Below are positions 1 through 64,000 of a stretch of 64,000 nucleotides of DNA, piece after piece. The translations under genes were made by a program, and so were the position numbers. The notes beneath the pieces were generated by a model. It had not been told where the DNA came from. It ran no database searches and saw nothing but the letters and a program-made list of their open reading frames with translations. Where the stretch lies: contig JAFGBI010000303.1 of NCBI GenBank assembly GCA_016933275.1, positions 1 to 64,000 on the forward strand, in the 5' to 3' direction. Numbering within the stretch: position 1 is the stretch's first letter; every line of letters begins with the position of its first letter. The DNA is from Polyangiaceae bacterium. GTDB taxonomy: Bacteria > Myxococcota_A > Polyangia > Polyangiales > Polyangiaceae.

Positions 1-504
1 GTACCGGTCCCGATCCGCTTCCTCCTCGGGACGGCGGACATAGGGGGGGATCGGCACGGAACCCTCGCGCGCGATCGCCTCCGCCACCGGCTCGTCGCTA
101 TGAAGCTCCACCGTCAGCGTGCCGTCCGCTCCCCGCTCTAGTACGTCCACGCGCAGTCCTCCCACCTCTACCACCGCTCCGGGACGCAGCGGGCGATTGG
201 ACCGCCCCAGGGCGCTCCACACCGTCGCCACCTCCACCGACTCGTCGCGCGATGGACCGAGGAGCAGAACCTCGACCCGCCCCCCCGTCCCCGCTCGGTG
301 ACCCCGCAGGCGGGCGCGGATCACGCGGCTGTCGTTGATGACGACGAGCGCACCGGGGGGCACGAGGTGCGGCCAGTCACGAACGCTCTGGTGCATGAGC
401 CCCTCGGGCGACACCACGAGGAGCCTCGCTCCATCCCGTTCGGGCAGGGGGTGCTGCGCGATCCGTTCCACGGGGAGCGCGTAGTCGAGGTCGGCTGTGC
501 GCAA
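1..504 (-). CDS. queA: S-adenosylmethionine:tRNA ribosyltransferase-isomerase QueA, N-terminal part; gene runs off the left edge
   Basis: Reverse-strand translation LRTADLDYALPVERIAQHPLPERDGARLLV...VVINDSRVIRARLRG...IPPYVRRPEEEADRDRY matches QueA motifs; TTG start at 504 is a guess. Confidence 0.85.
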   Translation of the reverse strand, partial: MRTADLDYALPVERIAQHPLPERDGARLLVVSPEGLMHQSVRDWPHLVPPGALVVINDSRVIRARLRGHRAGTGGRVEVLLLGPSRDESVEVATVWSALGRSNRPLRPGAVVEVGGLRVDVLERGADGTLTVELHSDEPVAEAIAREGSVPIPPYVRRPEEEADRDRY

Positions 505-520
505 CCTGATACCCGTGAGA

Positions 521-1945
521 TCAGCGGGACTCGTAGGTGATCCCCAGCCGCGTCATCTTTCGCCACAGCGTCGTCGGGCTGATATCGAGGCCTTCGGCCG
601 CCCGCTCTCGGCTCCCGTCGAACGCCTTGAGCGCCGCCTCGACCGCCTCCCTTTCCGCTTCGTCCACGATGTCGGCGAGGGTTCGACCGGTCGTCCGCGA
701 CGCACGGGGCGGTGCCTGCGGCAGAATGTCGTCCACGGTGACGACCCCCCCGGAGCAGAGCGCTACCGCCTGCTCCACCATGTTCTCCATCTCTCGCACG
801 TTGCCAGGATAGTCATGCACCAGTAGCCGTTCCATGACATTGTCGGCGAATCGCGCCCGCACGCTCATCTTCCGGTTGTACTTCTCCAGGAAGAACTCCG
901 CCAGGAGCGGGATATCCTCCCGCCGATCGCGGAGCGGCGGGAGGTGGAACCGCGCTACGTTCAACCGGTAATAGAGATCCTGACGAAAACGCCGCTCCTC
1001 GACCGCCGCGACCAGATCCACGTTCGTCGCGGCAACGACCCTGATGTTCACCTTGATCGGACGGTTCTCCCCCACGCGCCGGATTTCCCCGTCCTGGATC
1101 GAGCGCAAGAGCTTCGCCTGGAACGACAGCGTCGTCTCCGCGATCTCGTCGAAGAAGAACGTCCCCCCATCCGCCTCCTCGAACAACCCCTTGCGCGCGG
1201 AGAGTGCCCCGGTGAAGGCACCCCGCGCATGACCGAAGAGCTCGCTCTCGAGCAGCGTCTCGGTGATCGCAGCGCAATTGACGGTAACGAACGGGCGCTC
1301 GGCGCGTTTGCTGTTCGCGTGCACCGCCCGCGCGACGAGCTCCTTTCCGGTCCCGCTGTCGCCCGTGATGAGCACGATGGCGTCCGTGGGTGCGATCTTG
1401 ACGACCTTGGAGAGGACGTCTCGAATCGTCTGCGAGCGACCGATGATGTTCTCGAAGTGGTAGCGTTCCTTGAACTCCTGAGCGAAGAGTCGCACTTGCC
1501 CATGGAGACGACGGCTCTCGATCGCCTTCGTCACCTTCACGAGCAACTCCTGTTCACCGAACGGCTTCTGGATGTAGTCGAAGGCACCCAGCCGCATCGC
1601 CTCCACGGCACTCTCGATGGTACCGTAGGCGGTCATGACGATGACCTCGGTCATCGGTTGTGCCTCTTTGATCGTGCGCAGGACGTCGATGCCGTCGCAG
1701 TCGCCCATTCGAAGATCGGTGATCACCAGGTCGTAGGCTCCGGTCGCCCCCTTCTCCCGCCCTTCGCTGCCGTCACTGGCCTCATCGACCTCGTACCCGG
1801 CCCCGCGAAGGAGCATCGCGAGCGTCGTGCGCATGTTGCGCTGATCATCGACGACCAGAATCTTCTCGCCGAGCTGGGGCTCCATCGCGGTCTTGCCAGG
1901 AACGCCCTGCGTGGTCTTCTCGCTCTTGTTCGTGCTGCCAGACAT
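521..1945 (-). CDS. Sigma-54-dependent response regulator (NtrC family: receiver, AAA+, Fis-type HTH)
   Basis: Receiver ILVVDDQ..DLVITDLRM..KPF; Walker A GDSGTGKE; GAFTGA loop; C-terminal HTH. Confidence 0.95.
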   Translation of the reverse strand: MSGSTNKSEKTTQGVPGKTAMEPQLGEKILVVDDQRNMRTTLAMLLRGAGYEVDEASDGSEGREKGATGAYDLVITDLRMGDCDGIDVLRTIKEAQPMTEVIVMTAYGTIESAVEAMRLGAFDYIQKPFGEQELLVKVTKAIESRRLHGQVRLFAQEFKERYHFENIIGRSQTIRDVLSKVVKIAPTDAIVLITGDSGTGKELVARAVHANSKRAERPFVTVNCAAITETLLESELFGHARGAFTGALSARKGLFEEADGGTFFFDEIAETTLSFQAKLLRSIQDGEIRRVGENRPIKVNIRVVAATNVDLVAAVEERRFRQDLYYRLNVARFHLPPLRDRREDIPLLAEFFLEKYNRKMSVRARFADNVMERLLVHDYPGNVREMENMVEQAVALCSGGVVTVDDILPQAPPRASRTTGRTLADIVDEAEREAVEAALKAFDGSRERAAEGLDISPTTLWRKMTRLGITYESR

Positions 1946-2039
1946 CGTCGTTGCCGCTCAGAGGTCGGTCCCACCCTGGGGCGGCCCCTGCCATCACCTG
2001 GGAATCTAGGCTATGACCGTTCGCTGCCGCCCGCCAGCG

Positions 2040-3515
2040 TCATGTACGGGGACGGTTCTGGGCAAGCGCGATCGCCGCCGTGAGCTCCTTGAAGTCGAAG
2101 GGTTTCTCGAGCAGTCTCACCTGCGGTCCGAGGCTCGGAGCCGCGCGGGAGCCGCTCGCCGAAATGAGTACGATTCCCAGGCCGGGACGGGCGGCACGAA
2201 GCTCCTCCGCCAACTGACGGCCGTCTCCATCCCGCAAACGCACATCGATGACCGCAACCTCAATCTCCGCAGCGTAGGTGCGGAAGAGATCGCGCGACTC
2301 GGCCGCGCTCAGTGCGGCAAAGACCGTGTGCCCAGCCCGGCGCAGTTGTCGCGCGACGGCGCCAACCAAGGCGGCTTCGTCGTCGGCGAGGAGCAGCGTC
2401 ACCGCCGACCCCACGGCCTCCTTCACCGTGACCACTACTGGATCGACCTGCACCACGGAGGTGATCGGCCAATCCACGATGAAGAGCGCGCCGCCGGCGC
2501 GACTCGCATCCACCGTCACCGTCGCGCCTGTCGTCCGGGCAACCGCGTCCACGATCGCTAAACCGAGCCCGGTGCCATAGCACTCGCCGCCCTGCTCCGC
2601 GTCGCCCCCCTTGGTGGTAAAGTACGGTTCGAAGATCCGAGCGCGTAGCTCGTTGGGGATGCCGGGCCCCGAGTCGGCGACGCTGAACCGAACACCGCCG
2701 GAGGGCCGGCGCTTGAGCTCGACCTCGATCCCGCCCCCTCGCGACCGGGTAGCGTCCCGTGCGTTGACCATCAGGTTGAGGATGAGCTGATGCAACCGCG
2801 CCCGATCACCCACCACCTCGGCGACGCGGGGCTCGAGATCGAGGACAATCGGGACCCCCGCGGAGCCGCGCCCGAGGACCGCCGCGATGGCTCGGATCTC
2901 CTCGGCCAGGTCCACCGGCCGCCAGCTACCGGTTTCCTCGAACGCGATCGACCGGAGCGAGCGTGCCAACGCCGCGCCGCGTTCGGCGAAATCGATGATG
3001 GCCCGGAAGTCGCGCGCGGGGTCGCCTTCTCCCTCCAAAGCGTCCTGCAGGCCCGCCTGCGCCGTGGAGACGATGGTCGACAGCATGTTGTTCACATCGT
3101 GGCTCAGGCCTCCGGAGAACCGCGCGATGGTTTCGCTGCGTTCGCGCTGGGCGCGTGCCGTCGAGGTGGTGACCCGCTCCGTCTGGTCAACCAACGCCAG
3201 CAGGTACCCGTGACCCCCGGCAATGAACGCTCCATGTGCCTCCACGCGGAGCTCGCCCTCCGCTCTGGTTCGCACCAGGAGGTCGTCGACCCGAAATTCG
3301 GCTTGCCTGCTCAGCAGGCGGCGCACGAAGCTCGCGAGGCCGGTGGACACGCCTTCCATCAGTTCGTCGGCACGACGACCGACAGCGTCCTCGCCGAAAA
3401 CACCGGCGAACCGGCGACTGACCCGGGCAACCACGCCGTTTTCGTCGAGCAGAGCCTGCAGCGTGGGCGCATGCTCGAACGCTTCGGCGAGCGGGTCGTT
3501 CGGGTCCATCCGCAA
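2040..3515 (-). CDS. Hybrid sensor histidine kinase (PAS-like, HisKA/HATPase, C-terminal receiver)
   Basis: H-box GGLSHDVNNMLS, N-box LMVNARDAT, G-box DSGPGIP, receiver LLLADDEAAL...VAVIDVRL...LEKPF. Confidence 0.92.
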   Translation of the reverse strand: MRMDPNDPLAEAFEHAPTLQALLDENGVVARVSRRFAGVFGEDAVGRRADELMEGVSTGLASFVRRLLSRQAEFRVDDLLVRTRAEGELRVEAHGAFIAGGHGYLLALVDQTERVTTSTARAQRERSETIARFSGGLSHDVNNMLSTIVSTAQAGLQDALEGEGDPARDFRAIIDFAERGAALARSLRSIAFEETGSWRPVDLAEEIRAIAAVLGRGSAGVPIVLDLEPRVAEVVGDRARLHQLILNLMVNARDATRSRGGGIEVELKRRPSGGVRFSVADSGPGIPNELRARIFEPYFTTKGGDAEQGGECYGTGLGLAIVDAVARTTGATVTVDASRAGGALFIVDWPITSVVQVDPVVVTVKEAVGSAVTLLLADDEAALVGAVARQLRRAGHTVFAALSAAESRDLFRTYAAEIEVAVIDVRLRDGDGRQLAEELRAARPGLGIVLISASGSRAAPSLGPQVRLLEKPFDFKELTAAIALAQNRPRT

Positions 3516-3550
3516 GGTGACTCAACTCTACTCAGCCCGATGGATCGGAT

Positions 3551-5038
3551 CTACCGTCGCCTCCCGCGATCGGTTGCGGTGGCAGCCTCCGGGGCTAGCT
3601 CCTCGACCGCGACGGAATCCTCGGTCTCGCCCACCTGAACCGAGACGCTCGGAGCCGGGACGGCGCGCGAAGGGGCGGGCGGGGTCAGCGATTCCGTGGT
3701 CAGCGCAGCCGCGGTCTGGCTTCCGGCCGATCCGGACGGGGGGTCGGCGGGTCGGCACCCGCGTGGTACGCCCGAGCCCGCCAGCGCCGCCCCCGCCACC
3801 ACGAACCCGATGACGCCGATGACGACCCCGCCCAACCCAAGCGCACGGCTTCGCCGAACGGCGCTCCGCACGGATTCTGACCTGGAGGGGTCGAACGATC
3901 CGGTAAGCTCTGTTGTCCTCCGAGGAGCGTCCCCCGAGAACACCACCCGGTCGAAACTGCTGAGATTGGAGAGCCCACTCACGCTGGGCTCACCCTCCGG
4001 TTCCGCTGCGCGGAACGCTGGCTCCTCGGAGACCAGGCCAGCACGAGCGGCCGCCACCGAACGAAGGGCGCCACGCACCGCCTGACGGCGCGCCTCGATA
4101 CGGTCGCCGAGCACCTTGCGCAACAGCCCGGCGATCCCCGCCCGGGGGACGACGATCCGCTCATCCTTGAGGTAGCGCTCGAGGGCCCGCTGGAAGTCTC
4201 GGGCGGACTGGAATCTCTCGCGCCGGCTGCGTGAGAGTGCCTTCATGGCGATCCGCTCGAGCGCGAGCGGATAGTCCGGGACCAACGACGTCAAGGGGGG
4301 GATCTCTCCCTTCACCACCAGCGAGAGCGTCTCCGCGTCGCTTTCCCCACGGAAGAGACGGCGACCCGTCGTGAGCTCGTAGAGCACGATCCCGAGGGAG
4401 AACACGTCACTGCGGCGATCCACCGGACGGGCGAGCGCCTGCTCGGGGGACATATATCCGAATTTCCCCTTGACATGGCCGACCTCGGTCGCCTCGCTGG
4501 CCCGTAACCTGGCCTTCGCGACCCCGAAATCCACCAGCTTCACCCGCCCACTCGTACTGATGAGGATGTTGTGCGGCGACACGTCTCGGTGCACCACGTT
4601 GAGTTCCACGCCGTTCTCATCCCGGAGCCCGTGCGCCGCGTGGAGACCGGCGGCGGCGTCCGCGATGATCCGAACGGCCATCTCCGGCGGGATCGGCCGC
4701 CGCTTCCCCGCCTCCGCGATCAGGGCGTGGAGCGAGTCACCCTCCACCCATTCCATCGTCATGTAGACCACGCCGTCGATCTCGCCGACCTCGTAGAGAT
4801 CGACAACGCTGGGATGCCGGATGCGCGAAACCAGCTGTCCCTCATCGAGGAACATCTTGACGAACTCGACCTCCTCCGCGAGGTTCGAATGGATCGTCTT
4901 GACCGCGACGATCCGGGAGTCTTCGGCGCGAACCGCGTGCTCGTGGGCAACCCACACACTCGCCATGCCCCCCCGCCCGATCTTCACCAGGAGGTCATAT
5001 CGACCGAACCTCGTGCCGCGTTCGAGCTCACGAACCAT
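3551..5038 (-). CDS. Ser/Thr protein kinase with a C-terminal transmembrane segment
   Basis: IGRGGMASVW, VAVKTIH, HRDVSPHNILI, DFGVAKA; start set at MVRELERGTRFGRYDLLVKIG because the ORF-track extension to 5425 runs into an intergenic repeat. Confidence 0.92.
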   Translation of the reverse strand: MVRELERGTRFGRYDLLVKIGRGGMASVWVAHEHAVRAEDSRIVAVKTIHSNLAEEVEFVKMFLDEGQLVSRIRHPSVVDLYEVGEIDGVVYMTMEWVEGDSLHALIAEAGKRRPIPPEMAVRIIADAAAGLHAAHGLRDENGVELNVVHRDVSPHNILISTSGRVKLVDFGVAKARLRASEATEVGHVKGKFGYMSPEQALARPVDRRSDVFSLGIVLYELTTGRRLFRGESDAETLSLVVKGEIPPLTSLVPDYPLALERIAMKALSRSRRERFQSARDFQRALERYLKDERIVVPRAGIAGLLRKVLGDRIEARRQAVRGALRSVAAARAGLVSEEPAFRAAEPEGEPSVSGLSNLSSFDRVVFSGDAPRRTTELTGSFDPSRSESVRSAVRRSRALGLGGVVIGVIGFVVAGAALAGSGVPRGCRPADPPSGSAGSQTAAALTTESLTPPAPSRAVPAPSVSVQVGETEDSVAVEELAPEAATATDRGRRR

Positions 5039-5178
5039 CTTCGCAGGTGCCCCGGTTGGGAGAAGACCGAAAACTCCACGGTACCCCGAATCGCTCCCGC
5101 GTGAACCATCCCTCGTGTCGCTCGGGTCTTGGTTCCCCAGCAGAAGGGTGCTACTCGACGGGCCGAATGGGAGCCCTG

Positions 5179-5500
5179 GAGCACCGATCAGGCTGCCAAC
5201 GGAAGCGGCGCCGCTCAAAATGCACCCCAATTCGACCCTGGATCTGCCCACTCGGCGCTGCCGAGCGGGCCCCGACACCCGGTGCCCTTGACGTGGGTCC
5301 TGTGCAGAGCAAGGGACCCGCGGCGTCCCGGCCCCACGCCGCTTCACCGCATGGGGTGCGTTTCCAGCGCCACCCTGGGCGAGGCTTGCTGCCCGTTCGG
5401 TGCCCGACGCCCTCACCCACCCCACGGATGCTGGGTGGGACCCGGAGGACGCGGGTCCCTAGGTTGTTGATTTTTCGCAGCAATCAACCCGATTGCTGCA
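5179..5500. repeat. Intergenic structured element, family 1 copy 1 (imperfect hairpin arms plus terminal GCAGCAATC/GATTGCTGC hairpin)
   Basis: GCACCGA (5181-5187)/TCGGTGC (5397-5403); AAATGCACCCC (5218-5228)/GGGGTGCGTTT (5353-5363); GCAGCAATC (5477-5485)/GATTGCTGC (5491-5499); shares segments in order with 16991-17149. Confidence 0.75.
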
Positions 5501-5522
5501 TTGGCCCCAAGAGGAACATGCC

Positions 5523-5966
5523 ATGGCAACGCTGCGCGAGAAACTCAGCACCGGAACCAAACGACAGGCAGTCGTGGATGACGCCCTCCTCGTCCTCGAC
5601 CAGGAGGTCGCGGACAAGTCCGGACTAACCGGAATCGCCATCAAGGCGGCCTACGCGATGGTGAAGGGGGTCAAGCCCGGGTTCATCCGCGAGGTGGTCG
5701 ACCACCTGCTGGATGACTTCGTGGACGCCCTCGAGCCAATCGCGGCCGAGGCCGCGGAAAAGGGGCAGCGAGCGGGGCCCTACCTCGAGACGAACCGGAG
5801 TCGGGTCGCCGATGCCCTCCTCGCCATCACGGACCGCAAGGCGCAGAACGCCCAGAACCGCGCCATCAAGGCCGCATACGAGAGGCTCCGTCCCACCGCC
5901 AAGAAGCACGTCGAGGCCGCGGCACCTCGTCTTGGTCGAATGATGGAAAAGCACCTCGCCGACTGA
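5523..5966 (+). CDS. Conserved hypothetical protein (DUF6918-like, from memory)
   Basis: 147-aa ORF MATLREKLSTGTKRQAVVDDALLVLDQEVADKSG..., RBS-like agagga upstream. Confidence 0.75.
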   Translation: MATLREKLSTGTKRQAVVDDALLVLDQEVADKSGLTGIAIKAAYAMVKGVKPGFIREVVDHLLDDFVDALEPIAAEAAEKGQRAGPYLETNRSRVADALLAITDRKAQNAQNRAIKAAYERLRPTAKKHVEAAAPRLGRMMEKHLAD

Positions 5967-6280
5967 GGTCCCCACTGGTCTTTCTGCCAGGCCAGAATTG
6001 TACAGTATTCCAATCGGTTTTGTGTAATAATCCGCCAGGGTGGGCGTACCTTCTGCGCCGAGGTGGTCCGAGCCGCTGAAGAGACGGCCTCGCCCGCTCC
6101 TGCCTCGCTTCGATCCCACGGCCTTGCTGCTCGGTGGGGACTCAGGTCGGCTGGGGCCGAGCGTGACCAACTCGATGTCGGATCGGGTGGTGCTGGCTGG
6201 ATCAGCAATCGATGGCGGCCCGCTCGGCCACCGCCCAACCACCAAAGAGGGGGTCGTCTCACGACGATCCTGACCCGGCG

Positions 6281-6435
6281 GAGCCGAAACCAAACAGGCC
6301 GTCCGCGGTCAGCGGTCCGCTGTCAGGTGAAACCCGGAGACCCCGATCGCTGACGCCCGATTGCTGATGGCCGCGAGAACATTGAAAAAAATTCTGCCGG
6401 ATCCGGTCAAGACAACACCGCCAAGGGACGAGCCA
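6281..6435. repeat. Intergenic repeat family 2, copy A
   Basis: GAGCCGAAACCAA...CAGGCCGTC...GATTGCTGA(T)GGCCGCGAGAACATTGAAAAAAATTCTGCCGGATCCGGTCAAGACAACACCGCCAAGGG, similar to 52821-52975 and 52976-53130. Confidence 0.8.
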
Positions 6436-6567
6436 CCCTGCCCCTAGCTCGCTCGTGAGCAGCGAGCAGGTTCGACCGATCTCGGGGGCCCGCCCTGGCT
6501 CGACGCACCTGCGCTGACCGGTTTCTGCGGGACACGTGGGCCTTCCTGCGCTATCACCCCGCGCACC

Positions 6568-6708
6568 ATGGGCACCCCGCAGGACCCGCCAGCCAGAAGA
6601 AAGCAACGCAAGCGCCGCGCCCGAAAGAACGAGGCGTGGGAAGCCACTCGCGCCGCCGAGAACGCGGAGGCCGCGAAGCCAAAGGCTCCGCCGAAGACCA
6701 CGACTTGA
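6568..6708 (+). CDS. Possible small basic protein (46 aa)
   Basis: MGTPQDPPARRKQRKRRARKNEAWEATRAAENAEAAKPKAPPKTTT*; not in ORF track because of size; no homology check possible. Confidence 0.4.
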   Translation: MGTPQDPPARRKQRKRRARKNEAWEATRAAENAEAAKPKAPPKTTT

Positions 6709-6780
6709 GCCAGGCCCCCGCAGGGGGGATCACGACGGCGATGACCGTAGCCACAGGCTGCTCGCAGCGCGTGTCCTCCT

Positions 6781-7554
6781 GTGCCTTCGATTCCGGCGGT
6801 TCACGTGGTAGATCCGCGTTGCATGGATGGTGCGCGCGTATTTCGCTGCCCTGCGTGTGGAGGCGACGTCAGCGAGTGGGCACGTGGTTGCCCGTTCTGC
6901 CGGGCTCCACTCGCCACGGTGCGATGCGGCAACTGCTTCCACATGAACGTTCCTCAGGCCGTCCATTGCTCCGGGTGTGGGCGCGAGCTGGCACTCGAAC
7001 CGATCGGAGAGCCATCGGCGATGGCTTGCCCTCGCTGCGAGACCCCTCTGCTGGCGTTGCCGCAGGGGCCAGGATCCCTGTTCGACTGCGCGCAATGTGG
7101 GGGGCAGTTCGTGGAGAACGCCCTGCTCCGTGACCTCGTCGAGCAGCAGCGTGTCGTTCGGCCGGTCGCCGGGTTCCCGCCGACCAGCCAGGTACCGTCT
7201 ACCGAGACCGTGCGCTACCTGGCCTGTCCCGCCTGCGCGAAGCTCATGCATCGGAAGAACTTCGGACGGAGGAGTGGAGTCATCGTGGATGTCTGTCCGC
7301 ACCATGGAATCTGGTTCGATGCCGGTGAGTTGCCGCGTATCTTGAGCTTCGTCTCGAGCGGGGGACTCGAACGGGCCGCGGCACTGCACCGGGAAGAAGA
7401 GCGGATGGCATCGCTCCGCGGCGGGTCGTCTGGCCCCTCGTCCGCGGCCCTCTCGAGCGGTGTCCCGAGCCATCGTTTCGACGCCGAGCTCCTCAGCGAT
7501 CTCGCCGAAGTGGGGCGGGACTTCCTCGGATACCTCCGCACCCTCATCCGTTGA
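6781..7554 (+). CDS. Zinc-ribbon protein with several CxxC pairs (zf-TFIIB-like segment)
   Basis: CPACGGDVSEWARGCPFC; CPRCETPLL..FDCAQCGG; CPACAKLMHRKNFGRRSGVIVDVCPHHGIWFDAGEL. Confidence 0.85.
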   Translation: MPSIPAVHVVDPRCMDGARVFRCPACGGDVSEWARGCPFCRAPLATVRCGNCFHMNVPQAVHCSGCGRELALEPIGEPSAMACPRCETPLLALPQGPGSLFDCAQCGGQFVENALLRDLVEQQRVVRPVAGFPPTSQVPSTETVRYLACPACAKLMHRKNFGRRSGVIVDVCPHHGIWFDAGELPRILSFVSSGGLERAAALHREEERMASLRGGSSGPSSAALSSGVPSHRFDAELLSDLAEVGRDFLGYLRTLIR

Positions 7555-7644
7555 CTCGCCCCGCCTGCCGGCTCGGTCGGTTCACACCGGCAGGCTCGAC
7601 AGCGCGGCCAACGCGAACAAGAATTGTCCAAGCCAACCCTCACC

Positions 7645-7983
7645 ATGGCAAGCCACCGCCGTTCGTCCCAACCCGAAGAGCGGGGCGACGTCAATGTCGC
7701 CGAGCGAACCAGCACCTCCGAGCCCCGTCGGTACAACGTCGTCTTCCACAACGACGACTACACGACCATGGAATTCGTCGTCCTCGTGTTGACCCGGTTC
7801 TTTCACAGGGACGAGACCGAGGCGACTCGCATCATGTTGGAGGTACACCATCGTGGGTTCGGCGTCGTGGGCACATTCACCCGCGACGTCGCAGAAACGA
7901 AGGCTCAACAGGTCATGGAGTACGCTCGCGAACACGGCCACCCGCTCCGCTGCTCCGCCGAACCCGAGGGGATGACGAGCTGA
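7645..7983 (+). CDS. clpS: ATP-dependent Clp protease adaptor ClpS
   Basis: [22 protein letters not shown]...[23 protein letters not shown]; directly upstream of clpA. Confidence 0.95.
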
Positions 7984-7999
7984 CCGGAGAAACCCCGCG

Positions 8000-10303
8000 A
8001 TGAAGGTCAGCACCGAGCTCGAGATTGCACTGTCCCTGGCCAGTCGAGAGGCCTTTCGGCGACGCCACGATCTGATGTTGGTCGAGCACCTGCTCTTCGC
8101 GCTACTCCACGACGCAACCACCGCGCGCATCGTGGCCAAGTCTGGCGGAGATGTGGATGCGATCAAGCTGTCGCTCGACCATTTCCTCGCGCACGAGGTC
8201 ACGGAGGTCCCCTCGGACCACCCGCTGAACCCCGTACCGTCGCGGGGATTCCACCGCGTGCTCCAACGTGCGGCGTTTCACGTGCAGTCGAGTGGAAAGG
8301 AGGAACTCGGGGGAGCGAATGTCCTCGTTGCCATCTTCTCCGAACCCGACTCTCCGGCCGTCAAGGCGCTCGCCGACGCGGGCGTTACTCGACTCGACGT
8401 GGTGAGCTACATCAGCCACGGGATCGCCAAGGATGGCGACGACGAGGTCGACGAAGCCGCAGATCTGGAAGGCGACGACGAGGTCGGACCGGCTGCCGAG
8501 GAACCCGCCGCGGACCCACTGGCCCGCTTCGCGCAGAACCTCAACGAACGCGCCGCTGCCGGGGAAATCGAGCCGCTCGTCGGCAGAGAACGTGAGCTTC
8601 GTCGGGCCATCCAGGTCCTGGCCCGACGCCGCAAGAACAATCCTCTCTTCGTAGGAGACGCCGGGGTCGGCAAGACGGCCATCGTGGAGGGCCTGGCGGC
8701 GCGGCTTGAAGCCGGTGACGTACCGGAGGCGTTGCGGGGCTCGGTGATCTACTCGCTGGACATGGGCGCTCTGCTCGCGGGCACCAAGTTCCGTGGGGAT
8801 TTCGAGAGCCGGGTGAAGGCCGTGCTGAAGGCGCTCAGCAAGATCCGCGGATCGATCCTGTTCGTTGACGAGCTCCACAGCGTCATCGGGGCGGGTTCGA
8901 CGAGCGGTAGCACGATGGACGCGGCAAACCTCCTCAAGCCCGCCCTCGCCTCGGGGAAGATGCGCTGCATCGGCGCCACCACGTTCGAGGAGTACCGGAG
9001 CCATGTCGAGCGGGATCGCGCGCTCGCCCGACGGTTTCAGAGGATCGAGGTCCTCGAGCCCTCCGTCGAGGAAACCATCCTCATCCTCGATGGGCTGCGG
9101 CCCCGCTACGAGGAGTATCACGGCGTGCGCTATGCTGACGGCGCCCTGGAAGCCGCGGCGCGCCTGGCTTCACGCCACCTCTCGGACCGAAGGATGCCCG
9201 ACAAGGCGATCGACTTGATGGACGAGGCCGGTGCCGACGCGAAGCTCGAGGAGGGCCGAGACGCTGAGGTGAACATCGGGCGGATCGAGGCCGTGGTGGC
9301 GCGGATGGCGCAGATCCCACCGCGTCAGGTGAGCTCCGACGACAGGGCCGCTCTGCGCGATCTCGAGCGGGACCTGAACCAGGTCGTCTTCGGCCAGGAG
9401 CGCGCGATCCGGGAGCTCGCCACCGCCATCAAGCTGGCCCGCGCCGGACTCCGACCACCGAGCCAACCGATCGGCTCGTACCTTTTTACAGGGCCGACGG
9501 GCGTCGGCAAGACGGAGGTAGCCCGCCAGCTGGCAAGGACGCTGGGGATCGAGCTTCTTCGGTTCGACATGAGCGAGTACATGGAACGCCACACCGTGGC
9601 GCGCCTGATCGGTGCCCCTCCCGGCTACGTCGGCTACGACCGAGGTGGGCTACTCACCGAGGCAATGGCGAAGACGCCCCACGCCGTCCTCCTCCTGGAC
9701 GAGATCGAGAAGGCACATCCGGATGTGTTCAACGTCCTCTTGCAGGTGATGGACCACGGCACCCTGACAGACAACAACGGCAAGAAGTCCGACTTCTGCA
9801 ACGCCATCCTCGTCATGACCAGCAACGTCGGCGCCGCAGACCTGGCGCGGAACCCCGTGGGGTTCGGGAATCGGGACAAGACCGGCGGCGATGACATCGC
9901 ATTTCGCAACACCTTCAGCCCGGAATTCCGCAATCGCCTCGATGCCCGTATCCGTTTCGACGCGCTCTCGCCTGCCACGATGCTTCACGTCGTCGACAAG
10001 TTCCTCGGTGAGCTCTCGGGGCAGCTCGCTGAGCGCAACGTCGCCATCACTGTGACACCGCGTGCTCGTCAGTACCTGGCCGACAAGGGGTACGACCGGG
10101 ACAACGGGGCGCGCCCCCTCGCTCGAATCATTCAAGACGAGATCAAGCGTCGCCTAGGGGACGAGCTCATCTTCGGGGAGCTCGCCAATGGTGGCCAGGT
10201 AGAGATCGACGCCGTTGCTGGCGAGCTCGGATTCCGGTTCGACTCGTCGTCATCGGCGGCCAAAGAACAGCCGGGTTTGACCCACGACGAGTCCCCGCGC
10301 TAG
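8000..10303 (+). CDS. clpA: ATP-dependent Clp protease ATP-binding subunit ClpA
   Basis: Two AAA+ domains ([30 protein letters not shown]), Clp N-domain. Confidence 0.97.
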
Positions 10304-10387
10304 CCCTGCCCCCCGGAACGAGGATCTGTCGCACCCCGAAGGAACGAGCCGGAGAGACTGGCACGGTCCTCGCATTCCGACCTCGGC

Positions 10388-10525
10388 ATGAATGCCGCCA
10401 CCCCACCGAGGCTGGTCCGGTCCGCCCTCGGCGGATTCGGAATCGGGTTGCTGGTCCTGCTTTCCACTGGGATCATCCTCGCTGCCTCCGGGGTTGGTCC
10501 GCCTCCTCCCGTACTCCATCGTTGA
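10388..10525 (+). CDS. Possible small single-TM protein (45 aa)
   Basis: MNAATPPRLVRSALGGFGIGLLVLLSTGIILAASGVGPPPPVLHR*; hydrophobic core; weak RBS. Confidence 0.3.
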   Translation: MNAATPPRLVRSALGGFGIGLLVLLSTGIILAASGVGPPPPVLHR

Positions 10526-10618
10526 GGACCGAACGTGCGATCGGCTCGACCCGGCTGTGCCAGAACGTGCCAGCAGCTCCAGCTCGCCCAGCCAGGTACG
10601 GGCTCTGGTCAGGCCGAA

Positions 10619-11803
10619 TCAGGGAGCGGGGATGGGAGCGGCGCTGACGGTCGCTGGAGGATCCGGGCTCGGCGTGCTCCCGCTCGCTGCCGGGACCGGG
10701 ACGGGCGTAGTCCCGCTGGACGCGGCTGCGGCTCGCGCGGCGATGCGCGCCTTGACCGCCGTGGCGAGCGCACAGCTGTTGGCTTGTCGCTGTTGCGCCG
10801 CGATGCTGCGCTGCTGGTCCTCGGTTCGATCTCCCGACGCCAGATGCAGGCTGCGTTGCTCGCCAACCGGGATGAACCGACCCTCGGCCGGTGCGCGCAC
10901 GCGCAGGAGCTGACGGCCGCTCCCGAGCTCCCAGACCCCCACCCGCGCCATGTGCGGCACCCGCTGCACTCGCTCCTCGACCGTTTCGTACCCGTCGAGC
11001 TTCTCCGGCAGCCCATCCTTCGGGTTCTCGTCGAGCACCGCCGTAAAGACCTCGGCCCCGTCCATCATCTTCACCGCGATCGGGACGTCGTTCCGGCTCA
11101 CATGGTCGAGCTCCCTCTCGAAAGCCCGCACCTTCAGCTCGTTCGTCGCCTCATGGAGCTCATCGGTCCAGTCCGTGCTTAGCACTCGCAGCGCGCCATA
11201 GGCCAGACGGAGGTTATACGGGCGCGGAGGGGGCACGCAGACGTTGTACTCGTTGCACAAGAGCCCAGGCTCGCAGTCGGTCAGAGCCTTGCACGCGGGC
11301 CCTGCCCGCGGATCCGCTTCTCTCCGACGGACGAACATGCACGCGACGAACCCATCGAGCAGAGAGGAGGATGCCGCATGCCTCAACGCCTTCTCGGGCT
11401 TCGCCGATTCGATGTGCACCCGAAGGTAGATGCCAGGCCGCTCCTGGACCTTCTCGAGCGCGACCCCTGCATCCATTCGGTCGCCCTCGTATGGTCCCGC
11501 GAGGTCGGCGACCCACGCCTCGATCCGATCCATGTGAGGAACCACCTCGGGGGCGAGCACCGATGCCACCGCCCGCTGCTTCGCCATCACCTCCGCCTTT
11601 CGGCTCTCCAGCTGGCCTTGCGTTACCTTCCAGTACCCCACTCCAAAGGTCGAGAGGATCACCCCCGTCCACAGCCAGAACCGCGGCGCCCCTTGGTCTC
11701 TCAGCGGATAGACCCCGCGACGAAGCGCACTGCGCCGCTCCGCCCGCGCCTGGTTCAGCGATGGCAGTCCGCGCCGACTCGGCCCTCTCTCTACTTCTGC
11801 CAT
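10619..11803 (-). CDS. Hypothetical single-TM protein linked to the ExbB/ExbD cluster
   Basis: N-terminal TM FWLWTGVILSTFGVGYW; CKALTDCEPGLLCNEYNVC motif; co-oriented with exbBDD. Confidence 0.75.
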   Translation of the reverse strand: MAEVERGPSRRGLPSLNQARAERRSALRRGVYPLRDQGAPRFWLWTGVILSTFGVGYWKVTQGQLESRKAEVMAKQRAVASVLAPEVVPHMDRIEAWVADLAGPYEGDRMDAGVALEKVQERPGIYLRVHIESAKPEKALRHAASSSLLDGFVACMFVRRREADPRAGPACKALTDCEPGLLCNEYNVCVPPPRPYNLRLAYGALRVLSTDWTDELHEATNELKVRAFERELDHVSRNDVPIAVKMMDGAEVFTAVLDENPKDGLPEKLDGYETVEERVQRVPHMARVGVWELGSGRQLLRVRAPAEGRFIPVGEQRSLHLASGDRTEDQQRSIAAQQRQANSCALATAVKARIAARAAAASSGTTPVPVPAASGSTPSPDPPATVSAAPIPAP

Positions 11804-11991
11804 GCTCGCGCCTGCTCAAGAATCTCGAACCACGCGGCCACCGTGACCGCTACCGGAAGCATTGGACCCATTCGCTCCCCATGGTGTTCCACACCACTCG
11901 CACCCGCCCCTGCGAGCATCCCCTGCCCGCCGACAAAGCGCGAACGGGCAGCCCCCGTTTCGCACAGGGCGCTGCCCGTCTGGGGCCTCAT
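11791..11991 (-). CDS. Possible small protein with C-terminal hydrophobic segment
   Basis: MRPQTGSALCETGAAR...MGPMLPVAVTVAAWFEILEQARAWQK*, fills a 250-bp gap in the co-directional cluster; unverified. Confidence 0.25.
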   Translation of the reverse strand: MRPQTGSALCETGAARSRFVGGQGMLAGAGASGVEHHGERMGPMLPVAVTVAAWFEILEQARAWQK

Positions 11992-12052
11992 GGCAAATCC
12001 CGCGCTCCGTCGGGCTTGGCTGGGATGTCCTCGGAATACTCCGGGCTCAGCC

Positions 12053-12637
12053 TCACTCGCCGCCGCCGCTGTCCCCGCCACCCAAGCGTCCGACCATGAA
12101 GCTGATGTTCGGATAGCCAGCGAAGGCCGAGGTCTGGAAGACGCTCTTTACCACCAGTGCAGGAACCTTTCGGTCAACCTGCAGGATGGCGACCCCCGGG
12201 AACTCCCTGCCGGGATTGATCTGCTTCCAGAGCTCCCGCTTGTTCTTCAGCACGCTGAACAGCTCGTCCACCCTCTGCAGCCGGTTGGCCTCGACGATCG
12301 CGTTCACGTTCCCCGATGGCACTCCATCAACCAAGATCTGAGTCCCCGTGATGGCGACCATTGGAGCCTCGACCATGTCGAGCACGTTCGCCGCGTTCGG
12401 GAGGCGGACGTTCTTGTCGAGGGGAAGCTCACCCGAGGCGGAGAAGCTCGAGAGCAAGAAGAGCACGATGCAGAGGAGGAAGTCGATGAACGGAATGAGC
12501 GGGAGCTCGAAGTTCACGCTCCGGCCGCCGCCGCCGGCGACCTTCTTGCGGACGAACGCCAGCGTGATGTGGTGTTTCAGGACAGGCCCGGGTACCGAAA
12601 TCGGCTGGCGAAAGCGGTGAAGTGCTTTGTCGGACAC
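12053..12637 (-). CDS. ExbD/TolR-family biopolymer transport protein
   Basis: RSVNFELPLIPFIDFLLCIVLFLLSSF N-terminal TM with conserved Asp. Confidence 0.9.
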   Translation of the reverse strand: MSDKALHRFRQPISVPGPVLKHHITLAFVRKKVAGGGGRSVNFELPLIPFIDFLLCIVLFLLSSFSASGELPLDKNVRLPNAANVLDMVEAPMVAITGTQILVDGVPSGNVNAIVEANRLQRVDELFSVLKNKRELWKQINPGREFPGVAILQVDRKVPALVVKSVFQTSAFAGYPNISFMVGRLGGGDSGGGE

Positions 12638-12650
12638 AATCGATCCCCTT

Positions 12651-13217
12651 TCAGTTCGCGGCGAACGTCACCATGAAAGCGGGGACGGTTTCGACCGCAC
12701 CACCAACGTTGTACTCACGCTGCGGGGTGTTGATGGCATCGATCACGGCAATCACGTCCTGGAAATGCGTCGAGTTATCGACGTGGAGCACCGCGCGATC
12801 GAACTTCTTGTCAGTCGGCGCTCGGTGGGAACCGTTCTGCTTCCACTCCGCCTCGATCTTCTTGGCGAGGTCCGGATACTGGATATCCTCGTTCGTCCCG
12901 ATCGGCACCGCCTTGCGGTCGACGTCGATGGTGTTGACGACCGTGCTCCCTTCCTTCCACACAAGCTGGAACTTTCGCTCACCGCGCATCTCGACATGAA
13001 GCTCCTTGGGCTTCTCTTGCTTGTCGATGTCCTCTTCCGGGCGAGGCGGACCCGGCACGCGGGCATCAGCGTTGATCCGAGCCATCTGTGACCACACCGC
13101 CGTGATCAGGAGGAAGGAGACGAGGCAGAGGAGGAAGTCGATGAACGGAATGAGCGGGAGCTCGAAATTGACACTGCGCTTTCCGCCGTGTCCGCCGCCT
13201 GTGTCGATACTTGCCAT
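12651..13217 (-). CDS. ExbD/TolR-family biopolymer transport protein
   Basis: RSVNFELPLIPFIDFLLCLVSFLLITAV; paralogue of 12053-12637. Confidence 0.9.
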   Translation of the reverse strand: MASIDTGGGHGGKRSVNFELPLIPFIDFLLCLVSFLLITAVWSQMARINADARVPGPPRPEEDIDKQEKPKELHVEMRGERKFQLVWKEGSTVVNTIDVDRKAVPIGTNEDIQYPDLAKKIEAEWKQNGSHRAPTDKKFDRAVLHVDNSTHFQDVIAVIDAINTPQREYNVGGAVETVPAFMVTFAAN

Positions 13218-13340
13218 GGTGCTAGCTTCCTAATTCGCCGGGCCCGCGAGGGACCTTGCTGCCAACGTACCGGCCGAGGTGACGACGGGCGAGCTGCCGC
13301 GGGCGAGACGCAACCGACGGAGCCCGCCCGTTGCCCTACC

Positions 13341-13997
13341 TCACGCGTTCTCGAGCCCCTGGAGGTTCACCTTCTGGCGATTGGCCACCACTAGGTTCAG
13401 GACCGAAACGGAAGCCTCGTTGATGTCGTCCTCCAAGGCCTGGGTCTTGGTCTGCATGATGGCGAACCCGGTCAGCGAGATGATCGCGGCGATCAGGCCA
13501 AACGCCGTGCAGTTCATCGCCTCGGAGATCCCCTCCGCGAGGATCCGGGCCTTCTGGCTCGGATCGACGGACTCGCCACCAACCGCGCCGAACGCCTTGA
13601 TCAGACCGGTGATCGTGCCAAACAGGCCGGAGAGCATGGCCAGGTTCGAGAACAAGGCGAGCAAGGAGGTTCGCTTGTTGATCTTCGGCATCTCCTTGAG
13701 CGCGGCCTCGTCCATCGCGGCCTGAACCTCTTCGTCGGGACGGTTCACCTTGACCAGACCAGCCTGGACGATGCGCGCGAGCGGCGCGTTGGCTGCCGAC
13801 GCCATCTTCACGGCCTTGGCCACGTCACCGGCGAGGATGCACTTCTGCATCGTGGCAAGGAAGACCTCCTTGTTGATCGATGCTCCGAACAGGTAGACCG
13901 CACGTTCGGCGATGACTGCGATGGCGCAGACCAACCAGAAAAGGATGATCCACATCGCCCAACCGCCCTCTTGATAGTGACGCCATAGAGATGCCAT
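13341..13997 (-). CDS. MotA/TolQ/ExbB proton channel family protein
   Basis: Three TM segments; LFSNLAMLSGLFGTITGLIKAFGAV...ISEAMNCTAFGLIAAI. Confidence 0.93.
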   Translation of the reverse strand: MASLWRHYQEGGWAMWIILFWLVCAIAVIAERAVYLFGASINKEVFLATMQKCILAGDVAKAVKMASAANAPLARIVQAGLVKVNRPDEEVQAAMDEAALKEMPKINKRTSLLALFSNLAMLSGLFGTITGLIKAFGAVGGESVDPSQKARILAEGISEAMNCTAFGLIAAIISLTGFAIMQTKTQALEDDINEASVSVLNLVVANRQKVNLQGLENA

Positions 13998-14719
13998 GAA
14001 TACCTTCCGCCTGTTTTTCGTTGCGACCGTATTGCCCGGCGACGGCGGCAGAGGGTCTCACCCCCGGCAACCGGCGAGTTCACGTCAGTTCGAATCCACG
14101 AACACTGGAGTCCGGGACGGCGCTATCTTGCTGAAGTGAACCCGAACCCGTCAAGAGAGTTTGGGTCCCTACGCGATGTTCGTTCAGTACGGGAACTTTA
14201 CACGGAAGAACGGGCAGATCTGGAGGCCGCCCGAGCGCTCCGCAGCGAGTTCCGTAGGTGGCGAGCAAGGTGCGGACGTCCTGGCCGCGCCTCCTCCACC
14301 GAGTGTTGCTTCTGTAACTGATCGCCCGTTGCCGCAGGCGGCCCCGCCCTCGCCGGAGGTCGATGCTACCCAGGTGCAGGATCGACGGCTCACCCGACGC
14401 CGTTCGCCGGCCGAACCACGCGGTCGAGATACCTTACTACTGGGCGCTTCTCGCCCCGGCGCTGAACCCAGCACCGTCCCACGGCGTCCTGTGAACGACG
14501 ATCCTGGCCACCAACCCGCTCGCCAGGCTGACCGCTCGTCCCCAAGGCCCGGGGTCCTGCGGGCCTGAAGAAGAGGAAGAGAAGGAGCGACCCGGACCGG
14601 CTCGTCCCGATCCACCTGGCACGCCGATGGATGCGCCCCGACGCCGGCGGCAAGGCGGCGGATTGCTGCCGAAAAAGCGGGGTCGGTCTGGTTCTTCGGC
14701 CGGGGCGCAGCGAGTCTGG

Positions 14720-14749
14720 TTGCGCGAGGTCTTGCGGGGCGGCTATAGT
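14720..14749 (+). promoter_or_regulatory. Candidate sigma70-type promoter upstream of second exbB
   Basis: TTGCGC (14720-14725), 18-nt spacer, TATAGT (14744-14749). Confidence 0.4.
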
Positions 14750-14825
14750 CGCTCGCGTTTCGGCGCGGGCGTCGCGCGGGGTGGACGCAGAATCGACGTT
14801 CGGCATCCTGGGAAAGGAACTGGGA

Positions 14826-15497
14826 ATGGAGTTCTTGTTCGCCGCAGAGGGAGTCGGGTTCTTCAACCAGCTGGTCGACGCCTTCAAGCACAATCCGACC
14901 TTCATGGTGTTGAACATGTGCACTTTGGCGATCGTGTTGACGATCGTCGTCGAGCGCTTCGTGTTCCAGCTGACGCGGTACCGCGTCAACTCCAAGGAGT
15001 TCTTCGCACAGGTGAAGAAGCTCGTCCAAGCGGGAAACGTCGATCGTGCGATCAAGCTGAGCGAGGCGAGTGACTACCCGATCCTCCAGCTCGTCCGCGC
15101 CGGATTGACCCACGCCAACAAGGGACCAGACGAGATCGACGCGGCCCTCAGCGAGAAGCTGTCCGAGCTCAAGCCAGAAGCAGAGAAGCGGGTGGGATCG
15201 CTCTGGTCCCTGGCCAACATCGCCACTCTCATCGGGCTCCTGGGTACCGTGTCCGGCCTGATCACCACCTTCGCGGCCATCGCGGCCCCGGGGCTGTCCC
15301 AGTCCGACAAGCAACGGATGCTCTCGAACGGCATCGCGGAAGCCATGTACAACACGGCGTTGGGATTGGGGATCGCGGTCTTCTGTATGATCACCCACAT
15401 CTTGCTCCACACCCGGGCCAAATCAATCCAGCACGACCTAGAATCGACCATGGAGCGCACCTTCAATCTGTTGACGGTGACGCAGCGTTCTGGCTGA
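14826..15497 (+). CDS. MotA/TolQ/ExbB proton channel family protein
   Basis: MEFLFAAEGVGFFNQLVDAF...LANIATLIGLLGTVSGLITTFAAI...IAEAMYNTALGLGIAV; RBS ggaaagga upstream. Confidence 0.93.
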   Translation: MEFLFAAEGVGFFNQLVDAFKHNPTFMVLNMCTLAIVLTIVVERFVFQLTRYRVNSKEFFAQVKKLVQAGNVDRAIKLSEASDYPILQLVRAGLTHANKGPDEIDAALSEKLSELKPEAEKRVGSLWSLANIATLIGLLGTVSGLITTFAAIAAPGLSQSDKQRMLSNGIAEAMYNTALGLGIAVFCMITHILLHTRAKSIQHDLESTMERTFNLLTVTQRSG

Positions 15498-15533
15498 CGT
15501 CGAGCCCTAGCGTCGCTCTCCAACAGAGCCTCC

Positions 15534-16094
15534 ATGGAACAGGTCCAGTCCCTCAGCGCAGCCCAGCGGGCCAGGATCCGCCGCCTCAGCCAGCCGCGAG
15601 AGCTCAGTCCCGATGAAGAGGGCGGCGAGCTCAACATCGTCCCGTTCCTCGATATCATCGTGAACATCCTCATCTTCGTGCTGGCGACGGTGGCGGTGAC
15701 CTTCACTGCCACCATCACCACTTCGCCCCCCGCCAGCCGAGGCGGCGGCGTCCGCAAGGAGATGGAGAGCACGGCCCTCAACCTCACCGTCATCATCGTG
15801 AACGACGGATTCAGCATCAAGGCTTCGGGCGGCAACGTCGCGCCCGGCTGCGCCGGTGTCGGGGCGGGGCTCGCGATCCCCAAGCGAGGACAGGAGTACG
15901 ACTACGCCGCGCTCAACGCTTGCGTCTCCAAGCTCAAGCGCTCGAACCCCGATTTCGAGTCGGAGACCCAGGCGTTCATCAGCGCCAACCCGGGAACCCC
16001 ATACCAGGAAGTCGTGCACGTCGCCGACGCGCTGCGCACCACCGCGAACGGGGAGACCCTCTTCGACGAGATCAACTTCAAGGTGTCGCGATGA
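15534..16094 (+). CDS. ExbD/TolR-family protein
   Basis: GGELNIVPFLDIIVNILIFVLATVAVTF. Confidence 0.9.
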   Translation: MEQVQSLSAAQRARIRRLSQPRELSPDEEGGELNIVPFLDIIVNILIFVLATVAVTFTATITTSPPASRGGGVRKEMESTALNLTVIIVNDGFSIKASGGNVAPGCAGVGAGLAIPKRGQEYDYAALNACVSKLKRSNPDFESETQAFISANPGTPYQEVVHVADALRTTANGETLFDEINFKVSR

Positions 16095-16708
16095 ACCCAC
16101 CCGGTCCTTCACCAATGGGGTCTGCCGGTCCTGCGGCCCCCGCCGCGCGGTACAAGGCCGAGCTCCGCAGGTCGATCCGTCGCAACGCGATGGATCCCGA
16201 GATAAACTTCCTCAACATCACCGCGATGCTGGACATCATGACCATCATCCTGGTCTTCTTGCTGAAGAACCTGGGTGAGACCACGGCCTCGGTGCCGCAG
16301 AGTGATGACCTCCGACTCCCCACGTCCATCATCCAGACCCAGCCCCCGACCGAGGGCGTGATCGTCACCGTCTCCAAGAGCCAAATCCTCGTGGGTGATG
16401 ACAAGGTGGTCACGTTGCCCAGCCGTGACTCGATGGTGCAGACGGGCGCCGGTGCGAACAACAAGCGGAGCGGACCGCAGGATCTTTACATCGTGCCCCT
16501 GGGCAATGCGCTGCAGGCGGCGCGAAAGACCGACAAGCTCATCCGCCAAGCGAAGGGGCTCGACCCCACGATGTCCGAGGCCATCGTCATCGCCGACGGG
16601 ACCACGCCCTATCGGCTGCTGATCGAGGTCCTCCACACCCTCGGGCAAAACGAGTTCGGGCGGTATCATCTCATGGTGATGCAGGCCAAGAGCGCCCCCC
16701 CGAAGTAA
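16091..16708 (+). CDS. ExbD/TolR-family protein
   Basis: DPEINFLNITAMLDIMTIILVFLLKNL; 4-nt overlap with upstream ExbD. Confidence 0.9.
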   Translation: MNPPGPSPMGSAGPAAPAARYKAELRRSIRRNAMDPEINFLNITAMLDIMTIILVFLLKNLGETTASVPQSDDLRLPTSIIQTQPPTEGVIVTVSKSQILVGDDKVVTLPSRDSMVQTGAGANNKRSGPQDLYIVPLGNALQAARKTDKLIRQAKGLDPTMSEAIVIADGTTPYRLLIEVLHTLGQNEFGRYHLMVMQAKSAPPK

Positions 16709-16844
16709 TGGCTAAAAACCGGCACCGTCGCCGGACTGCCCCGCCTCCGCAGAACCGGCGGCTGGCGACCGAATCCCCCCTGGCCCGCGGAGTAGCGGAG
16801 ACACCACCGTCCAAGGATTGGACACCAACTGCCACCAATATTCG

Positions 16845-16934
16845 GGAGAGCCCAGGATACTCCTGGAGAGCCCAGGATACTCCGGAGAGCCCAGTTCTCC
16901 GGAGGACCCAGGCGTCCGGAGCACCTAGTCTTCC
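16845..16934. repeat. Degenerate 17-20-nt tandem repeat, GGAGAGCCCAGnnnnCTCC-like, about 5 units
   Basis: ggagagcccaggatactcct / ggagagcccaggatactcc / ggagagcccagttctcc / ggaggacccaggcgtcc / ggagcacctagtcttcc. Confidence 0.8.
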
Positions 16935-16990
16935 GGGGAATGGAGCCTGCACCGAAGACACCCCGAGCTGAGACCCCCATCCGAACTGGC

Positions 16991-17149
16991 CTAGAGCACC
17001 GATCAGGTTGCCAACAGCAACGGCGGCGCTGGAAACGCGTCCGTGCGAGGCGAGGACGCGTTTCCAACGCTGCCTCTGGAGAGGTCTGCTGCCGGTTCGG
17101 TGCTCTAGGTCGTTGATTTGACGCAGCAATCACCTGATTGCTGCTCTAG
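16991..17149. repeat. Intergenic structured element, family 1 copy 2
   Basis: Perfect termini CTAGAGCACCGA (16991-17002)/TCGGTGCTCTAG (17097-17108); perfect inner stem GGAAACGCGTCC (17031-17042)/GGACGCGTTTCC (17054-17065); GCAGCAATCA (17123-17132)/TGATTGCTGC (17135-17144). Confidence 0.8.
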
Positions 17150-17484
17150 TGAATGAGCCCAAGCAGGTTCGTCGGTCCGCCGGCCACTTTTTGGCCCGCA
17201 CCCTCGAATCTTCGGCTCCCGGGCTTGCCCCACCCCATCCCATCGTGCTAGGTGGTGGCGCGTAACTGAAACGTCGCTCCCGCGGGGGGAGCGTCCCGGG
17301 CGCCAGCGCCGGATTTCTACGATATCCCAGCTGTCTGCCGATTGTGCTTGGCTCGGAGTGGCCTCGTTTGGATCGCCGCCTGCCGCGGCCCGAGCGTGGC
17401 TCCTGTGCTCAAGCAAACTCCCGGGATAATTCCCCGCTGGATGGCAGCGATGCGGTCCTCGCGATCGCCCAATAGCCTCCTGCC

Positions 17485-19629
17485 GTGACCGAGATCGGGC
17501 TCACCGCTTTCATCAACCTGTTCGGGTTGGTCTTCGCCATCGTGCTGGCGCGATGGGTCGTCTCCGTTGATGCGGGGTCACCCGACTTGCGTCGCCTCGA
17601 CGGTGCCGTGAAACGTGCCGTGGACCTCCAGCTTCTGCGCCTCTTCCGCCAGGTGAGTGTCATCGGCGCGGTCGCGCTGTTGCTCCCCATCGCCAGTCAG
17701 GGACTGCGAATTTGGGGCGCCGCGCCCCCGCCGCACCTCGCGGACACCCTCTTCTGCGCGCTCGGTACCACCGTCGGGGCGCTCATGGCCTGCGGCACGG
17801 CCTACTTCAGCGCGCAGCTCGCGCGGGCTGGCGCCGTCCGGGCGGTGGCCGCCGCCCGGCGCGACACGGCCGCCGCGGTGACCATCATCCTGCGGTCAAC
17901 CGGCGCCGCCGCGGTCTTCGCGTCCGCGGTGACCGTCCTGGCCGACGTGCTCCTGTTCCTGCTGGTCGTCGCCATCGACGGCGGATTCTCGAGAGGAGAC
18001 GGGATGGCGGGGGCTACCGCGCGCGGCGCGCTCCATCTCACCGGCGTGGCATTCGGTGCCGGTGCCGCCGCGCTCGCGATCCAGCGAGCAGGCATGGTGT
18101 ACAGGACGGCAGCCGCGGTGGCGGCGGAGATCGCGATCGAGACCTCGGGCTCGCTCGAACACCATGACGCCCGCAATCCCGCGGTGGTCGCTGCCCTCGT
18201 CGGCAGCCACATCGGTCGCACGGCACCCCGGGTCCTCGATTTCCAAGTCGCCGTGGCCATGGCTGGGGCCCTGCTCGCCCCCCTCGCCACCCTGGTGTAC
18301 GAGGCCACGGGCTCGGTGGGAGCGGCGCTGCTCCCGATCGTGGTGCACGCCTTCGCTGCGCTGGCGAGCGCGGTTGGGTTGTTGGTCGTTCGCGTCGGAC
18401 CACGCGAGAATGCCACGAGGGCGCTCTTCCGCGGTCAGCTATCCAGCACGATCGTGGCGACAGGCGGGCTGGCGGGCGCGACGGTGTGGCTCGTCGGGGC
18501 CCATTGGCGGCTCCTGTTCGCCTGTGGATTGCCCACCCTCGTGGCCCTCGTCGCAGCGTCGTACGGGACCCGAATGCGGGCGCGGTCTCGCTTCGGCCTC
18601 CCTCGGGAGCTCAGCGCAGCTCAGCGCACTGGCTTCGTGCCCGCGCTCACGACAAGCTTGGGCGCCGGACTCGAAGCGACGGTTCTCCCCGTCATCACCA
18701 CCGGCCTCGGCCTCATCGTCACCTGGCGCCTCGGCGTGATGACCGAGCTACCCCATGGCGGAATCATCGCCCTCTCGGTGGCCACTGCCCTCCTTCTTAG
18801 CACGGCGCCGTTCGTCCTTGCCCTCGCCACTCTCGATCCCATGGCCAGCGACACCGTCGGGGTGCTGGCGTTGACGCCCGAGGTCGAGTCCGACAGCACC
18901 ATCCAGCGCGTCCGCTCGCTCGACGAAGCTGGCTTCGCGGTGGGTCATGTGGCACAGCCCTACCTCGCTCTCGTGGGGGGCGTGGTAGCCCTGGGCGCCA
19001 TCTGGATCTTGGATCTGGCTGGCACACCGAGCGAGAAGGTCATTTCGAGCGGGATTGACATGGTGCGGCCCGAGGTCATCTGGGGCGGAGTGGTGGGTGC
19101 CGCCGTCGTCCTGGCTCTGGTCGGCAACACCGCGCGAACTACGGCCCGCGGTGCCATCGACCTCGCCGGCGAGATCGACCGCCAGCTGCGGCGCTTTCCG
19201 CGGGAGCACGGGGTCTCCCAGATCCCCCCCGGCTACACACCGAGCTACCGAGCCTGCATCGATCTCGCTGCCGCGGCTTCTGCGCGCGGCTGGGTGCCGC
19301 TGGCGGGAGCCCTCGCCGCACCACTCCTCGTCGCGATCGCATCGGCACCACTCGGGCTCGGCGATCCCTCACCTCCCCATCGTGCGTTGGTCGCGTTGGT
19401 CATCGTAACGACGGCGACGGGACTCGGCCTGGCCCTCGCCGCCGGCAGCACCGGAACCCTGCTCACCAGTCATCGGCGAACCCCGCGTCGTCCGGCCACG
19501 ACCGACGGTGACTCGGCGAGCGCCCTGGCGATCGGGGAGACCCTCACCACGGCAGTTGGGCCAACGGCACTGTTGATCGTCAAGGTCGTCGCCATCGCGG
19601 CCCTCTCGCTCGTCCCCTCCCTTGGCTAG
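17485..19629 (+). CDS. Membrane-bound pyrophosphatase (HppA/M-PPase) homologue with degenerate active site
   Basis: 714-aa polytopic protein; DARNPAVVAALVGSHIGR aligns with DPRNPAVIADNVGDNVGD; MASDTVGVLALTPEVE with ATDTLGPIADNAGGIAEM; PSYRACIDLAAAASARGWVPLAGALAAPLLV with PDYARCVDISTxAALREMILPGLLAVLSPVLV; GETLTTAVGPTALLIVKVVAIAALSLVPSL with [29 protein letters not shown]. Confidence 0.8.
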   Translation: MTEIGLTAFINLFGLVFAIVLARWVVSVDAGSPDLRRLDGAVKRAVDLQLLRLFRQVSVIGAVALLLPIASQGLRIWGAAPPPHLADTLFCALGTTVGALMACGTAYFSAQLARAGAVRAVAAARRDTAAAVTIILRSTGAAAVFASAVTVLADVLLFLLVVAIDGGFSRGDGMAGATARGALHLTGVAFGAGAAALAIQRAGMVYRTAAAVAAEIAIETSGSLEHHDARNPAVVAALVGSHIGRTAPRVLDFQVAVAMAGALLAPLATLVYEATGSVGAALLPIVVHAFAALASAVGLLVVRVGPRENATRALFRGQLSSTIVATGGLAGATVWLVGAHWRLLFACGLPTLVALVAASYGTRMRARSRFGLPRELSAAQRTGFVPALTTSLGAGLEATVLPVITTGLGLIVTWRLGVMTELPHGGIIALSVATALLLSTAPFVLALATLDPMASDTVGVLALTPEVESDSTIQRVRSLDEAGFAVGHVAQPYLALVGGVVALGAIWILDLAGTPSEKVISSGIDMVRPEVIWGGVVGAAVVLALVGNTARTTARGAIDLAGEIDRQLRRFPREHGVSQIPPGYTPSYRACIDLAAAASARGWVPLAGALAAPLLVAIASAPLGLGDPSPPHRALVALVIVTTATGLGLALAAGSTGTLLTSHRRTPRRPATTDGDSASALAIGETLTTAVGPTALLIVKVVAIAALSLVPSLG

Positions 19630-19695
19630 ACCCCAGCTGAGCCAGCCTGGGATCCATCGCCTTCATCCCATCCCCTCTCCTGCAAGGATCGGCGC

Positions 19696-22600
19696 TTGTC
19701 ATCGATATCAGAGACGCTCTCCACCCTCTCGGACCGAGGCCTTCGTAGACTGCTCGGTGCGCGGACCTTCCTCCGAGGCCTTGACTACGAAAAGCGCAAG
19801 GTGGTCGAAGAGGTCGAGATCAACGAGTCCAACGCGCGCGGTCGGGTGCGGGGTTCCGATCCCGACCCCTACGAGACAACGATCCGCCTCGGTGGCGATG
19901 GGATCACCTCGTACTGCACTTGCCCGGCGTTCCAGAAGACGAGCCAGCACTGCAAGCATGTCGCCGCGCTGCTCATCACCGTGCGCAACCAAGCGCGCGC
20001 TCAACTGCCTCGTCAGCAGCCGCAGCCCGCGCCGGTCGCGGTGCCAGCGCCGGCGGCGGTGCCGACGGCCGTCAACCAGGACCAGAGCAAGGCGAGCCGT
20101 CGGCGCGATCGCCGACGCCGGGTACAATCCCAGCAACACGCCGTGCCCCCGGGCATGCAGTTGCCCCCGACGTCCAACGCGAGCGCTCGCTCGACGGGGA
20201 TCGGGGCTTGGCTCACGCCCCAGGGACTCGTCAGAGGCCGGCCGCTCGAGTTTCGCATCCACGTCCGCCAGGGCGGCCTCACCGTGACCGTTCTCGACAC
20301 CGACGCCCGAGTGCCCCTGCTCCCGAGCGTCGCCCTCTCCTGGCAGGCCCACTCGCCCTCGCCGGAACGCGAGGCGTTGCGCGTCCTCACTCGCTTCGAG
20401 AGTGGCAACCCCCGCCACCCCGCCGTGGACATCCGCGGGGAAGACGCGGCGGAGCTCCTCCCCCACCTCGTCGGCCTCCGGGTGCTGCTCGAGCCCGCCC
20501 TCATGCAGCTCCGGTTCGTCGAGGAGCCCATCCGTCCCCATTTCGATCTGGAGATGATCGGCAACGACACGATCGTGTGCAAAGCCACCTTCGAGCGCAA
20601 CGGCGATGGCCGCCGCTTCCAGCTCGGTTCTGGTGGTTGGTTCGAGGGTGCCCCGGGTTGGCACATCGATACCAGCGAGGGCACGGCGCGCCCTCTCGAC
20701 CGCCGCGTCTCGCCGGCCGCGCTCGCACGGCTCTTGCGGAGCTCTACCATCGCAGAACCGGCGTCGGAGCTCATCTCCCTGATCACCGACGGGCTCCCAC
20801 GGGTCGCACTCGAGATGGGGGCAGAGCTCCCGGATCTCTCCCAAGTCGCGGATGTCACCGACCTCGAGCCCACCTTCCGTCTCCGGGCCACCGGTTCTCT
20901 CACCGAAGTCCAGGCCAGCCTGTCCGCCTCGTACGGCGACGAGGAGGTCGAGATCCGCGCTGACGGGATGTCGCCACCGGTCCGCATCATTCCGCCCCGT
21001 GAGGGTCAGAAGCGGGCAAAGGTGATCCGCTTCGACATCGTCGCCCAGCAACGTGCCGCCGAGGAGCTGGCCTCCCTGGGGCTCGGTGCCGACGAATCCG
21101 GCGCCACCTTCATCGCCGAAGGGGATCGTGCGATCCAGTTCTGGGCCGAAGGGGTGGGCTCCCTCCCCGAGACCTGGGACCTCTACGTGCCCGAGGATCT
21201 CGTGGGCGCTCAGGTCCGCCGTGGATTCGTCGGGATGAACGCTCGGGTCTCGAGCGGAGTCGACTGGCTCGCGGTGAAGATCTCCTACGAGAGCGAAGGG
21301 ATCGGGGTCGAACGCACGGAGCTCGAGCGCTGCCTTCGCGAAGGCCGGAAGTTCGTCCGACTCAGTGACAACTCCTTCGCCCAGCTCGACCCCGATAAGG
21401 TCCGCGCCATGATGGATCGAGAGATAGAGCTTCTGGCGTCCTCCGGAAAGGCGGGCAAGCTCTCGCTCTCCCAAGCGGGACGGGTCCAGGAGCTCCTGCA
21501 GCAGGCGGAAACCGCCACCATCGCGGCCTCGACTCGCGCCCTCTTCGATAAGCTCACCAACATCCAGGAGATCAAGCAGCTCAAGCGGCCGCGAGGCCTC
21601 AGGGCGGTTCTCCGCCCATACCAGGAACAGGGGCTCTCCTGGCTCAAATTCATCGACGATCTCGGGTCGGGCGGCGTACTCGCCGATGACATGGGCCTGG
21701 GCAAGACGGTCCAGACCTTGGCGCTCTTCATGGCGCTGAAGCAGGAGAAGCGGCCGCTACGCGCCCTGATCGTGGCCCCCACCAGCGTCGTCACCAACTG
21801 GACCCGCGAGATCGAGCGTTTCACCCCGACCTTGACGACCGCGCTGTGGCACGGAGCCGGGCGTCGCGAACAGAAGAAGGATCTCGGGAGCGCGAACGTC
21901 ATCATCACAAGCTATGCGCTCCTGCGTCGTGACATCGATCTCTTGAAGAAGATCAAGCTCGACTACGCGATCCTCGACGAGGCCCAGAACATCAAGAACC
22001 CGCTCAGCGCGACGGCCCAAGCGGCACGCGAGCTGCTAGCGGACCGCCGCCTGGCCCTCACGGGCACCCCGATCGAGAACCGACTCAGCGAGATTTGGTC
22101 GATCTTCGAGTTCGTCAGCCCCGGCCTCCTGCCACCACTCGCCAAGTTCGAGGAGAAGTTCGCTCGACCCATCGATCAAGGCGATTCTCGCGCGGCAGCG
22201 CGGCTGCGGGCGGTGATCCATCCGTTCATCCTTCGCCGCACCAAGCTCGAGGTCGCCAAGGACCTCCCGCCCAAGCTCGAGGTTGACAAGATCGTGGATC
22301 TCGCTCCCGATCAGCGCGCGATCTACACGCAGGTGCTGCGCGAGGTGCGCGCCCAGGTCATGGGTGAGGTCGAACGAGCCGGCATGGCCAGGAGCCAGCT
22401 CCACATCCTCGCCGGGCTGACCAAGCTCCGCCAGGCAGCGTGCGATCCGCGTCTCCTCGGCTTGCCGCGTGAGTTCAGCCACGATGACAGCGGCAAGCTG
22501 AGCGCGCTCCGGGAACTGGTCGACGAGGTCGAGTCTGGCGGACACAAAGTGCTCGTGTTCAGCCAGTTCGTCTCGATGCTGAAGCTTGTCCGAGACGCGC

Positions 22601-23001
22601 TGGACGAGGATCGAATCAAGTACGAGTACCTCGACGGAAGTACCACCGACCGCGCGGAGCGCATCAACCGGTTCCAGAGCGATCCCACCATTTCGGTCTT
22701 TCTGATCAGCCTGAAAGCGGGCGGCACGGGCCTCAACCTGACCGCAGCGGATACGGTGATCCATTTTGATCCGTGGTGGAACCCCGCCGTCGAGGACCAG
22801 GCGTCCGACCGTGCCCACCGAATCGGCCAGAGCAAGGTCGTGACCGTGTATCGGCTGGTCGCAGCGGGTACGATCGAAGAGAAGATCCTCGAGCTCAAGC
22901 AGAAGAAGAAGGACCTCGTAGCGGCGGTCTTGAGCGAGGATTCGCCCGCCGGGAAGAAGCTGACGCGCGACGATCTGGACGAGCTCTTCCGGCTCGAGTG
23001 A
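19696..23001 (+). CDS. SNF2-family DEAD/DEAH helicase with N-terminal SWIM zinc finger
   Basis: SWIM YCTCPAFQKTSQHCKH; DDMGLGKTVQTLALF; LDEAQNIKN; HRIGQSKVVTVYRLV; TTG start. Confidence 0.93.
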   Translation: MSSISETLSTLSDRGLRRLLGARTFLRGLDYEKRKVVEEVEINESNARGRVRGSDPDPYETTIRLGGDGITSYCTCPAFQKTSQHCKHVAALLITVRNQARAQLPRQQPQPAPVAVPAPAAVPTAVNQDQSKASRRRDRRRRVQSQQHAVPPGMQLPPTSNASARSTGIGAWLTPQGLVRGRPLEFRIHVRQGGLTVTVLDTDARVPLLPSVALSWQAHSPSPEREALRVLTRFESGNPRHPAVDIRGEDAAELLPHLVGLRVLLEPALMQLRFVEEPIRPHFDLEMIGNDTIVCKATFERNGDGRRFQLGSGGWFEGAPGWHIDTSEGTARPLDRRVSPAALARLLRSSTIAEPASELISLITDGLPRVALEMGAELPDLSQVADVTDLEPTFRLRATGSLTEVQASLSASYGDEEVEIRADGMSPPVRIIPPREGQKRAKVIRFDIVAQQRAAEELASLGLGADESGATFIAEGDRAIQFWAEGVGSLPETWDLYVPEDLVGAQVRRGFVGMNARVSSGVDWLAVKISYESEGIGVERTELERCLREGRKFVRLSDNSFAQLDPDKVRAMMDREIELLASSGKAGKLSLSQAGRVQELLQQAETATIAASTRALFDKLTNIQEIKQLKRPRGLRAVLRPYQEQGLSWLKFIDDLGSGGVLADDMGLGKTVQTLALFMALKQEKRPLRALIVAPTSVVTNWTREIERFTPTLTTALWHGAGRREQKKDLGSANVIITSYALLRRDIDLLKKIKLDYAILDEAQNIKNPLSATAQAARELLADRRLALTGTPIENRLSEIWSIFEFVSPGLLPPLAKFEEKFARPIDQGDSRAAARLRAVIHPFILRRTKLEVAKDLPPKLEVDKIVDLAPDQRAIYTQVLREVRAQVMGEVERAGMARSQLHILAGLTKLRQAACDPRLLGLPREFSHDDSGKLSALRELVDEVESGGHKVLVFSQFVSMLKLVRDALDEDRIKYEYLDGSTTDRAERINRFQSDPTISVFLISLKAGGTGLNLTAADTVIHFDPWWNPAVEDQASDRAHRIGQSKVVTVYRLVAAGTIEEKILELKQKKKDLVAAVLSEDSPAGKKLTRDDLDELFRLE

Positions 23002-23024
23002 CGCCTGGCCGACAGCTCGCTTGG

Positions 23025-24149
23025 CTACCGTCGCATCGAAACGCCCATGAGCAGACCGAATGCGATGAGGGAGGTGACCAGGCTCGACCCCCCGTAGGAG
23101 AAGAGCGGGAGCGTGATCCCCACGACCGGGAGGATCCCCATCGCCATCCCCGCGTTCGCCAGCGTGTGCCAGAAGACGATGGAGCCGACTCCAACCGAGA
23201 CGCCGGCGCCGAAGCGGTCCTTGGCCTGCGAGGCGACGTTGATCGCCCAAATGCAAAGGAACGCATAGGTACCGAGGAGCACCAACCCGCCGAGCAGCCC
23301 CCAATCCTCGGCGAATACGGCGAGGGGGAAATCGCTGAACTGGTCGGGCAGGAAACCGAACTGGTTCTGGGTCCCTTGCATGAACCCCTCACCCCAGAGC
23401 CCGCCGTTGCCGATCGCAATCCGTGACTGCAGCGCATGCCACCCAGTCCCGGTCTTGTCCGCCTCCGGGTCGAGGAAGCTCGTGATACGATCCCGCTGGT
23501 AGCCGTGCATGCCGTAGCTCCACAACAAGAACGCGGCCGCGCTACCGAGCCCCGCCAACGTGATCACCGCCCGTGGCCGGATCTTCGACATCGAGATCAT
23601 GGTCATCGCCGTGGATAGGTAGATGAGCGAAGTACCGAGGTCAGGCTGCACCATCACCAGGGCAACGGGCACGAGCGTGAAGACGACGGCGGGAAGCAGG
23701 TCGATCAGCGTGCGTGGCTCGGTCTTGGGATCGTCGTGGAGGAACTTGGCGAGAACCAGCACCAGGATGACCTTCATGAATTCGCTGGGCTGGAAGGTGA
23801 AGCCCCCGAGCTCGATCCACCGCCGCGCGCCGCGCGTGTCGGCTCCGAGCACGAAGACCAAGCACAGGGAGAGGATCCCGGCTGCATAGAGGGGGTATGC
23901 GAGCCGCTCGTACTGTCGGTAGTCGATGGCGGCGACCAGGATCCCGGCGAGCATCCCGACCACGAGCCAGTAGATCTGCGACACGTAGACGTCCGCCAGT
24001 CCGGCCCGCGCCCCGGCGCCGATGTACGGGCTGGTCGCGCTATAGAGATTGACCACCCCCATCGTGGCCACGGCGACGACCCCCGTCATCAGGGCCCAAT
24101 CGATCTGAACCCCGGAACGAGAAGAAAGCCCATCGCTTCCGCGCGGCAT
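23025..24149 (-). CDS. rodA: Rod-shape determining protein RodA (SEDS glycosyltransferase)
   Basis: SEDS motifs GARRWIELGGFTFQPSEFMKV, FPLAVFAEDWGLLGG; start MPRGSDGL overlapping mrdA stop. Confidence 0.93.
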   Translation of the reverse strand: MPRGSDGLSSRSGVQIDWALMTGVVAVATMGVVNLYSATSPYIGAGARAGLADVYVSQIYWLVVGMLAGILVAAIDYRQYERLAYPLYAAGILSLCLVFVLGADTRGARRWIELGGFTFQPSEFMKVILVLVLAKFLHDDPKTEPRTLIDLLPAVVFTLVPVALVMVQPDLGTSLIYLSTAMTMISMSKIRPRAVITLAGLGSAAAFLLWSYGMHGYQRDRITSFLDPEADKTGTGWHALQSRIAIGNGGLWGEGFMQGTQNQFGFLPDQFSDFPLAVFAEDWGLLGGLVLLGTYAFLCIWAINVASQAKDRFGAGVSVGVGSIVFWHTLANAGMAMGILPVVGITLPLFSYGGSSLVTSLIAFGLLMGVSMRR

Positions 24150-26107
24150 CAGGGCACCTTCTCGGTGGACTTCCGGTGCGCTGCCGTTCGTTTCGCCTTG
24201 AGGTTCTCCCAATCCTGAACGATGCGCATACCAACCGGCACTGCGTTCTTCCCGCCGCCGCCGCCGTGCTCCACCAGAACGACGATCGCGATCTCGGGTG
24301 CCTTGGCGGGCGCGTACCCGGTAAACCAAGCGTGGTCGCGATTGAAGTACCACACCTTGTCGGGATCCACCCCCCGCGGGGTCGCTCGGCTCACCTGCGC
24401 CGTCCCGGTCTTGCCCGCCACGTCGACCCCCGCGATCCGCTCCGCGTGCGCGGTACCGTGACGGTCGGCCACGACGTCAGTGAGCGCGCGCTTGATGAGG
24501 CCGAGGTGATCCTGGTCCAGTTCGACCAGCCGCCGCACCCGCGGTGGGAACTCCTGCACGACGGTCCCATCGCTGGTTTCGATGCTCCGAACCACCTGCG
24601 GCTGGTACAGCGTCCCGCCGTTGGCGAGGGCCGCATACGCCAACGCCTGCTGCAACACCGTCACCGTGGTCGCGCCCTGTCCGATCGCGGCATTGAGGGT
24701 GAATCCGCCGCGGAAAGCACCCTTGTAGCGGCGCCGGTACCAGCTTCGAGTCGGCATTCTCCCGGGCGCCTCGGGGTTCGTGCCCACCCCCGTCTTCGCT
24801 CCGAACCCGAAGTCGCGCCCGACCTTGGCCAGTCGGTCGATGCCGGTCTTTCCGGGCGCATTCTGCAGCGCCTCGCCGAGAGCATAGAAATAGGTGTTGC
24901 AGGACACCACGATGGCCTCGTGGAGGTCGACGTTCCCGTGGACGCTAGTGCAACGGAAGTACCGCTTGCCGTACCAATACCCCCCGCGACAGTTCACCAT
25001 GCCCCGAGCATCGATCAGACGATCCGCCAGGCCCGCCAGAGCGCTGAAGGGCTTGTAGGTCGACCCGGGCGGATATGCCGCCGAGATGGTCTTGTCGAGG
25101 GTCGGGCGAAGCGGATCGGCGTAGAGCCGGCGAAACGCCTCGCGAACCGCCTTGGTCCCGCTCCCGCCGGAGACCACGTTGGGATCGAAGCTCGGCTTCG
25201 AGTACGCCGCCAGGATTCGTCCCGTGCGCACGTCGACGACGACGACGGCGCCTGCCAACTGCGTCCGCATCGCCGCATGCACCGCACGCATGAGCTCGAT
25301 GTCGATCGTCAGCGAGACGTCACGTCCTGGCACCGGATCGAGCTGCCGCGGCTCGTCGAGGTACTTGGCCTCGATCTCCTCGGGATTGAGGTTGGGCCGG
25401 CTCAATCCGCGCACGACCTTCTTCCACCCCCGCTGGCCGCGGAGGTAGCTCTCCCAACGCCGTTCGATGCCGACGGCTCCGATGCGGTCCCCCGCCCGAT
25501 ACCCGTGATCGCCGATGCGCGCGAGGTCCTCCGCGTCCACTTCGCGCATGTATCCGAGCAGGTGGGCGCCGAGTTCTCCGTGCGGGTAGTACCGCACGGG
25601 CACCGGAGCCACGTCGACCCCGACCAGCCCCTCACCAGGCCGGGGTTTCCGCCCGCGGACCTCTTGGGTCTTCAGCGCTGCCACGACGTCCCGAGTGACG
25701 TCGACCTTCAGCAGCGTCTGCTGCATCTTGCGCGGCCCATCGCGAGCCTCGCGGATGTAGGCCTCAAGCGTCGCCTGCACCTCGGGCTCGAGACCCATGA
25801 GCTTGACGACGCGTGGCCAGGTCGTTTCGAGATCGATGACCCCCGGCGTGACGTAAACGTTGTACGACGGCCGGTTCGCCGCCAGGACCGTACCGTTGAC
25901 GTCGCGCAGGACGCCCCGCGACGTCGCGAGCGGAGTGCGACGAACGATGTTCGTCCGGGCCTCGGTGCGGTGTAGCTCCGCCTCGAGCACCTGGAGCTGG
26001 ACGAGCCGTCCGGTCAGCACGGCGAAGGTACCGAGAACGACGAGCACCATCCACCGGTATCGCCGGCGGAACTCCCCGACGTCGGAGCGTTGCACCAGGA
26101 AGTCCAC
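24149..26107 (-). CDS. mrdA: Penicillin-binding protein 2
   Basis: PPGSTYKPF (SxxK), SCN motif VVSCNTYFY, KTGTAQ; syntenic with mreBCD/rodA. Confidence 0.95.
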   Translation of the reverse strand: MDFLVQRSDVGEFRRRYRWMVLVVLGTFAVLTGRLVQLQVLEAELHRTEARTNIVRRTPLATSRGVLRDVNGTVLAANRPSYNVYVTPGVIDLETTWPRVVKLMGLEPEVQATLEAYIREARDGPRKMQQTLLKVDVTRDVVAALKTQEVRGRKPRPGEGLVGVDVAPVPVRYYPHGELGAHLLGYMREVDAEDLARIGDHGYRAGDRIGAVGIERRWESYLRGQRGWKKVVRGLSRPNLNPEEIEAKYLDEPRQLDPVPGRDVSLTIDIELMRAVHAAMRTQLAGAVVVVDVRTGRILAAYSKPSFDPNVVSGGSGTKAVREAFRRLYADPLRPTLDKTISAAYPPGSTYKPFSALAGLADRLIDARGMVNCRGGYWYGKRYFRCTSVHGNVDLHEAIVVSCNTYFYALGEALQNAPGKTGIDRLAKVGRDFGFGAKTGVGTNPEAPGRMPTRSWYRRRYKGAFRGGFTLNAAIGQGATTVTVLQQALAYAALANGGTLYQPQVVRSIETSDGTVVQEFPPRVRRLVELDQDHLGLIKRALTDVVADRHGTAHAERIAGVDVAGKTGTAQVSRATPRGVDPDKVWYFNRDHAWFTGYAPAKAPEIAIVVLVEHGGGGGKNAVPVGMRIVQDWENLKAKRTAAHRKSTEKVP

Positions 26108-26119
26108 GTCCGTTCCTCT

Positions 26120-26677
26120 CTACGATGCCCCTTCGGCTGGACCCCTCGTGGACCCTGTCCCTCCCGAATGCAGCCGCTGGACCCAGCGGAAAACGAGGGG
26201 AGCGAAGAGGGCGGTCGCGATGGCGTGCGGCAGAAGAACCGTCGAAATCTCAACTGGACGCCGCGTGTCTGCCCCGAACACCGCGAGCAGCACGAGGACC
26301 AGCAGCCCTTCCACCAGCGCGAACGCAAAAGCGAGTGACATCCGAGGGAGTAGCGTCTGCGCCGTCAAGCGAACCCCGGCCATTCTCGCCAACCACCACA
26401 GCGCGACGTAAGTGAACGAGAAGAGCCCAATCGGCGCATCGGCGAGGATATCCAACGCATACCCGAGGCAGAACGCCAAAATGGCACCGCGCCCCATGCT
26501 GCTCTCCTGAACCCCGAGGAACACCACGATCGGCAGGACCAGGTTGGGCGTCGCCCCGTGCAGATAGGGCACGACGAAGTCCGGAACGACCCCCTCCATC
26601 ATGGCCATGATGCGATAGACGTTCGCCTGCGTCAGGGTGAGCAGCACGCCGAGCAGGATCAGCGAAAGGTTTCGCAT
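26120..26677 (-). CDS. mreD: Rod shape-determining protein MreD
   Basis: Polytopic small membrane protein in mre operon. Confidence 0.85.
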   Translation of the reverse strand: MRNLSLILLGVLLTLTQANVYRIMAMMEGVVPDFVVPYLHGATPNLVLPIVVFLGVQESSMGRGAILAFCLGYALDILADAPIGLFSFTYVALWWLARMAGVRLTAQTLLPRMSLAFAFALVEGLLVLVLLAVFGADTRRPVEISTVLLPHAIATALFAPLVFRWVQRLHSGGTGSTRGPAEGAS

Positions 26678-26686
26678 GGGTGCTTC

Positions 26687-27556
26687 CTACCGAGCACCTC
26701 GGCCCCGTTCGTGAGTCACGGAACAATCCTTGGTGTCGGTGAGAACGATCAGCACCTCCTCGAGCCGCGAGTAGTCCACCGTCGGTTCGGCCTCGACTTC
26801 CTGGTAGATGCCGAACTCCCGCCGCATCACGCGCGTCACTCTGGCCACCGGCAGACCCTTCGGGAAGCGGCAGCCGACGCCGCTGGTCAGCAGCAGGTCG
26901 CCGACGTCAATCTCGTCGGTTCGCTGGACATACTCGACGCGCACCTCATACCGCTTGCGGTTCCCGGTGCCCCGCACGAAGCCGCGGGCGCCGGTCCGTT
27001 CGACCACGACGTCGACCCCGAAGCCGCTGTCCACGGTGAGCTGCACGTCAACCTTGTCGCCGGCCACGCGGAGCACCGTCCCGACCGTACCGTCGAGGGA
27101 CACCACCGGCATGTTGTCGCGAAGACCCGCCGCGGGGCTGTCCAGCACCACGTGTGCCACCCGGAAGTACTCGGTCGTATCCTTGGCGACAACGACTGCA
27201 CTCACGGTCTCATCCGGTATCGCCTCGCGCAGCCCCAACAGCCGTTGAAGACGACGATTCTCCGCCTCGGCTGCCTCGAGCTCGCGCAGCCTCCGGCGCA
27301 GTCGGGCGTTCTCGAACACGAGCCGGTTGTTGTCCTCCTTCACGTCGACCAAGTAGACGTAGCTTGAGACGATCCGCGACACCCCGCGCGCGAGCACTGC
27401 CGCCACGTACTCGAGCGGCGCCGCCACCGTCATCAGCGCCCGATCAACGACGCTCATGTCCTCCGGACGACGCACGCTCGCGCGCAGGAAGAAGAACGGC
27501 ACCGCGAGCAGCACCACTACGATGACGATGTCACGGTACCGCTTGAAGGACCCCAA
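26687..27556 (-). CDS. mreC: Rod shape-determining protein MreC
   Basis: N-terminal TM, coiled coil, downstream of mreB. Confidence 0.92.
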   Translation of the reverse strand: MGSFKRYRDIVIVVVLLAVPFFFLRASVRRPEDMSVVDRALMTVAAPLEYVAAVLARGVSRIVSSYVYLVDVKEDNNRLVFENARLRRRLRELEAAEAENRRLQRLLGLREAIPDETVSAVVVAKDTTEYFRVAHVVLDSPAAGLRDNMPVVSLDGTVGTVLRVAGDKVDVQLTVDSGFGVDVVVERTGARGFVRGTGNRKRYEVRVEYVQRTDEIDVGDLLLTSGVGCRFPKGLPVARVTRVMRREFGIYQEVEAEPTVDYSRLEEVLIVLTDTKDCSVTHERGRGAR

Positions 27557-27573
27557 GGTCGGCCCCTCCCAAC

Positions 27574-28617
<1,044 letters not shown>

Positions 28618-28810
28618 TCAGCAATCCAACGAGCAGACGGGGCACAGCCACTGCTGGATCGGGAACCCCCGAACTGGCTTACTCAGCGGCGAGCGTTTCT
28701 TCGGCCGGTTCCTAGCACGCGCCGCACGCCACGTGCAATCGGCGCCGACGGGCATCCTGCTCCGACGTTCAGCTAAGCTTCCCTGTCTCTACCCCTTCGC
28801 TCGCGACGGC

Positions 28811-29740
28811 CTACTCCTCGTCCCAGTCGTCCCAGTCCCGTTTCTTCTCGCGTCCACGCTTCGGACGGGTGATCTCGCCCTCGGGCGCCCCGCCGCGCTT
28901 CTTCTTCTTCTCCGGTCGATCCCCGCGGCGGCGCCCGTCGACCTTCCCGGACTCGAGGAAGGGCGGAGGGCCCGGCGCAACGGCAGGTGGACTTGAAACG
29001 CGGGGTGGCAGGGGCTCCCGGGACGGCCGCAAGCTCGGATCGTGGCGTTCGGGCCGCTCCGGACGTTCTCCGCGAGGATGGGCCAGGTTCACCATCAGAC
29101 GACGCCCGCCGAGGTCGACGTCCCGCAGCGCCGCGACGGCCTCGTTGGCAGCCTCGGTGGTCGCCATGGTGACGAAACCAAACCCGCGAGGTCTCCCGTC
29201 CGGACCCATCGGCAGATGGACGCGCGCCGGACAGGCCGCGCCATGTTGTTCGAACAGAGCCTCGACGTCAGCCAACGCACAGTCGTAGGGGAGATTGCCG
29301 ACGTACAGCGTTCGGTCTGCACCGCGGTCCGCTCCCACGGTCGGCCCAGGACCTGAACGCTCCGCGCCGTGAACCCGCGGACCTCCATCGCGAGACTCGG
29401 CACGGTCGTAGCCGCGGGGCGGACCCTCACGACCCTCACCTCGTTCGAATCCCCGCGGGGCCCCTTCGCGCCTCGGGGCCTCGGCCTGGAAGGGTCGAAC
29501 AGAGATCGATCGGCCCGCCTGGATCGACCCGTCAAGGGCGCGACGAGCTTGCGCCGCCTGCTCTGCGGACGCGAGGGTCACGAAGCCGAAGCCGCGCGGC
29601 CTACCCGTCATCCGATCGCGAGGCAAGCTCACGTCTGTCACCGTGCCGCCCGTCGCTGCGAAGATCTGTCGAAGCACATCCTCCGTGACGGAATCCGGCA
29701 AGCCCGCTACGAAGAGCTTCCGTTCATCCTCGGTCGCCAT
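28811..29740 (-). CDS. Tandem-RRM RNA-binding protein with Arg/Gly-rich linker and K/R-rich tail
   Basis: KLFVAGLPDSVTED...RGFGFVTL and RTLYVGNLPYDCALAD...RGFGFVTM (two RNP2/RNP1 pairs). Confidence 0.92.
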   Translation of the reverse strand: MATEDERKLFVAGLPDSVTEDVLRQIFAATGGTVTDVSLPRDRMTGRPRGFGFVTLASAEQAAQARRALDGSIQAGRSISVRPFQAEAPRREGAPRGFERGEGREGPPRGYDRAESRDGGPRVHGAERSGPGPTVGADRGADRTLYVGNLPYDCALADVEALFEQHGAACPARVHLPMGPDGRPRGFGFVTMATTEAANEAVAALRDVDLGGRRLMVNLAHPRGERPERPERHDPSLRPSREPLPPRVSSPPAVAPGPPPFLESGKVDGRRRGDRPEKKKKRGGAPEGEITRPKRGREKKRDWDDWDEE

Positions 29741-30065
29741 TGCTGCGAAACAATCCCGGTATCGTGTCGCGGCGACCGGCGCCGCGCGGCTTTCGGAGCA
29801 TCGAGGTCGGAAAACACGATACGTGGCGCAAGAACGCCGTCAAGTCACCTTTCGCAGCGCGCCCTCCCCCGCCTCTTCGACCCGGCTTCCGACCGCGAGG
29901 AAACCCACGCCCGCCGCAGAGCTCGGCTCCGAACCCAACCTGGGCTCGACGGACCAGCAAAAACATCGCTCTTTGCCCGAGCCCCGGGAACCGGTCGCGA
30001 GGTTGGCTGCTTCCCTGCACCTCTGGTCCGTGTATCCTGAAGCTTCGCCCGGCGCCCTCGACCCG

Positions 30066-30992
30066 ATGAAGACCCGTATCCTTGTCAATCCACGGGCCGG
30101 CAGCGGCGCCGCCGCGACAAGGGTGCCCGCGGTCGAGCTCTCCCTTCGCGAGCGGGGACACGTGGTGGACCTCGAGCGGACGCGAGGCCCCGGAGATGCA
30201 ACACGAATCATCCGGGAGGCCCGGGAGGAAGGGGTCGATTGCGTGGTCATCGTGGGTGGCGACGGGACGCTCAACGAGGCCTGCCAGGCATACCTCGACG
30301 ACCAAGGGCGGCTATTGGAGGGGCCGGAGCTTGCCATCGTCCCCGCTGGCACCGGGGGTGATTTCCGGAAGACCTTCGACCTGGGAACGGACACGGCCGC
30401 GGCGGTCGCCCGCATGGATGAGTCGCCGGGTCGGCGGGTCGACCTCGGCGTCGCGGAGTTCAGGGACCACCGTGGAACGCCCACGCGCCGGGCCTTCGTG
30501 AACATCCTGAGCTTCGGTCTCGGCGGACTGACGGACCGCGTCGTCGCTGGCGGCCCCAAGTGGGTCGGCGGACGGGTGGCCTTCTTCACCGGCGCCCTGA
30601 GGGCGCTGTTCGCCTACCAGAACCTCCCCGTGCGCTTGACGGTCGATGGAGCCTCCTGCCTCGAGGCGCCCATCCTCAACGTGGCGATCGCCAACGGCCG
30701 GTACTTCGGCGCCGGGATGAAGATCGCGCCAGAGGCCGATCCGAGCGATGGCCAGTTCGACGTCGTGGCGCTCTACGACCTCACGCGAGCTCAGGGGCTG
30801 GGACTCGCCTACAAGATCTATCGAGGAACCCACCCCGGCTCACCGGGCGTCCGTGTCGCGACAGGCCGAGAGATCCATGCTGCCCCCGCCCGCAGCTCCT
30901 TGGAGGTCCTGATCGATCTCGATGGAGAGACACCTGGCCGGCTTCCGTTGGACGCCCGCATCATCCCGGGGGCGCTTCGCTTCCGCATCTAG
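30066..30992 (+). CDS. Diacylglycerol kinase-family lipid kinase
   Basis: RILVNPRAGSG, VIVGGDGTLNE, PAGTGGDF, NVAIANGRYFGAGMKIAPEADPSDGQFD. Confidence 0.9.
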   Translation: MKTRILVNPRAGSGAAATRVPAVELSLRERGHVVDLERTRGPGDATRIIREAREEGVDCVVIVGGDGTLNEACQAYLDDQGRLLEGPELAIVPAGTGGDFRKTFDLGTDTAAAVARMDESPGRRVDLGVAEFRDHRGTPTRRAFVNILSFGLGGLTDRVVAGGPKWVGGRVAFFTGALRALFAYQNLPVRLTVDGASCLEAPILNVAIANGRYFGAGMKIAPEADPSDGQFDVVALYDLTRAQGLGLAYKIYRGTHPGSPGVRVATGREIHAAPARSSLEVLIDLDGETPGRLPLDARIIPGALRFRI

Positions 30993-31009
30993 CGGCATCA
31001 CCATCTGGT

Positions 31010-31930
31010 TCAGCTGCGAGCGGCACGGGCGGCGCGACGAGCCGCCCGTCGCTGGGACGGGGAACCGCGCGGGGGCGCGCCGAGCCCGCGAACGGGTCCC
31101 GCGGCGGCCAGCACGAGCGAGTCGTCCTCGTCGGGGGACGACCGGTGCATGAGGTGCCAAAGGAACCCAACGCCGACGACCACCAGCACGATCGACAACC
31201 ACTGCGCCGGTGTCAGCGCGAAGTACCGCGCATCACCCACCCGCAGAAAATCCAGGGCGAACCGCACGGGTGCGTAATAGAGCGCCATCGTGGCAATGAA
31301 GAACCCCCACGGACGGCGGCGCCGCCGGAGGAGGAGGAACGCCACCGCGAGGGGGATGGTGAGCACCATCTCGTACAGGCCGAGGTCATAGCGGCCCCCG
31401 TTGGGAAACTGGACCGCGAACCAAGCATCGCTCTCGAGTCCCGGATGGTCGTGGGCCACGGAACAACCCATACGCCCGAACACCCATCCGACGGGGAGCG
31501 CGCTGGCCAGCACATCGGCATAGGGCAGTACCCGCTGCCCCGAACGGGCGCGCCAGACGAACGCACCCACCACCCCGCCGATGAAGCCCGCGAAGCTGCT
31601 CAATCCATCCCAGACCCGAAGCACCACCAGCGGGTCCTCGACGAGCTCGCGTGGTCGGTAGAACAAGACCTCCAAGACGTGGCCGATGATGAACCCGAGC
31701 CCGACCACCCAGGTGATGAACGATCCCATTCGCTTCTCGTCGAGCCCGACGCGCCGCGCCTGTCGCACGGCAAGGTACGCACCGAGGTAGACCCCGACGG
31801 CGACGAGCACGCCAAACGGCTGGATCGCGATGGGGATTGGGGGAAAACCACCACCGAGCGCGCCTTCTGGGACCAACGTGAGGACGAGGCGTTCGGTCGG
31901 GATGTACGGGATCAGGGGATCGAGAGCCAC
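31010..31930 (-). CDS. lgt: Prolipoprotein diacylglyceryl transferase
   Basis: IGHVLEVLFYRP..SSFAGFIGG, GRMGCSVAHDHPG, polytopic. Confidence 0.9.
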   Translation of the reverse strand: MALDPLIPYIPTERLVLTLVPEGALGGGFPPIPIAIQPFGVLVAVGVYLGAYLAVRQARRVGLDEKRMGSFITWVVGLGFIIGHVLEVLFYRPRELVEDPLVVLRVWDGLSSFAGFIGGVVGAFVWRARSGQRVLPYADVLASALPVGWVFGRMGCSVAHDHPGLESDAWFAVQFPNGGRYDLGLYEMVLTIPLAVAFLLLRRRRRPWGFFIATMALYYAPVRFALDFLRVGDARYFALTPAQWLSIVLVVVGVGFLWHLMHRSSPDEDDSLVLAAAGPVRGLGAPPRGSPSQRRAARRAARAARS

Positions 31931-31943
31931 GGGAGGAGGGTTT

Positions 31944-32972
31944 CTACCACGGGGGGGCGATGATTCCAGCCTCGGCTCCGGGCCCAGAGTCTGCCGCCTT
32001 GTCCTCAGACACCACCGGCTCCACGACGACCCGATCCTCCTCGGTGTTCACCGGAGCAGCGATCATGGTGACCCGCACCCCGTCGCAGGTTCGGACGAGC
32101 ACGGTCGGGCTGGTCGCGGCAGTCGCGCAGCGCGCCGCGGGAAGGACCCGCTCGAGCGCGTTCTCGGCGACCGTCAGCGCCACCGCAACTGCCTCGAGGC
32201 GGGCGAGCGGATCGTCAGGAGCCACGGGTCTGAGCGACACTGCCTCCGCCACCCGGTTCCAGAGCTCCGGACCAGTCAGCACCGCACGAGCGACCCGTCC
32301 GCGTTCGAGCTCGACGACCACGTCGAAGATCGCTTGCCGGCTCGATAGCGCCCCTGCCTCCGGGACTGCATAGTCCAGGCTCAACGTCTTCGCGCAACGA
32401 CCGCCGACACAGCGCGCCATGGGCCGCAGGATCCGCCAATGGTGCAGGAACGTCGAATCGAGCTCGGAGGTCGGGGCGCCCCAGGTCCGGATCCCAGCGA
32501 GCAACTGGATGAATCGGGTCACCTCGACCAAGAGGATCTGCCTGCCGCGCTGGGCTGCGTCGAGCTCGGCCGCGATCTCACGAGCCCGAAGCTCGAAGCG
32601 TTGCTCCCGCTCCCGTGCATACTCCCGAGCGAGCTCGAGCTCACGGACTCGACGCGCAACCTCGCCATGGTGGAGCCCCTGCGGAAGCGCCGCGAGGTAC
32701 GCACGAAGCCTCGGCAAGCTGTCGTAGGACTCCGCCCAGTAGCGAGCCTCTTCGGCTCGGTACCATCGCCCCAACTCCTCGGTCCAAACCCCGCCGGGAT
32801 AGCGGTTGAGGTACGCATGGGCGGCGGTGAGCCTCTCCTCGACGGTTTCGGCAGTGCGAACCTCGCGGTAAGCTGCGTATTCTGCCGGCCGGGCACCGAG
32901 GCGCCGAAGCCCAGCACAACCGGTGACCACCAGCGCGAAGACCAGCAGCCCCAAAGCCACCCGTCGGCTCAC
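31944..32972 (-). CDS. Hypothetical lipoprotein
   Basis: Lipobox FALVVTGC; helical charged N-terminal half. Confidence 0.75.
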   Translation of the reverse strand: MSRRVALGLLVFALVVTGCAGLRRLGARPAEYAAYREVRTAETVEERLTAAHAYLNRYPGGVWTEELGRWYRAEEARYWAESYDSLPRLRAYLAALPQGLHHGEVARRVRELELAREYAREREQRFELRAREIAAELDAAQRGRQILLVEVTRFIQLLAGIRTWGAPTSELDSTFLHHWRILRPMARCVGGRCAKTLSLDYAVPEAGALSSRQAIFDVVVELERGRVARAVLTGPELWNRVAEAVSLRPVAPDDPLARLEAVAVALTVAENALERVLPAARCATAATSPTVLVRTCDGVRVTMIAAPVNTEEDRVVVEPVVSEDKAADSGPGAEAGIIAPPW

Positions 32973-33382
32973 TTCCCCTCCGGTGGCGGACAGAAGTCAC
33001 ACTCGGTGGGCAGGCGGGGCGAGTCGTCGTCAACATAGGTCGCGAAGGCACCGCATGCGGCGGCCTCGATCGCCCGCAGACAGACCTCCCCATCGTGGAC
33101 GAGAGGGACGCAGTCTTCCGGGAACGCCGTTGGGTTCGTCTCCGCCCCGAAACACGCATCGCGACAGGCCTGCGTGCCAAGCGAGCACCGGGTGCACTGC
33201 TCGCACTCGATCTCGCGCAGTTGCTGGAAGAAGCGGGCGGGCTCCAGCGTCTCCCTGGGTTGGCCGCACCCCCCCACGTCGCCGGGCACGGCTCCGAGGC
33301 TCCCAAACACGACGAGGACAACGCCGGCCAGGCGCAGCTCCAGGCGGACCGGGATCTCCGCGGACCGGGGGCTCATCGCCAC
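32969..33382 (-). CDS. Hypothetical Cys-rich exported protein
   Basis: Cys spacing CEQCTRCSLGTQACRDACFG...CVPL..CLRAIEAAACG...CDFC; overlaps next ORF by 4 nt. Confidence 0.6.
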   Translation of the reverse strand: MAMSPRSAEIPVRLELRLAGVVLVVFGSLGAVPGDVGGCGQPRETLEPARFFQQLREIECEQCTRCSLGTQACRDACFGAETNPTAFPEDCVPLVHDGEVCLRAIEAAACGAFATYVDDDSPRLPTECDFCPPPEGK

Positions 33383-34032
33383 ACCTCGTAGTCGACGACT
33401 CCGCCCAGCGAGAGGCCAACGAGGGGGATAGCCGTTCGCTCACGCTCATGCGTCGCCGCCCCGAAGAACAGGCTGCCCGAAAGCTCGGCCGTCAGACCCA
33501 AGCCCGCACGGGCATACCAGGCAGCCGCGATCGCCGTCTCGATCCCGGTCGTCACGTCAGGATTGAGGACGACTGGAACGCCAAGCCGCCCCCGCGCGTG
33601 CCATCGCGGTCCTGGACGCCATAAGGCAAGGTAGGCTGGCGTCACCACGTGTTGGGACACCCCAGTGAGCGCCGACGAGAACCCAACGGTCGAGCCGTGC
33701 TGCAGCCCCCCAACGGGTCCTCGGGTCCATCCGAGGGCGAGGTCGAGGTAGGGCGCCGTCACCGAGACGGACTCGGCGGTCTTTCCGAGCGGAGTGGACA
33801 GTCGATACGGATTGTTGAGGCGGAGGGCGCGGCCCATCATGACCGTGCCGATCCAACGCCCCACCGCACCCCGAGGTGGGAGGGGCGTCACCGCCACCGC
33901 CCCTCCGGATGGCTCGGGATCACCTCGCCCGCTCACGCGAGGATTCGAGGTAGCCACCCCCGACGCCACCGGCTCGACCGCTCCCGCACCGCACACGCCA
34001 AGAACCACGGCGGCCACGACGAGCGCGGACAT
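33373..34032 (-). CDS. Hypothetical exported protein, probably outer membrane
   Basis: Signal peptide MSALVVAAVVLGVCGAGA; start trimmed to clear pepP. Confidence 0.6.
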   Translation of the reverse strand: MSALVVAAVVLGVCGAGAVEPVASGVATSNPRVSGRGDPEPSGGAVAVTPLPPRGAVGRWIGTVMMGRALRLNNPYRLSTPLGKTAESVSVTAPYLDLALGWTRGPVGGLQHGSTVGFSSALTGVSQHVVTPAYLALWRPGPRWHARGRLGVPVVLNPDVTTGIETAIAAAWYARAGLGLTAELSGSLFFGAATHERERTAIPLVGLSLGGVVDYEVWR

Positions 34033-34039
34033 CCCTGGC

Positions 34040-35329
34040 CTACGGTGCGCAGGCAGCCTCGATGGCCTCCACCGACTTGGGCGCGGCCGAAGTGAGCACC
34101 AGCGCACCATCGCTCGACACCAGTACATCGTCTTCGATGCGCACGCCAATCCCCGCGAAGGGGCCGGCTTCCCCGCTCGATGCGAAATAAAGCCCCGGTT
34201 CGACCGTGATCACCATCCCCTCCTTGAGCCGGCAGGGACCCTCAGCGTCGCTATAGACGCCCGCATCGTGGACATCAAGACCCAAAAAATGGCTGGTCCG
34301 GTGCATGTAGTACGGCTTTACGCGCTCCTCCTCGATCGCGGTGGCGACCGGTCCCTGGACGAGCCCAAGGTCGACGAGACCGCGAGTGAGCACCTCGACC
34401 GCAGCGCCGTGAACGATGTCGAGCGTGACCCCCGGACGCACGGCCTGCACCGCGGCTCCCTGCGCCGCCAACACCAGCTCGTAGATCTCGGCCTGCGCCG
34501 ACGTGAATCGGCCGCAGACCGGAAAGGTACGCGTCACGTCGGCCGCATAGTGCATGTACTCGCAACCCGCATCGATGAGCACCAGGTCTCCCGCCTCGAA
34601 CCGCCCATCGTTCCGGTCATAATGGAGGATCGTCGCATTTTTGCCCCCGGCAACGATGGGCGGATAGGCGGGACGCCGAGCACCCCCAGCTCGGAACTCC
34701 GCGAGGAGCACGGCCTCGATCTCCGCCTCGCTGACCCCGGCCCGGGCCCGCTGCATCGCGGCTCGGTGGGCGGCACAGGTGATCGCTATGGCTCGCTCCA
34801 TCTCGGCGAGTTCGGCCGCAGACTTGATGCTGCGTAGCGGTCCGAGGACGGTGCCCGGATCGACGATCGCGTGGGGCGAGAACACCCCCTGCCGGGCCCT
34901 CGCCCGCACTCGGTCGACCGCCTCGAGCACACGGTCATCGAGCCGCCGGTCCCTACCGAGCCGAAAAAACAGCCGCGACACGTTCTCGAGCAGCTTCGGG
35001 AGCTCGGCCTCGAGCTCGGCCAGGGGGAACGCGGCGTCGACCCCCAACGCATCCGGCGCACCCTCCACGCCGACACGCGGGCCGTACCATCGCTCTCGCT
35101 CGGGATCCCGCGGACGGACGAAGACCACACACGGCCGCTCAGCACCCGATCTCAAGACGAGCACCGCGTCCGGCTCGTCGAACCCCGTCAAGTACCAGAA
35201 GTCCGAATCCTGACGGAACGGCTCCCCAACCCCACCGTATGCGCCCTCGCGCCGCGCCGGGACGACCATGACTCCAGGATGGATGGCCGCTAGGACGGCG
35301 GCGCGGCGAGCGGCGTGTTCCCCATGCAT
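34040..35329 (-). CDS. pepP: Xaa-Pro aminopeptidase (M24)
   Basis: DAGCEYMHYAADVTRTFPVCGRFT, HRTSHFLGLDVHDAG, ITVEPGLY, GIRIEDDVLV-like motifs. Confidence 0.93.
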   Translation of the reverse strand: MHGEHAARRAAVLAAIHPGVMVVPARREGAYGGVGEPFRQDSDFWYLTGFDEPDAVLVLRSGAERPCVVFVRPRDPERERWYGPRVGVEGAPDALGVDAAFPLAELEAELPKLLENVSRLFFRLGRDRRLDDRVLEAVDRVRARARQGVFSPHAIVDPGTVLGPLRSIKSAAELAEMERAIAITCAAHRAAMQRARAGVSEAEIEAVLLAEFRAGGARRPAYPPIVAGGKNATILHYDRNDGRFEAGDLVLIDAGCEYMHYAADVTRTFPVCGRFTSAQAEIYELVLAAQGAAVQAVRPGVTLDIVHGAAVEVLTRGLVDLGLVQGPVATAIEEERVKPYYMHRTSHFLGLDVHDAGVYSDAEGPCRLKEGMVITVEPGLYFASSGEAGPFAGIGVRIEDDVLVSSDGALVLTSAAPKSVEAIEAACAP

Positions 35330-35427
35330 CAGTGGTGACTCCGGCTCCACATACCTAGCACGGCGCAGTACGACGGGAAGCGCCGTTGCCGTTTGACGGG
35401 CCGGGGTCGCCACGGTAGAGCGGCCGG

Positions 35428-35874
35428 GTGGAGAGCGAGCCTCCGGTTGGCGATGAAAGGGACCGCGAACGGGGCCGTCCCGATCGCATTCTTCCGGAAC
35501 TCCTCAAGCGAGCCTTCGAGGTTGGCGTAGGCAAGTTGGCGGACGGACCCGAGACCGTACGTTCGTTCGTGCACGAGCTGAGGTTCCCCAAGGAGGTCCT
35601 CAGCATCCTGGTGACCCAGCTCGAAGAGACGAAGCAGGGGATGTCCAGCGCCGTCGCCAAGGAGGTCCGCGAGTTTCTGGCGCAAACCAACCTCGGCGAG
35701 CAGCTCGCAACGGCGCTGAGCCGGCTCTCGCTGGAGGTGAAGACGGAGATACGGTTCGTGCCCAATGACGCAGTGACGAAGCCACCAGCATCGACGGAGG
35801 TTCGAATGGGTCGAACCCCGAGCGATCCCCCGGTTGGCTCACCCCAGCGCGCGAAGGACGATGACCTTGGCTAA
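35428..35874 (+). CDS. Conserved hypothetical protein
   Basis: 148-aa ORF ILPELLKRAFEVGVGKLADGPETVRSFVHELRFPKEVL... Confidence 0.65.
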   Translation: MESEPPVGDERDRERGRPDRILPELLKRAFEVGVGKLADGPETVRSFVHELRFPKEVLSILVTQLEETKQGMSSAVAKEVREFLAQTNLGEQLATALSRLSLEVKTEIRFVPNDAVTKPPASTEVRMGRTPSDPPVGSPQRAKDDDLG

Positions 35875-36322
35875 ACCACTCGGTGCAGGGAGCGAAATCG
35901 ATGCCTGGTGCACGAAGTGCCGAATGGACCTCGGACACCGCATCGTGGCCATGCTGGACGGGCGACCCAAGCGGGTCGAGTGCCAGACGTGCGGCTCGCA
36001 ACACAACTATCGCCCAGCCAAGACGGGCAAGGGGACTCCGGCCTCCCGCACTCGCCCCCCAGCGGCCAGTGGGGGAACCGGGGGCGGCTCGGCCCATCGT
36101 GCCAAGGTGGAGGCCTCACGGCGTGCGGATTGGGAGGCGCATGTCCTGGGGCAGGCCGCCACCGCGTTCTCGCGCTTCTCGATCGAACGCACCTACGCCG
36201 TCGGTGAGCTGGTGCTCCACCGGAAGTTCGGCGAGGGGTATGTCGTCGAGCTGCTCGAGGGGAAGAAGGTGTCCATCATGTTCGGCGATGGGCTCCGAAC
36301 CCTGGTGCATGGACAAAAATGA
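35861..36322 (+). CDS. CxxC zinc-ribbon protein with C-terminal HRKFGEGYV (UvrD-tail/CarD-like) motif
   Basis: WCTKCRMDLGHRI...RVECQTCGSQHNYR; LVLHRKFGEGYVVELLEGKKVSIMFGDGLRTLVH. Confidence 0.75.
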   Translation: MTLAKPLGAGSEIDAWCTKCRMDLGHRIVAMLDGRPKRVECQTCGSQHNYRPAKTGKGTPASRTRPPAASGGTGGGSAHRAKVEASRRADWEAHVLGQAATAFSRFSIERTYAVGELVLHRKFGEGYVVELLEGKKVSIMFGDGLRTLVHGQK

Positions 36323-36346
36323 GGACGGCACCCCCGTGCCCCCGGC

Positions 36347-37093
36347 TCACTGGCTGGGGCATGACCCGGCCGGCACCGGAAACCGTCGCCGGAGACCCGC
36401 CAGCTCGACGCGAGTGAGTGGGCGCCATTGGCCGGGAGCGAGGTCCGTGCACCCGATCCCCGCAAAGGAGACGCGTACCAGGCGGAGCACGTTCTGCCCG
36501 GCTGCCTCGCCAAGCCGACGGACCTGTCGGTTGCGCCCTTCGTGTAGCACGATCGAGAGCCAGGCCTTGTTTCCGTTCGTGCGCGCGAGGGATACCGCCG
36601 CGGGCTGGGTCCATCTCCCGTCGATGAAAATGGGACGACGCCAGAGCGCGAGCTCCCGCTCAGCAACGGGCCCGCGGACCTTCGCCAGGTATTCCTTCTC
36701 GACCCGTGAGCGCGGGTGGCCGAGCTTGGCCGCGAGCTCGCCGTCGTTCGTCAGGAGCAGCACTCCACTGGTGTGGTAGTCGAGCCGCCCAACCGGCACC
36801 ACACGAATCCCGATCGCGCGCACGTGGGCAGCGACCGTCGGCCGTCCCTCGGGGTCCCGCAAGGTCGTGACCATCCCGCGGGGCTTGTGCAGCACGAAAT
36901 AGACGAGCGGCTCGGGCTCGATCCGTCGCCCGTCCACCTCGACGACCTCGCGCTCCGAGTCGACCGTCACCCCGAGCTCACGCACGATCCTCCCGGCGAC
37001 CGCCACCCGGCCGTCGCGAATCAGTGCCTCGGCCCCGCGGCGTGACGCGACCCCCGCCCGAGCCAGGATCTTCTGCAGGCGATCGCAGCTCAT
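36347..37093 (-). CDS. Pseudouridine synthase, RsuA/RluB family
   Basis: S4 domain, LHKPRGMVTT, VGRLDYHTSGVLLLTNDGELA, EGRNRQVRR. Confidence 0.93.
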   Translation of the reverse strand: MSCDRLQKILARAGVASRRGAEALIRDGRVAVAGRIVRELGVTVDSEREVVEVDGRRIEPEPLVYFVLHKPRGMVTTLRDPEGRPTVAAHVRAIGIRVVPVGRLDYHTSGVLLLTNDGELAAKLGHPRSRVEKEYLAKVRGPVAERELALWRRPIFIDGRWTQPAAVSLARTNGNKAWLSIVLHEGRNRQVRRLGEAAGQNVLRLVRVSFAGIGCTDLAPGQWRPLTRVELAGLRRRFPVPAGSCPSQ

Positions 37094-37150
37094 GCGAACG
37101 GCACCGCCGTGATCGTCACCAACCCTGACACCTTCCCCCCGGCGGGAGGT

Positions 37151-37909
37151 TCACCGCTTGCGTGCACTGACGCGAGCATCGGTGGGTCCCGCGTCGGCCT
37201 CCGACTGCTCCGCCTCGCGCCGCTCCTTCTCTCGCTTCTCCTCCGCTTCCATCTCGCGCCGCTCCGCATCCCGGAATGCCACCTCGTCGCGATCCCACCG
37301 GTCCACCTTGCCGTCGCCGTCGATGTCCACCCCGCGGCGCTGCAGCCTCCCGTCCTCGTAGATCTCCCACGTGTCGGTTCGACCGTCGAAATCGTCGTCG
37401 AGCTCGGCCCGGAGCTTCTTGCCGTGCACGTAGACGCGCTTCTCGTCGGGCTGCCCATCGCGGTTACGATCCACTTGGAGCTCGGCAACCCGGCCAGTAG
37501 CGAAGGTCGTCCACGTGTCGATCTTGCCATCGTAGTCCGTGTCAGCCATCTCCTTCAGCGGGTCGCCATCGTCGTCGTAGGTTCGAACGACGTCCTTGAT
37601 TCCATCCAGGTTCTGATCGACCTCGCGGCACAGGAGGACACGGTGCGCGTCGTCCCCCCGCCCGACGACGGCATAGACGCGACGGATGTTGGGCTGGATG
37701 GCCCGAGAACTGGCGGTTTCCTCGACTTCCCGATCCACCCTCCCCTCGTGAGCACAACGGGATCGGTCGTCCTCCGTCTCGATTGCGGAAGCGGCTCGAG
37801 CGGCCGCTGGTGCCTCTGAGGTCGCCTGCTTCTGTTTGGCGCAGGCATAGACGACAAGGGATGCGGCCAGAGTCAGGGCCGCCAAGGAACCCCAAGCATC
37901 ACTTGCCAT
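37151..37909 (-). CDS. Hypothetical exported protein with DxDxDG calcium-binding-like repeats
   Basis: NRDGQPDE, DDDFDGRTDTW, DIDGDGKVDRWDRDE. Confidence 0.7.
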   Translation of the reverse strand: MASDAWGSLAALTLAASLVVYACAKQKQATSEAPAAARAASAIETEDDRSRCAHEGRVDREVEETASSRAIQPNIRRVYAVVGRGDDAHRVLLCREVDQNLDGIKDVVRTYDDDGDPLKEMADTDYDGKIDTWTTFATGRVAELQVDRNRDGQPDEKRVYVHGKKLRAELDDDFDGRTDTWEIYEDGRLQRRGVDIDGDGKVDRWDRDEVAFRDAERREMEAEEKREKERREAEQSEADAGPTDARVSARKR

Positions 37910-38645
37910 CCGAGCCCTCCTCGCCCTTGGCGTTCTCGACCTCGGTCGGCAGGGAATCGGGACGCTGGAAATCGGGAGATTTGTGGCGGAACTCATCGCG
38001 CGCCGGGGGAACATAACCGGACTCGCAGAGATCGACGCCAGATTGCGCGTCACGCTTGCCATCTCCGTTCGCATCGCCGTACATCATCGGGCAGTCTGGC
38101 TTCTTGGCGTTGGGATACTCCCACCACTCGTCAATCCTCCCGTCACCGTTCCCGTCCCGTTCCGATCGCGCGATCTTGCCACCCTTCAGGTAGTGCCAGG
38201 TGTCGATCTGCCCGCCAACGGTGGTTGCCTGGCGGATCTCCGTCAGGTACCCGTTCACGTAGATGCGCACCTCCGTGACGGCGGCATCCCGACTGTACGC
38301 GTACTCACGGCGTCGCACCCGCCCGCGATCGTCGAAGTAGGTGAAGATATCGGGTACGCCATCGCGGTTCAGGTCGACCGCCTGGCACACCGGCTTCCCC
38401 GTCCGCTTGACGGTGCTGATCTCGGGGCGACCGTCGCCGTCCGCGTCGAGCTTCTCTTCGGCGCGATCGAGAGGGCAGTCCTCATGGGCGACGGCAGCCG
38501 GCGTGACCCCCTCCTGGTGGGCCAATCGAGCCGCCCGCCGGGATGAGGAGTTACAACCTAGTTGCAATCCTACCGAGATGGCCATGAGTGAGAGGAGGGG
38601 AGGGACGAACCCGCAGGAGAGGCGACTGCCCCGCCAACCCCGCAC
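37899..38645 (-). CDS. Hypothetical lipoprotein with DxDxDG repeats (paralogue of the downstream gene)
   Basis: GTG start gives signal VRGWRGSRLSCGFVPPLLSLMAISVGLQLGC; DADGDGRPEI, DLNRDGVPDI, DGNGDGRIDEWW, DANGDGKRD. Confidence 0.7.
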   Translation of the reverse strand: MRGWRGSRLSCGFVPPLLSLMAISVGLQLGCNSSSRRAARLAHQEGVTPAAVAHEDCPLDRAEEKLDADGDGRPEISTVKRTGKPVCQAVDLNRDGVPDIFTYFDDRGRVRRREYAYSRDAAVTEVRIYVNGYLTEIRQATTVGGQIDTWHYLKGGKIARSERDGNGDGRIDEWWEYPNAKKPDCPMMYGDANGDGKRDAQSGVDLCESGYVPPARDEFRHKSPDFQRPDSLPTEVENAKGEEGSDGK

Positions 38646-38935
38646 CTCCACCGGTGGGTGCGAGTCAGTGACCCGCCGGCCAATAGTCCCCCTCGGAGAG
38701 ACGGTGAATGGCTTCATCGGTATAGCCCGAGAACCCGGCGAACGCGCTCCACCGGGAGCCGCGGTCCGGGACCGCAAGCATGGTAGGACCGGTGCTCCAC
38801 CTCGTGCAAGCTGCCCCATAACCCACCGCGCTATCCGGCCGGCTGAACCGTGCCGCTCCGCAGAACGTCCCGTCGGCCGAAGCGCAAATGCCTGAAATGC
38901 GTTGCGTTTGTTGGGCACCTCGGGGAGGCGGCCGA

Positions 38936-38964
38936 TTGACAACACACGTATGGGAATCTAATGT
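38936..38964 (+). promoter_or_regulatory. Candidate sigma70-type promoter for the RHH gene
   Basis: Consensus TTGACA (38936-38941) followed by TCTAAT/TAATGT with 15-17-nt spacing, 35-40 nt before ATG at 38999. Confidence 0.5.
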
Positions 38965-38998
38965 AACGGCTGGCACCTCGCTCCGGACCAGATCTCCC

Positions 38999-39241
38999 AT
39001 GTCACGCAAGAAGATCTCGACCACCGTCTACATCACGCCGGAGCAGAACGACCGTCTTCATCTCTTGCACACTCGCACCCAAGTGCCCGTCGCCGTGTAC
39101 ATTCGCGAGGGTATCGACCTCGTGCTCAAGCGCTATGAGCACGCGCTTCCGGGTCAGATGACCCTCATCGATGCACCCAAACGCGGGCCAAAGAAGAAGG
39201 ACGATGCCCTTCCCACCGACGAGTCGGTGAAGCCTGGCTGA
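38999..39241 (+). CDS. Ribbon-helix-helix domain protein
   Basis: KKISTTVYITPEQNDRLHLLHTRTQVPVAVYIREGIDLVLKRY. Confidence 0.8.
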   Translation: MSRKKISTTVYITPEQNDRLHLLHTRTQVPVAVYIREGIDLVLKRYEHALPGQMTLIDAPKRGPKKKDDALPTDESVKPG

Positions 39242-39403
39242 AGCGCTGGCTCGATTTGGGTGGACGTCCCCCTGAGTCCTGCTTGACCCTCGCTCGGGCT
39301 CCACGCCAAAAAGAACGTGGGGGGTTGAGGCTGGTGGAGACGCACCCTCCGCGCTAGACCGCGACGCTCCCACCTACCGAGCCCTGCTCGTCCTCCCCCG
39401 CAC

Positions 39404-41209
39404 ATGCCTGCACCACCGTCACGCATCCGCAACTTCAGCATCATCGCGCACGTGGATCACGGCAAGAGCACCCTCGCCGACCGGATCCTCGACGTGACCG
39501 GTGCCTTGTCCGAGCGTGAGCGGGTCGACCAGTTCCTCGACAAGCTGGAGCTCGAGCGCGAACGCGGCATCACGATCAAGGCACAAACGGTGCGGCTCCA
39601 GTATCGCACGGGGGATGGTGCCGTCTACCAACTACAGCTCATCGATACCCCCGGCCACGTGGACTTCAACTACGAAGTCTCGTCGAGCTTGCGCGCATGT
39701 GAGGGTGCTCTCCTGGTCGTCGATGCCACCCAGGGTGTACAGGCACAGACGGTCGCCAACGTCTACCTTGCCCTGGAGAACGACCTTGAGATCGTGCCGG
39801 TCATCAACAAGATCGATCTCCCGAGCGCCGATGTCGATCGGGCGGCCCAAGACATCGAGCAGGTGATTGGGCTCGACTGCAGCGGCGCGGTGCTCGCTAG
39901 CGGGAAGACTGGCCAGGGGGTTGCCGAACTGCTCGAGGCCGTCATCTCCCGCATCCCTCCACCCCAGGGCGACCCCGCGGCCCCGCTCCGCGCTCTGGTG
40001 TATGATAGCTGGTACGATAGCTACCGCGGCGCCGTGGTGAACATCCGCGTGTTCGAGGGGACGCTCCGCAAGGGCGACAAGATCCTCTTGATGGCAACAC
40101 GCCGCACCTACGAGGTGACGGCGCTCGGCTGCTTCAGTCCTCACCCGGTCGCGCTCGACGAGCTGGGACCCGGCGAAGTCGGCTTCGTCGCGGCGAGCAT
40201 CAAGAGCGTGGAGGACACCAAGATCGGCGACACCATCACCCTCGCTGCCCGCCCCGCGTCCACCCCGCTTCCCGGATTTCGCGTGGTAAAACCCATGGTC
40301 TTCGCGGGGCTCTTCCCCACTGACGCCGCGCAGTACGAGGACCTTCGGGACGCACTCAGCAAGCTCCACCTCAACGATGCGTCGTTCAGCTTCGAACCGG
40401 ACACCTCCGAGGCGCTCGGGTTCGGCTTCCGCTGCGGGTTCTTGGGCCTCCTGCACATGGAGATCGTCCAAGAGCGCCTCGAACGCGAGTACGACATCGA
40501 CCTTATCACGACCGCCCCGAGCGTCGTCTACCACGCGTACACGAAGGGAGGTGACCTCGTAACGGTCGACAGCCCCTCGAAGATGCCGCTGGCGGGCGAT
40601 GTGGAGCGTGTCGAGGAGCCGATCATGAAGGTCACCATCCACGTCCCGAACGAATTCGTCGGGGCAGTGGTGCCACTGTGCGAGGAGCGGCGCGGCATCC
40701 AGCTCGACATCACCTATCCGACCCCGGACCACGTCGTCATCGTCTACGAGCTCCCGCTCGCCGAGGTCATCCTGGATTTCCACGACAAGCTGAAGAGCGT
40801 CTCGCGTGGCTACGCGAGCATGGACTACGAGCTCGTCGGCTATCGCGCGAACGATCTGGTGAAACTCGACATTCTGGTGAACGGAGAACCCCTCGATGCG
40901 TTGAGCGTCATCGTCCACCGGTCGGCAGCGTACTACCAGGGCCGCGCGCTGGCCTCGAAGCTCAAGGAGCTCGTTCCGCGCCAGCAGTACGAGGTGGCGA
41001 TCCAGGCGGCCCTGGGCAACAAGGTGATCAGTCGCGTCACGGTCAAAGCGCTCCGAAAGGACGTTACGGCCAAGTGCTATGGCGGCGACATCACGCGCAA
41101 GCGCAAGCTCCTCGAGAAGCAGCGCGAGGGCAAGCGCCGGATGAAGTCGGTCGGCAACATTGACATGCCGCAGGAGGCGTTCCTGGCCGTCCTCAAGCTC
41201 GAGACCTGA
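39404..41209 (+). CDS. lepA: Elongation factor 4 (LepA)
   Basis: [20 protein letters not shown]; full-length 601 aa; [33 protein letters not shown]. Confidence 0.98.
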
Positions 41210-41280
41210 GGGGCGGAGGAACGGTCGGAACCGCGTCCGCCCGCGTACGGGGGGACGTGGCCGGGAGTGGCCCAGCCGGA

Positions 41281-41321
41281 GAAGGGCGACCACGAAAGGG
41301 TGGCCACGAAAGGGCGACCAG
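41281..41321. repeat. Short tandem repeat, about 14 nt x3
   Basis: GAAGGGCGACCAC / GAAAGGGTGGCCAC / GAAAGGGCGACCAG. Confidence 0.6.
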
Positions 41322-41401
41322 AACCGAGGACCGGCGAAGCCCGCCACGAGACCGCCGAAATCCCTTGCGCATCCTCCCCTGCCCGCCCTATCGATTGCGG
41401 G

Positions 41402-42826
41402 ATGTGTTCCACGTGCTCGCGCGAGCCCTGGCTCCTCGAAATGGCCCGCACTGCTCCTGAGTACGGCCGCGCGGAGCACGTGGGCTCGATCGCCTTCGGG
41501 TCTCTGCTAACGATCGAGCGGTTCCGTTTCGCCAATGGGCTCGCCCTGCTCCTATGCGAAGACCACTCGGCACCGGTCGTCGCCTACCAGACGTGGTTCC
41601 GCGTTGGATCGCGCCACGAGCGTCCCGGCAAGACGGGCCTGGCGCACCTCTTCGAGCACTTGATGTTCAACGAGAGCGAGGGGTGCCCACAGGGTGAATA
41701 CGACCGACGGTTGGAGGAAGCCGGCGCCGAGAACAACGCCTCCACCTGGCTCGACTGGACGCAATACACGGTCGCCGCTCCCGCCGATCAGCTCGCGGTG
41801 GTCGTGGAGCTCGAGGCCAACCGCATGGGCCACCTCGTACTCCGAGATCCGCAGGTCGGCTGCGAGAAGGAGGTGGTCGCCAACGAGCGTCGATTTCGCG
41901 TCGAGGACGACGTCGAGGGAACGGTCAGCGAAACCCTCTGGACAACGGCGTTCGACCGCCACCCCTATCGGTGGCCCACGATTGGCTGGATGGAGGACAT
42001 CGAGGGGTTCACAACCGATGACTGCCTCGAGTTTTATCGAACCCATTACGCACCGAACAACGCCACCATCGTGGTCGTCGGTGACGTCAACGAAGCAGAC
42101 GTGGTGCGGCGTCTCGCCGATGCCTACGGCAGGTTCCCCCCGGGGCCCCTCGCGCTCGAGGATTGCTGGCCCGAGCCGCCGCAGACCGAAGAGCGCCAAC
42201 GCGAGATTCGCCAGCCATCGGCGACAGAGAAGCTCGCGGTCGGGTATCACGGACCCGCGCTGGGAGACGCTGACCATGCCGCCGTGTCCGTGCTCGCGGA
42301 GGTGCTCTTCGGGGGCCGGGCGAGCCGGTGCCACCAGACGTTGGTGCGCGACCGCGAAATCGCAATCGAGACCCGCGCCTTCGTCGGCCAGTTCCGCGAC
42401 CCTGGCCTCATCGAGATCTTCGCTGCCACCCGCTCTGGCCACACGGCGGAGGAGCTCCTCGCCGCGATCGACCTGGAGATAGAGCGGGTACGGGCAGAGC
42501 CCGTCCCAGAAGCGGAGATCGAGCGAGCGCGAGCGCGTCTCGAGCTCGCGCTGGTGTCTGGCCTGGAAACGGCGGACGGCAAGGCCACCACCATCGGCTT
42601 CTTCGACGCCGTCCTCGGCCAACCCGCGCTGGCCTTCGAGCGACTCGCAGCGCTCCGGTCGATCGATGCCAACGCCCTCCTGCGCGCCGCGCGCCGGTAC
42701 CTGTCTCGGACCCAGCGCACGGTGATCCTGGTGCGCATTCGCGAATCGGCGACCGGCGGCGGCCCGATGGACGCCGATCCCGACGGGCCATTGCAGATCG
42801 CTGACGGAGAGGGGATCGGCTCGTGA
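41402..42826 (+). CDS. M16-family zinc peptidase, catalytic type
   Basis: Inverted zinc motif HLFEH, downstream E in AVVVELEANRM. Confidence 0.92.
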   Translation: MCSTCSREPWLLEMARTAPEYGRAEHVGSIAFGSLLTIERFRFANGLALLLCEDHSAPVVAYQTWFRVGSRHERPGKTGLAHLFEHLMFNESEGCPQGEYDRRLEEAGAENNASTWLDWTQYTVAAPADQLAVVVELEANRMGHLVLRDPQVGCEKEVVANERRFRVEDDVEGTVSETLWTTAFDRHPYRWPTIGWMEDIEGFTTDDCLEFYRTHYAPNNATIVVVGDVNEADVVRRLADAYGRFPPGPLALEDCWPEPPQTEERQREIRQPSATEKLAVGYHGPALGDADHAAVSVLAEVLFGGRASRCHQTLVRDREIAIETRAFVGQFRDPGLIEIFAATRSGHTAEELLAAIDLEIERVRAEPVPEAEIERARARLELALVSGLETADGKATTIGFFDAVLGQPALAFERLAALRSIDANALLRAARRYLSRTQRTVILVRIRESATGGGPMDADPDGPLQIADGEGIGS

Positions 42827-44136
42827 CGACTCGCGAAGACGGCGCTCCGGTTCTCGGCGCGGTGCTCGTCGAGTCGAGCCACGCCCTGCCCCTCGTCGCG
42901 GTGACCGTCGCCCTCCGGTGCGGTGCCGCCACCGATCCCCCGGATCGGGAGGGCCGCGCGCGGTTCACCGCGCGGCTGATGCGCCGCACCGCGGGCGGAA
43001 GGACCGCGCAGTCCCTCGACACATACATCGACACCCTCGGCGCCGCCCTCGGGGTGGACGCATCCTACAGCAGCATAGCGTTCCAGGGCGTCGTCGTGAG
43101 CCGCTCCTTCCCTCGGTTCGTCGAGCTGCTCGGCGACGTGCTCGGTGCACCCGACCTCACCGGCCAGGAGTTCGAGCGGTTGCGACGAGAGTGCATCGGA
43201 GAGCTGGTGGAGGTCCTCGACAACGATCGTGTGCTGGCCCAACGCTGGTTCCGACGCCGCCTGTTCGCTGAGGATGCCTTCGGGCGCTCGGTCGCCGGAA
43301 CCCAGCGCTCCATCAACGAGCTCGAGGTGAGCGATGTGGAGGCGTTCCATCTTGGCCAGGTCACCGCGGAAAACGTCGTGCTCGCGTTCGCCGGTGCCGT
43401 GGATGACGACCAAGCTCGCTCCTCTGCCGAACACATCTTTGGACGCATCCCTCGTGGCGAGCGCATCGTCGAGACAACCGCCGACCCTCGTCCGCCCGCG
43501 TCCCGCCGTCTCGTCATCGTCGACAAGCCGGAGCGCACCCAGACGCAGATCCTCATCGGTGGGTTGGGAACCCGGACGGATGACCCCGACCACACCGCCC
43601 TCCAGGTGGGCAACACCATCTTCGGTGGGACCTTCGGGGCCCGGCTGGCCCGCGAGATCCGCGTGGAGCGCGGCTGGTCGTACGGCGCCTACTCGAACCT
43701 GACCATCGATCGCCGCCGCCACGCCTTCAACCTCTGGACATTCCCCAAGGCGGAGGACGCCGCCCGCTGTATTCGGCACCAGCTCGGTATGCTGGAGCGC
43801 TGGTGCAACGCCGGCATCACCTCCGACGAATTGGAGCAAGCGAAGCGCTACCTCACACGCTCGCACGTCTTCGCGGTCGACACGGCAGCCAAACGAGTCT
43901 CTCTGGCGCTCGACGAGGCGATCTACGATCTTCCGCGGGGCTACTACGCCAGCTACACGGAGCGCGTGAACGCAGTCTCGCTCGACGAGGTGAACTCCGC
44001 GATCCGCCGCCGCATTGACCCGAAGAACGTGCTGGTGGTCGTCTTGGGCACGGCGAGCGTCATCGCCGACTCGATCCGCGCAGCCATCGATGACCTTGCC
44101 ACGAGCGAGATCGTGCCCTTCGACGCCGACCCGTGA
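42823..44136 (+). CDS. M16-family peptidase, non-catalytic partner subunit
   Basis: M16 fold motifs (LARPIR-like LAREIRVERGWSYGAYS) but no HxxEH; 4-nt overlap with upstream M16 gene. Confidence 0.9.
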   Translation: MTTREDGAPVLGAVLVESSHALPLVAVTVALRCGAATDPPDREGRARFTARLMRRTAGGRTAQSLDTYIDTLGAALGVDASYSSIAFQGVVVSRSFPRFVELLGDVLGAPDLTGQEFERLRRECIGELVEVLDNDRVLAQRWFRRRLFAEDAFGRSVAGTQRSINELEVSDVEAFHLGQVTAENVVLAFAGAVDDDQARSSAEHIFGRIPRGERIVETTADPRPPASRRLVIVDKPERTQTQILIGGLGTRTDDPDHTALQVGNTIFGGTFGARLAREIRVERGWSYGAYSNLTIDRRRHAFNLWTFPKAEDAARCIRHQLGMLERWCNAGITSDELEQAKRYLTRSHVFAVDTAAKRVSLALDEAIYDLPRGYYASYTERVNAVSLDEVNSAIRRRIDPKNVLVVVLGTASVIADSIRAAIDDLATSEIVPFDADP

Positions 44137-44223
44137 TTCTCTCGGCCCCGCCGACAGCGGGAGCGCGACGAAACGAGACGTCGGCGTCCCGCGGTCGGTC
44201 GCCGTCCCCGCGCGGCCGACCCT

Positions 44224-44874
44224 TCAGAAGCCGAAGTACCCCATCATCCCCACCGCGAGCCCGACGTCGTATAGGTGGAGGTCGGCCTCGCCGCGGACCG
44301 GCGGATCGTACTCGCCGAAGAGCCCGATGTCCGCGACCGGTCCGATGGTGAATGCGAAGCCCCTCGCCGGTGCAAGCACGAAGAGAGCCTCGGCGTTCAA
44401 CGCGAACTGGGTCGAGTCCGTACCCTGGTCATCGATCGAGTAATACGAGACCCCCCAGCGGGGCCAGATGCCAGCCCAGTCGGCGAACATCCACGCCCCC
44501 CCGATTCGAGGTCCGAAGAAGAACGAGTTGTAGGTGGCGTCATCGGCGTCATCGGGCTCGGTATCGGAATGGGCGAACCCGATGCTCCCCCCGATGCTCA
44601 AGTGGTCGGTCAGGAAGTAGTCGACGCTGAGCCGCGGCACCGTGAAGGGGGTGAGCCCCGGCTCCTGCATGAGGAAGCCGACCTCGGTGACGTCGTCGCC
44701 GTCCTCGTAGGCGAGATTGTCATCCCCGTCGATCTGACGATGGGTCAGGTAGAGCCCGAAGAGCCGATCGGCGGAGAACACGACGGTGCGCCGATCCCCG
44801 AAATCCTCGGCGGCAGCGGTCCCGGCCGCCAACATCAGCGTGAGCACGGGGGCGGCGATGAGCGTCTTGTGCAC
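44224..44874 (-). CDS. Hypothetical outer-membrane beta-barrel protein
   Basis: Signal peptide VHKTLIAAPVLTLMLAAGTAAAE; alternating aromatic strands ending MMGYFGF. Confidence 0.7.
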   Translation of the reverse strand: MHKTLIAAPVLTLMLAAGTAAAEDFGDRRTVVFSADRLFGLYLTHRQIDGDDNLAYEDGDDVTEVGFLMQEPGLTPFTVPRLSVDYFLTDHLSIGGSIGFAHSDTEPDDADDATYNSFFFGPRIGGAWMFADWAGIWPRWGVSYYSIDDQGTDSTQFALNAEALFVLAPARGFAFTIGPVADIGLFGEYDPPVRGEADLHLYDVGLAVGMMGYFGF

Positions 44875-44936
44875 GGTCGCTCTCCTGGGTTCCTGCGCCG
44901 CGGCCCACGACGGGTGCGTGCGGTGACCGGGCGAGT

Positions 44937-46670
44937 TCACCAAAGGTCGAGAGATTCCGCAACCTCTCGCGTGGCCGCTTCGGCCACACCACCGAGTTCG
45001 GCTTCCACTACCCGCACGTCCTGTCCATCGCGGATTTCACGATGGACCTCGGTGTAAATCTTCAGCTTCGGTTCCGTGCCGCTCGGGCGCAACAAGACTC
45101 GACTGCCACCGTCCAGGTGGAGCTCGACGACGTCTGCGGCGCCGCGCCACGACGGCGCTCCCGCTTCGGGCACCGAGAAGTCCCGGATACGTTCCACGCC
45201 GATCCCCGCGATCTGAGTCGGGGGTGCGGTCCTGATCCGCGCCATCGCGGCCGCAATCCGCGCTGCTCCGCGCCACCCCGCCACGGCAAGCGACCGCGGG
45301 TGGCTCACCCACAGGCCGTGTCGTCGATAGAGCTCATCCAGCCTTTCGCGCACACTGCGTCCCTCACCGCGGCAACGCGCCGCGATGTCCGCAAACAGAA
45401 GGGCGGCGCTGATCCCGTCCTTGTCCCGCACCATGGGGAGCGCGTACCCGAGCGCCTCCTCGTAGCCGAACACGAACCTTACTCCGGCGTCGCGCTCGAG
45501 CGCGAGCCCGGCATTGCAGATCCATTTGAATCCGGTCAAGGTCCGTTCCGAACGAGCACCGTAGGCGGCGGCAATCCGTTCGATCATCGGGCTCGACACG
45601 ACCGTCGAGACGACCAGCGGGGTCGGGGTGGGGCTCGCGCGAGAGAGCAGGTCGTCGGCCAGCAGGATCCCGATCTGATCCCCCGTGAGCTGGGTGAAAC
45701 GACCCGATGGCGTTGGTATGCACACGCTCAAACGATCGGCATCCGGGTCGTTGGCAAGGACGAGATCGGCACGGGCCGCCACTGCGTCCCTCACCGCAAG
45801 GTCGAGGACGTGAGGTTCCTCGGGATTGGGGAAGGGGGCGGTAGGGAACGTACCATCTGGTTCGGCCTGCTCGGCGACCATCGTGAAGCTCGAGTACCCC
45901 GCGCGGCGGAAGGTCCGCTCGACGAAGCGCGCACCGACACCATGCAGCGGGGTGTAGACGACCCGGAGATCACGCGCCCGGTTGCTGGCGTCCCGCAGAG
46001 TGTCGAGCTCGGCGAGGTATCGCTCGAAGAGCTCCTCCGAAATGGGCTCTGCCCGCGGATGGGCTCCGGAGAAGACACCCTCGACACAGCGTACCGATCG
46101 GGCAGCCCCCGCGGCCGCGATCCGCTTCGCGATCTCCGCATTGGCGGGAGCGTTGAGCTGCGCGGCGTTCGCCGCATAGACCTTGTATCCGTTGTACTCG
46201 GCAGGGTTGTGGCTGGCCGTGATCGCCACGGCCGCGATCGCTCCGAGCTGCTTCGCTGCGTAGGCGACCAGCGGCGTGGGAACCGGCCGGTCGAAGTACC
46301 GCACGACGAGCCCCGCCGCCACCAGGACTCCCGCAGTGGTCTCCGCGAACTCGCGACTGGTGAGGCGGGCGTCGTGGCCCACGATCACGGGAAGGGTGCG
46401 GGAATCGACCATGCGATCGAGCAGGTAGTCGGCCAACCCCCGGGTGGTGCGGGTGACGACGGCCCGGTTCATTCGGTTCGAACCAGCACCGACGATCCCA
46501 CGAAGGCCCGCGGTCCCGAACGCGAGCTCACCGCCAACTCGGTCCGCCAGGGCGTCGTTGTCCGCCGCGGCAACCAGGGCGGCGAGCTCGGACTGGGTGT
46601 TCGGATCGGGATCGGCGTCGATCCAGGCCTGGGCCATGGCGGCCCAGTCAACTCCGGGAATGTCGCTCAT
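44937..46670 (-). CDS. Phospho-sugar mutase (phosphoglucomutase/phosphomannomutase)
   Basis: FGTAGLRGIVGAG, VAITASHNPAEYNGYKVY, NDPDADRL, RPSGTEPKLKIY. Confidence 0.95.
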   Translation of the reverse strand: MSDIPGVDWAAMAQAWIDADPDPNTQSELAALVAAADNDALADRVGGELAFGTAGLRGIVGAGSNRMNRAVVTRTTRGLADYLLDRMVDSRTLPVIVGHDARLTSREFAETTAGVLVAAGLVVRYFDRPVPTPLVAYAAKQLGAIAAVAITASHNPAEYNGYKVYAANAAQLNAPANAEIAKRIAAAGAARSVRCVEGVFSGAHPRAEPISEELFERYLAELDTLRDASNRARDLRVVYTPLHGVGARFVERTFRRAGYSSFTMVAEQAEPDGTFPTAPFPNPEEPHVLDLAVRDAVAARADLVLANDPDADRLSVCIPTPSGRFTQLTGDQIGILLADDLLSRASPTPTPLVVSTVVSSPMIERIAAAYGARSERTLTGFKWICNAGLALERDAGVRFVFGYEEALGYALPMVRDKDGISAALLFADIAARCRGEGRSVRERLDELYRRHGLWVSHPRSLAVAGWRGAARIAAAMARIRTAPPTQIAGIGVERIRDFSVPEAGAPSWRGAADVVELHLDGGSRVLLRPSGTEPKLKIYTEVHREIRDGQDVRVVEAELGGVAEAATREVAESLDLW

Positions 46671-46915
46671 GCCTCCAGCCTACACCGGAAGCCGCCCGAA
46701 TTGAGGGCGGGTCGGCGATCCAGAGGGACCACCGGGCGCAGATCTCGCCGTGGGGCGCCGCCCGTTCCCCTCTCACCCATACCCGGCGAAGCCGGTTTGG
46801 GATCCGAACAGGCACCGCCCGCGATCCGCGCGACCGGCCCTCGGTGCCGCCAACCTCGGGGAGGCGCGCACCTACCCGGAAAGCCCCAGAAGGTCGGCGA
46901 CGCGACGAGCATGGG

Positions 46916-48115
46916 TCAACCTCCCGGCTCCTGCTTCGATGGCCAAGCGGCGACGACCGAACGGCCATGTATCGCGAGCTGCCCGCAGGCGCCAGCGACG
47001 TCGTCCCCGTGCCGCCTCCGCACGAACGCGCTGTAGCCAGCCCGAACCAGGAGGTCCCTGAACTCCGCCACCCGCGCGTCCGCGGGGACACCCCAAGGCG
47101 ATCCAGGAATAGGGTTCATCGGAATGAGGTTTACCTTGACGCGAATCCCCCTGAGGAGACGGATGAGCTCCTGGGCCTGGCCTGCGCTGTCGTTGACGCC
47201 AGCGACAAGCGTGTACTCCACGGTGATCCGTCGCCGCCGCGGTAGCGGGTACGCACGAAGGCACGCCATGAGCTCCGCGATTGGGTACCTCCTGTTGATG
47301 GGAACGAGGCGCTCTCGAGTGGCGTCATCCGGCGCGTGGATCGAGACGGCGAGCCCCACCTTGCCGGCAAAATCCTCTCCCAGACGGCGGATCCCCGGAA
47401 CGAGCCCGACCGTGCTGACCGTGATACGCCGAGGACTGAAGCCCAGTCCGTCCGGATGGGTGAGCAGCCTGAGTGCCCGCGCAGTCGCGTCGTAGTGGTG
47501 CAGCGGCTCGCCCATGCCCATGAACACCAGGTTCCTCAGGACCTCGCCCGCACCAAGCTGGCGACGAGCCAGCAGCACCTGTTGGACGATCTCGGCCGGG
47601 TCGAGTCCGCGTCCCAGCCCCATCTTGCCGCTCGCGCAGAAGGTGCACCCCATCGCGCAGCCGTACTGGGTCGAAACGCACAGCGTGGTCCGACGGTTCG
47701 AGGGCACGAGGACCTCGTCGTCGCCGTCCTCGTCATCGATCACGGCCGCGTCAGCGTCCACCTCGTCCGCGTTCGGGTCTCGGCCCATGGGGATGAGCAC
47801 ACACTCGATCCGCGCGCCGTCAGCCAGCTCGACGAGGAGTTTGCGGGTGTCGTCCTGCGAACGGTGCACGCTCGCGACTCGTCCCGGCACCTCGATGTCC
47901 ATCCCGGCGAGCGTGCCACGCAGGTTCCGTGACAGATCCGTCATCGCGGCCGGGTCGAAGACGCCACGCGCGTGGAGCCACCGGAATACCTGTTGCCCCC
48001 GGTAGCTCGGCTCGCCGAGCCGAGCGAGCACCGTGGCCCACTCGGCGGGGAGCCGCGCGAGCGGATGGAGGCGAGCCGCGAGGCTCGGGTCGAGCTCAGA
48101 GGACGCCCGACTCAC
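46916..48115 (-). CDS. rlmN: Radical-SAM 23S rRNA/tRNA A2 methyltransferase RlmN-like, with acidic insertion
   Basis: YRGQQVFRWLH, YGCAMGCTFCASGKMG, LVFMGMGEPLHHYD, VNLIPMNPIPG. Confidence 0.92.
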   Translation of the reverse strand: MSRASSELDPSLAARLHPLARLPAEWATVLARLGEPSYRGQQVFRWLHARGVFDPAAMTDLSRNLRGTLAGMDIEVPGRVASVHRSQDDTRKLLVELADGARIECVLIPMGRDPNADEVDADAAVIDDEDGDDEVLVPSNRRTTLCVSTQYGCAMGCTFCASGKMGLGRGLDPAEIVQQVLLARRQLGAGEVLRNLVFMGMGEPLHHYDATARALRLLTHPDGLGFSPRRITVSTVGLVPGIRRLGEDFAGKVGLAVSIHAPDDATRERLVPINRRYPIAELMACLRAYPLPRRRRITVEYTLVAGVNDSAGQAQELIRLLRGIRVKVNLIPMNPIPGSPWGVPADARVAEFRDLLVRAGYSAFVRRRHGDDVAGACGQLAIHGRSVVAAWPSKQEPGG

Positions 48116-48951
48116 CGCCGTTTCGCCTCCTCCCAGTACCCGTCGAGTTCGTCCAACGAGAGCCCCCGCCCCGGTCTTCCGTCGACACCACGCGGCCAGT
48201 TGCCGTGCCGCTCCTTGACCCGAGCCTCGACGTGCGCAAAGCGACCAACGAACTTGTCGGCGGTCTTGCGGAGCGCGTCCTCCGGATCGAGCTCAAGGTG
48301 GCGCGCCAGGTTGACGAGCGCAAAGAGCACGTCGCCGAGTTCGTGCTCCATGGCTTCGCGGGAGCCGGTCACCAGGGCTTGGTCGAGCTCCGCGAGCTCC
48401 TCCGTAACCTTGGCCCGGGAACCACGACCATCGTGCCAATCGAAGCCCACCTCCGCCGCCCGAGCGCTCAATCGCCTTGCCCGCTCGAGGGCGGGCAAGG
48501 CCCGCGCAACGCCGTCGAGCAGACCCCGGCGGTGCTTCTCGGTGGCCTTGATCGCCTCCCAGTTCTCGACCACCGCCTGCGACCCATCGACGACGACGTC
48601 ACCGAACACGTGTGGATGCCGGCGCACCAGCTTCTCGCAGATGCCTCGCACCACGTCGTCGGGCCCAAAAGCCCCCGCACGCCGGGCAAGCTCCGCTTGG
48701 AACACAATTTGCAGCGCGAGGTCCCCCAGCTCCTCGCAGAGATGGGCCAGGTCACCGGAATCGATGGCATCGATCACCTCACAGGCCTCCTCCAACACGT
48801 AGCGTCGAAGACTGAGGAGGGTTTGCTCGCGATCCCAAGGACAGCCATCCTCGGAGAGAAGCCGTTGCATCAGCGCAACGAGGGTGCCAAAGGTCTGCCC
48901 CGCTTGTGCGTCGAGCGGGAGGGCGCCAGGGATATCGAAGGGTCGTGGCAT
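48112..48951 (-). CDS. mazG: Nucleoside triphosphate pyrophosphohydrolase MazG
   Basis: CPWDREQTLLSLRRYVLEEACEVIDAI, ELGDLALQIVF, RRHPHVFGD, ELGDVLFALVNLAR. Confidence 0.95.
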   Translation of the reverse strand: MPRPFDIPGALPLDAQAGQTFGTLVALMQRLLSEDGCPWDREQTLLSLRRYVLEEACEVIDAIDSGDLAHLCEELGDLALQIVFQAELARRAGAFGPDDVVRGICEKLVRRHPHVFGDVVVDGSQAVVENWEAIKATEKHRRGLLDGVARALPALERARRLSARAAEVGFDWHDGRGSRAKVTEELAELDQALVTGSREAMEHELGDVLFALVNLARHLELDPEDALRKTADKFVGRFAHVEARVKERHGNWPRGVDGRPGRGLSLDELDGYWEEAKRR

Positions 48952-49141
48952 GGGTCGTGGTTCGTGCGAGAGTGGCGCACCAGGGGGAGCGCCGCGGGAT
49001 CCGGTTCAGTCGGCGACGACCGCGACCGGGCAACCGCTGGCCGTAGAGTAGGCGCAGGCTGGGTGCGGAGCCCGGTGCGGAGCATGGGCCGACGAGACGG
49101 TAACACTCGATAGGCCGCCCCGCACGGCGCGCGAAGACCGC

Positions 49142-50083
49142 TCACGGAGGTCCTTCGATGAGACGCCCCGAGGCCCCGCCCACCAGTACCGCGGCTCGGG
49201 CCTCCAGAGCCGTACGCATCACCCGCGCCAGCGCGAGCCCGCGACCCTGGGTTTCGCTCACCCCGCTGCTGCTCACCTCCCCCACTGGTGTTCCGTCGGC
49301 GGCAAGCTTCACCTCCGTCCCCGGCGGAGGGGCGACGGGTTGGTCGAACAGGATCGACCCGAGCCGGCGCCGCACCTTCCCGCGCATCCCCGCCATGCAC
49401 ACGACCTCCTGGCCGAGGTAGCAGCCCTTCGTCCAAGAAACCCCACGTTGGTCGAGCCCTGCCTGGTGAGGGTTGTCCTCCGTGCCGTAGTCCACTCCGA
49501 ATTCCGGCCAGCCCCGTTCCAGCCGCAGCCTGACGAAATCGTCGGCGGTCGCCTCCGCCACGCAGGGCTCGGTGTGAATGAGCACCTCGATTGCCTCCCG
49601 GACCGTGGGGCGAGGCACAATCAGTACCCCACCACCGATGCCGAGCCAGTCGAGCCGCCCCGCGACCGCCCCTTCCATCAGCTGACCTGCGGCAGCCACT
49701 ACGGCCCCTCCCCGCGGTCCGTGGACGAAGAGCCATGCCAGCGCGCCCGTGGCGTCGAAGATGGCCGCCTCCTCCATGATCAGCAGACGTTCGAGGGAAT
49801 CCCGCAGGGTCTCGGCCCTGCCGGGAGCCACCGCTACGAACACCCGGTCCGGCGCCGCGACGATGGAGACGTCCGATTGGATCTTGCCTTGCCGGTTCAG
49901 CAAGAGCCCCCACACCCCCGCCCCCATCTCGAGACGTCCCACCTCGCAGGTAACGATGGCGTTGAGCCACGTCAGGCGGTCCTCTCCGGTGACCACGAGC
50001 GTGCCTTGTGAGGATCGGTCGACCACGAGCGCCCCTTCTCGGGCCGCCTGGGCTGCCTTCGCGGTCATGCCACGTCGCTCCAT
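49142..50083 (-). CDS. ygfZ: Folate-binding YgfZ/GcvT-like protein
   Basis: KGCYLGQEVVCMAGMRGKVRRRL. Confidence 0.92.
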   Translation of the reverse strand: MERRGMTAKAAQAAREGALVVDRSSQGTLVVTGEDRLTWLNAIVTCEVGRLEMGAGVWGLLLNRQGKIQSDVSIVAAPDRVFVAVAPGRAETLRDSLERLLIMEEAAIFDATGALAWLFVHGPRGGAVVAAAGQLMEGAVAGRLDWLGIGGGVLIVPRPTVREAIEVLIHTEPCVAEATADDFVRLRLERGWPEFGVDYGTEDNPHQAGLDQRGVSWTKGCYLGQEVVCMAGMRGKVRRRLGSILFDQPVAPPPGTEVKLAADGTPVGEVSSSGVSETQGRGLALARVMRTALEARAAVLVGGASGRLIEGPP

Positions 50084-50162
50084 CCTTCTGCCGGCCGAAA
50101 CCCGCCCCGCGCCGGACCGGTCGTGCCCGAAGCCTGGACATCCCGAGCGAAGAACGGTGGCA

Positions 50163-51068
50163 TCAGTCGGACCCTGGTACAGAAGAACTGACCAGGTAGA
50201 TGGGGCCGTCCTTCAAGGAGACCGTGCGGGTGGCCCCATCGGGTTCGAGCAGGGTCAGACTGAAACCCGTGCGAACACTCGCTCTTATGACAGAACGTAC
50301 CTCCCCTTCCACCATCTGTCGCACCGCCTTGCCGTTGATGGCGATGATCCGATCGCCCCGCGCACATCCGGCCCGATCCGCTGGCGATTCCTCCTCGACC
50401 CGAGTGACGAGCACCTCCGCGGCGTGCACCTCCAGCGACAGTCCGACACCGATGACGGCGTGCGCCGGTTCCACCAATAGCCTGACGCTCGCGCCGCTGT
50501 CGCACTGAACCTCTCGACCTCCCTCATCGGCAGCCTCCTCGACCCCGGTCAGCTCGACCATACAGATGGGCCGAGGCTGCATCGCGTTCTTGTCGTAGAT
50601 CTCGATCCGGAGCTCGGCGCGCGGCCCAATCCGATAGTTACCGCTGGGACCATCGGACCAATCGGGCACGAGCGTGTTCGGTTGCGGTTGGGTACGAAAG
50701 AGCTCCCGGTTGTCGAGAAAGACGATGGCGTAGGGATCTGGTGCCTTGCCACCCACCTCGTCCCACGCCCGTCCGTCACGGGTGCGTTTGGGGATCTTGG
50801 CGCTGCCGAGACGAAGGTACACGAGGTGGTTGGGGGGTGGGGGGTCGAGCGTCGCCGAATCCGCCGTCGTCGAACGAACCGGGGTCGAGAACGCGGGGAA
50901 GGCCGGAGCGCATCCGGCAGAGCCCACCCCCCCCATCCAGGCCAACGCGCACAACATGAGCTTGTGCGACGCACGCCAACGGTGATCCAGTCGTCGAACC
51001 CTGGGATCACGCTCGTGTGCTGTCGTCCGTGAGGAGTCTCGTGGCATGTCGATTGCGGCTTCGCCCAT
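50163..51068 (-). CDS. Lipoprotein-like protein with C2-like region and C-terminal PDZ domain
   Basis: Hydrophobic segment then C (LMLCALAWMGGVGSAGC); C2-like APDPYAIVFLDNRELFRTQ...LRIEIYDKN; PDZ VLVTRVEEESPADRAGCARGDRIIAINGKAV; start uncertain. Confidence 0.7.
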   Translation of the reverse strand: MGEAAIDMPRDSSRTTAHERDPRVRRLDHRWRASHKLMLCALAWMGGVGSAGCAPAFPAFSTPVRSTTADSATLDPPPPNHLVYLRLGSAKIPKRTRDGRAWDEVGGKAPDPYAIVFLDNRELFRTQPQPNTLVPDWSDGPSGNYRIGPRAELRIEIYDKNAMQPRPICMVELTGVEEAADEGGREVQCDSGASVRLLVEPAHAVIGVGLSLEVHAAEVLVTRVEEESPADRAGCARGDRIIAINGKAVRQMVEGEVRSVIRASVRTGFSLTLLEPDGATRTVSLKDGPIYLVSSSVPGSD

Positions 51069-51332
51069 GATCCAGGCGCAACTTTAGCGGATGCGCAGCC
51101 AGTCGTCAGCCGGTCCGACTCAATGCCCCCTGATCGCCATGTCATGCTCGGTGGCGAAGCCGGACGTCCGACACGCGTTCGGCCACTTGATGCGCCGAAC
51201 GCGCCGCTACCCACCCGATCGCGAGGGGCCATGCGACGTGCAGGATCACGTTCCAGGCACTATGCTTGATGTACGTACCACCGCGCTGCCAAGGCAGTCT
51301 TCTTCACCAATCCGAGCGAGGCAACCAGGCCC

Positions 51333-52163
51333 ATGGCCCGCATGTTCGGTCTGATCGGTAACCGCCCCGACCTAGCCACCAGGGTGCTCCAAGCACACGC
51401 GGCCGTGCTCCATTGCCAATGCCCACCGGGCAGATCCGTCGGGTGGGGCGTCGGGTTCTACCAGAACGGGGAGGTTCTGCTCAGGCGCCGCCCCAGCGAC
51501 GATCGCCCGCTCATCGATCTGACCGAGTCCGGGATCGAGATGCGAACCGACGCGGTGATTGGCCATGTCCGAGAGGCGTGCGTGGGCGCACTCCGAACGG
51601 AAAACACGCAGCCCTTTCGGTACCGTTCGTGGCTCTTCGCCCAGCGCGGTACCGTCCATGGGTTCGACCGATTGGGGCCACGCCTGCTCGACAACGTCGC
51701 GACCTTCCTGCGACCAAATGTGCGGGGGGACACGGACGCCGAACTGGTCTGCTATGTCTTCCTGTCGTTCCTCCACGACGCCAACGAGCTCGACGCGCCG
51801 CGCACCGAACACCCGCACGTAGTGGAGGCACTCCGCGCTTCGATCGCGCTGGTGGACCGACTGTCGGCCGAGGAGGGGTACCCTGAGAACGACCTCGATC
51901 TGCTGGTCAGCAACGGGGAGAGCATCTATGCGGTCCACGGCGCCGGTGGGATGGGGTATCGGGAGCTCGCGGGACGTCGGGATGCCGAAGCACTCCTGCT
52001 GAACGGGGACCAGCTCGGAGCCCGGATCCCTGGTATCGAGCAGACCCGGTACACCCTGATCGCCTCGCCGGTCCCTCCTGCAACGCCAGAATGGACAAGG
52101 CTGCCGTCCCGGGTGATCTTCACGGCAGCCCGTGAAGCCCCACCAACGGTCGAGCCACTCTAA
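51333..52163 (+). CDS. Class II glutamine amidotransferase-like protein lacking N-terminal Cys
   Basis: MARMFGLIGNRPD..., GWGVGFYQNGEVLLRRRP, VIGHVREACVGALRTENTQPFRYRSWLFAQRG. Confidence 0.82.
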   Translation: MARMFGLIGNRPDLATRVLQAHAAVLHCQCPPGRSVGWGVGFYQNGEVLLRRRPSDDRPLIDLTESGIEMRTDAVIGHVREACVGALRTENTQPFRYRSWLFAQRGTVHGFDRLGPRLLDNVATFLRPNVRGDTDAELVCYVFLSFLHDANELDAPRTEHPHVVEALRASIALVDRLSAEEGYPENDLDLLVSNGESIYAVHGAGGMGYRELAGRRDAEALLLNGDQLGARIPGIEQTRYTLIASPVPPATPEWTRLPSRVIFTAAREAPPTVEPL

Positions 52164-52818
52164 CCCACACCGCCGGACGGAAGTACGGAGGTGGATCCTC
52201 GCAAGCTCGGGAGCCGCTGCGCTCCTCGGGTGTGCGCCGGGAAGGTCCCCTTTCCCAACGACCACCTCCCTCGACGATGCGCCCCGCGCGCCGGCAGGGG
52301 TGGTTGCCAGACCCACGGTCGCCTTGCCATCCGCCAGCGCTTGGGCCGCGACGTCCGCAGGGATCGTCACGCTTCGAGCGCCATCCGACGGCCTTCTCAC
52401 CCGCGCGGTAGTAGACCAGTTCTTCGAGGCGCTCGTGACGGAGAACGCGAGTGCTCTCGCGCAGCTGCTGGCCCCGGACGTCCGCCTGCTGGACGCTCGG
52501 CGCGGCGCCGAGGTGAATGCACTCTCGTTCTGGCAGGCCCGAATGGCCCAGCTCGACTACGGTCTTCTGAAGGACCGAGTCGTTTTTCGCCCGACCGAAA
52601 TCACGGTCTACCGGGGGGGGGCCGCGGTCGAGGTGGGAGCGAAGCGAGCGAGCCTCTCCTTCGAGGTGCCGGAAGGCACCGTCCTGGTCGAGGTCCCCAT
52701 CGTGAGCAGCCGAGTGGGGGCCGTGGACCTCTTGGGCGAAAAACTGTGGTTTGTTTTGAAGCCGGACCCAAACGGGTACAGGATCGCCGGGTTGGTGGAG
52801 AACTCGACCTCACCCTAG
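52132..52818 (+). CDS. Hypothetical lipoprotein, SnoaL/NTF2-like region
   Basis: Lipobox AALLGC; VVDQFFEALVTENASALAQLLAPDVRLLD. Confidence 0.65.
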   Translation: MKPHQRSSHSNPHRRTEVRRWILASSGAAALLGCAPGRSPFPTTTSLDDAPRAPAGVVARPTVALPSASAWAATSAGIVTLRAPSDGLLTRAVVDQFFEALVTENASALAQLLAPDVRLLDARRGAEVNALSFWQARMAQLDYGLLKDRVVFRPTEITVYRGGAAVEVGAKRASLSFEVPEGTVLVEVPIVSSRVGAVDLLGEKLWFVLKPDPNGYRIAGLVENSTSP

Positions 52819-52820
52819 AC

Positions 52821-52975
52821 CGGCGGGGCCTATACCGGACAGGCCGTCAGCGATCAGCCGTAGGGTAGAACGGGGGATCCCTGATCGTTCGCGCCTGATT
52901 GCTGACCGCCACGAGGACATTGAGAAATCTCCTGCCAGATTCGGTCGAGATCCGGTCGCCAAGGGGCCACCCCGG
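52821..52975. repeat. Intergenic repeat family 2, copy B
   Basis: ACAGGCCGTCAGCG...GATTGCTGACCGCCACGAGGACATTGAGAAATCTCCTGCCAGATTCGGTCGAGATCCGGTCGCCAAGG. Confidence 0.85.
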
Positions 52976-53130
52976 ATGAGCCGAAACCAACCCGGCCATC
53001 GGCCGTCAGCGTTCGGTTGTGAGGCAAGAGGCGGAGAAGCTGGCTGTTTTCGGCTGATGGTTGACTGAAACGAAGACCCCGAGAAATTCTCTGCCAGATT
53101 CGGTCAAGACCGCGCCGCCAAGAGACTAGG
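52976..53130. repeat. Intergenic repeat family 2, copy C, tandem to copy B
   Basis: GAGCCGAAACCAACCCGGCCATCGGCCGTCAGCG...GACCCCGAGAAATTCTCTGCCAGATTCGGTCAAGACCGCGCCGCCAAG. Confidence 0.85.
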
Positions 53131-53132
53131 CA

Positions 53133-54089
53133 ATGACCTTCGCTCCCCCCTCCCATTGCCCCAATTGCGGCACCCCCGTGTTGCAGGGTACCTCGCGGTG
53201 CCCGAGGTGTGGCGGGCCGTTGATCACGGTGACGCCGCGGTGGGCCTCCAGCGGTCCTCCACCGGCTGCGCCCTCCACCCCCCCTGGCGGGCGGCCGCCG
53301 AACGCCGACCTAGGCAGCCCTCCGATCGGACCCGGTGGTACCCCCGTTGCGGGCTACGAGGTGAGTCAACGACCCCGGTCCGACCGGGTCCCCTTTCGCC
53401 CAATCGAGCCACCCAGGCGCCCTCGGCTTCCCGTTCCCCTGGTCGTGGCGGGTGCCGCGCTGTCGGCGGTTGCCATCATCGGGCTCGCATGGATCGCCTA
53501 TCCTCGCGCCGCCGGCAGCGCGATCGATGGGGCGCAGCCGGGGGCCGCCACGAGCGGCGATCCCGATGGGCTCGAGGGTGGGCTTCGAGGAGCGAAGCGC
53601 TCAGAAGGCCCAGGCCAGGGACCGTCCGTGGAAGCGACCGATCTGCTTGCGCGAGCAAAGACCTTGGGAGGCGAGTGGAACCGCGACGCGGTGCTCGTCT
53701 CCCTCCGGGCCGATCCCATCGTCGCGGGACGAGTGCCCGTCGAGAAGGGGGGGACCGTAGAATTCGTCTTCGCCATCCCCGCTGGGAAGCTCGGTCCAGG
53801 AGCTCGAGTCGGCAAGGATCGCTTCACGGTCACCTTCACCGGTACGGAGCCGACGACACGAATCTCGGCCGATGCGGCGTTGGGTCGAGGGGTGGCCGAT
53901 CCGGCCTGCACAGGCAACGACGCGTGGCGCGCGGCGGTCGCTTCGGGCGTCCCATCCAACGCGCGAACGACGCTGACCTACACCAACAGTGAGAAGCATG
54001 AGCGCGCCGTGTGGCGCGCGGAGTCCGCGGAGGATCCCAAGCTCAACCGCACCATCGACGGGCAGCGCTGCACCATCCTGACACGGTGA
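53133..54089 (+). CDS. Membrane-anchored zinc-ribbon protein
   Basis: CPNCGTPVLQGTSRCPRCG; TM LVVAGAALSAVAIIGLAWIAY. Confidence 0.75.
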   Translation: MTFAPPSHCPNCGTPVLQGTSRCPRCGGPLITVTPRWASSGPPPAAPSTPPGGRPPNADLGSPPIGPGGTPVAGYEVSQRPRSDRVPFRPIEPPRRPRLPVPLVVAGAALSAVAIIGLAWIAYPRAAGSAIDGAQPGAATSGDPDGLEGGLRGAKRSEGPGQGPSVEATDLLARAKTLGGEWNRDAVLVSLRADPIVAGRVPVEKGGTVEFVFAIPAGKLGPGARVGKDRFTVTFTGTEPTTRISADAALGRGVADPACTGNDAWRAAVASGVPSNARTTLTYTNSEKHERAVWRAESAEDPKLNRTIDGQRCTILTR

Positions 54090-54181
54090 CCGAACGCCGC
54101 CCGCGCCCAATCGGATCTGGAAGCCCCAATCAACGCGCTGATGCCGCGACCATCCCGTGGAGGGTCACCGAGGCACCGCCT

Positions 54182-54649
54182 CTACATCCCCGAAATGATC
54201 CTGAAGGAGTCCCCCACCGAGATGAGCTCGAGACGGTTGTCCGCGACCTTGCGGCGCCAGATATCGCCCTTCTGAGTGGGGACCTTGTAGCTCGCGCTGA
54301 AGGTGTACTCGACGTAGATTTCGTCGTTCCGTCCCCGCGCCACGCGTCGGTAGCGGATCTCGTAGCGAATCGCCTTGGTGCTGGCAAACTTCGTCTCGAG
54401 GTACCCCTGCAGACCCGCGTAGTCGAGGTCGTCGGTGGCGTCGGCGTTGCCTCCGTCCTCGTAGTAGGTCGGATCGGCCATCTCGAGGAGCTGGCTGGTG
54501 TTGCGCCGCTCGACCGCCTTCCGGTACTGCTCACAGAAGTCGATGACTTCGCGGTTGAATGCGTTGTCCTCTACGTCCGTGTTCGGGATGAAAGCCCGCG
54601 CACAGGCGGTAGCTAGGAGGAGGAGAAGGGGGAACGCTGCGAGCCGCAT
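54182..54649 (-). CDS. Hypothetical lipoprotein
   Basis: MRLAAFPLLLLLATAC lipobox; NTF2-like length. Confidence 0.65.
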   Translation of the reverse strand: MRLAAFPLLLLLATACARAFIPNTDVEDNAFNREVIDFCEQYRKAVERRNTSQLLEMADPTYYEDGGNADATDDLDYAGLQGYLETKFASTKAIRYEIRYRRVARGRNDEIYVEYTFSASYKVPTQKGDIWRRKVADNRLELISVGDSFRIISGM

Positions 54650-54900
54650 AACCGAGTTGGGAAACGCCACACGCGGACGTTCCATTCCAGACGGCGAGAA
54701 CCTGCCAGATCGTAGGGGCGGGCGGCAAGGCTGTGGATCTCGTCCGACGGACAGCCGCACGACCGACGGGCCGACTCATCCGTGGAGCGAGGCCAGGATC
54801 CGGATACCCCGGCCCAGAGAACCCCACCCTCTGGACCATGGGACTTGCCCTATCCGACGCTTTTTCCCAGCCGAGGTCGCCTCCGCCAGGGACTTTTCAC

Positions 54901-55926
54901 TCACGCCTTCACCTTGCGCAAGATCGCGCCAACGACGTCCGCGTCCCGGACGCCATCCGCCTCCGCGCGGTACCCGAGCACCAGCCGGTGCCGCAGAGCC
55001 GGCAAGACCAGCGCCGCGACGTCCTCCACGTCAGCCGCCATCTCGCCGCGGAGCGCAGCGCGCGCCTTGGCTGCCAGCACCAAGGCCTGGCTTCCCCGCG
55101 GGCCGGCGCCGAAGCGGACATACTGGACCACATCCTTCGGGGCATCCGGTGAGACGGGGCGAGATGCGCGAGCGAGCCGCACGGCGTAGTTGACAGCCTC
55201 GTCGGTGATGGGGATCCGAGGCACCAGCGCACCCAAGGAGCGGATCTCGTCCGCAGTCACGATCGGCGAGATGGTGGGAAGGGCGCCGGAGGTCGTCCTA
55301 CGCGCGATCTCCTGCTCTTCGTCCTCCGACGGGTATTCGACGTGGACCTCCAGCAGGAACCGGTCGAGCTGCGCCTCGGGCAGTGCGTACGTTCCCTCCT
55401 GCTCGATCGGATTCCGGGTGGCGAAGACCTGGAACGGGTCAGGAAGGGCGTGGGTTTCCCCGCCAACGGTGACGTGGCGCTCCTGCATCGCCTGCAGCAG
55501 GGCGGCCTGGGTCTTCGGTGGCGTGCGGTTGATCTCATCGGCCAAGACGAGGTTGTGAAAGATCGGTCCGGCCATGAACCGCGTTTCCCGGCGCACCACA
55601 GCGCCCGCCTCCACCTCGTGGAGCACGTCGGTTCCCGTGATGTCGGCCGGCAGCAAATCGGGCGTGAACTGGACGCGACCGAAGGTCAGCGACAGGGCTC
55701 GTGACACGCTCGAGACGAGCAACGTCTTGGCGAGCCCCGGTACGCCCACGAGGAGAGCGTGGCCACGTGCGAGCAGGGTAATGAGCATCGCCTCAACGAC
55801 CGTCTCCTGCCCCACGACGACCCGCGCCACCTCGCGGCCAAGCTCGCTCATCGCCGTGGAGCAGCGCGTCAGCAGCTCGAGAGCGTTCGCGTCACCGTCC
55901 GGAACCAAGGGAGATTGCATCGACAT
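54901..55926 (-). CDS. MoxR-family AAA+ ATPase
   Basis: GVPGLAKTLLVSSVSRAL, FMAGPIFHNLVLADEINRTPPKTQAALLQAMQE, QEGTYALPEAQLDRFL. Confidence 0.95.
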   Translation of the reverse strand: MSMQSPLVPDGDANALELLTRCSTAMSELGREVARVVVGQETVVEAMLITLLARGHALLVGVPGLAKTLLVSSVSRALSLTFGRVQFTPDLLPADITGTDVLHEVEAGAVVRRETRFMAGPIFHNLVLADEINRTPPKTQAALLQAMQERHVTVGGETHALPDPFQVFATRNPIEQEGTYALPEAQLDRFLLEVHVEYPSEDEEQEIARRTTSGALPTISPIVTADEIRSLGALVPRIPITDEAVNYAVRLARASRPVSPDAPKDVVQYVRFGAGPRGSQALVLAAKARAALRGEMAADVEDVAALVLPALRHRLVLGYRAEADGVRDADVVGAILRKVKA

Positions 55927-56032
55927 CAATCGCGCAGCGATGGGGCACCGAACGGGCGGCCTGACGCGGCGCAGCTTATCACCCAGCCCCGCTTGCCCCA
56001 ACCCCTGCCCTGGCGCTATGGGATGGCCAGTC

Positions 56033-56338
56033 ATGGCGCAGGCGGGAGCGGACAGCCCTCATGCGAAGCTCGCCGAGCCGAACGAAGGGGTGTTCGACAC
56101 GGGGCCGGCTTCGAGCGTTCGGACGGTGGTGGAGCGCCCCCCATGGGGTCTTGCGCGCGGCATGATCTCGAGTGAGCCCTGGGCGGTCACCACCCTGGGG
56201 ACGACGCTCGTTGTCCTCGGCCTCGGGGCGGTCGCATGGCGGGCGGTGGCGGGGTGGCGCGCTTCAAGGTCGCGGCGGCGGCAACAGACCCGCCGCCCGC
56301 CAGACCAGGGATACCTGTCCCCCCCCCAAACGAGGTAG
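56033..56338 (+). CDS. Hypothetical small single-TM protein
   Basis: MAQAGADSPHAKLAEP...WAVTTLGTTLVVLGLGAVAWRAVAGW. Confidence 0.45.
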   Translation: MAQAGADSPHAKLAEPNEGVFDTGPASSVRTVVERPPWGLARGMISSEPWAVTTLGTTLVVLGLGAVAWRAVAGWRASRSRRRQQTRRPPDQGYLSPPQTR

Positions 56339-56476
56339 CCCGATCGGTGCTTCGGGCGAACCGACCTCCCGAGGTACCAATCCGAAGCAACGGACCCAGA
56401 CCGGACACCGGAGCCGAACGCAGGAGTGATCGGTATGCCGCGACGGAGCTCGAACGAGCTGGTACCCTAGGGAATC

Positions 56477-57463
56477 ATGGCACGATGGGGGAGTCTAGCC
56501 TGGCGGCCGTTGTTCACCGTCGGCATCCTCCTCTTCCCCTTGTCCTGTGGTGGCGGACGGTCGGAGCGCAGGGGAGCGACGAACCCGCATCGCTCGCCCC
56601 AGCCGGGGCTGGCCGCCGCGGAGAGCCTGCGCGACTTCTCGACGACGGCCGGGCGGGTCGAGCGTTTCGAGGATGTCGATACGGTGATGACCCTCCAGAA
56701 CCGGCTCGGCTCGGGTGCGCTCAACGGCGTGGTGCACCTCGATTTGAGCGCTCGCGGCTGGGGCCCCCAGCTGGCGGAGGTGCTCGCACAGGAAGCGGAC
56801 CTGGGGCAGGTCGAGATCCTCGAGCTCAGTGACAACGGCATCGGTGCCGAAGGCGGCAGAGCCCTCGGCGAGTCGCCCCACCTCGGCGGTCTGCGAGTGC
56901 TCGACGTCGCCGGCAACGACCTCGGTGACGCCGGGATCACCGCGTTGAGTTCCTCCTCCCACCTCTCCCGCCTTGCCGAGCTCAACGCGAGCGGAAATGA
57001 CATCGGTCCCGAGGGGACTCGTGCGCTCGCGCGATCGAGCCTACTAGCCGGCCTCGGATCGCTCGATCTGACCATGGATCCGATCGGTCCCGAGGGAGCG
57101 GAGGCACTGGCCGCTTCATCGCTCGATCATCTGCATTCCCTGTTCCTGCTCGGCTGCGGGATCGAAGCACGAGGGGCGGCGGCGCTGGCAAAATCGCCGG
57201 TGCTCGGCGGCCTCCGGCTCCTCGCACTCTCGGGCAACGCCATCGGGGACGCTGGTGCCCGCGCCTTGGCCTCGAGCACCGTTCTCACCGAACTGCTGAC
57301 CCTCGATCTCAGCGCCAACGACATCGGGCCCGACGGCGCTCGCGCGCTCGCCGAATCCAAAGCCCTTGGCACCGTACGGGCGCTCGAGCTCTATGGAAAC
57401 GACGTCGGCGAATCCGGAACCGGATTGCTGAGGCACAGATTCGGCGCTGGCCTGAAGCAGTGA
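56477..57463 (+). CDS. Leucine-rich-repeat (ribonuclease-inhibitor type) putative lipoprotein
   Basis: Seven to eight ~28-aa repeats LxxLxxLxLSxNxIGxxGARALAxS; LLFPLSCGGG lipobox. Confidence 0.88.
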   Translation: MARWGSLAWRPLFTVGILLFPLSCGGGRSERRGATNPHRSPQPGLAAAESLRDFSTTAGRVERFEDVDTVMTLQNRLGSGALNGVVHLDLSARGWGPQLAEVLAQEADLGQVEILELSDNGIGAEGGRALGESPHLGGLRVLDVAGNDLGDAGITALSSSSHLSRLAELNASGNDIGPEGTRALARSSLLAGLGSLDLTMDPIGPEGAEALAASSLDHLHSLFLLGCGIEARGAAALAKSPVLGGLRLLALSGNAIGDAGARALASSTVLTELLTLDLSANDIGPDGARALAESKALGTVRALELYGNDVGESGTGLLRHRFGAGLKQ

Positions 57464-57504
57464 CCCCACGCTCGTGCACGAGGCGAGCCCCCCGATCGGC
57501 CCCG

Positions 57505-58461
57505 CTACATCGATCGCAGTTCGGCCACGACTGCGGCGAGCGCCCGCGGCCAGGCGCTCTGGAACAGGAGCCGGTGCCCATCGATGGGGTGCTCGAAGCC
57601 GAGGACGGCCGCGTGGAGCGCGTGGCGACCGAGGCGCGCGACCAGAGCGACGAGCGGGGTGCCCCGCGCCTCCCCTCCGTAGAGCACATCCCCCAGCACG
57701 GGTGTCCTTGCCCGTTCTGAAAGGTGAACTCGGATCTGATGGGTACGGCCCGTTTCGAGACGGCATTCCACGAGGGCGGCTAACCCGTGCGCCAGCACCT
57801 CCACGATTCGCACGTGGGTGACCGCCCGCCGACCGTCTGCCACGAACGAGCTGAAACGCAGCCGCGAGCGGGGATGACGACCGTGCAGCACGTCGATCGT
57901 ACCCTCGCGGGGAACGCCGATCGTGAGCGCGCGATAGATCCGATCCATGGAATGTGCCGCGAGCTGTCGCTTGAGTCCTTCCCTTGTAACATCGTCCTTG
58001 GCGACGACGAGGAGGCCGCTCGTATCCTTGTCGAGCCGGTGCACGATCCCGGGTCGCAACGCGCCCTCGGCGTCCTTGGCGTCGACCACCGAGGCAGAGA
58101 AGCCCGGTCGCGCCAGCAGGCCATTTACCAGCGTCCTCCGCGCGTGTCCCCGCGCTGGGTGCACGACCAGCCCCGCCGGCTTGTCGATCACGGCGAGGTG
58201 CTCGTCTTCGAACACCACGTCGAAGACCACATCAGCGTCCGGCTCCGCCCGTGAGGGAGGGGCCGGCCCCGGATCCACCTCGATCACCGCTCCGGGCCCA
58301 ACCACATCGCGGGGCCGGCAGGGAGCCCCGTTCACCAGCACCCGCCCTTCGGTGATCCAACGCTGGACGGTGGACCTCGATACCCCCAAGAGACGGAGAG
58401 CCAGGACCTTGTCCACGCGATCGCGAAGGTCGTCCGCTCCGAGCACCAACCGATGGGCCAT
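57505..58461 (-). CDS. rluD: Pseudouridine synthase, RluA/RluD family
   Basis: S4 domain, HRLDKDTSGLLVVAKDD, GRTHQIRVHL. Confidence 0.93.
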   Translation of the reverse strand: MAHRLVLGADDLRDRVDKVLALRLLGVSRSTVQRWITEGRVLVNGAPCRPRDVVGPGAVIEVDPGPAPPSRAEPDADVVFDVVFEDEHLAVIDKPAGLVVHPARGHARRTLVNGLLARPGFSASVVDAKDAEGALRPGIVHRLDKDTSGLLVVAKDDVTREGLKRQLAAHSMDRIYRALTIGVPREGTIDVLHGRHPRSRLRFSSFVADGRRAVTHVRIVEVLAHGLAALVECRLETGRTHQIRVHLSERARTPVLGDVLYGGEARGTPLVALVARLGRHALHAAVLGFEHPIDGHRLLFQSAWPRALAAVVAELRSM

Positions 58462-58492
58462 GGGGGGGTCTCGGCCGGCCCCGCTGGTTCGG

Positions 58493-58756
58493 CTACCAGA
58501 TCCTGCTCTTGATGTGGCCCTTGGATTTCACGAGGATGTCTACGAGCGCCCGATCGTAGAAGTTCTTTCCGTATAACTCTGGGGACACCCGGCTCTTGAA
58601 CAACGCGCGTCCTTCTTCTATCTCCTCGTCGAGCTCCTCGAAGAGCGTGTCACTCTCGATCCCTCGTACGATCTTCTCTTCGTTGTAGAGGGAAAGGTCG
58701 CTGGCGATGGCGCGGGCGAGCCGACGGGCGGCCTCTTCGGTTTCGATCAGCGGCAT
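58493..58756 (-). CDS. Conserved hypothetical small protein (87 aa)
   Basis: MPLIETEEAARRLARAIASDLSLYNEEKIVRGIESDTLFEELDEEIEEGRALFKSRV... Confidence 0.75.
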   Translation of the reverse strand: MPLIETEEAARRLARAIASDLSLYNEEKIVRGIESDTLFEELDEEIEEGRALFKSRVSPELYGKNFYDRALVDILVKSKGHIKSRIW

Positions 58757-58815
58757 CTCGGTCGGTCTCCAGGGGTACCGGCAGTATCCCCCGTGGTCCC
58801 GCGCGGTGTCAAAGA

Positions 58816-60309
58816 TCACCCGCCCGGTGAGACTCTGGGATCCGGGCGTGGTGACGACATGGCACGCGCAGGAACGAAGGCGGCGCCAGCCAGCGCGCCC
58901 AGGACGCAGAAGGTCACCATCGAGTAGCGCCCCGCGCCGAAGAAGACCGCATGTGCCAGGGCGGTCGTCCCCACCACGGCCACCGCCAGGGCAGCAGGTG
59001 GGTGGACCTGCAGCCTGCGACCGAGGAGAACGGTCCCGAACACGAGGCCCAGGTAGGCAAGCCATCCGGGTCGCCCCAGGGCCGCGGCCCCCGCGGCCCC
59101 GAGCACGGCAGCCAGGGGCCAGGAGGCGGGCTCGACGAGACGGCCGCGCCAGCCTACCCCCTCACGCCAAATCGCCAACAGAGCCGCCAACAGGAGGAGG
59201 CGCTGCCAGAGGGCCTCCGCGAGATCGAGCCCACGCGCCACCCGGTTGCCAAAGGCCGCTTGGTTCGCGGTGTGTAGGTAGTAGCTCGCCGCCCCGCCAC
59301 CGTCGAAGGTCCCGGAGAGCTTGGCCGGGACGAGGGCAAGCCAGCGGAGTGGATCCGCGAGGACATCGCGAATTCCGGCTCGCCCGAAGCAGCGGTCCTT
59401 CTCCACCTCCCCGAACACGTGGCGGCATTCGAACGGGACTCCGACCCGTTCGATCGGAACCCACTGCCCGGTCGCGCCAGGAGCGGCGCCGATCAGCAGA
59501 TTCCAGCCCGCGTTGGCGCTCACGAACGCGCATGCCTCCGGGTGGAAGCGCCCCGGCGAGGACGCTGACATCATGAAGCAGTTCCGCAAGGTCCAGGGGG
59601 CGACCGTGAGCATGGCCAGCACCAGGGCCAGGAGCCCCGATGAAAGGCGTCCCCGCCAACCCGCCTCGGACCGGGCCGCCACGAGGCCGAACAGCGGGGC
59701 GAGGAGGATCGTCTGCGGTCGAACCAGCGTGGTGAAGCCGAGCAGTCCGCCGAGGGTGACGCGGAGCGCCAGCGACCGCTGTTCCTTGGCCTCGCGAGCC
59801 AGCACGGCCAACGCACCCGCCACCGCAAGGAGGGAGGCCACGACCCCCTCGGTCATCAACGCGGGCGTGTAGGCGATGAGGCCCGGGTGGACGGCGACGA
59901 CCCCCCCGCTCACCAATGCGCCATGCCGACCGGACACGGAGGCCCCGATCCGATGGGCCCCGAGGACACCGACGGCCCCGAGCACCGCGTTAGCGATCAT
60001 GGCGACCTCGGGCACGCCCCCGAACAGGGCGTACAGGCCGCCGATCATCGCGGGGTACCCGACCGGGTAGTGGGCGGCATAGGTGACCACCCCGTCTGGC
60101 CAGAGCCACGTGTACCCCTGGCCCGCTGCAATCCGCTGCGCGACCAGGTGGTAGTACGCCCCATCCGCCACGGGTGGGAATCGCCCCCAGGCCCAACCCA
60201 CGACGGCCAGGCGCAGGGCCAGGCCGAGTCCAGCCAACGCCAAGCCATCCATCCAGGGAGCTCCCTTCCCCGGCCGCTCCCGAGGGGAGGCCTCGTTCCT
60301 TCCCTTCAT
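58816..60309 (-). CDS. Polytopic glycosyltransferase (family 39/ArnT-like)
   Basis: AYYHLVAQRIAAGQGYTW...YPVGYPAMIGGLYALFG; many TM segments. Confidence 0.82.
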   Translation of the reverse strand: MKGRNEASPRERPGKGAPWMDGLALAGLGLALRLAVVGWAWGRFPPVADGAYYHLVAQRIAAGQGYTWLWPDGVVTYAAHYPVGYPAMIGGLYALFGGVPEVAMIANAVLGAVGVLGAHRIGASVSGRHGALVSGGVVAVHPGLIAYTPALMTEGVVASLLAVAGALAVLAREAKEQRSLALRVTLGGLLGFTTLVRPQTILLAPLFGLVAARSEAGWRGRLSSGLLALVLAMLTVAPWTLRNCFMMSASSPGRFHPEACAFVSANAGWNLLIGAAPGATGQWVPIERVGVPFECRHVFGEVEKDRCFGRAGIRDVLADPLRWLALVPAKLSGTFDGGGAASYYLHTANQAAFGNRVARGLDLAEALWQRLLLLAALLAIWREGVGWRGRLVEPASWPLAAVLGAAGAAALGRPGWLAYLGLVFGTVLLGRRLQVHPPAALAVAVVGTTALAHAVFFGAGRYSMVTFCVLGALAGAAFVPARAMSSPRPDPRVSPGG

Positions 60310-60917
60310 CGCGGCAGCTCCGTGAGGAGCCGAAGGGCCATGAGGTCGAGGAGCACTTCGCAAATGGGCAAGCCCACGACGTTGGAGTAGGAGCCATCGA
60401 TGCGTTCGACCAAGAACGCACCGATCCCCTGGACCGCGTACGCTCCGGCCTTGTCGAGCCCTTCCCCCGTCGCGGCGTAGCGCTCGACTTCACGAGCGTT
60501 GGCTCCGCGCAGGGTCACCCGCGTTTCGATGGTGCGCGCCGTGGTGGCGACGGTAGTCCCGATGAGGGGCCGGATGGCGTACCGTGTCAGGACAGAGTGG
60601 ACCCGCCCCACGAGCCGCCCTACCATCCCCGCCGCCTCGGCGATCGTGGAGGGCTTGCCGAGGATCTCCCCATCCACCACCACCGTCGTATCAGCGACCA
60701 GGATCCCCGAGCAGCCGGTCGCGGAGCCCGTCACGACCACCGCGTCGAGCTTGCTCGCGACGACCCGTCCGAGGTACTCGGCAGGCCCCTCGGCTGCTCG
60801 CACCCCTTCGTCGACCGCGACCGCGGCGATCCGCAGCGGGATGCGGGCAGTTTCGAGGATCTCCCGACGTCGCGGCGACGCGGATCCGAGGAGAAGCGGG
60901 GCGTCGGAGGTGATCAT
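60306..60917 (-). CDS. maf: Maf-like nucleoside triphosphate pyrophosphatase
   Basis: LLLGSASPRRREIL, VADTTVVVDGEILGKP. Confidence 0.93.
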   Translation of the reverse strand: MITSDAPLLLGSASPRRREILETARIPLRIAAVAVDEGVRAAEGPAEYLGRVVASKLDAVVVTGSATGCSGILVADTTVVVDGEILGKPSTIAEAAGMVGRLVGRVHSVLTRYAIRPLIGTTVATTARTIETRVTLRGANAREVERYAATGEGLDKAGAYAVQGIGAFLVERIDGSYSNVVGLPICEVLLDLMALRLLTELPR

Positions 60918-61013
60918 CAGGAGCGGCGTCCGGCCGCATAGCACGGCTTCGCCCGCCACGAAAACGTCGCGGGATCTGCCCCACCCCACCGTGGTCGACT
61001 ATCGTCGCGCGCG

Positions 61014-62093
61014 ATGCCGCTCGGCCGAAGGCGTTTCGCAGCGAGCGGGTGCGCTGTCGCAGCCGCCGCCTCCCTGCTGGGTGGAGCGCACCGAGCCGTC
61101 GCGCGATGCCCGACCGACTCGAAGTATTCTCCCTGCCTCGACGCCGATGCCCACTGGCTCGCCCCGCCACACGCCTCGTTCCTCGGCGTCCCCGCTGCCG
61201 TCCCCCTCGGCCCCCCCCGACAGCGCGTCGGCGTCGCCTTCGGTTGGCTGGAGCGCCCCGTCGTGATGACCTTGCCTGGTCCCGACCCGGCCGGACGTGA
61301 GGTGTCGGTCGTCGAGCGGCTCCTCGCCCTATCCCTGCTCACCAGCCACGCCCTGTCTCGCCGGGTGACGCTCGATGCCGTTGTACCGTTCACGGTCACC
61401 CAGCGCGGTCTCGGCATCGAGGGGCTGACCTCGCTCGAACCCCAGCCGAAACCCCGTGTCCTCCGTGACCCTCGCGCAGGAATCAGCTTCGCGCTCGGCA
61501 ACGTGGAGGGTCCGCTCGAGCTTGCCTTGGCGACCCGTTACGTGATGGTGGTGCCGCTCGGGGACGAGCGAACCCTGGGTGGCGAACGCGGCTTCGTCGG
61601 TGCCCCATCATTTGCCGTGGCTGCCCGCCATGGTGGCCTCTTTGCGGGGGCCGAGCTCGGGGCGCGCCTTCGCATGCCCACTGCGCTCGGAGACAGTCGG
61701 CTCGGCACCTCACTCGCCGCTTCCGTCGGCATCGGGTGGGATGTGCTGACGAGGGGTCGCCTCACGCTCACCGCGGAAGCCATCGCGACCCCGGTGCTCG
61801 TGCGCCAACGGCAAGCCTCCGAGGACGCCGGGTCGCCGCGCCTCGTTCCCGCCGAGTGGCTCGCGGGGATCGGCTCGGCGCCCTTCGGGACAGGGCGCCC
61901 CGTGGTAAGCCTCGGCTTCGGCTCGGGGATCCCGCTCTCCCGCCCACCGAGGGGCTTCGAGACGGACGGCCCGAGCTCCGCGGTGACCACACCTCACCTG
62001 CGTGGAGTCCTCTACCTCCGACAAGAGTTGGGACGCCCGCGCGAGAACACCTCCCGATCCGCCACCGGACCCCTCAGCCGACGCCAGCGGTGA
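61014..62093 (+). CDS. Hypothetical outer-membrane/exported protein
   Basis: Signal peptide AASGCAVAAAASLLGGAHRAVA; beta-rich 359 aa. Confidence 0.65.
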   Translation: MPLGRRRFAASGCAVAAAASLLGGAHRAVARCPTDSKYSPCLDADAHWLAPPHASFLGVPAAVPLGPPRQRVGVAFGWLERPVVMTLPGPDPAGREVSVVERLLALSLLTSHALSRRVTLDAVVPFTVTQRGLGIEGLTSLEPQPKPRVLRDPRAGISFALGNVEGPLELALATRYVMVVPLGDERTLGGERGFVGAPSFAVAARHGGLFAGAELGARLRMPTALGDSRLGTSLAASVGIGWDVLTRGRLTLTAEAIATPVLVRQRQASEDAGSPRLVPAEWLAGIGSAPFGTGRPVVSLGFGSGIPLSRPPRGFETDGPSSAVTTPHLRGVLYLRQELGRPRENTSRSATGPLSRRQR

Positions 62094-62094
62094 C

Positions 62095-62811
62095 TCAGAA
62101 AACGCGATCCTCGACAAAGATCTGATCGCCAGCCTGCAGCGGAATGTCAGGAGAACGCCCGTCCATGATCGCGCGGATGCTCAACACCACCGTCATGGCC
62201 CCATCGGAGGTCTTTCGGGTGAGCTTGACGCGGTCGGTATCGGCGATCGAGTTGAGTCCCCCGGCGAGCGAGATCGCCTGGACCAAGGTGATGCCTGGTT
62301 CGAGCGGGAAGCTGCCCGGCTCCTGGACTTGACCGAGCACGGTGACTCGCTTGCTGTTGTAGGCCGTGACCCGGACCACGATGCTCGGATCCGTGAAGAC
62401 CTTCTTCTCGATCAATCGACCCCGGTAGACCTCCTGGACCCGCTGCGGCTCGAGCCCCTCGACCTTCAGTCGGTGGACATAGGGGAGATCGATCGTCCCG
62501 TCCGAAGCCACCTGATACTCCGTAGGGAGATCCTTCTCGCCCACGATCTCGACCACGAGGACGTCACCGGGACCGAGAGTGTTGCTCTCGACCGGTAGGG
62601 CCAGCTTCACCTGAGAGTTATCGGGTTTCGGGCCGCACGCGAAGACAACGAACAGGCAGAGGAGGACGCCGCGCAGCCAACCGGCCGATCCGAGCCCATG
62701 CCCCCGCTCCGGGCGACCTGTCCCGCCGCCGACGGCAGGATAGGTCCGGGTGCCACGCACACCACGGCGCCTTCCCGAGAGGGCAGACGTGGGTTTCGGG
62801 GCGGCGCTCAC
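62095..62811 (-). CDS. Short OPX (Wza-like) polysaccharide export lipoprotein
   Basis: Lipobox LFVVFAC; LGPGDVLVVEIVGEKDL..YQVASDGTIDLPYV (PES); VTVLGQVQEPGSFPLEPGITLVQAISLAGGL (SLBB). Confidence 0.88.
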   Translation of the reverse strand: MSAAPKPTSALSGRRRGVRGTRTYPAVGGGTGRPERGHGLGSAGWLRGVLLCLFVVFACGPKPDNSQVKLALPVESNTLGPGDVLVVEIVGEKDLPTEYQVASDGTIDLPYVHRLKVEGLEPQRVQEVYRGRLIEKKVFTDPSIVVRVTAYNSKRVTVLGQVQEPGSFPLEPGITLVQAISLAGGLNSIADTDRVKLTRKTSDGAMTVVLSIRAIMDGRSPDIPLQAGDQIFVEDRVF

Positions 62812-64000
62812 AGGAACCAGCGCACCCCGAGGTACGCTTCGAAGCGGGCGAACGAGAGGTCTTCCGTTTCGTCACCGCCCTCGACGATCGGCACCTCGTT
62901 GTCACCCTCGAGCGCGGTGTTGTACCGGAGTGTGGTGTTCACCCCGAACTGGTTGCTGAAGCGGTACTCGGCGAAGAGGACCGAATCGATACGACTCTCC
63001 CAAAAATCCTCCGCACGGACGTCTCCCCCGGCAAAGTAGCTATACGGGTAGTAGATGGCGCTATAGCCCGCCTCGGCGCTGACGAGCAGCACTCCGCCGA
63101 GGAAGTAGGCGAAGTTCAAGTAGGCACGATTGCGCTCGTAGTAGTCCGTGAGGTAGTTGTTCGCGAAGTCTCGGGTGAAGCCGGCGGCGACCGAGGAGAG
63201 CCCGACCTTGGCCCCCTCCTCGGGGAGCTTCGGCTGCGGTGAGATGAACCACTTGACCTCGGCCTGGCCGATGAATCCATCGAAGTCCTCGATGGCCACG
63301 GCGCTGTTCCTGGCGGTGCGTCGGTAGAAGCTCGCCCCCCACCCACCGAGCGCGAGGAGAGCGAAGCGATTCGTGACGAGCCCCCGGAAGCCGATGAGCG
63401 TGCGGAGGGGCTGCGAGTCGTGGAGGATGTTGGCGGCGGGGCTGGTGTAGTGGATGTACCCGAGCTCGGCCCGATAGAGGAGCGCGCTCCGCGGGAGAAA
63501 CCGCCAATGCCCAGTGGTGTTGGCATAGTGGTGGAGGTTGTTCAGATCCCGGTAGCCCCCATCCTCGAAGTAGTTATACCGAAACTCGTAACCGAGCCGC
63601 CAGTCGAACACACCACCGCCTGGACGCCAGATCACGCCGGCCCCGAGTCTCACCAGATCACGATTGAAGACGTGGTTACTGTCGGGATCGTTGGTCGCCT
63701 GCATGATCCGACGGAAGTCACCCAGGACGTCGCCACCCCAGGGCCGCTCCGGCAAGAAATGAGCCTTGAGCCCGAGGTCACCCGCGACATGTCGTTGCTC
63801 ACTAGCGGTCCGCCGATCCGCCGAATTGCCGCTCACCGCGACAAGCTCGCTGTATGACACCGACGTCGTGCCGCGGAACTCCACACCCGGCGGCGCCGCG
63901 TGATCACCATCGCCCTCGCGTCGCTGCTTGCCGAGCGTCGCGACGGAGAAGCTCGGCGTCACGCGCAGGCGTACCGCGGGGATGATGTCCTCCTCATCGT
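62808..64000 (-). CDS. Outer-membrane beta-barrel protein, partial (start lies beyond right edge)
   Basis: Alternating hydrophobic/aromatic strands, C-terminal ...FEAYLGVRWFL; reading frame is open to window end. Confidence 0.75.
   Translation of the reverse strand, partial: DEEDIIPAVRLRVTPSFSVATLGKQRREGDGDHAAPPGVEFRGTTSVSYSELVAVSGNSADRRTASEQRHVAGDLGLKAHFLPERPWGGDVLGDFRRIMQATNDPDSNHVFNRDLVRLGAGVIWRPGGGVFDWRLGYEFRYNYFEDGGYRDLNNLHHYANTTGHWRFLPRSALLYRAELGYIHYTSPAANILHDSQPLRTLIGFRGLVTNRFALLALGGWGASFYRRTARNSAVAIEDFDGFIGQAEVKWFISPQPKLPEEGAKVGLSSVAAGFTRDFANNYLTDYYERNRAYLNFAYFLGGVLLVSAEAGYSAIYYPYSYFAGGDVRAEDFWESRIDSVLFAEYRFSNQFGVNTTLRYNTALEGDNEVPIVEGGDETEDLSFARFEAYLGVRWFL

Follow-up and report, generated by a model that had tools for sequence, protein, structure and literature searches.

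Does the base pairing that diverged copies of a bacterial repeat preserve mark selection on an RNA, or does it have another source? The question is raised by two related palindromic sequences, copies 1 and 2 of a repeat that we call family 1, in a 64,000-nucleotide stretch of DNA (henceforth the window) from a Polyangiaceae bacterium. The window corresponds to contig C443 of the source genome (G000), an 8.25-Mb draft in 464 contigs. The initial annotation had described helices whose two arms had changed together between the copies, and took this covariation to favour selection on RNA or single-stranded DNA structure.

Family 1 is a dispersed repeat with compact and long forms

Copy 2 displays the unit in its compact, full-length form:

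16991 to 17149, + strand: family-1 copy 2, compact full-length unit from CTAG to CTAG, 159 bp long and with 98% identity to the consensus of the genome
16991 to 17108, + strand: module A of copy 2, CTAGAGCACCGATCAGG...CCGGTTCGGTGCTCTAG
17105 to 17149, + strand: module B of copy 2, with internal CTAG, linker GTCGTTGATTTG, hairpin GCAGCAATCACCTGATTGCTGC and terminal CTAG

The general unit of about 160 bp is composed of a CTAG, module A (a palindrome of 118 bp, its two CTAGs counted), the linker GTTGTTGATTTG, the module B hairpin and a closing CTAG, and family-1 units carry no transposase gene. Copy 2 belongs to a recent burst of compact copies and its fold, with hairpins at both ends, is far more stable than those of dinucleotide shuffles (z -8.75). 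Using the left-end pattern with up to two mismatches, we found at least 359 copies in the source genome and none with the reversed control pattern. Many contigs of this genome end within or beside family-1 copies (for example C8, C35, C94, C95 and C196), which suggests that the assembly is probably broken at the repeats and that the true copy number may exceed 359. The 81 full-length compact copies that were extracted have a mean identity of 93.6% to their own consensus. Module B was also considered as a free-standing REP and rejected: only two module B matches lacked the usual preceding bases, and both look like variants of the normal arrangement.

Copy 1 represents the long form:

5176 to 5504, + strand: family-1 copy 1, long form, from a left CTGG (decayed CTAG) to the right end ATTGG, delimited by sequence and long-form alignment
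5176 to 5406, + strand: module A of copy 1, a long imperfect palindrome with outer arms GAGCACCGA and TTCGGTGCC
5222 to 5354, + strand: extra sequence and apical hairpin of the long form, common to the nine recovered long copies
5404 to 5458, + strand: second interruption, again rich in hairpins, separating module A from the hairpin on the right, CCTCACCCACCCC...GGGTGGGACCC...GGGTCC
5459 to 5504, + strand: module B of copy 1, with CTAG, linker GTTGTTGATTTTTC and hairpin GCAGCAATCAACCCGATTGCTGC

Copy 1 had been taken to end at 5403 and to carry a private insert of about 125 nucleotides in its apical loop. The unit in fact extends to about 5504, past the second interruption of about 55 nucleotides (5404-5458), variants of which are present in other long copies too. 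The extra nucleotides are real, but they do not form a private apical-loop insertion: nine recovered long copies, roughly 70% alike and with copy 1 counted among them, share extra sequence that flanks a retained apical hairpin, TCCTGTGCAGAGCAAGGGA, on both sides. The extra sequence of copy 1 is thus subfamily-wide.

The setting of copy 1 is the gap between a divergently transcribed protein kinase gene on the - strand (Pfam Pkinase, inferred start at about 5038) and a DUF6918 gene on the + strand (inferred ATG at 5523), both start codons being judged by eye. Copy 1 takes up most of this gap and ends about 20 bp ahead of the inferred DUF6918 start; the DUF6918 neighbour has its best relatives among MAGs of Polyangiaceae and of other myxobacteria or deltaproteobacteria. 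Within this divergent promoter region copy 1 is an old copy of the long form, and its fold is only modestly better than those of dinucleotide shuffles (z -2.6).

The paired changes between the two copies were confirmed. In the inner stem both arms differ while pairing is kept, with one G-U included, when AAAATGCACCCC/GGGGTGCGTTT of copy 1 is set against GAAACGCGTCC/GGACGCGTTTC of copy 2, and the same holds for the longer reading, TGCACCCC/GGGGTGCG against CGCGTCC/GGACGCG. The right mini-hairpin, a weak helix, has likewise changed on both sides (CGCC..GGCG in copy 1, CCTC..GAGG in copy 2). In the left mini-hairpin, GTTGC/GCAAC in most copies, copy 1 has one pair compensated and one broken.

The same architecture recurs in several myxobacterial genera

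Of 184 genomes of the order, a covariance model (R1) matched seven, five convincingly (G000, G009, G027, G028 and G002), and these five represent five genera with the same family-1 architecture, four of them beyond the source genus. A sixth genus, represented by G133, harbors a cousin with 160-bp units bounded by 20-bp terminal inverted repeats (TIRs) that differ at one or two positions, and also a 53-bp version consisting of hardly more than its two TIRs. Between genera the stems differ strongly and the loops and linker are alike, as in GCGAGG and GTTGTTGATTTG. A search of Rfam 15 gave no match at the gathering score in the window, copy 2 having only weak sub-threshold matches, and literature searches for such a repeat family in myxobacteria returned nothing relevant.

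Boundaries, tandem units and an interrupted gene point to mobility

Family-1 copies have a sharp CTAG boundary at both ends, beyond which there is no strongly conserved flank. The left end matches the reverse complement of the right end at 18 of 20 positions in G000 and G027, at 15 of 20 in G009 and G002, and at 13 of 20 in G028. Adjoining units share a single CTAG, both in the source genome (C278, 12797-12956 and 12953-13112) and in G002 (C40, 5326-5495 and 5492-5660).

At locus L151 of the source genome, a family-1 copy interrupts an IS630 transposase gene. When the flanks are rejoined with one CTAG, they align ungapped and in frame to intact IS630 proteins of plasmids from Streptomyces and Pseudomonas, the CTAG itself creating a TAG at the junction; rejoining them with none gives frame shifts. 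One CTAG is therefore gained per unit, as judged from this one reconstructed site and the tandem pairs, and the CTAG flanks together with this gain fit either target duplication or a CTAG that is part of the element plus one from the target. The L151 copy (1859-2059) consists of module A and two B modules, the latter in tandem, from CTAG to CTAG. At another locus of the same genome (L154, 1394-1820) module A, without module B, directly abuts the C-terminal portion of an IS630 transposase.

Gene context was assessed with gene calls from a crude, simple GC3-based script, by which six of 70 compact copies fall within called genes and the other 64 outside them, whereas 82% of random stretches from the same loci fall inside; 27 of the 64 classified compact copies lie between convergent genes. 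Several family-1 copies carry an insertion of another repeat, module C, at their internal CTAG, with CTAG-like sequence on both sides. Positions 6278-6440 of the window hold part of this second dispersed family (TCCCTTGGCGGTGTGATCTTGACCGGATCTGGCAGA...GGCTCCGCCGG).

We conclude that family 1 is most probably a non-autonomous palindromic transposable element, of the kind of a miniature inverted-repeat transposable element (MITE), of Polyangia-type myxobacteria. The CTAGAGCACCGATCAGnTTG ends would be recognized, and the unit moved, by a transposase whose gene lies, or once lay, elsewhere. Two structural features argue against this reading: an ordinary MITE is simpler than a unit with three CTAGs, a long inner palindrome and a separate right hairpin, and the right end in G028 only weakly resembles the left.

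Pairing is maintained, with no preference for G-U over A-C

The initial annotation had named R-scape testing of a larger alignment as the check on its reading. In an alignment of 20 sequences from four genera, 17 of 48 pairs show changes in both partners, compared with 9.8 +/- 1.8 in shuffles and 4 to 11 with slid partners. We then applied a simplified, home-made version of R-scape to 122 copies, in which substitutions were reshuffled within the branches of a FastTree tree (60 simulations). The consensus fold served as the structure; RNAalifold on the 81-copy alignment had given an implausible one. Against the tree-preserving null, significant pairs were found: four of the 48 had E<0.05 and ranked 1, 4, 5 and 6 among all column pairs. 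Double changes on a single branch, with one Watson-Crick pair replaced by a different one, numbered 25, where the null had a mean of 5.6 and a maximum of 14. Since the covariation exceeds a null that preserves the tree, the pairing of the palindrome is maintained. The covariation first seen between two copies thus extends beyond them and beyond phylogeny.

Selection on a + strand RNA should, in addition, tolerate changes to G-U more than changes to A-C. Among phylogeny-corrected events on the + strand, however, 85 stem changes led from Watson-Crick to G-U and 134 to A-C. Counts of alignment cells gave 102 G-U and 147 A-C in the source genome (helices summed) and 135 and 207 across the five genera, and the genus consensuses hold six G-T and nine A-C mismatches inside helices. 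The loops share part of the skew, with T>C at 5.8 and A>G at 3.6 per site. Folding energies favour the + strand in some genera and the - strand in others; in G133 the difference between strands is about 20 kcal/mol, of opposite sign to that in G002, and the G133 helices show one G-T and no A-C mismatch. The skew is stronger in the right-hand hairpin (module B, for example 17127-17149 of the window), which alone accounts for 37 A-C against 13 G-T stem changes, a pattern that might stem from binding of a protein there or from an effect of the minus strand. Despite these numbers we do not claim selection on a minus-strand RNA from the A-C excess, because T>C is in excess in the loops as well.

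These data bear on whether family 1 is a structured RNA family, a cis-regulatory element or small RNA whose fold is selected at each site. The stable fold of copy 2, covariation in excess of the tree-preserving null, the loop and linker sequences kept across genera and the position of copy 1 just ahead of the inferred DUF6918 start all fit such a family. Yet the wobble changes run in the wrong direction for the + strand in events and in genus consensuses alike, with loops that partly share the skew, and the strand favoured by folding energy varies by genus; moreover, one copy sits in an IS630 pseudogene, gene contexts are mixed and Rfam offers only weak matches below threshold. We therefore consider a structured RNA family highly improbable, and the step from covariation to selection on RNA or single-stranded DNA is not supported, as G-U is not favoured over A-C.

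Pairing that is maintained without a G-U preference suggests a constraint on the amplifying lineages and not on RNA in each resident copy, many of which retain uncorrected stem mismatches. The structure seems, accordingly, to be kept in amplifying lineages, through mobilization or arm-to-arm copying, and not as the RNA of resident copies. For a MITE-like element, the internal palindrome may be kept in these lineages because a hairpin or cruciform is required by the mobilization machinery, or by template switching from arm to arm, and each copy would decay after insertion without visible RNA-type constraint. Recognition of single-stranded DNA or of a cruciform during transposition is possible. 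Template switching at a quasi-palindrome copies one arm onto the other and generates paired changes without selection on structure, which agrees with the number of same-branch double changes and with the missing wobble preference. The conservation of loops and module order across genera, by contrast, speaks for functional constraint beyond arm symmetry, and mismatches persist that such copying would have corrected; as the account of the palindrome within the MITE-like reading, we regard it as rather unlikely.

No mobilizing transposase emerged among three transposase groups

A further point against the MITE-like reading is that no mobilizing transposase was identified among the Y1, IS630-like and DDE_Tnp_1 genes of these genomes, which are mostly drafts. 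Y1 genes (PF01797) number one in G000, of IS200 type and without family-1 ends beside it, and seven in G027, with none found in G009 and G028, although both of the latter hold many family-1 copies. IS630-type genes (one to three per genome) and DDE_Tnp_1 genes (none to nine per genome) were in no case bounded by family-1 ends. Single TIR-like sites examined in G133 and G028 revealed no kb-spaced TIR pair and no autonomous element nearby. IS630 had been a candidate source, with two of its three matches in the source genome abutting family-1 copies, and was dropped for L151 because there the copy sits inserted within the gene. In G009, a DDE_Tnp_1 element with CTAGGAGCGTGTAkGGGAT inverted repeats adjoins a family-1 copy at the latter's CTAG end (L179, 501-2125); autonomous CTAG-bounded elements thus exist in these genomes.

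The Y1 counts matter for another route of mobility, in which a Y1 transposase (IS200/IS605 or RAYT) that recognizes CTAG and subterminal hairpins moves a REP- or PATE-like element in the form of single-stranded DNA. A CTAG beside a hairpin recalls the GTAG-hairpin REPs (PMC3733652), hairpins stand at both ends of the unit, composites join at CTAG, and an element that inserts 3' of a tetranucleotide would likewise be expected to add one CTAG. Against these stand the single Y1 gene of the source genome, away from family-1 ends, the lack of any in the copy-rich G009 and G028, ends that are inverted repeats, a DDE-type feature, and the absence of the strand-specific wobble bias that would be expected. 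Mobilization by Y1 is in our view improbable. To the same low degree we would entertain a mechanism not yet described, in which a folded intermediate (hairpin or cruciform) and not TIRs alone would be read, with CTAG-palindrome-CTAG-linker-hairpin-CTAG as its substrate; if true, it would explain why stem sequences change from genus to genus and shape, loops and linker persist.

Family 1 resembles known bacterial MITEs in form

The bacterial MITEs ERIC/RU-1, YPAL/RU-2, Correia/NEMIS and RUP are palindromic, mostly intergenic sequences of 100-200 bp, present in tens to hundreds of copies and with stable predicted RNA folds (PMC2229807, PMC10969869). Family 1 is like them in size, palindromy, intergenic sites, copy number and predicted folds, a likeness of features and not of sequence, and RUP also inserts in IS genes. 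It differs in being GC-rich, in its CTAG instead of TA ends, in its internal third CTAG and separate right hairpin, and in its phylum. MITEPsy1 of Pseudomonas syringae is short, has 18-nt TIRs and duplicates a 4-nt target, CTAG or YTAA, on insertion (PMC3189936). Family 1 shares the CTAG target, the TIRs and the shortness, but has another TIR sequence, a target that is nearly always CTAG, and two palindromic modules. The GTAG- and CGTC-tagged REPs measure 20-40 bp, those of GTAG type being associated with RAYT genes (PMC3733652). A tetranucleotide beside a hairpin and a high copy number are common to these REPs and family 1, whereas, of the four carrier genomes searched for Y1, two gave none, and family 1 has inverted repeats at its ends; membership in the RAYT/REP system fails as far as tested.

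Among IS families, IS630 and the IS5/IS427 group insert at CTAG. They share this target with family 1, as does the L179 element of G009, whose TIR does not match that of family 1. For bacterial MITEs the parental IS is often unknown, and we judge family 1 to be a new family of the MITE kind whose parental IS is missing.

Covariation between repeat copies, often taken as a sign of RNA function, can stem from mobile palindromes, and counting G-U against A-C changes, with loops as the reference, is a simple control for covariation in repeats. Within the literature searched, family 1 is an undescribed repeat that makes up a large part of some myxobacterial genomes. Where it lies in promoter regions, as between the kinase and DUF6918 genes, it may alter the neighbouring genes even if it is not kept for that.

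Follow-up and report, generated by a model that had tools for sequence, protein, structure and literature searches.

A 160-bp palindromic repeat at CTAG sites in a Polyangiaceae genome is very probably a non-autonomous mobile element

What is the strongly palindromic stretch at positions 16991–17149 of the window, the 64-kb stretch of Polyangiaceae DNA analyzed here? A first-pass annotation had described a 118-nt hairpin with an extra hairpin adjacent to it, and had offered a structured ncRNA, a MITE or a REP-like element as explanations. Every stem that it named was found where it had been placed. Positions 16985–17155 fold with an energy of −100.8 kcal/mol, while shuffled versions average −62.1 (z = −9.6) and none of 200 is as low, so the suspicion of ordinary folding energy can be dropped. 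An Rfam covariance-model search of the 64-kb window gave zero matches at the gathering score, in agreement with the earlier statement that no known family explains the element. The second hairpin proved to be no adjacent extra: alignment of 78 copies shows a single unit that takes in both hairpins and in the window is 159 nt long, one base below the 160-nt consensus (Table 1).

Table 1. Parts of the element in the window, with a second, diverged copy.
Feature	Position	Strand	Basis
Whole element, window copy 2 (very probable MITE)	16991..17149	+	boundaries common to 78 aligned copies
Left terminal inverted repeat CTAGAGCACCGATCAGGTTG	16991..17010	+	alignment; conserved in G009 and G027
Right terminal inverted repeat	17130..17149	-	reverse complement of TCACCTGATTGCTGCTCTAG; consensus CAACCTGATTGCTGCTCTAG; 17/20 matches to left end
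Left CTAG, target-site copy	16991..16994	.	single CTAG at other copies' empty sites
Right CTAG, target-site copy	17146..17149	.	single CTAG at other copies' empty sites
Left arm, 118-nt hairpin	16991..17108	+	fold; closing stem CTAGAGCACCGA 16991-17002 / TCGGTGCTCTAG 17097-17108
Inner stem	17031..17065	+	GGAAACGCGTCC 17031-17042, 11-nt loop, GGACGCGTTTCC 17054-17065; sequence varies between subfamilies and genera, pairing kept
Linker GTCGTTGATTTGAC, consensus GTTGTTGATTTGAC	17109..17122	+	part of the element most like alphaproteobacterial repeats
Right arm hairpin GCAGCAATCA-CC-TGATTGCTGC	17123..17144	+	an A-T pair replaced by G-C in 11 copies; TCTAG ends the element at 17149
Window copy 1, diverged long form	5176..5504	+	inserted sequence; decayed ends CTGG / TTGG; model matches 5177-5223, 5355-5405, 5453-5501

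The related copy that the annotation had placed at 5179–5500 is real, although it is a diverged long form with insertions in both halves and decayed ends. Immediate surroundings of copy 2 include short imperfect direct repeats (GAGAGCCCAGGATACTCC...) upstream at 16840–16925, which have an ExbD/TolR-like gene on one side and an H+-pyrophosphatase-like gene on the other.

Copies are dispersed through the host genome (G000; 8.25 Mb in 464 contigs). A first search yielded 647 candidates in total, the 40 that were scored having ~93–97% identity and the same ends. The left end, with up to three mismatches allowed, occurs at least 478 times, against a single occurrence of a reversed-pattern control, which disposes of the possibility that there are no further copies. 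A sample of 1.55 Mb of host sequence held 63 full copies, scaling to roughly 335 per genome, an approximate figure since the sampled contigs were partly picked for carrying copies. Approximately 478 copies of 160 bp would amount to ~0.9% of the genome. Full copies are 72–98% identical to the consensus from the 78-copy alignment, in which conservation falls to background right outside the CTAG on both sides and the flanks have no consensus. The terminal inverted repeats are 20 bp long (CTAGAGCACCGATCAGGTTG...CAACCTGATTGCTGCTCTAG, with 17 of 20 bp matching between the consensus ends) and follow the pattern GAGCA(C/G)C(G/A)ATCAGGTTG. A plasmid and phage search with the window element returned zero matches. 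Numerous host contigs end in or next to copies (C8, C9, C27, C35, C91, C94, C196–C198, C216, C217, C271, C272 and others), and the assembly was probably broken by the element family itself. One contig region (L054:1-90) consists of a 17-bp unit, AGCCTGATTGCTGCTCT, repeated five times in tandem, whose source is the right end of the element.

Some copies lie inside other repeat families, for which uninterrupted sister repeats serve as empty sites; these are paralogous repeats and not orthologous sites, and mobility is read from them on that footing. At the exact position where a filled site reads CTAG-element-CTAG, the empty site has just one CTAG. This was seen for L038 (filled) versus L140 (empty), L065 versus L070 and L039, L053 and L110 versus L104, L044 and L120 versus L150, and L141 versus L122; in other sister repeats the corresponding position reads CTGG, CCAG or the like. 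Insertion is thus precise at CTAG, duplicating either CTAG or its TA core: 4-bp and 2-bp duplications look alike in sequence, and the outer C and G may be mere target preference. IS630 elements prefer TA within CTAG, and the targets of IS5- and IS701-type elements are YTAR. Correlation between left and right end variants says nothing on duplication, as CTAG is present at nearly all element ends.

The target tetranucleotide is rare. Base composition predicts 4565 CTAGs for the sample, and 778 were counted outside elements, a ~6-fold depletion (4.6-fold when the CTAGs of the elements themselves are included). By gene calls that are approximate, made with our own simple codon model, 60 of the 63 full copies lie between genes, and a terminal CTAG carries the TAG stop codon of a neighboring gene in 16 of the 63. 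At L069:9257-9416 the stop codons of both convergent genes lie in the terminal CTAGs of one element. The tetramer has decayed on one side in a few of the 16 stop-codon copies. The rate of stop-codon overlap is explained by CTAG targeting alone, as it does not differ from that of non-coding CTAG sites (25% versus 18%, p = 0.22). The neighboring genes that were tested are intact, with the domains of AccA (L153) and of a GH30 protein (L155) complete almost to the last residue.

Relatives of the element have a patchy distribution, occurring in four of 108 genomes of the family: the host, G009, G027 and, weakly, G028. G009 has about 147–168 candidate copies at first look. Identical copies tie G009 to Deltaproteobacteria bacterium SZUA-265, and others tie G027 to Polyangiaceae bacterium Zod_Metabat.23. 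The 20-bp ends are kept in both G009 and G027. Across genera the ends and the 3' module are alike, and the inner stems differ widely while still pairing. In a sample of 378 genomes of the phylum, only one other had a single-mismatch match to the core.

Could the element instead be a structured RNA that the host keeps, such as a terminator, an mRNA stabilizer, an sRNA or another transcript-end element, repeated by chance? The strong fold (z = −9.6) would suit such a role, as would covariation across copies. Among 28 copies from three genera, nine predicted pairs, mostly in the inner stem, have two-sided changes that keep pairing; another such pair is in the right hairpin, where 16 copies have A-T and 11 have G-C. 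Within the host genome double changes are largely subfamily markers, and palindrome-templated correction is a possible alternative source of symmetric changes. Furthermore, young copies lose pairing: among the 50 copies with at least 93% identity to the consensus, the inner stem had 41 single breaks versus three compensated pairs. Pairing kept in spreading lineages and lost in residents fits a role in transposition. Placement gives host function its other argument, since copies lie between convergent genes more often than the CTAG background (23/56 copies versus 52/278 CTAG sites, p = 7e-4). Convergent sites are also where insertions harm least, and the excess is as expected if harmful insertions are lost; moreover, tandem neighbors show no orientation bias (11 copies in the same orientation, 12 opposite), and presence is patchy, in four of 108 family genomes. 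We consider a host-kept RNA highly improbable, and the decay of pairing in young copies turns us from the resident ncRNA of the first-pass annotation.

The search for a partner enzyme covered six Pfam families in the host and three relatives: DDE_Tnp_1 (PF01609), Y1_Tnp (PF01797), DDE_3 (PF13358), DUF4096 (PF13340), DUF772 (PF05598) and DDE_5 (PF13546). Inverted-repeat and end-pattern scans around the matches found no transposase bounded by the element ends. A partner could sit hidden, as many contigs end inside copies. A pair of ends 2.3 kb apart at L067 was rejected as an autonomous element, since ordinary genes lie between them. Decayed pieces of IS630-type transposases lie around or beside host copies (L162:1441-2460, L166:1396-1818, L183:1500-1850); as candidate partners they were rejected, being decayed and having no ends in common with the element.

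A different enzyme class would offer another route, in which a Y1 (HUH) transposase moves the hairpin element as single-stranded DNA in the manner of REP/REPIN or IS200/IS605, inserting it 3' of a CTAG target, with the right CTAG belonging to the element. Identical empty and filled sites would result. Right ends of IS200/IS605 have a hairpin close to the terminus, much as the right hairpin here stands one base from the terminal TCTAG, and the host does have one Y1 transposase gene. Yet no element ends were found near that gene, no Y1 match was obtained in G009 with its ~150 candidate copies, and 20-bp inverted ends are unexpected for elements of this kind; we judge the Y1 route unlikely. REP/REPIN systems share with the Polyangiaceae element hundreds of extragenic palindromes, with a hairpin beside a tetranucleotide. 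They differ in that a 20–40 bp palindrome carries a GTAG-type tag at just one of its ends, compared with CTAG on both sides of 160 bp with long inverted ends, and in having the Y1 (RAYT) gene flanked by repeats, compared with a host Y1 gene that lacks the ends and none in G009. The REP-like option was set aside on these grounds.

We therefore strongly favor the MITE option, in line with the inverted repeats at the termini, the dispersal of hundreds of copies, the precision of insertion and the empty sites: 16991–17149 is very probably a copy of a dispersed, non-autonomous 160-bp MITE, for which a transposase supplied in trans would join the ends to a CTAG target. The product of insertion is seen in the empty and filled sites; the enzyme and its transposase class are inferred. 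The transposase would recognize the 20-bp ends and join the element to the target, leaving CTAG, or at least TA, on each side. Where the target CTAG holds a stop codon, the stop would be preserved, with CTAG at both sides after insertion. Surviving insertions would be mostly harmless, because CTAG is depleted and often intergenic or in a TAG stop codon. The two-hairpin fold would serve mobility, for example through hairpin recognition, and not a host function, because it is conserved between subfamilies and genera while decaying in individual copies.

Other small CTAG-bounded repeats were noted. Long forms have at their inner CTAG a second repeat of ~150 nt, TCCCTNAGCGGTGTGATCTTGACCGGATCTGG...GGCTCCGCCGGG, which is flanked by YTAG at either end and is found in tandem as well (L067:3900-4055, L048:16950-17110, L069:18485-18625, L166:1912-2181); it looks like another CTAG-inserting element. 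G009 has yet another small element with inverted repeats at L161:1280-1450, CTAGCAGGCTGTTGAAAAACTC...GAGTTTTTCAACAGCCTGCTAG, and it too is bounded by CTAG.

Our literature search found no description of such elements in the Polyangiaceae lineage. Among known bacterial MITEs, RUP (of Streptococcus pneumoniae), ERIC and Correia/NEMIS are 100–160 bp, intergenic and without their own transposase, with inverted ends and TA in the target (PMC2229807). The Polyangiaceae element resembles them in all these respects, with unrelated end sequences and the whole of CTAG as target; RUP has IS630-Spn1, whereas no insertion sequence with matching ends was found here. CIR elements have two stem-loop arms, a linker and TA within the termini, are ~105–160 bp and intergenic, and had their target duplication listed as unknown in a 2007 review (PMC2229807). 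Two arms and a linker are common to the Polyangiaceae element, to CIR (Caulobacter and other alphaproteobacteria) and to the related Bru-RS1/2 of Brucella. The Polyangiaceae element differs from CIR/Bru-RS in its phylum, its several hundred copies, the long inner stem of its left arm, its 20-bp inverted ends and its demonstrated target duplication. The GANTC (CcrM) site in the terminal loop, a hallmark of CIR, is absent from the Polyangiaceae consensus, which has only GATCA, GATTT and GATTG.

A search with the core pattern matched one repeat in a Caulobacteraceae MAG (L191), CTAGAGCACCGATC...GATCGGTGCTCTAG, which lies at a contig start with its first bases missing. It comprises a CTAG-bounded hairpin, the linker GTTTTTGTTTTGACG, a second hairpin and GCTCTAA, and matching repeats occur on plasmids of Bartonella and Asticcacaulis. 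The plan of two arms and a linker with TA termini is seen in the folds of both the consensus and L191. The Polyangiaceae element is likely homologous to CIR, a comparison made with CIR as described in print and with sequences from alphaproteobacterial repeats only. A larger proposal is that it forms with the CIR/Bru-RS-type repeats of alphaproteobacteria one superfamily of two-armed, CTAG/TTAG-inserting elements, whose hairpins and ends would be read, in one phylum as in the other, by a single enzyme still to be recognized, the host genomes having no classical transposase partner; we regard this as rather doubtful.

In sum, what began as an unexplained palindrome is now a defined mobile element whose target site has been worked out. 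Its family is a new one among MITEs, high in copy number and clear in its choice of target, although of an already known kind. It offers a simple picture of near-harmless spread, in which the target is a tetranucleotide depleted in the genome and often forming a stop codon. Its plan, common with CIR-type repeats, predicts CTAG/TTAG duplication for those long-known repeats as well.
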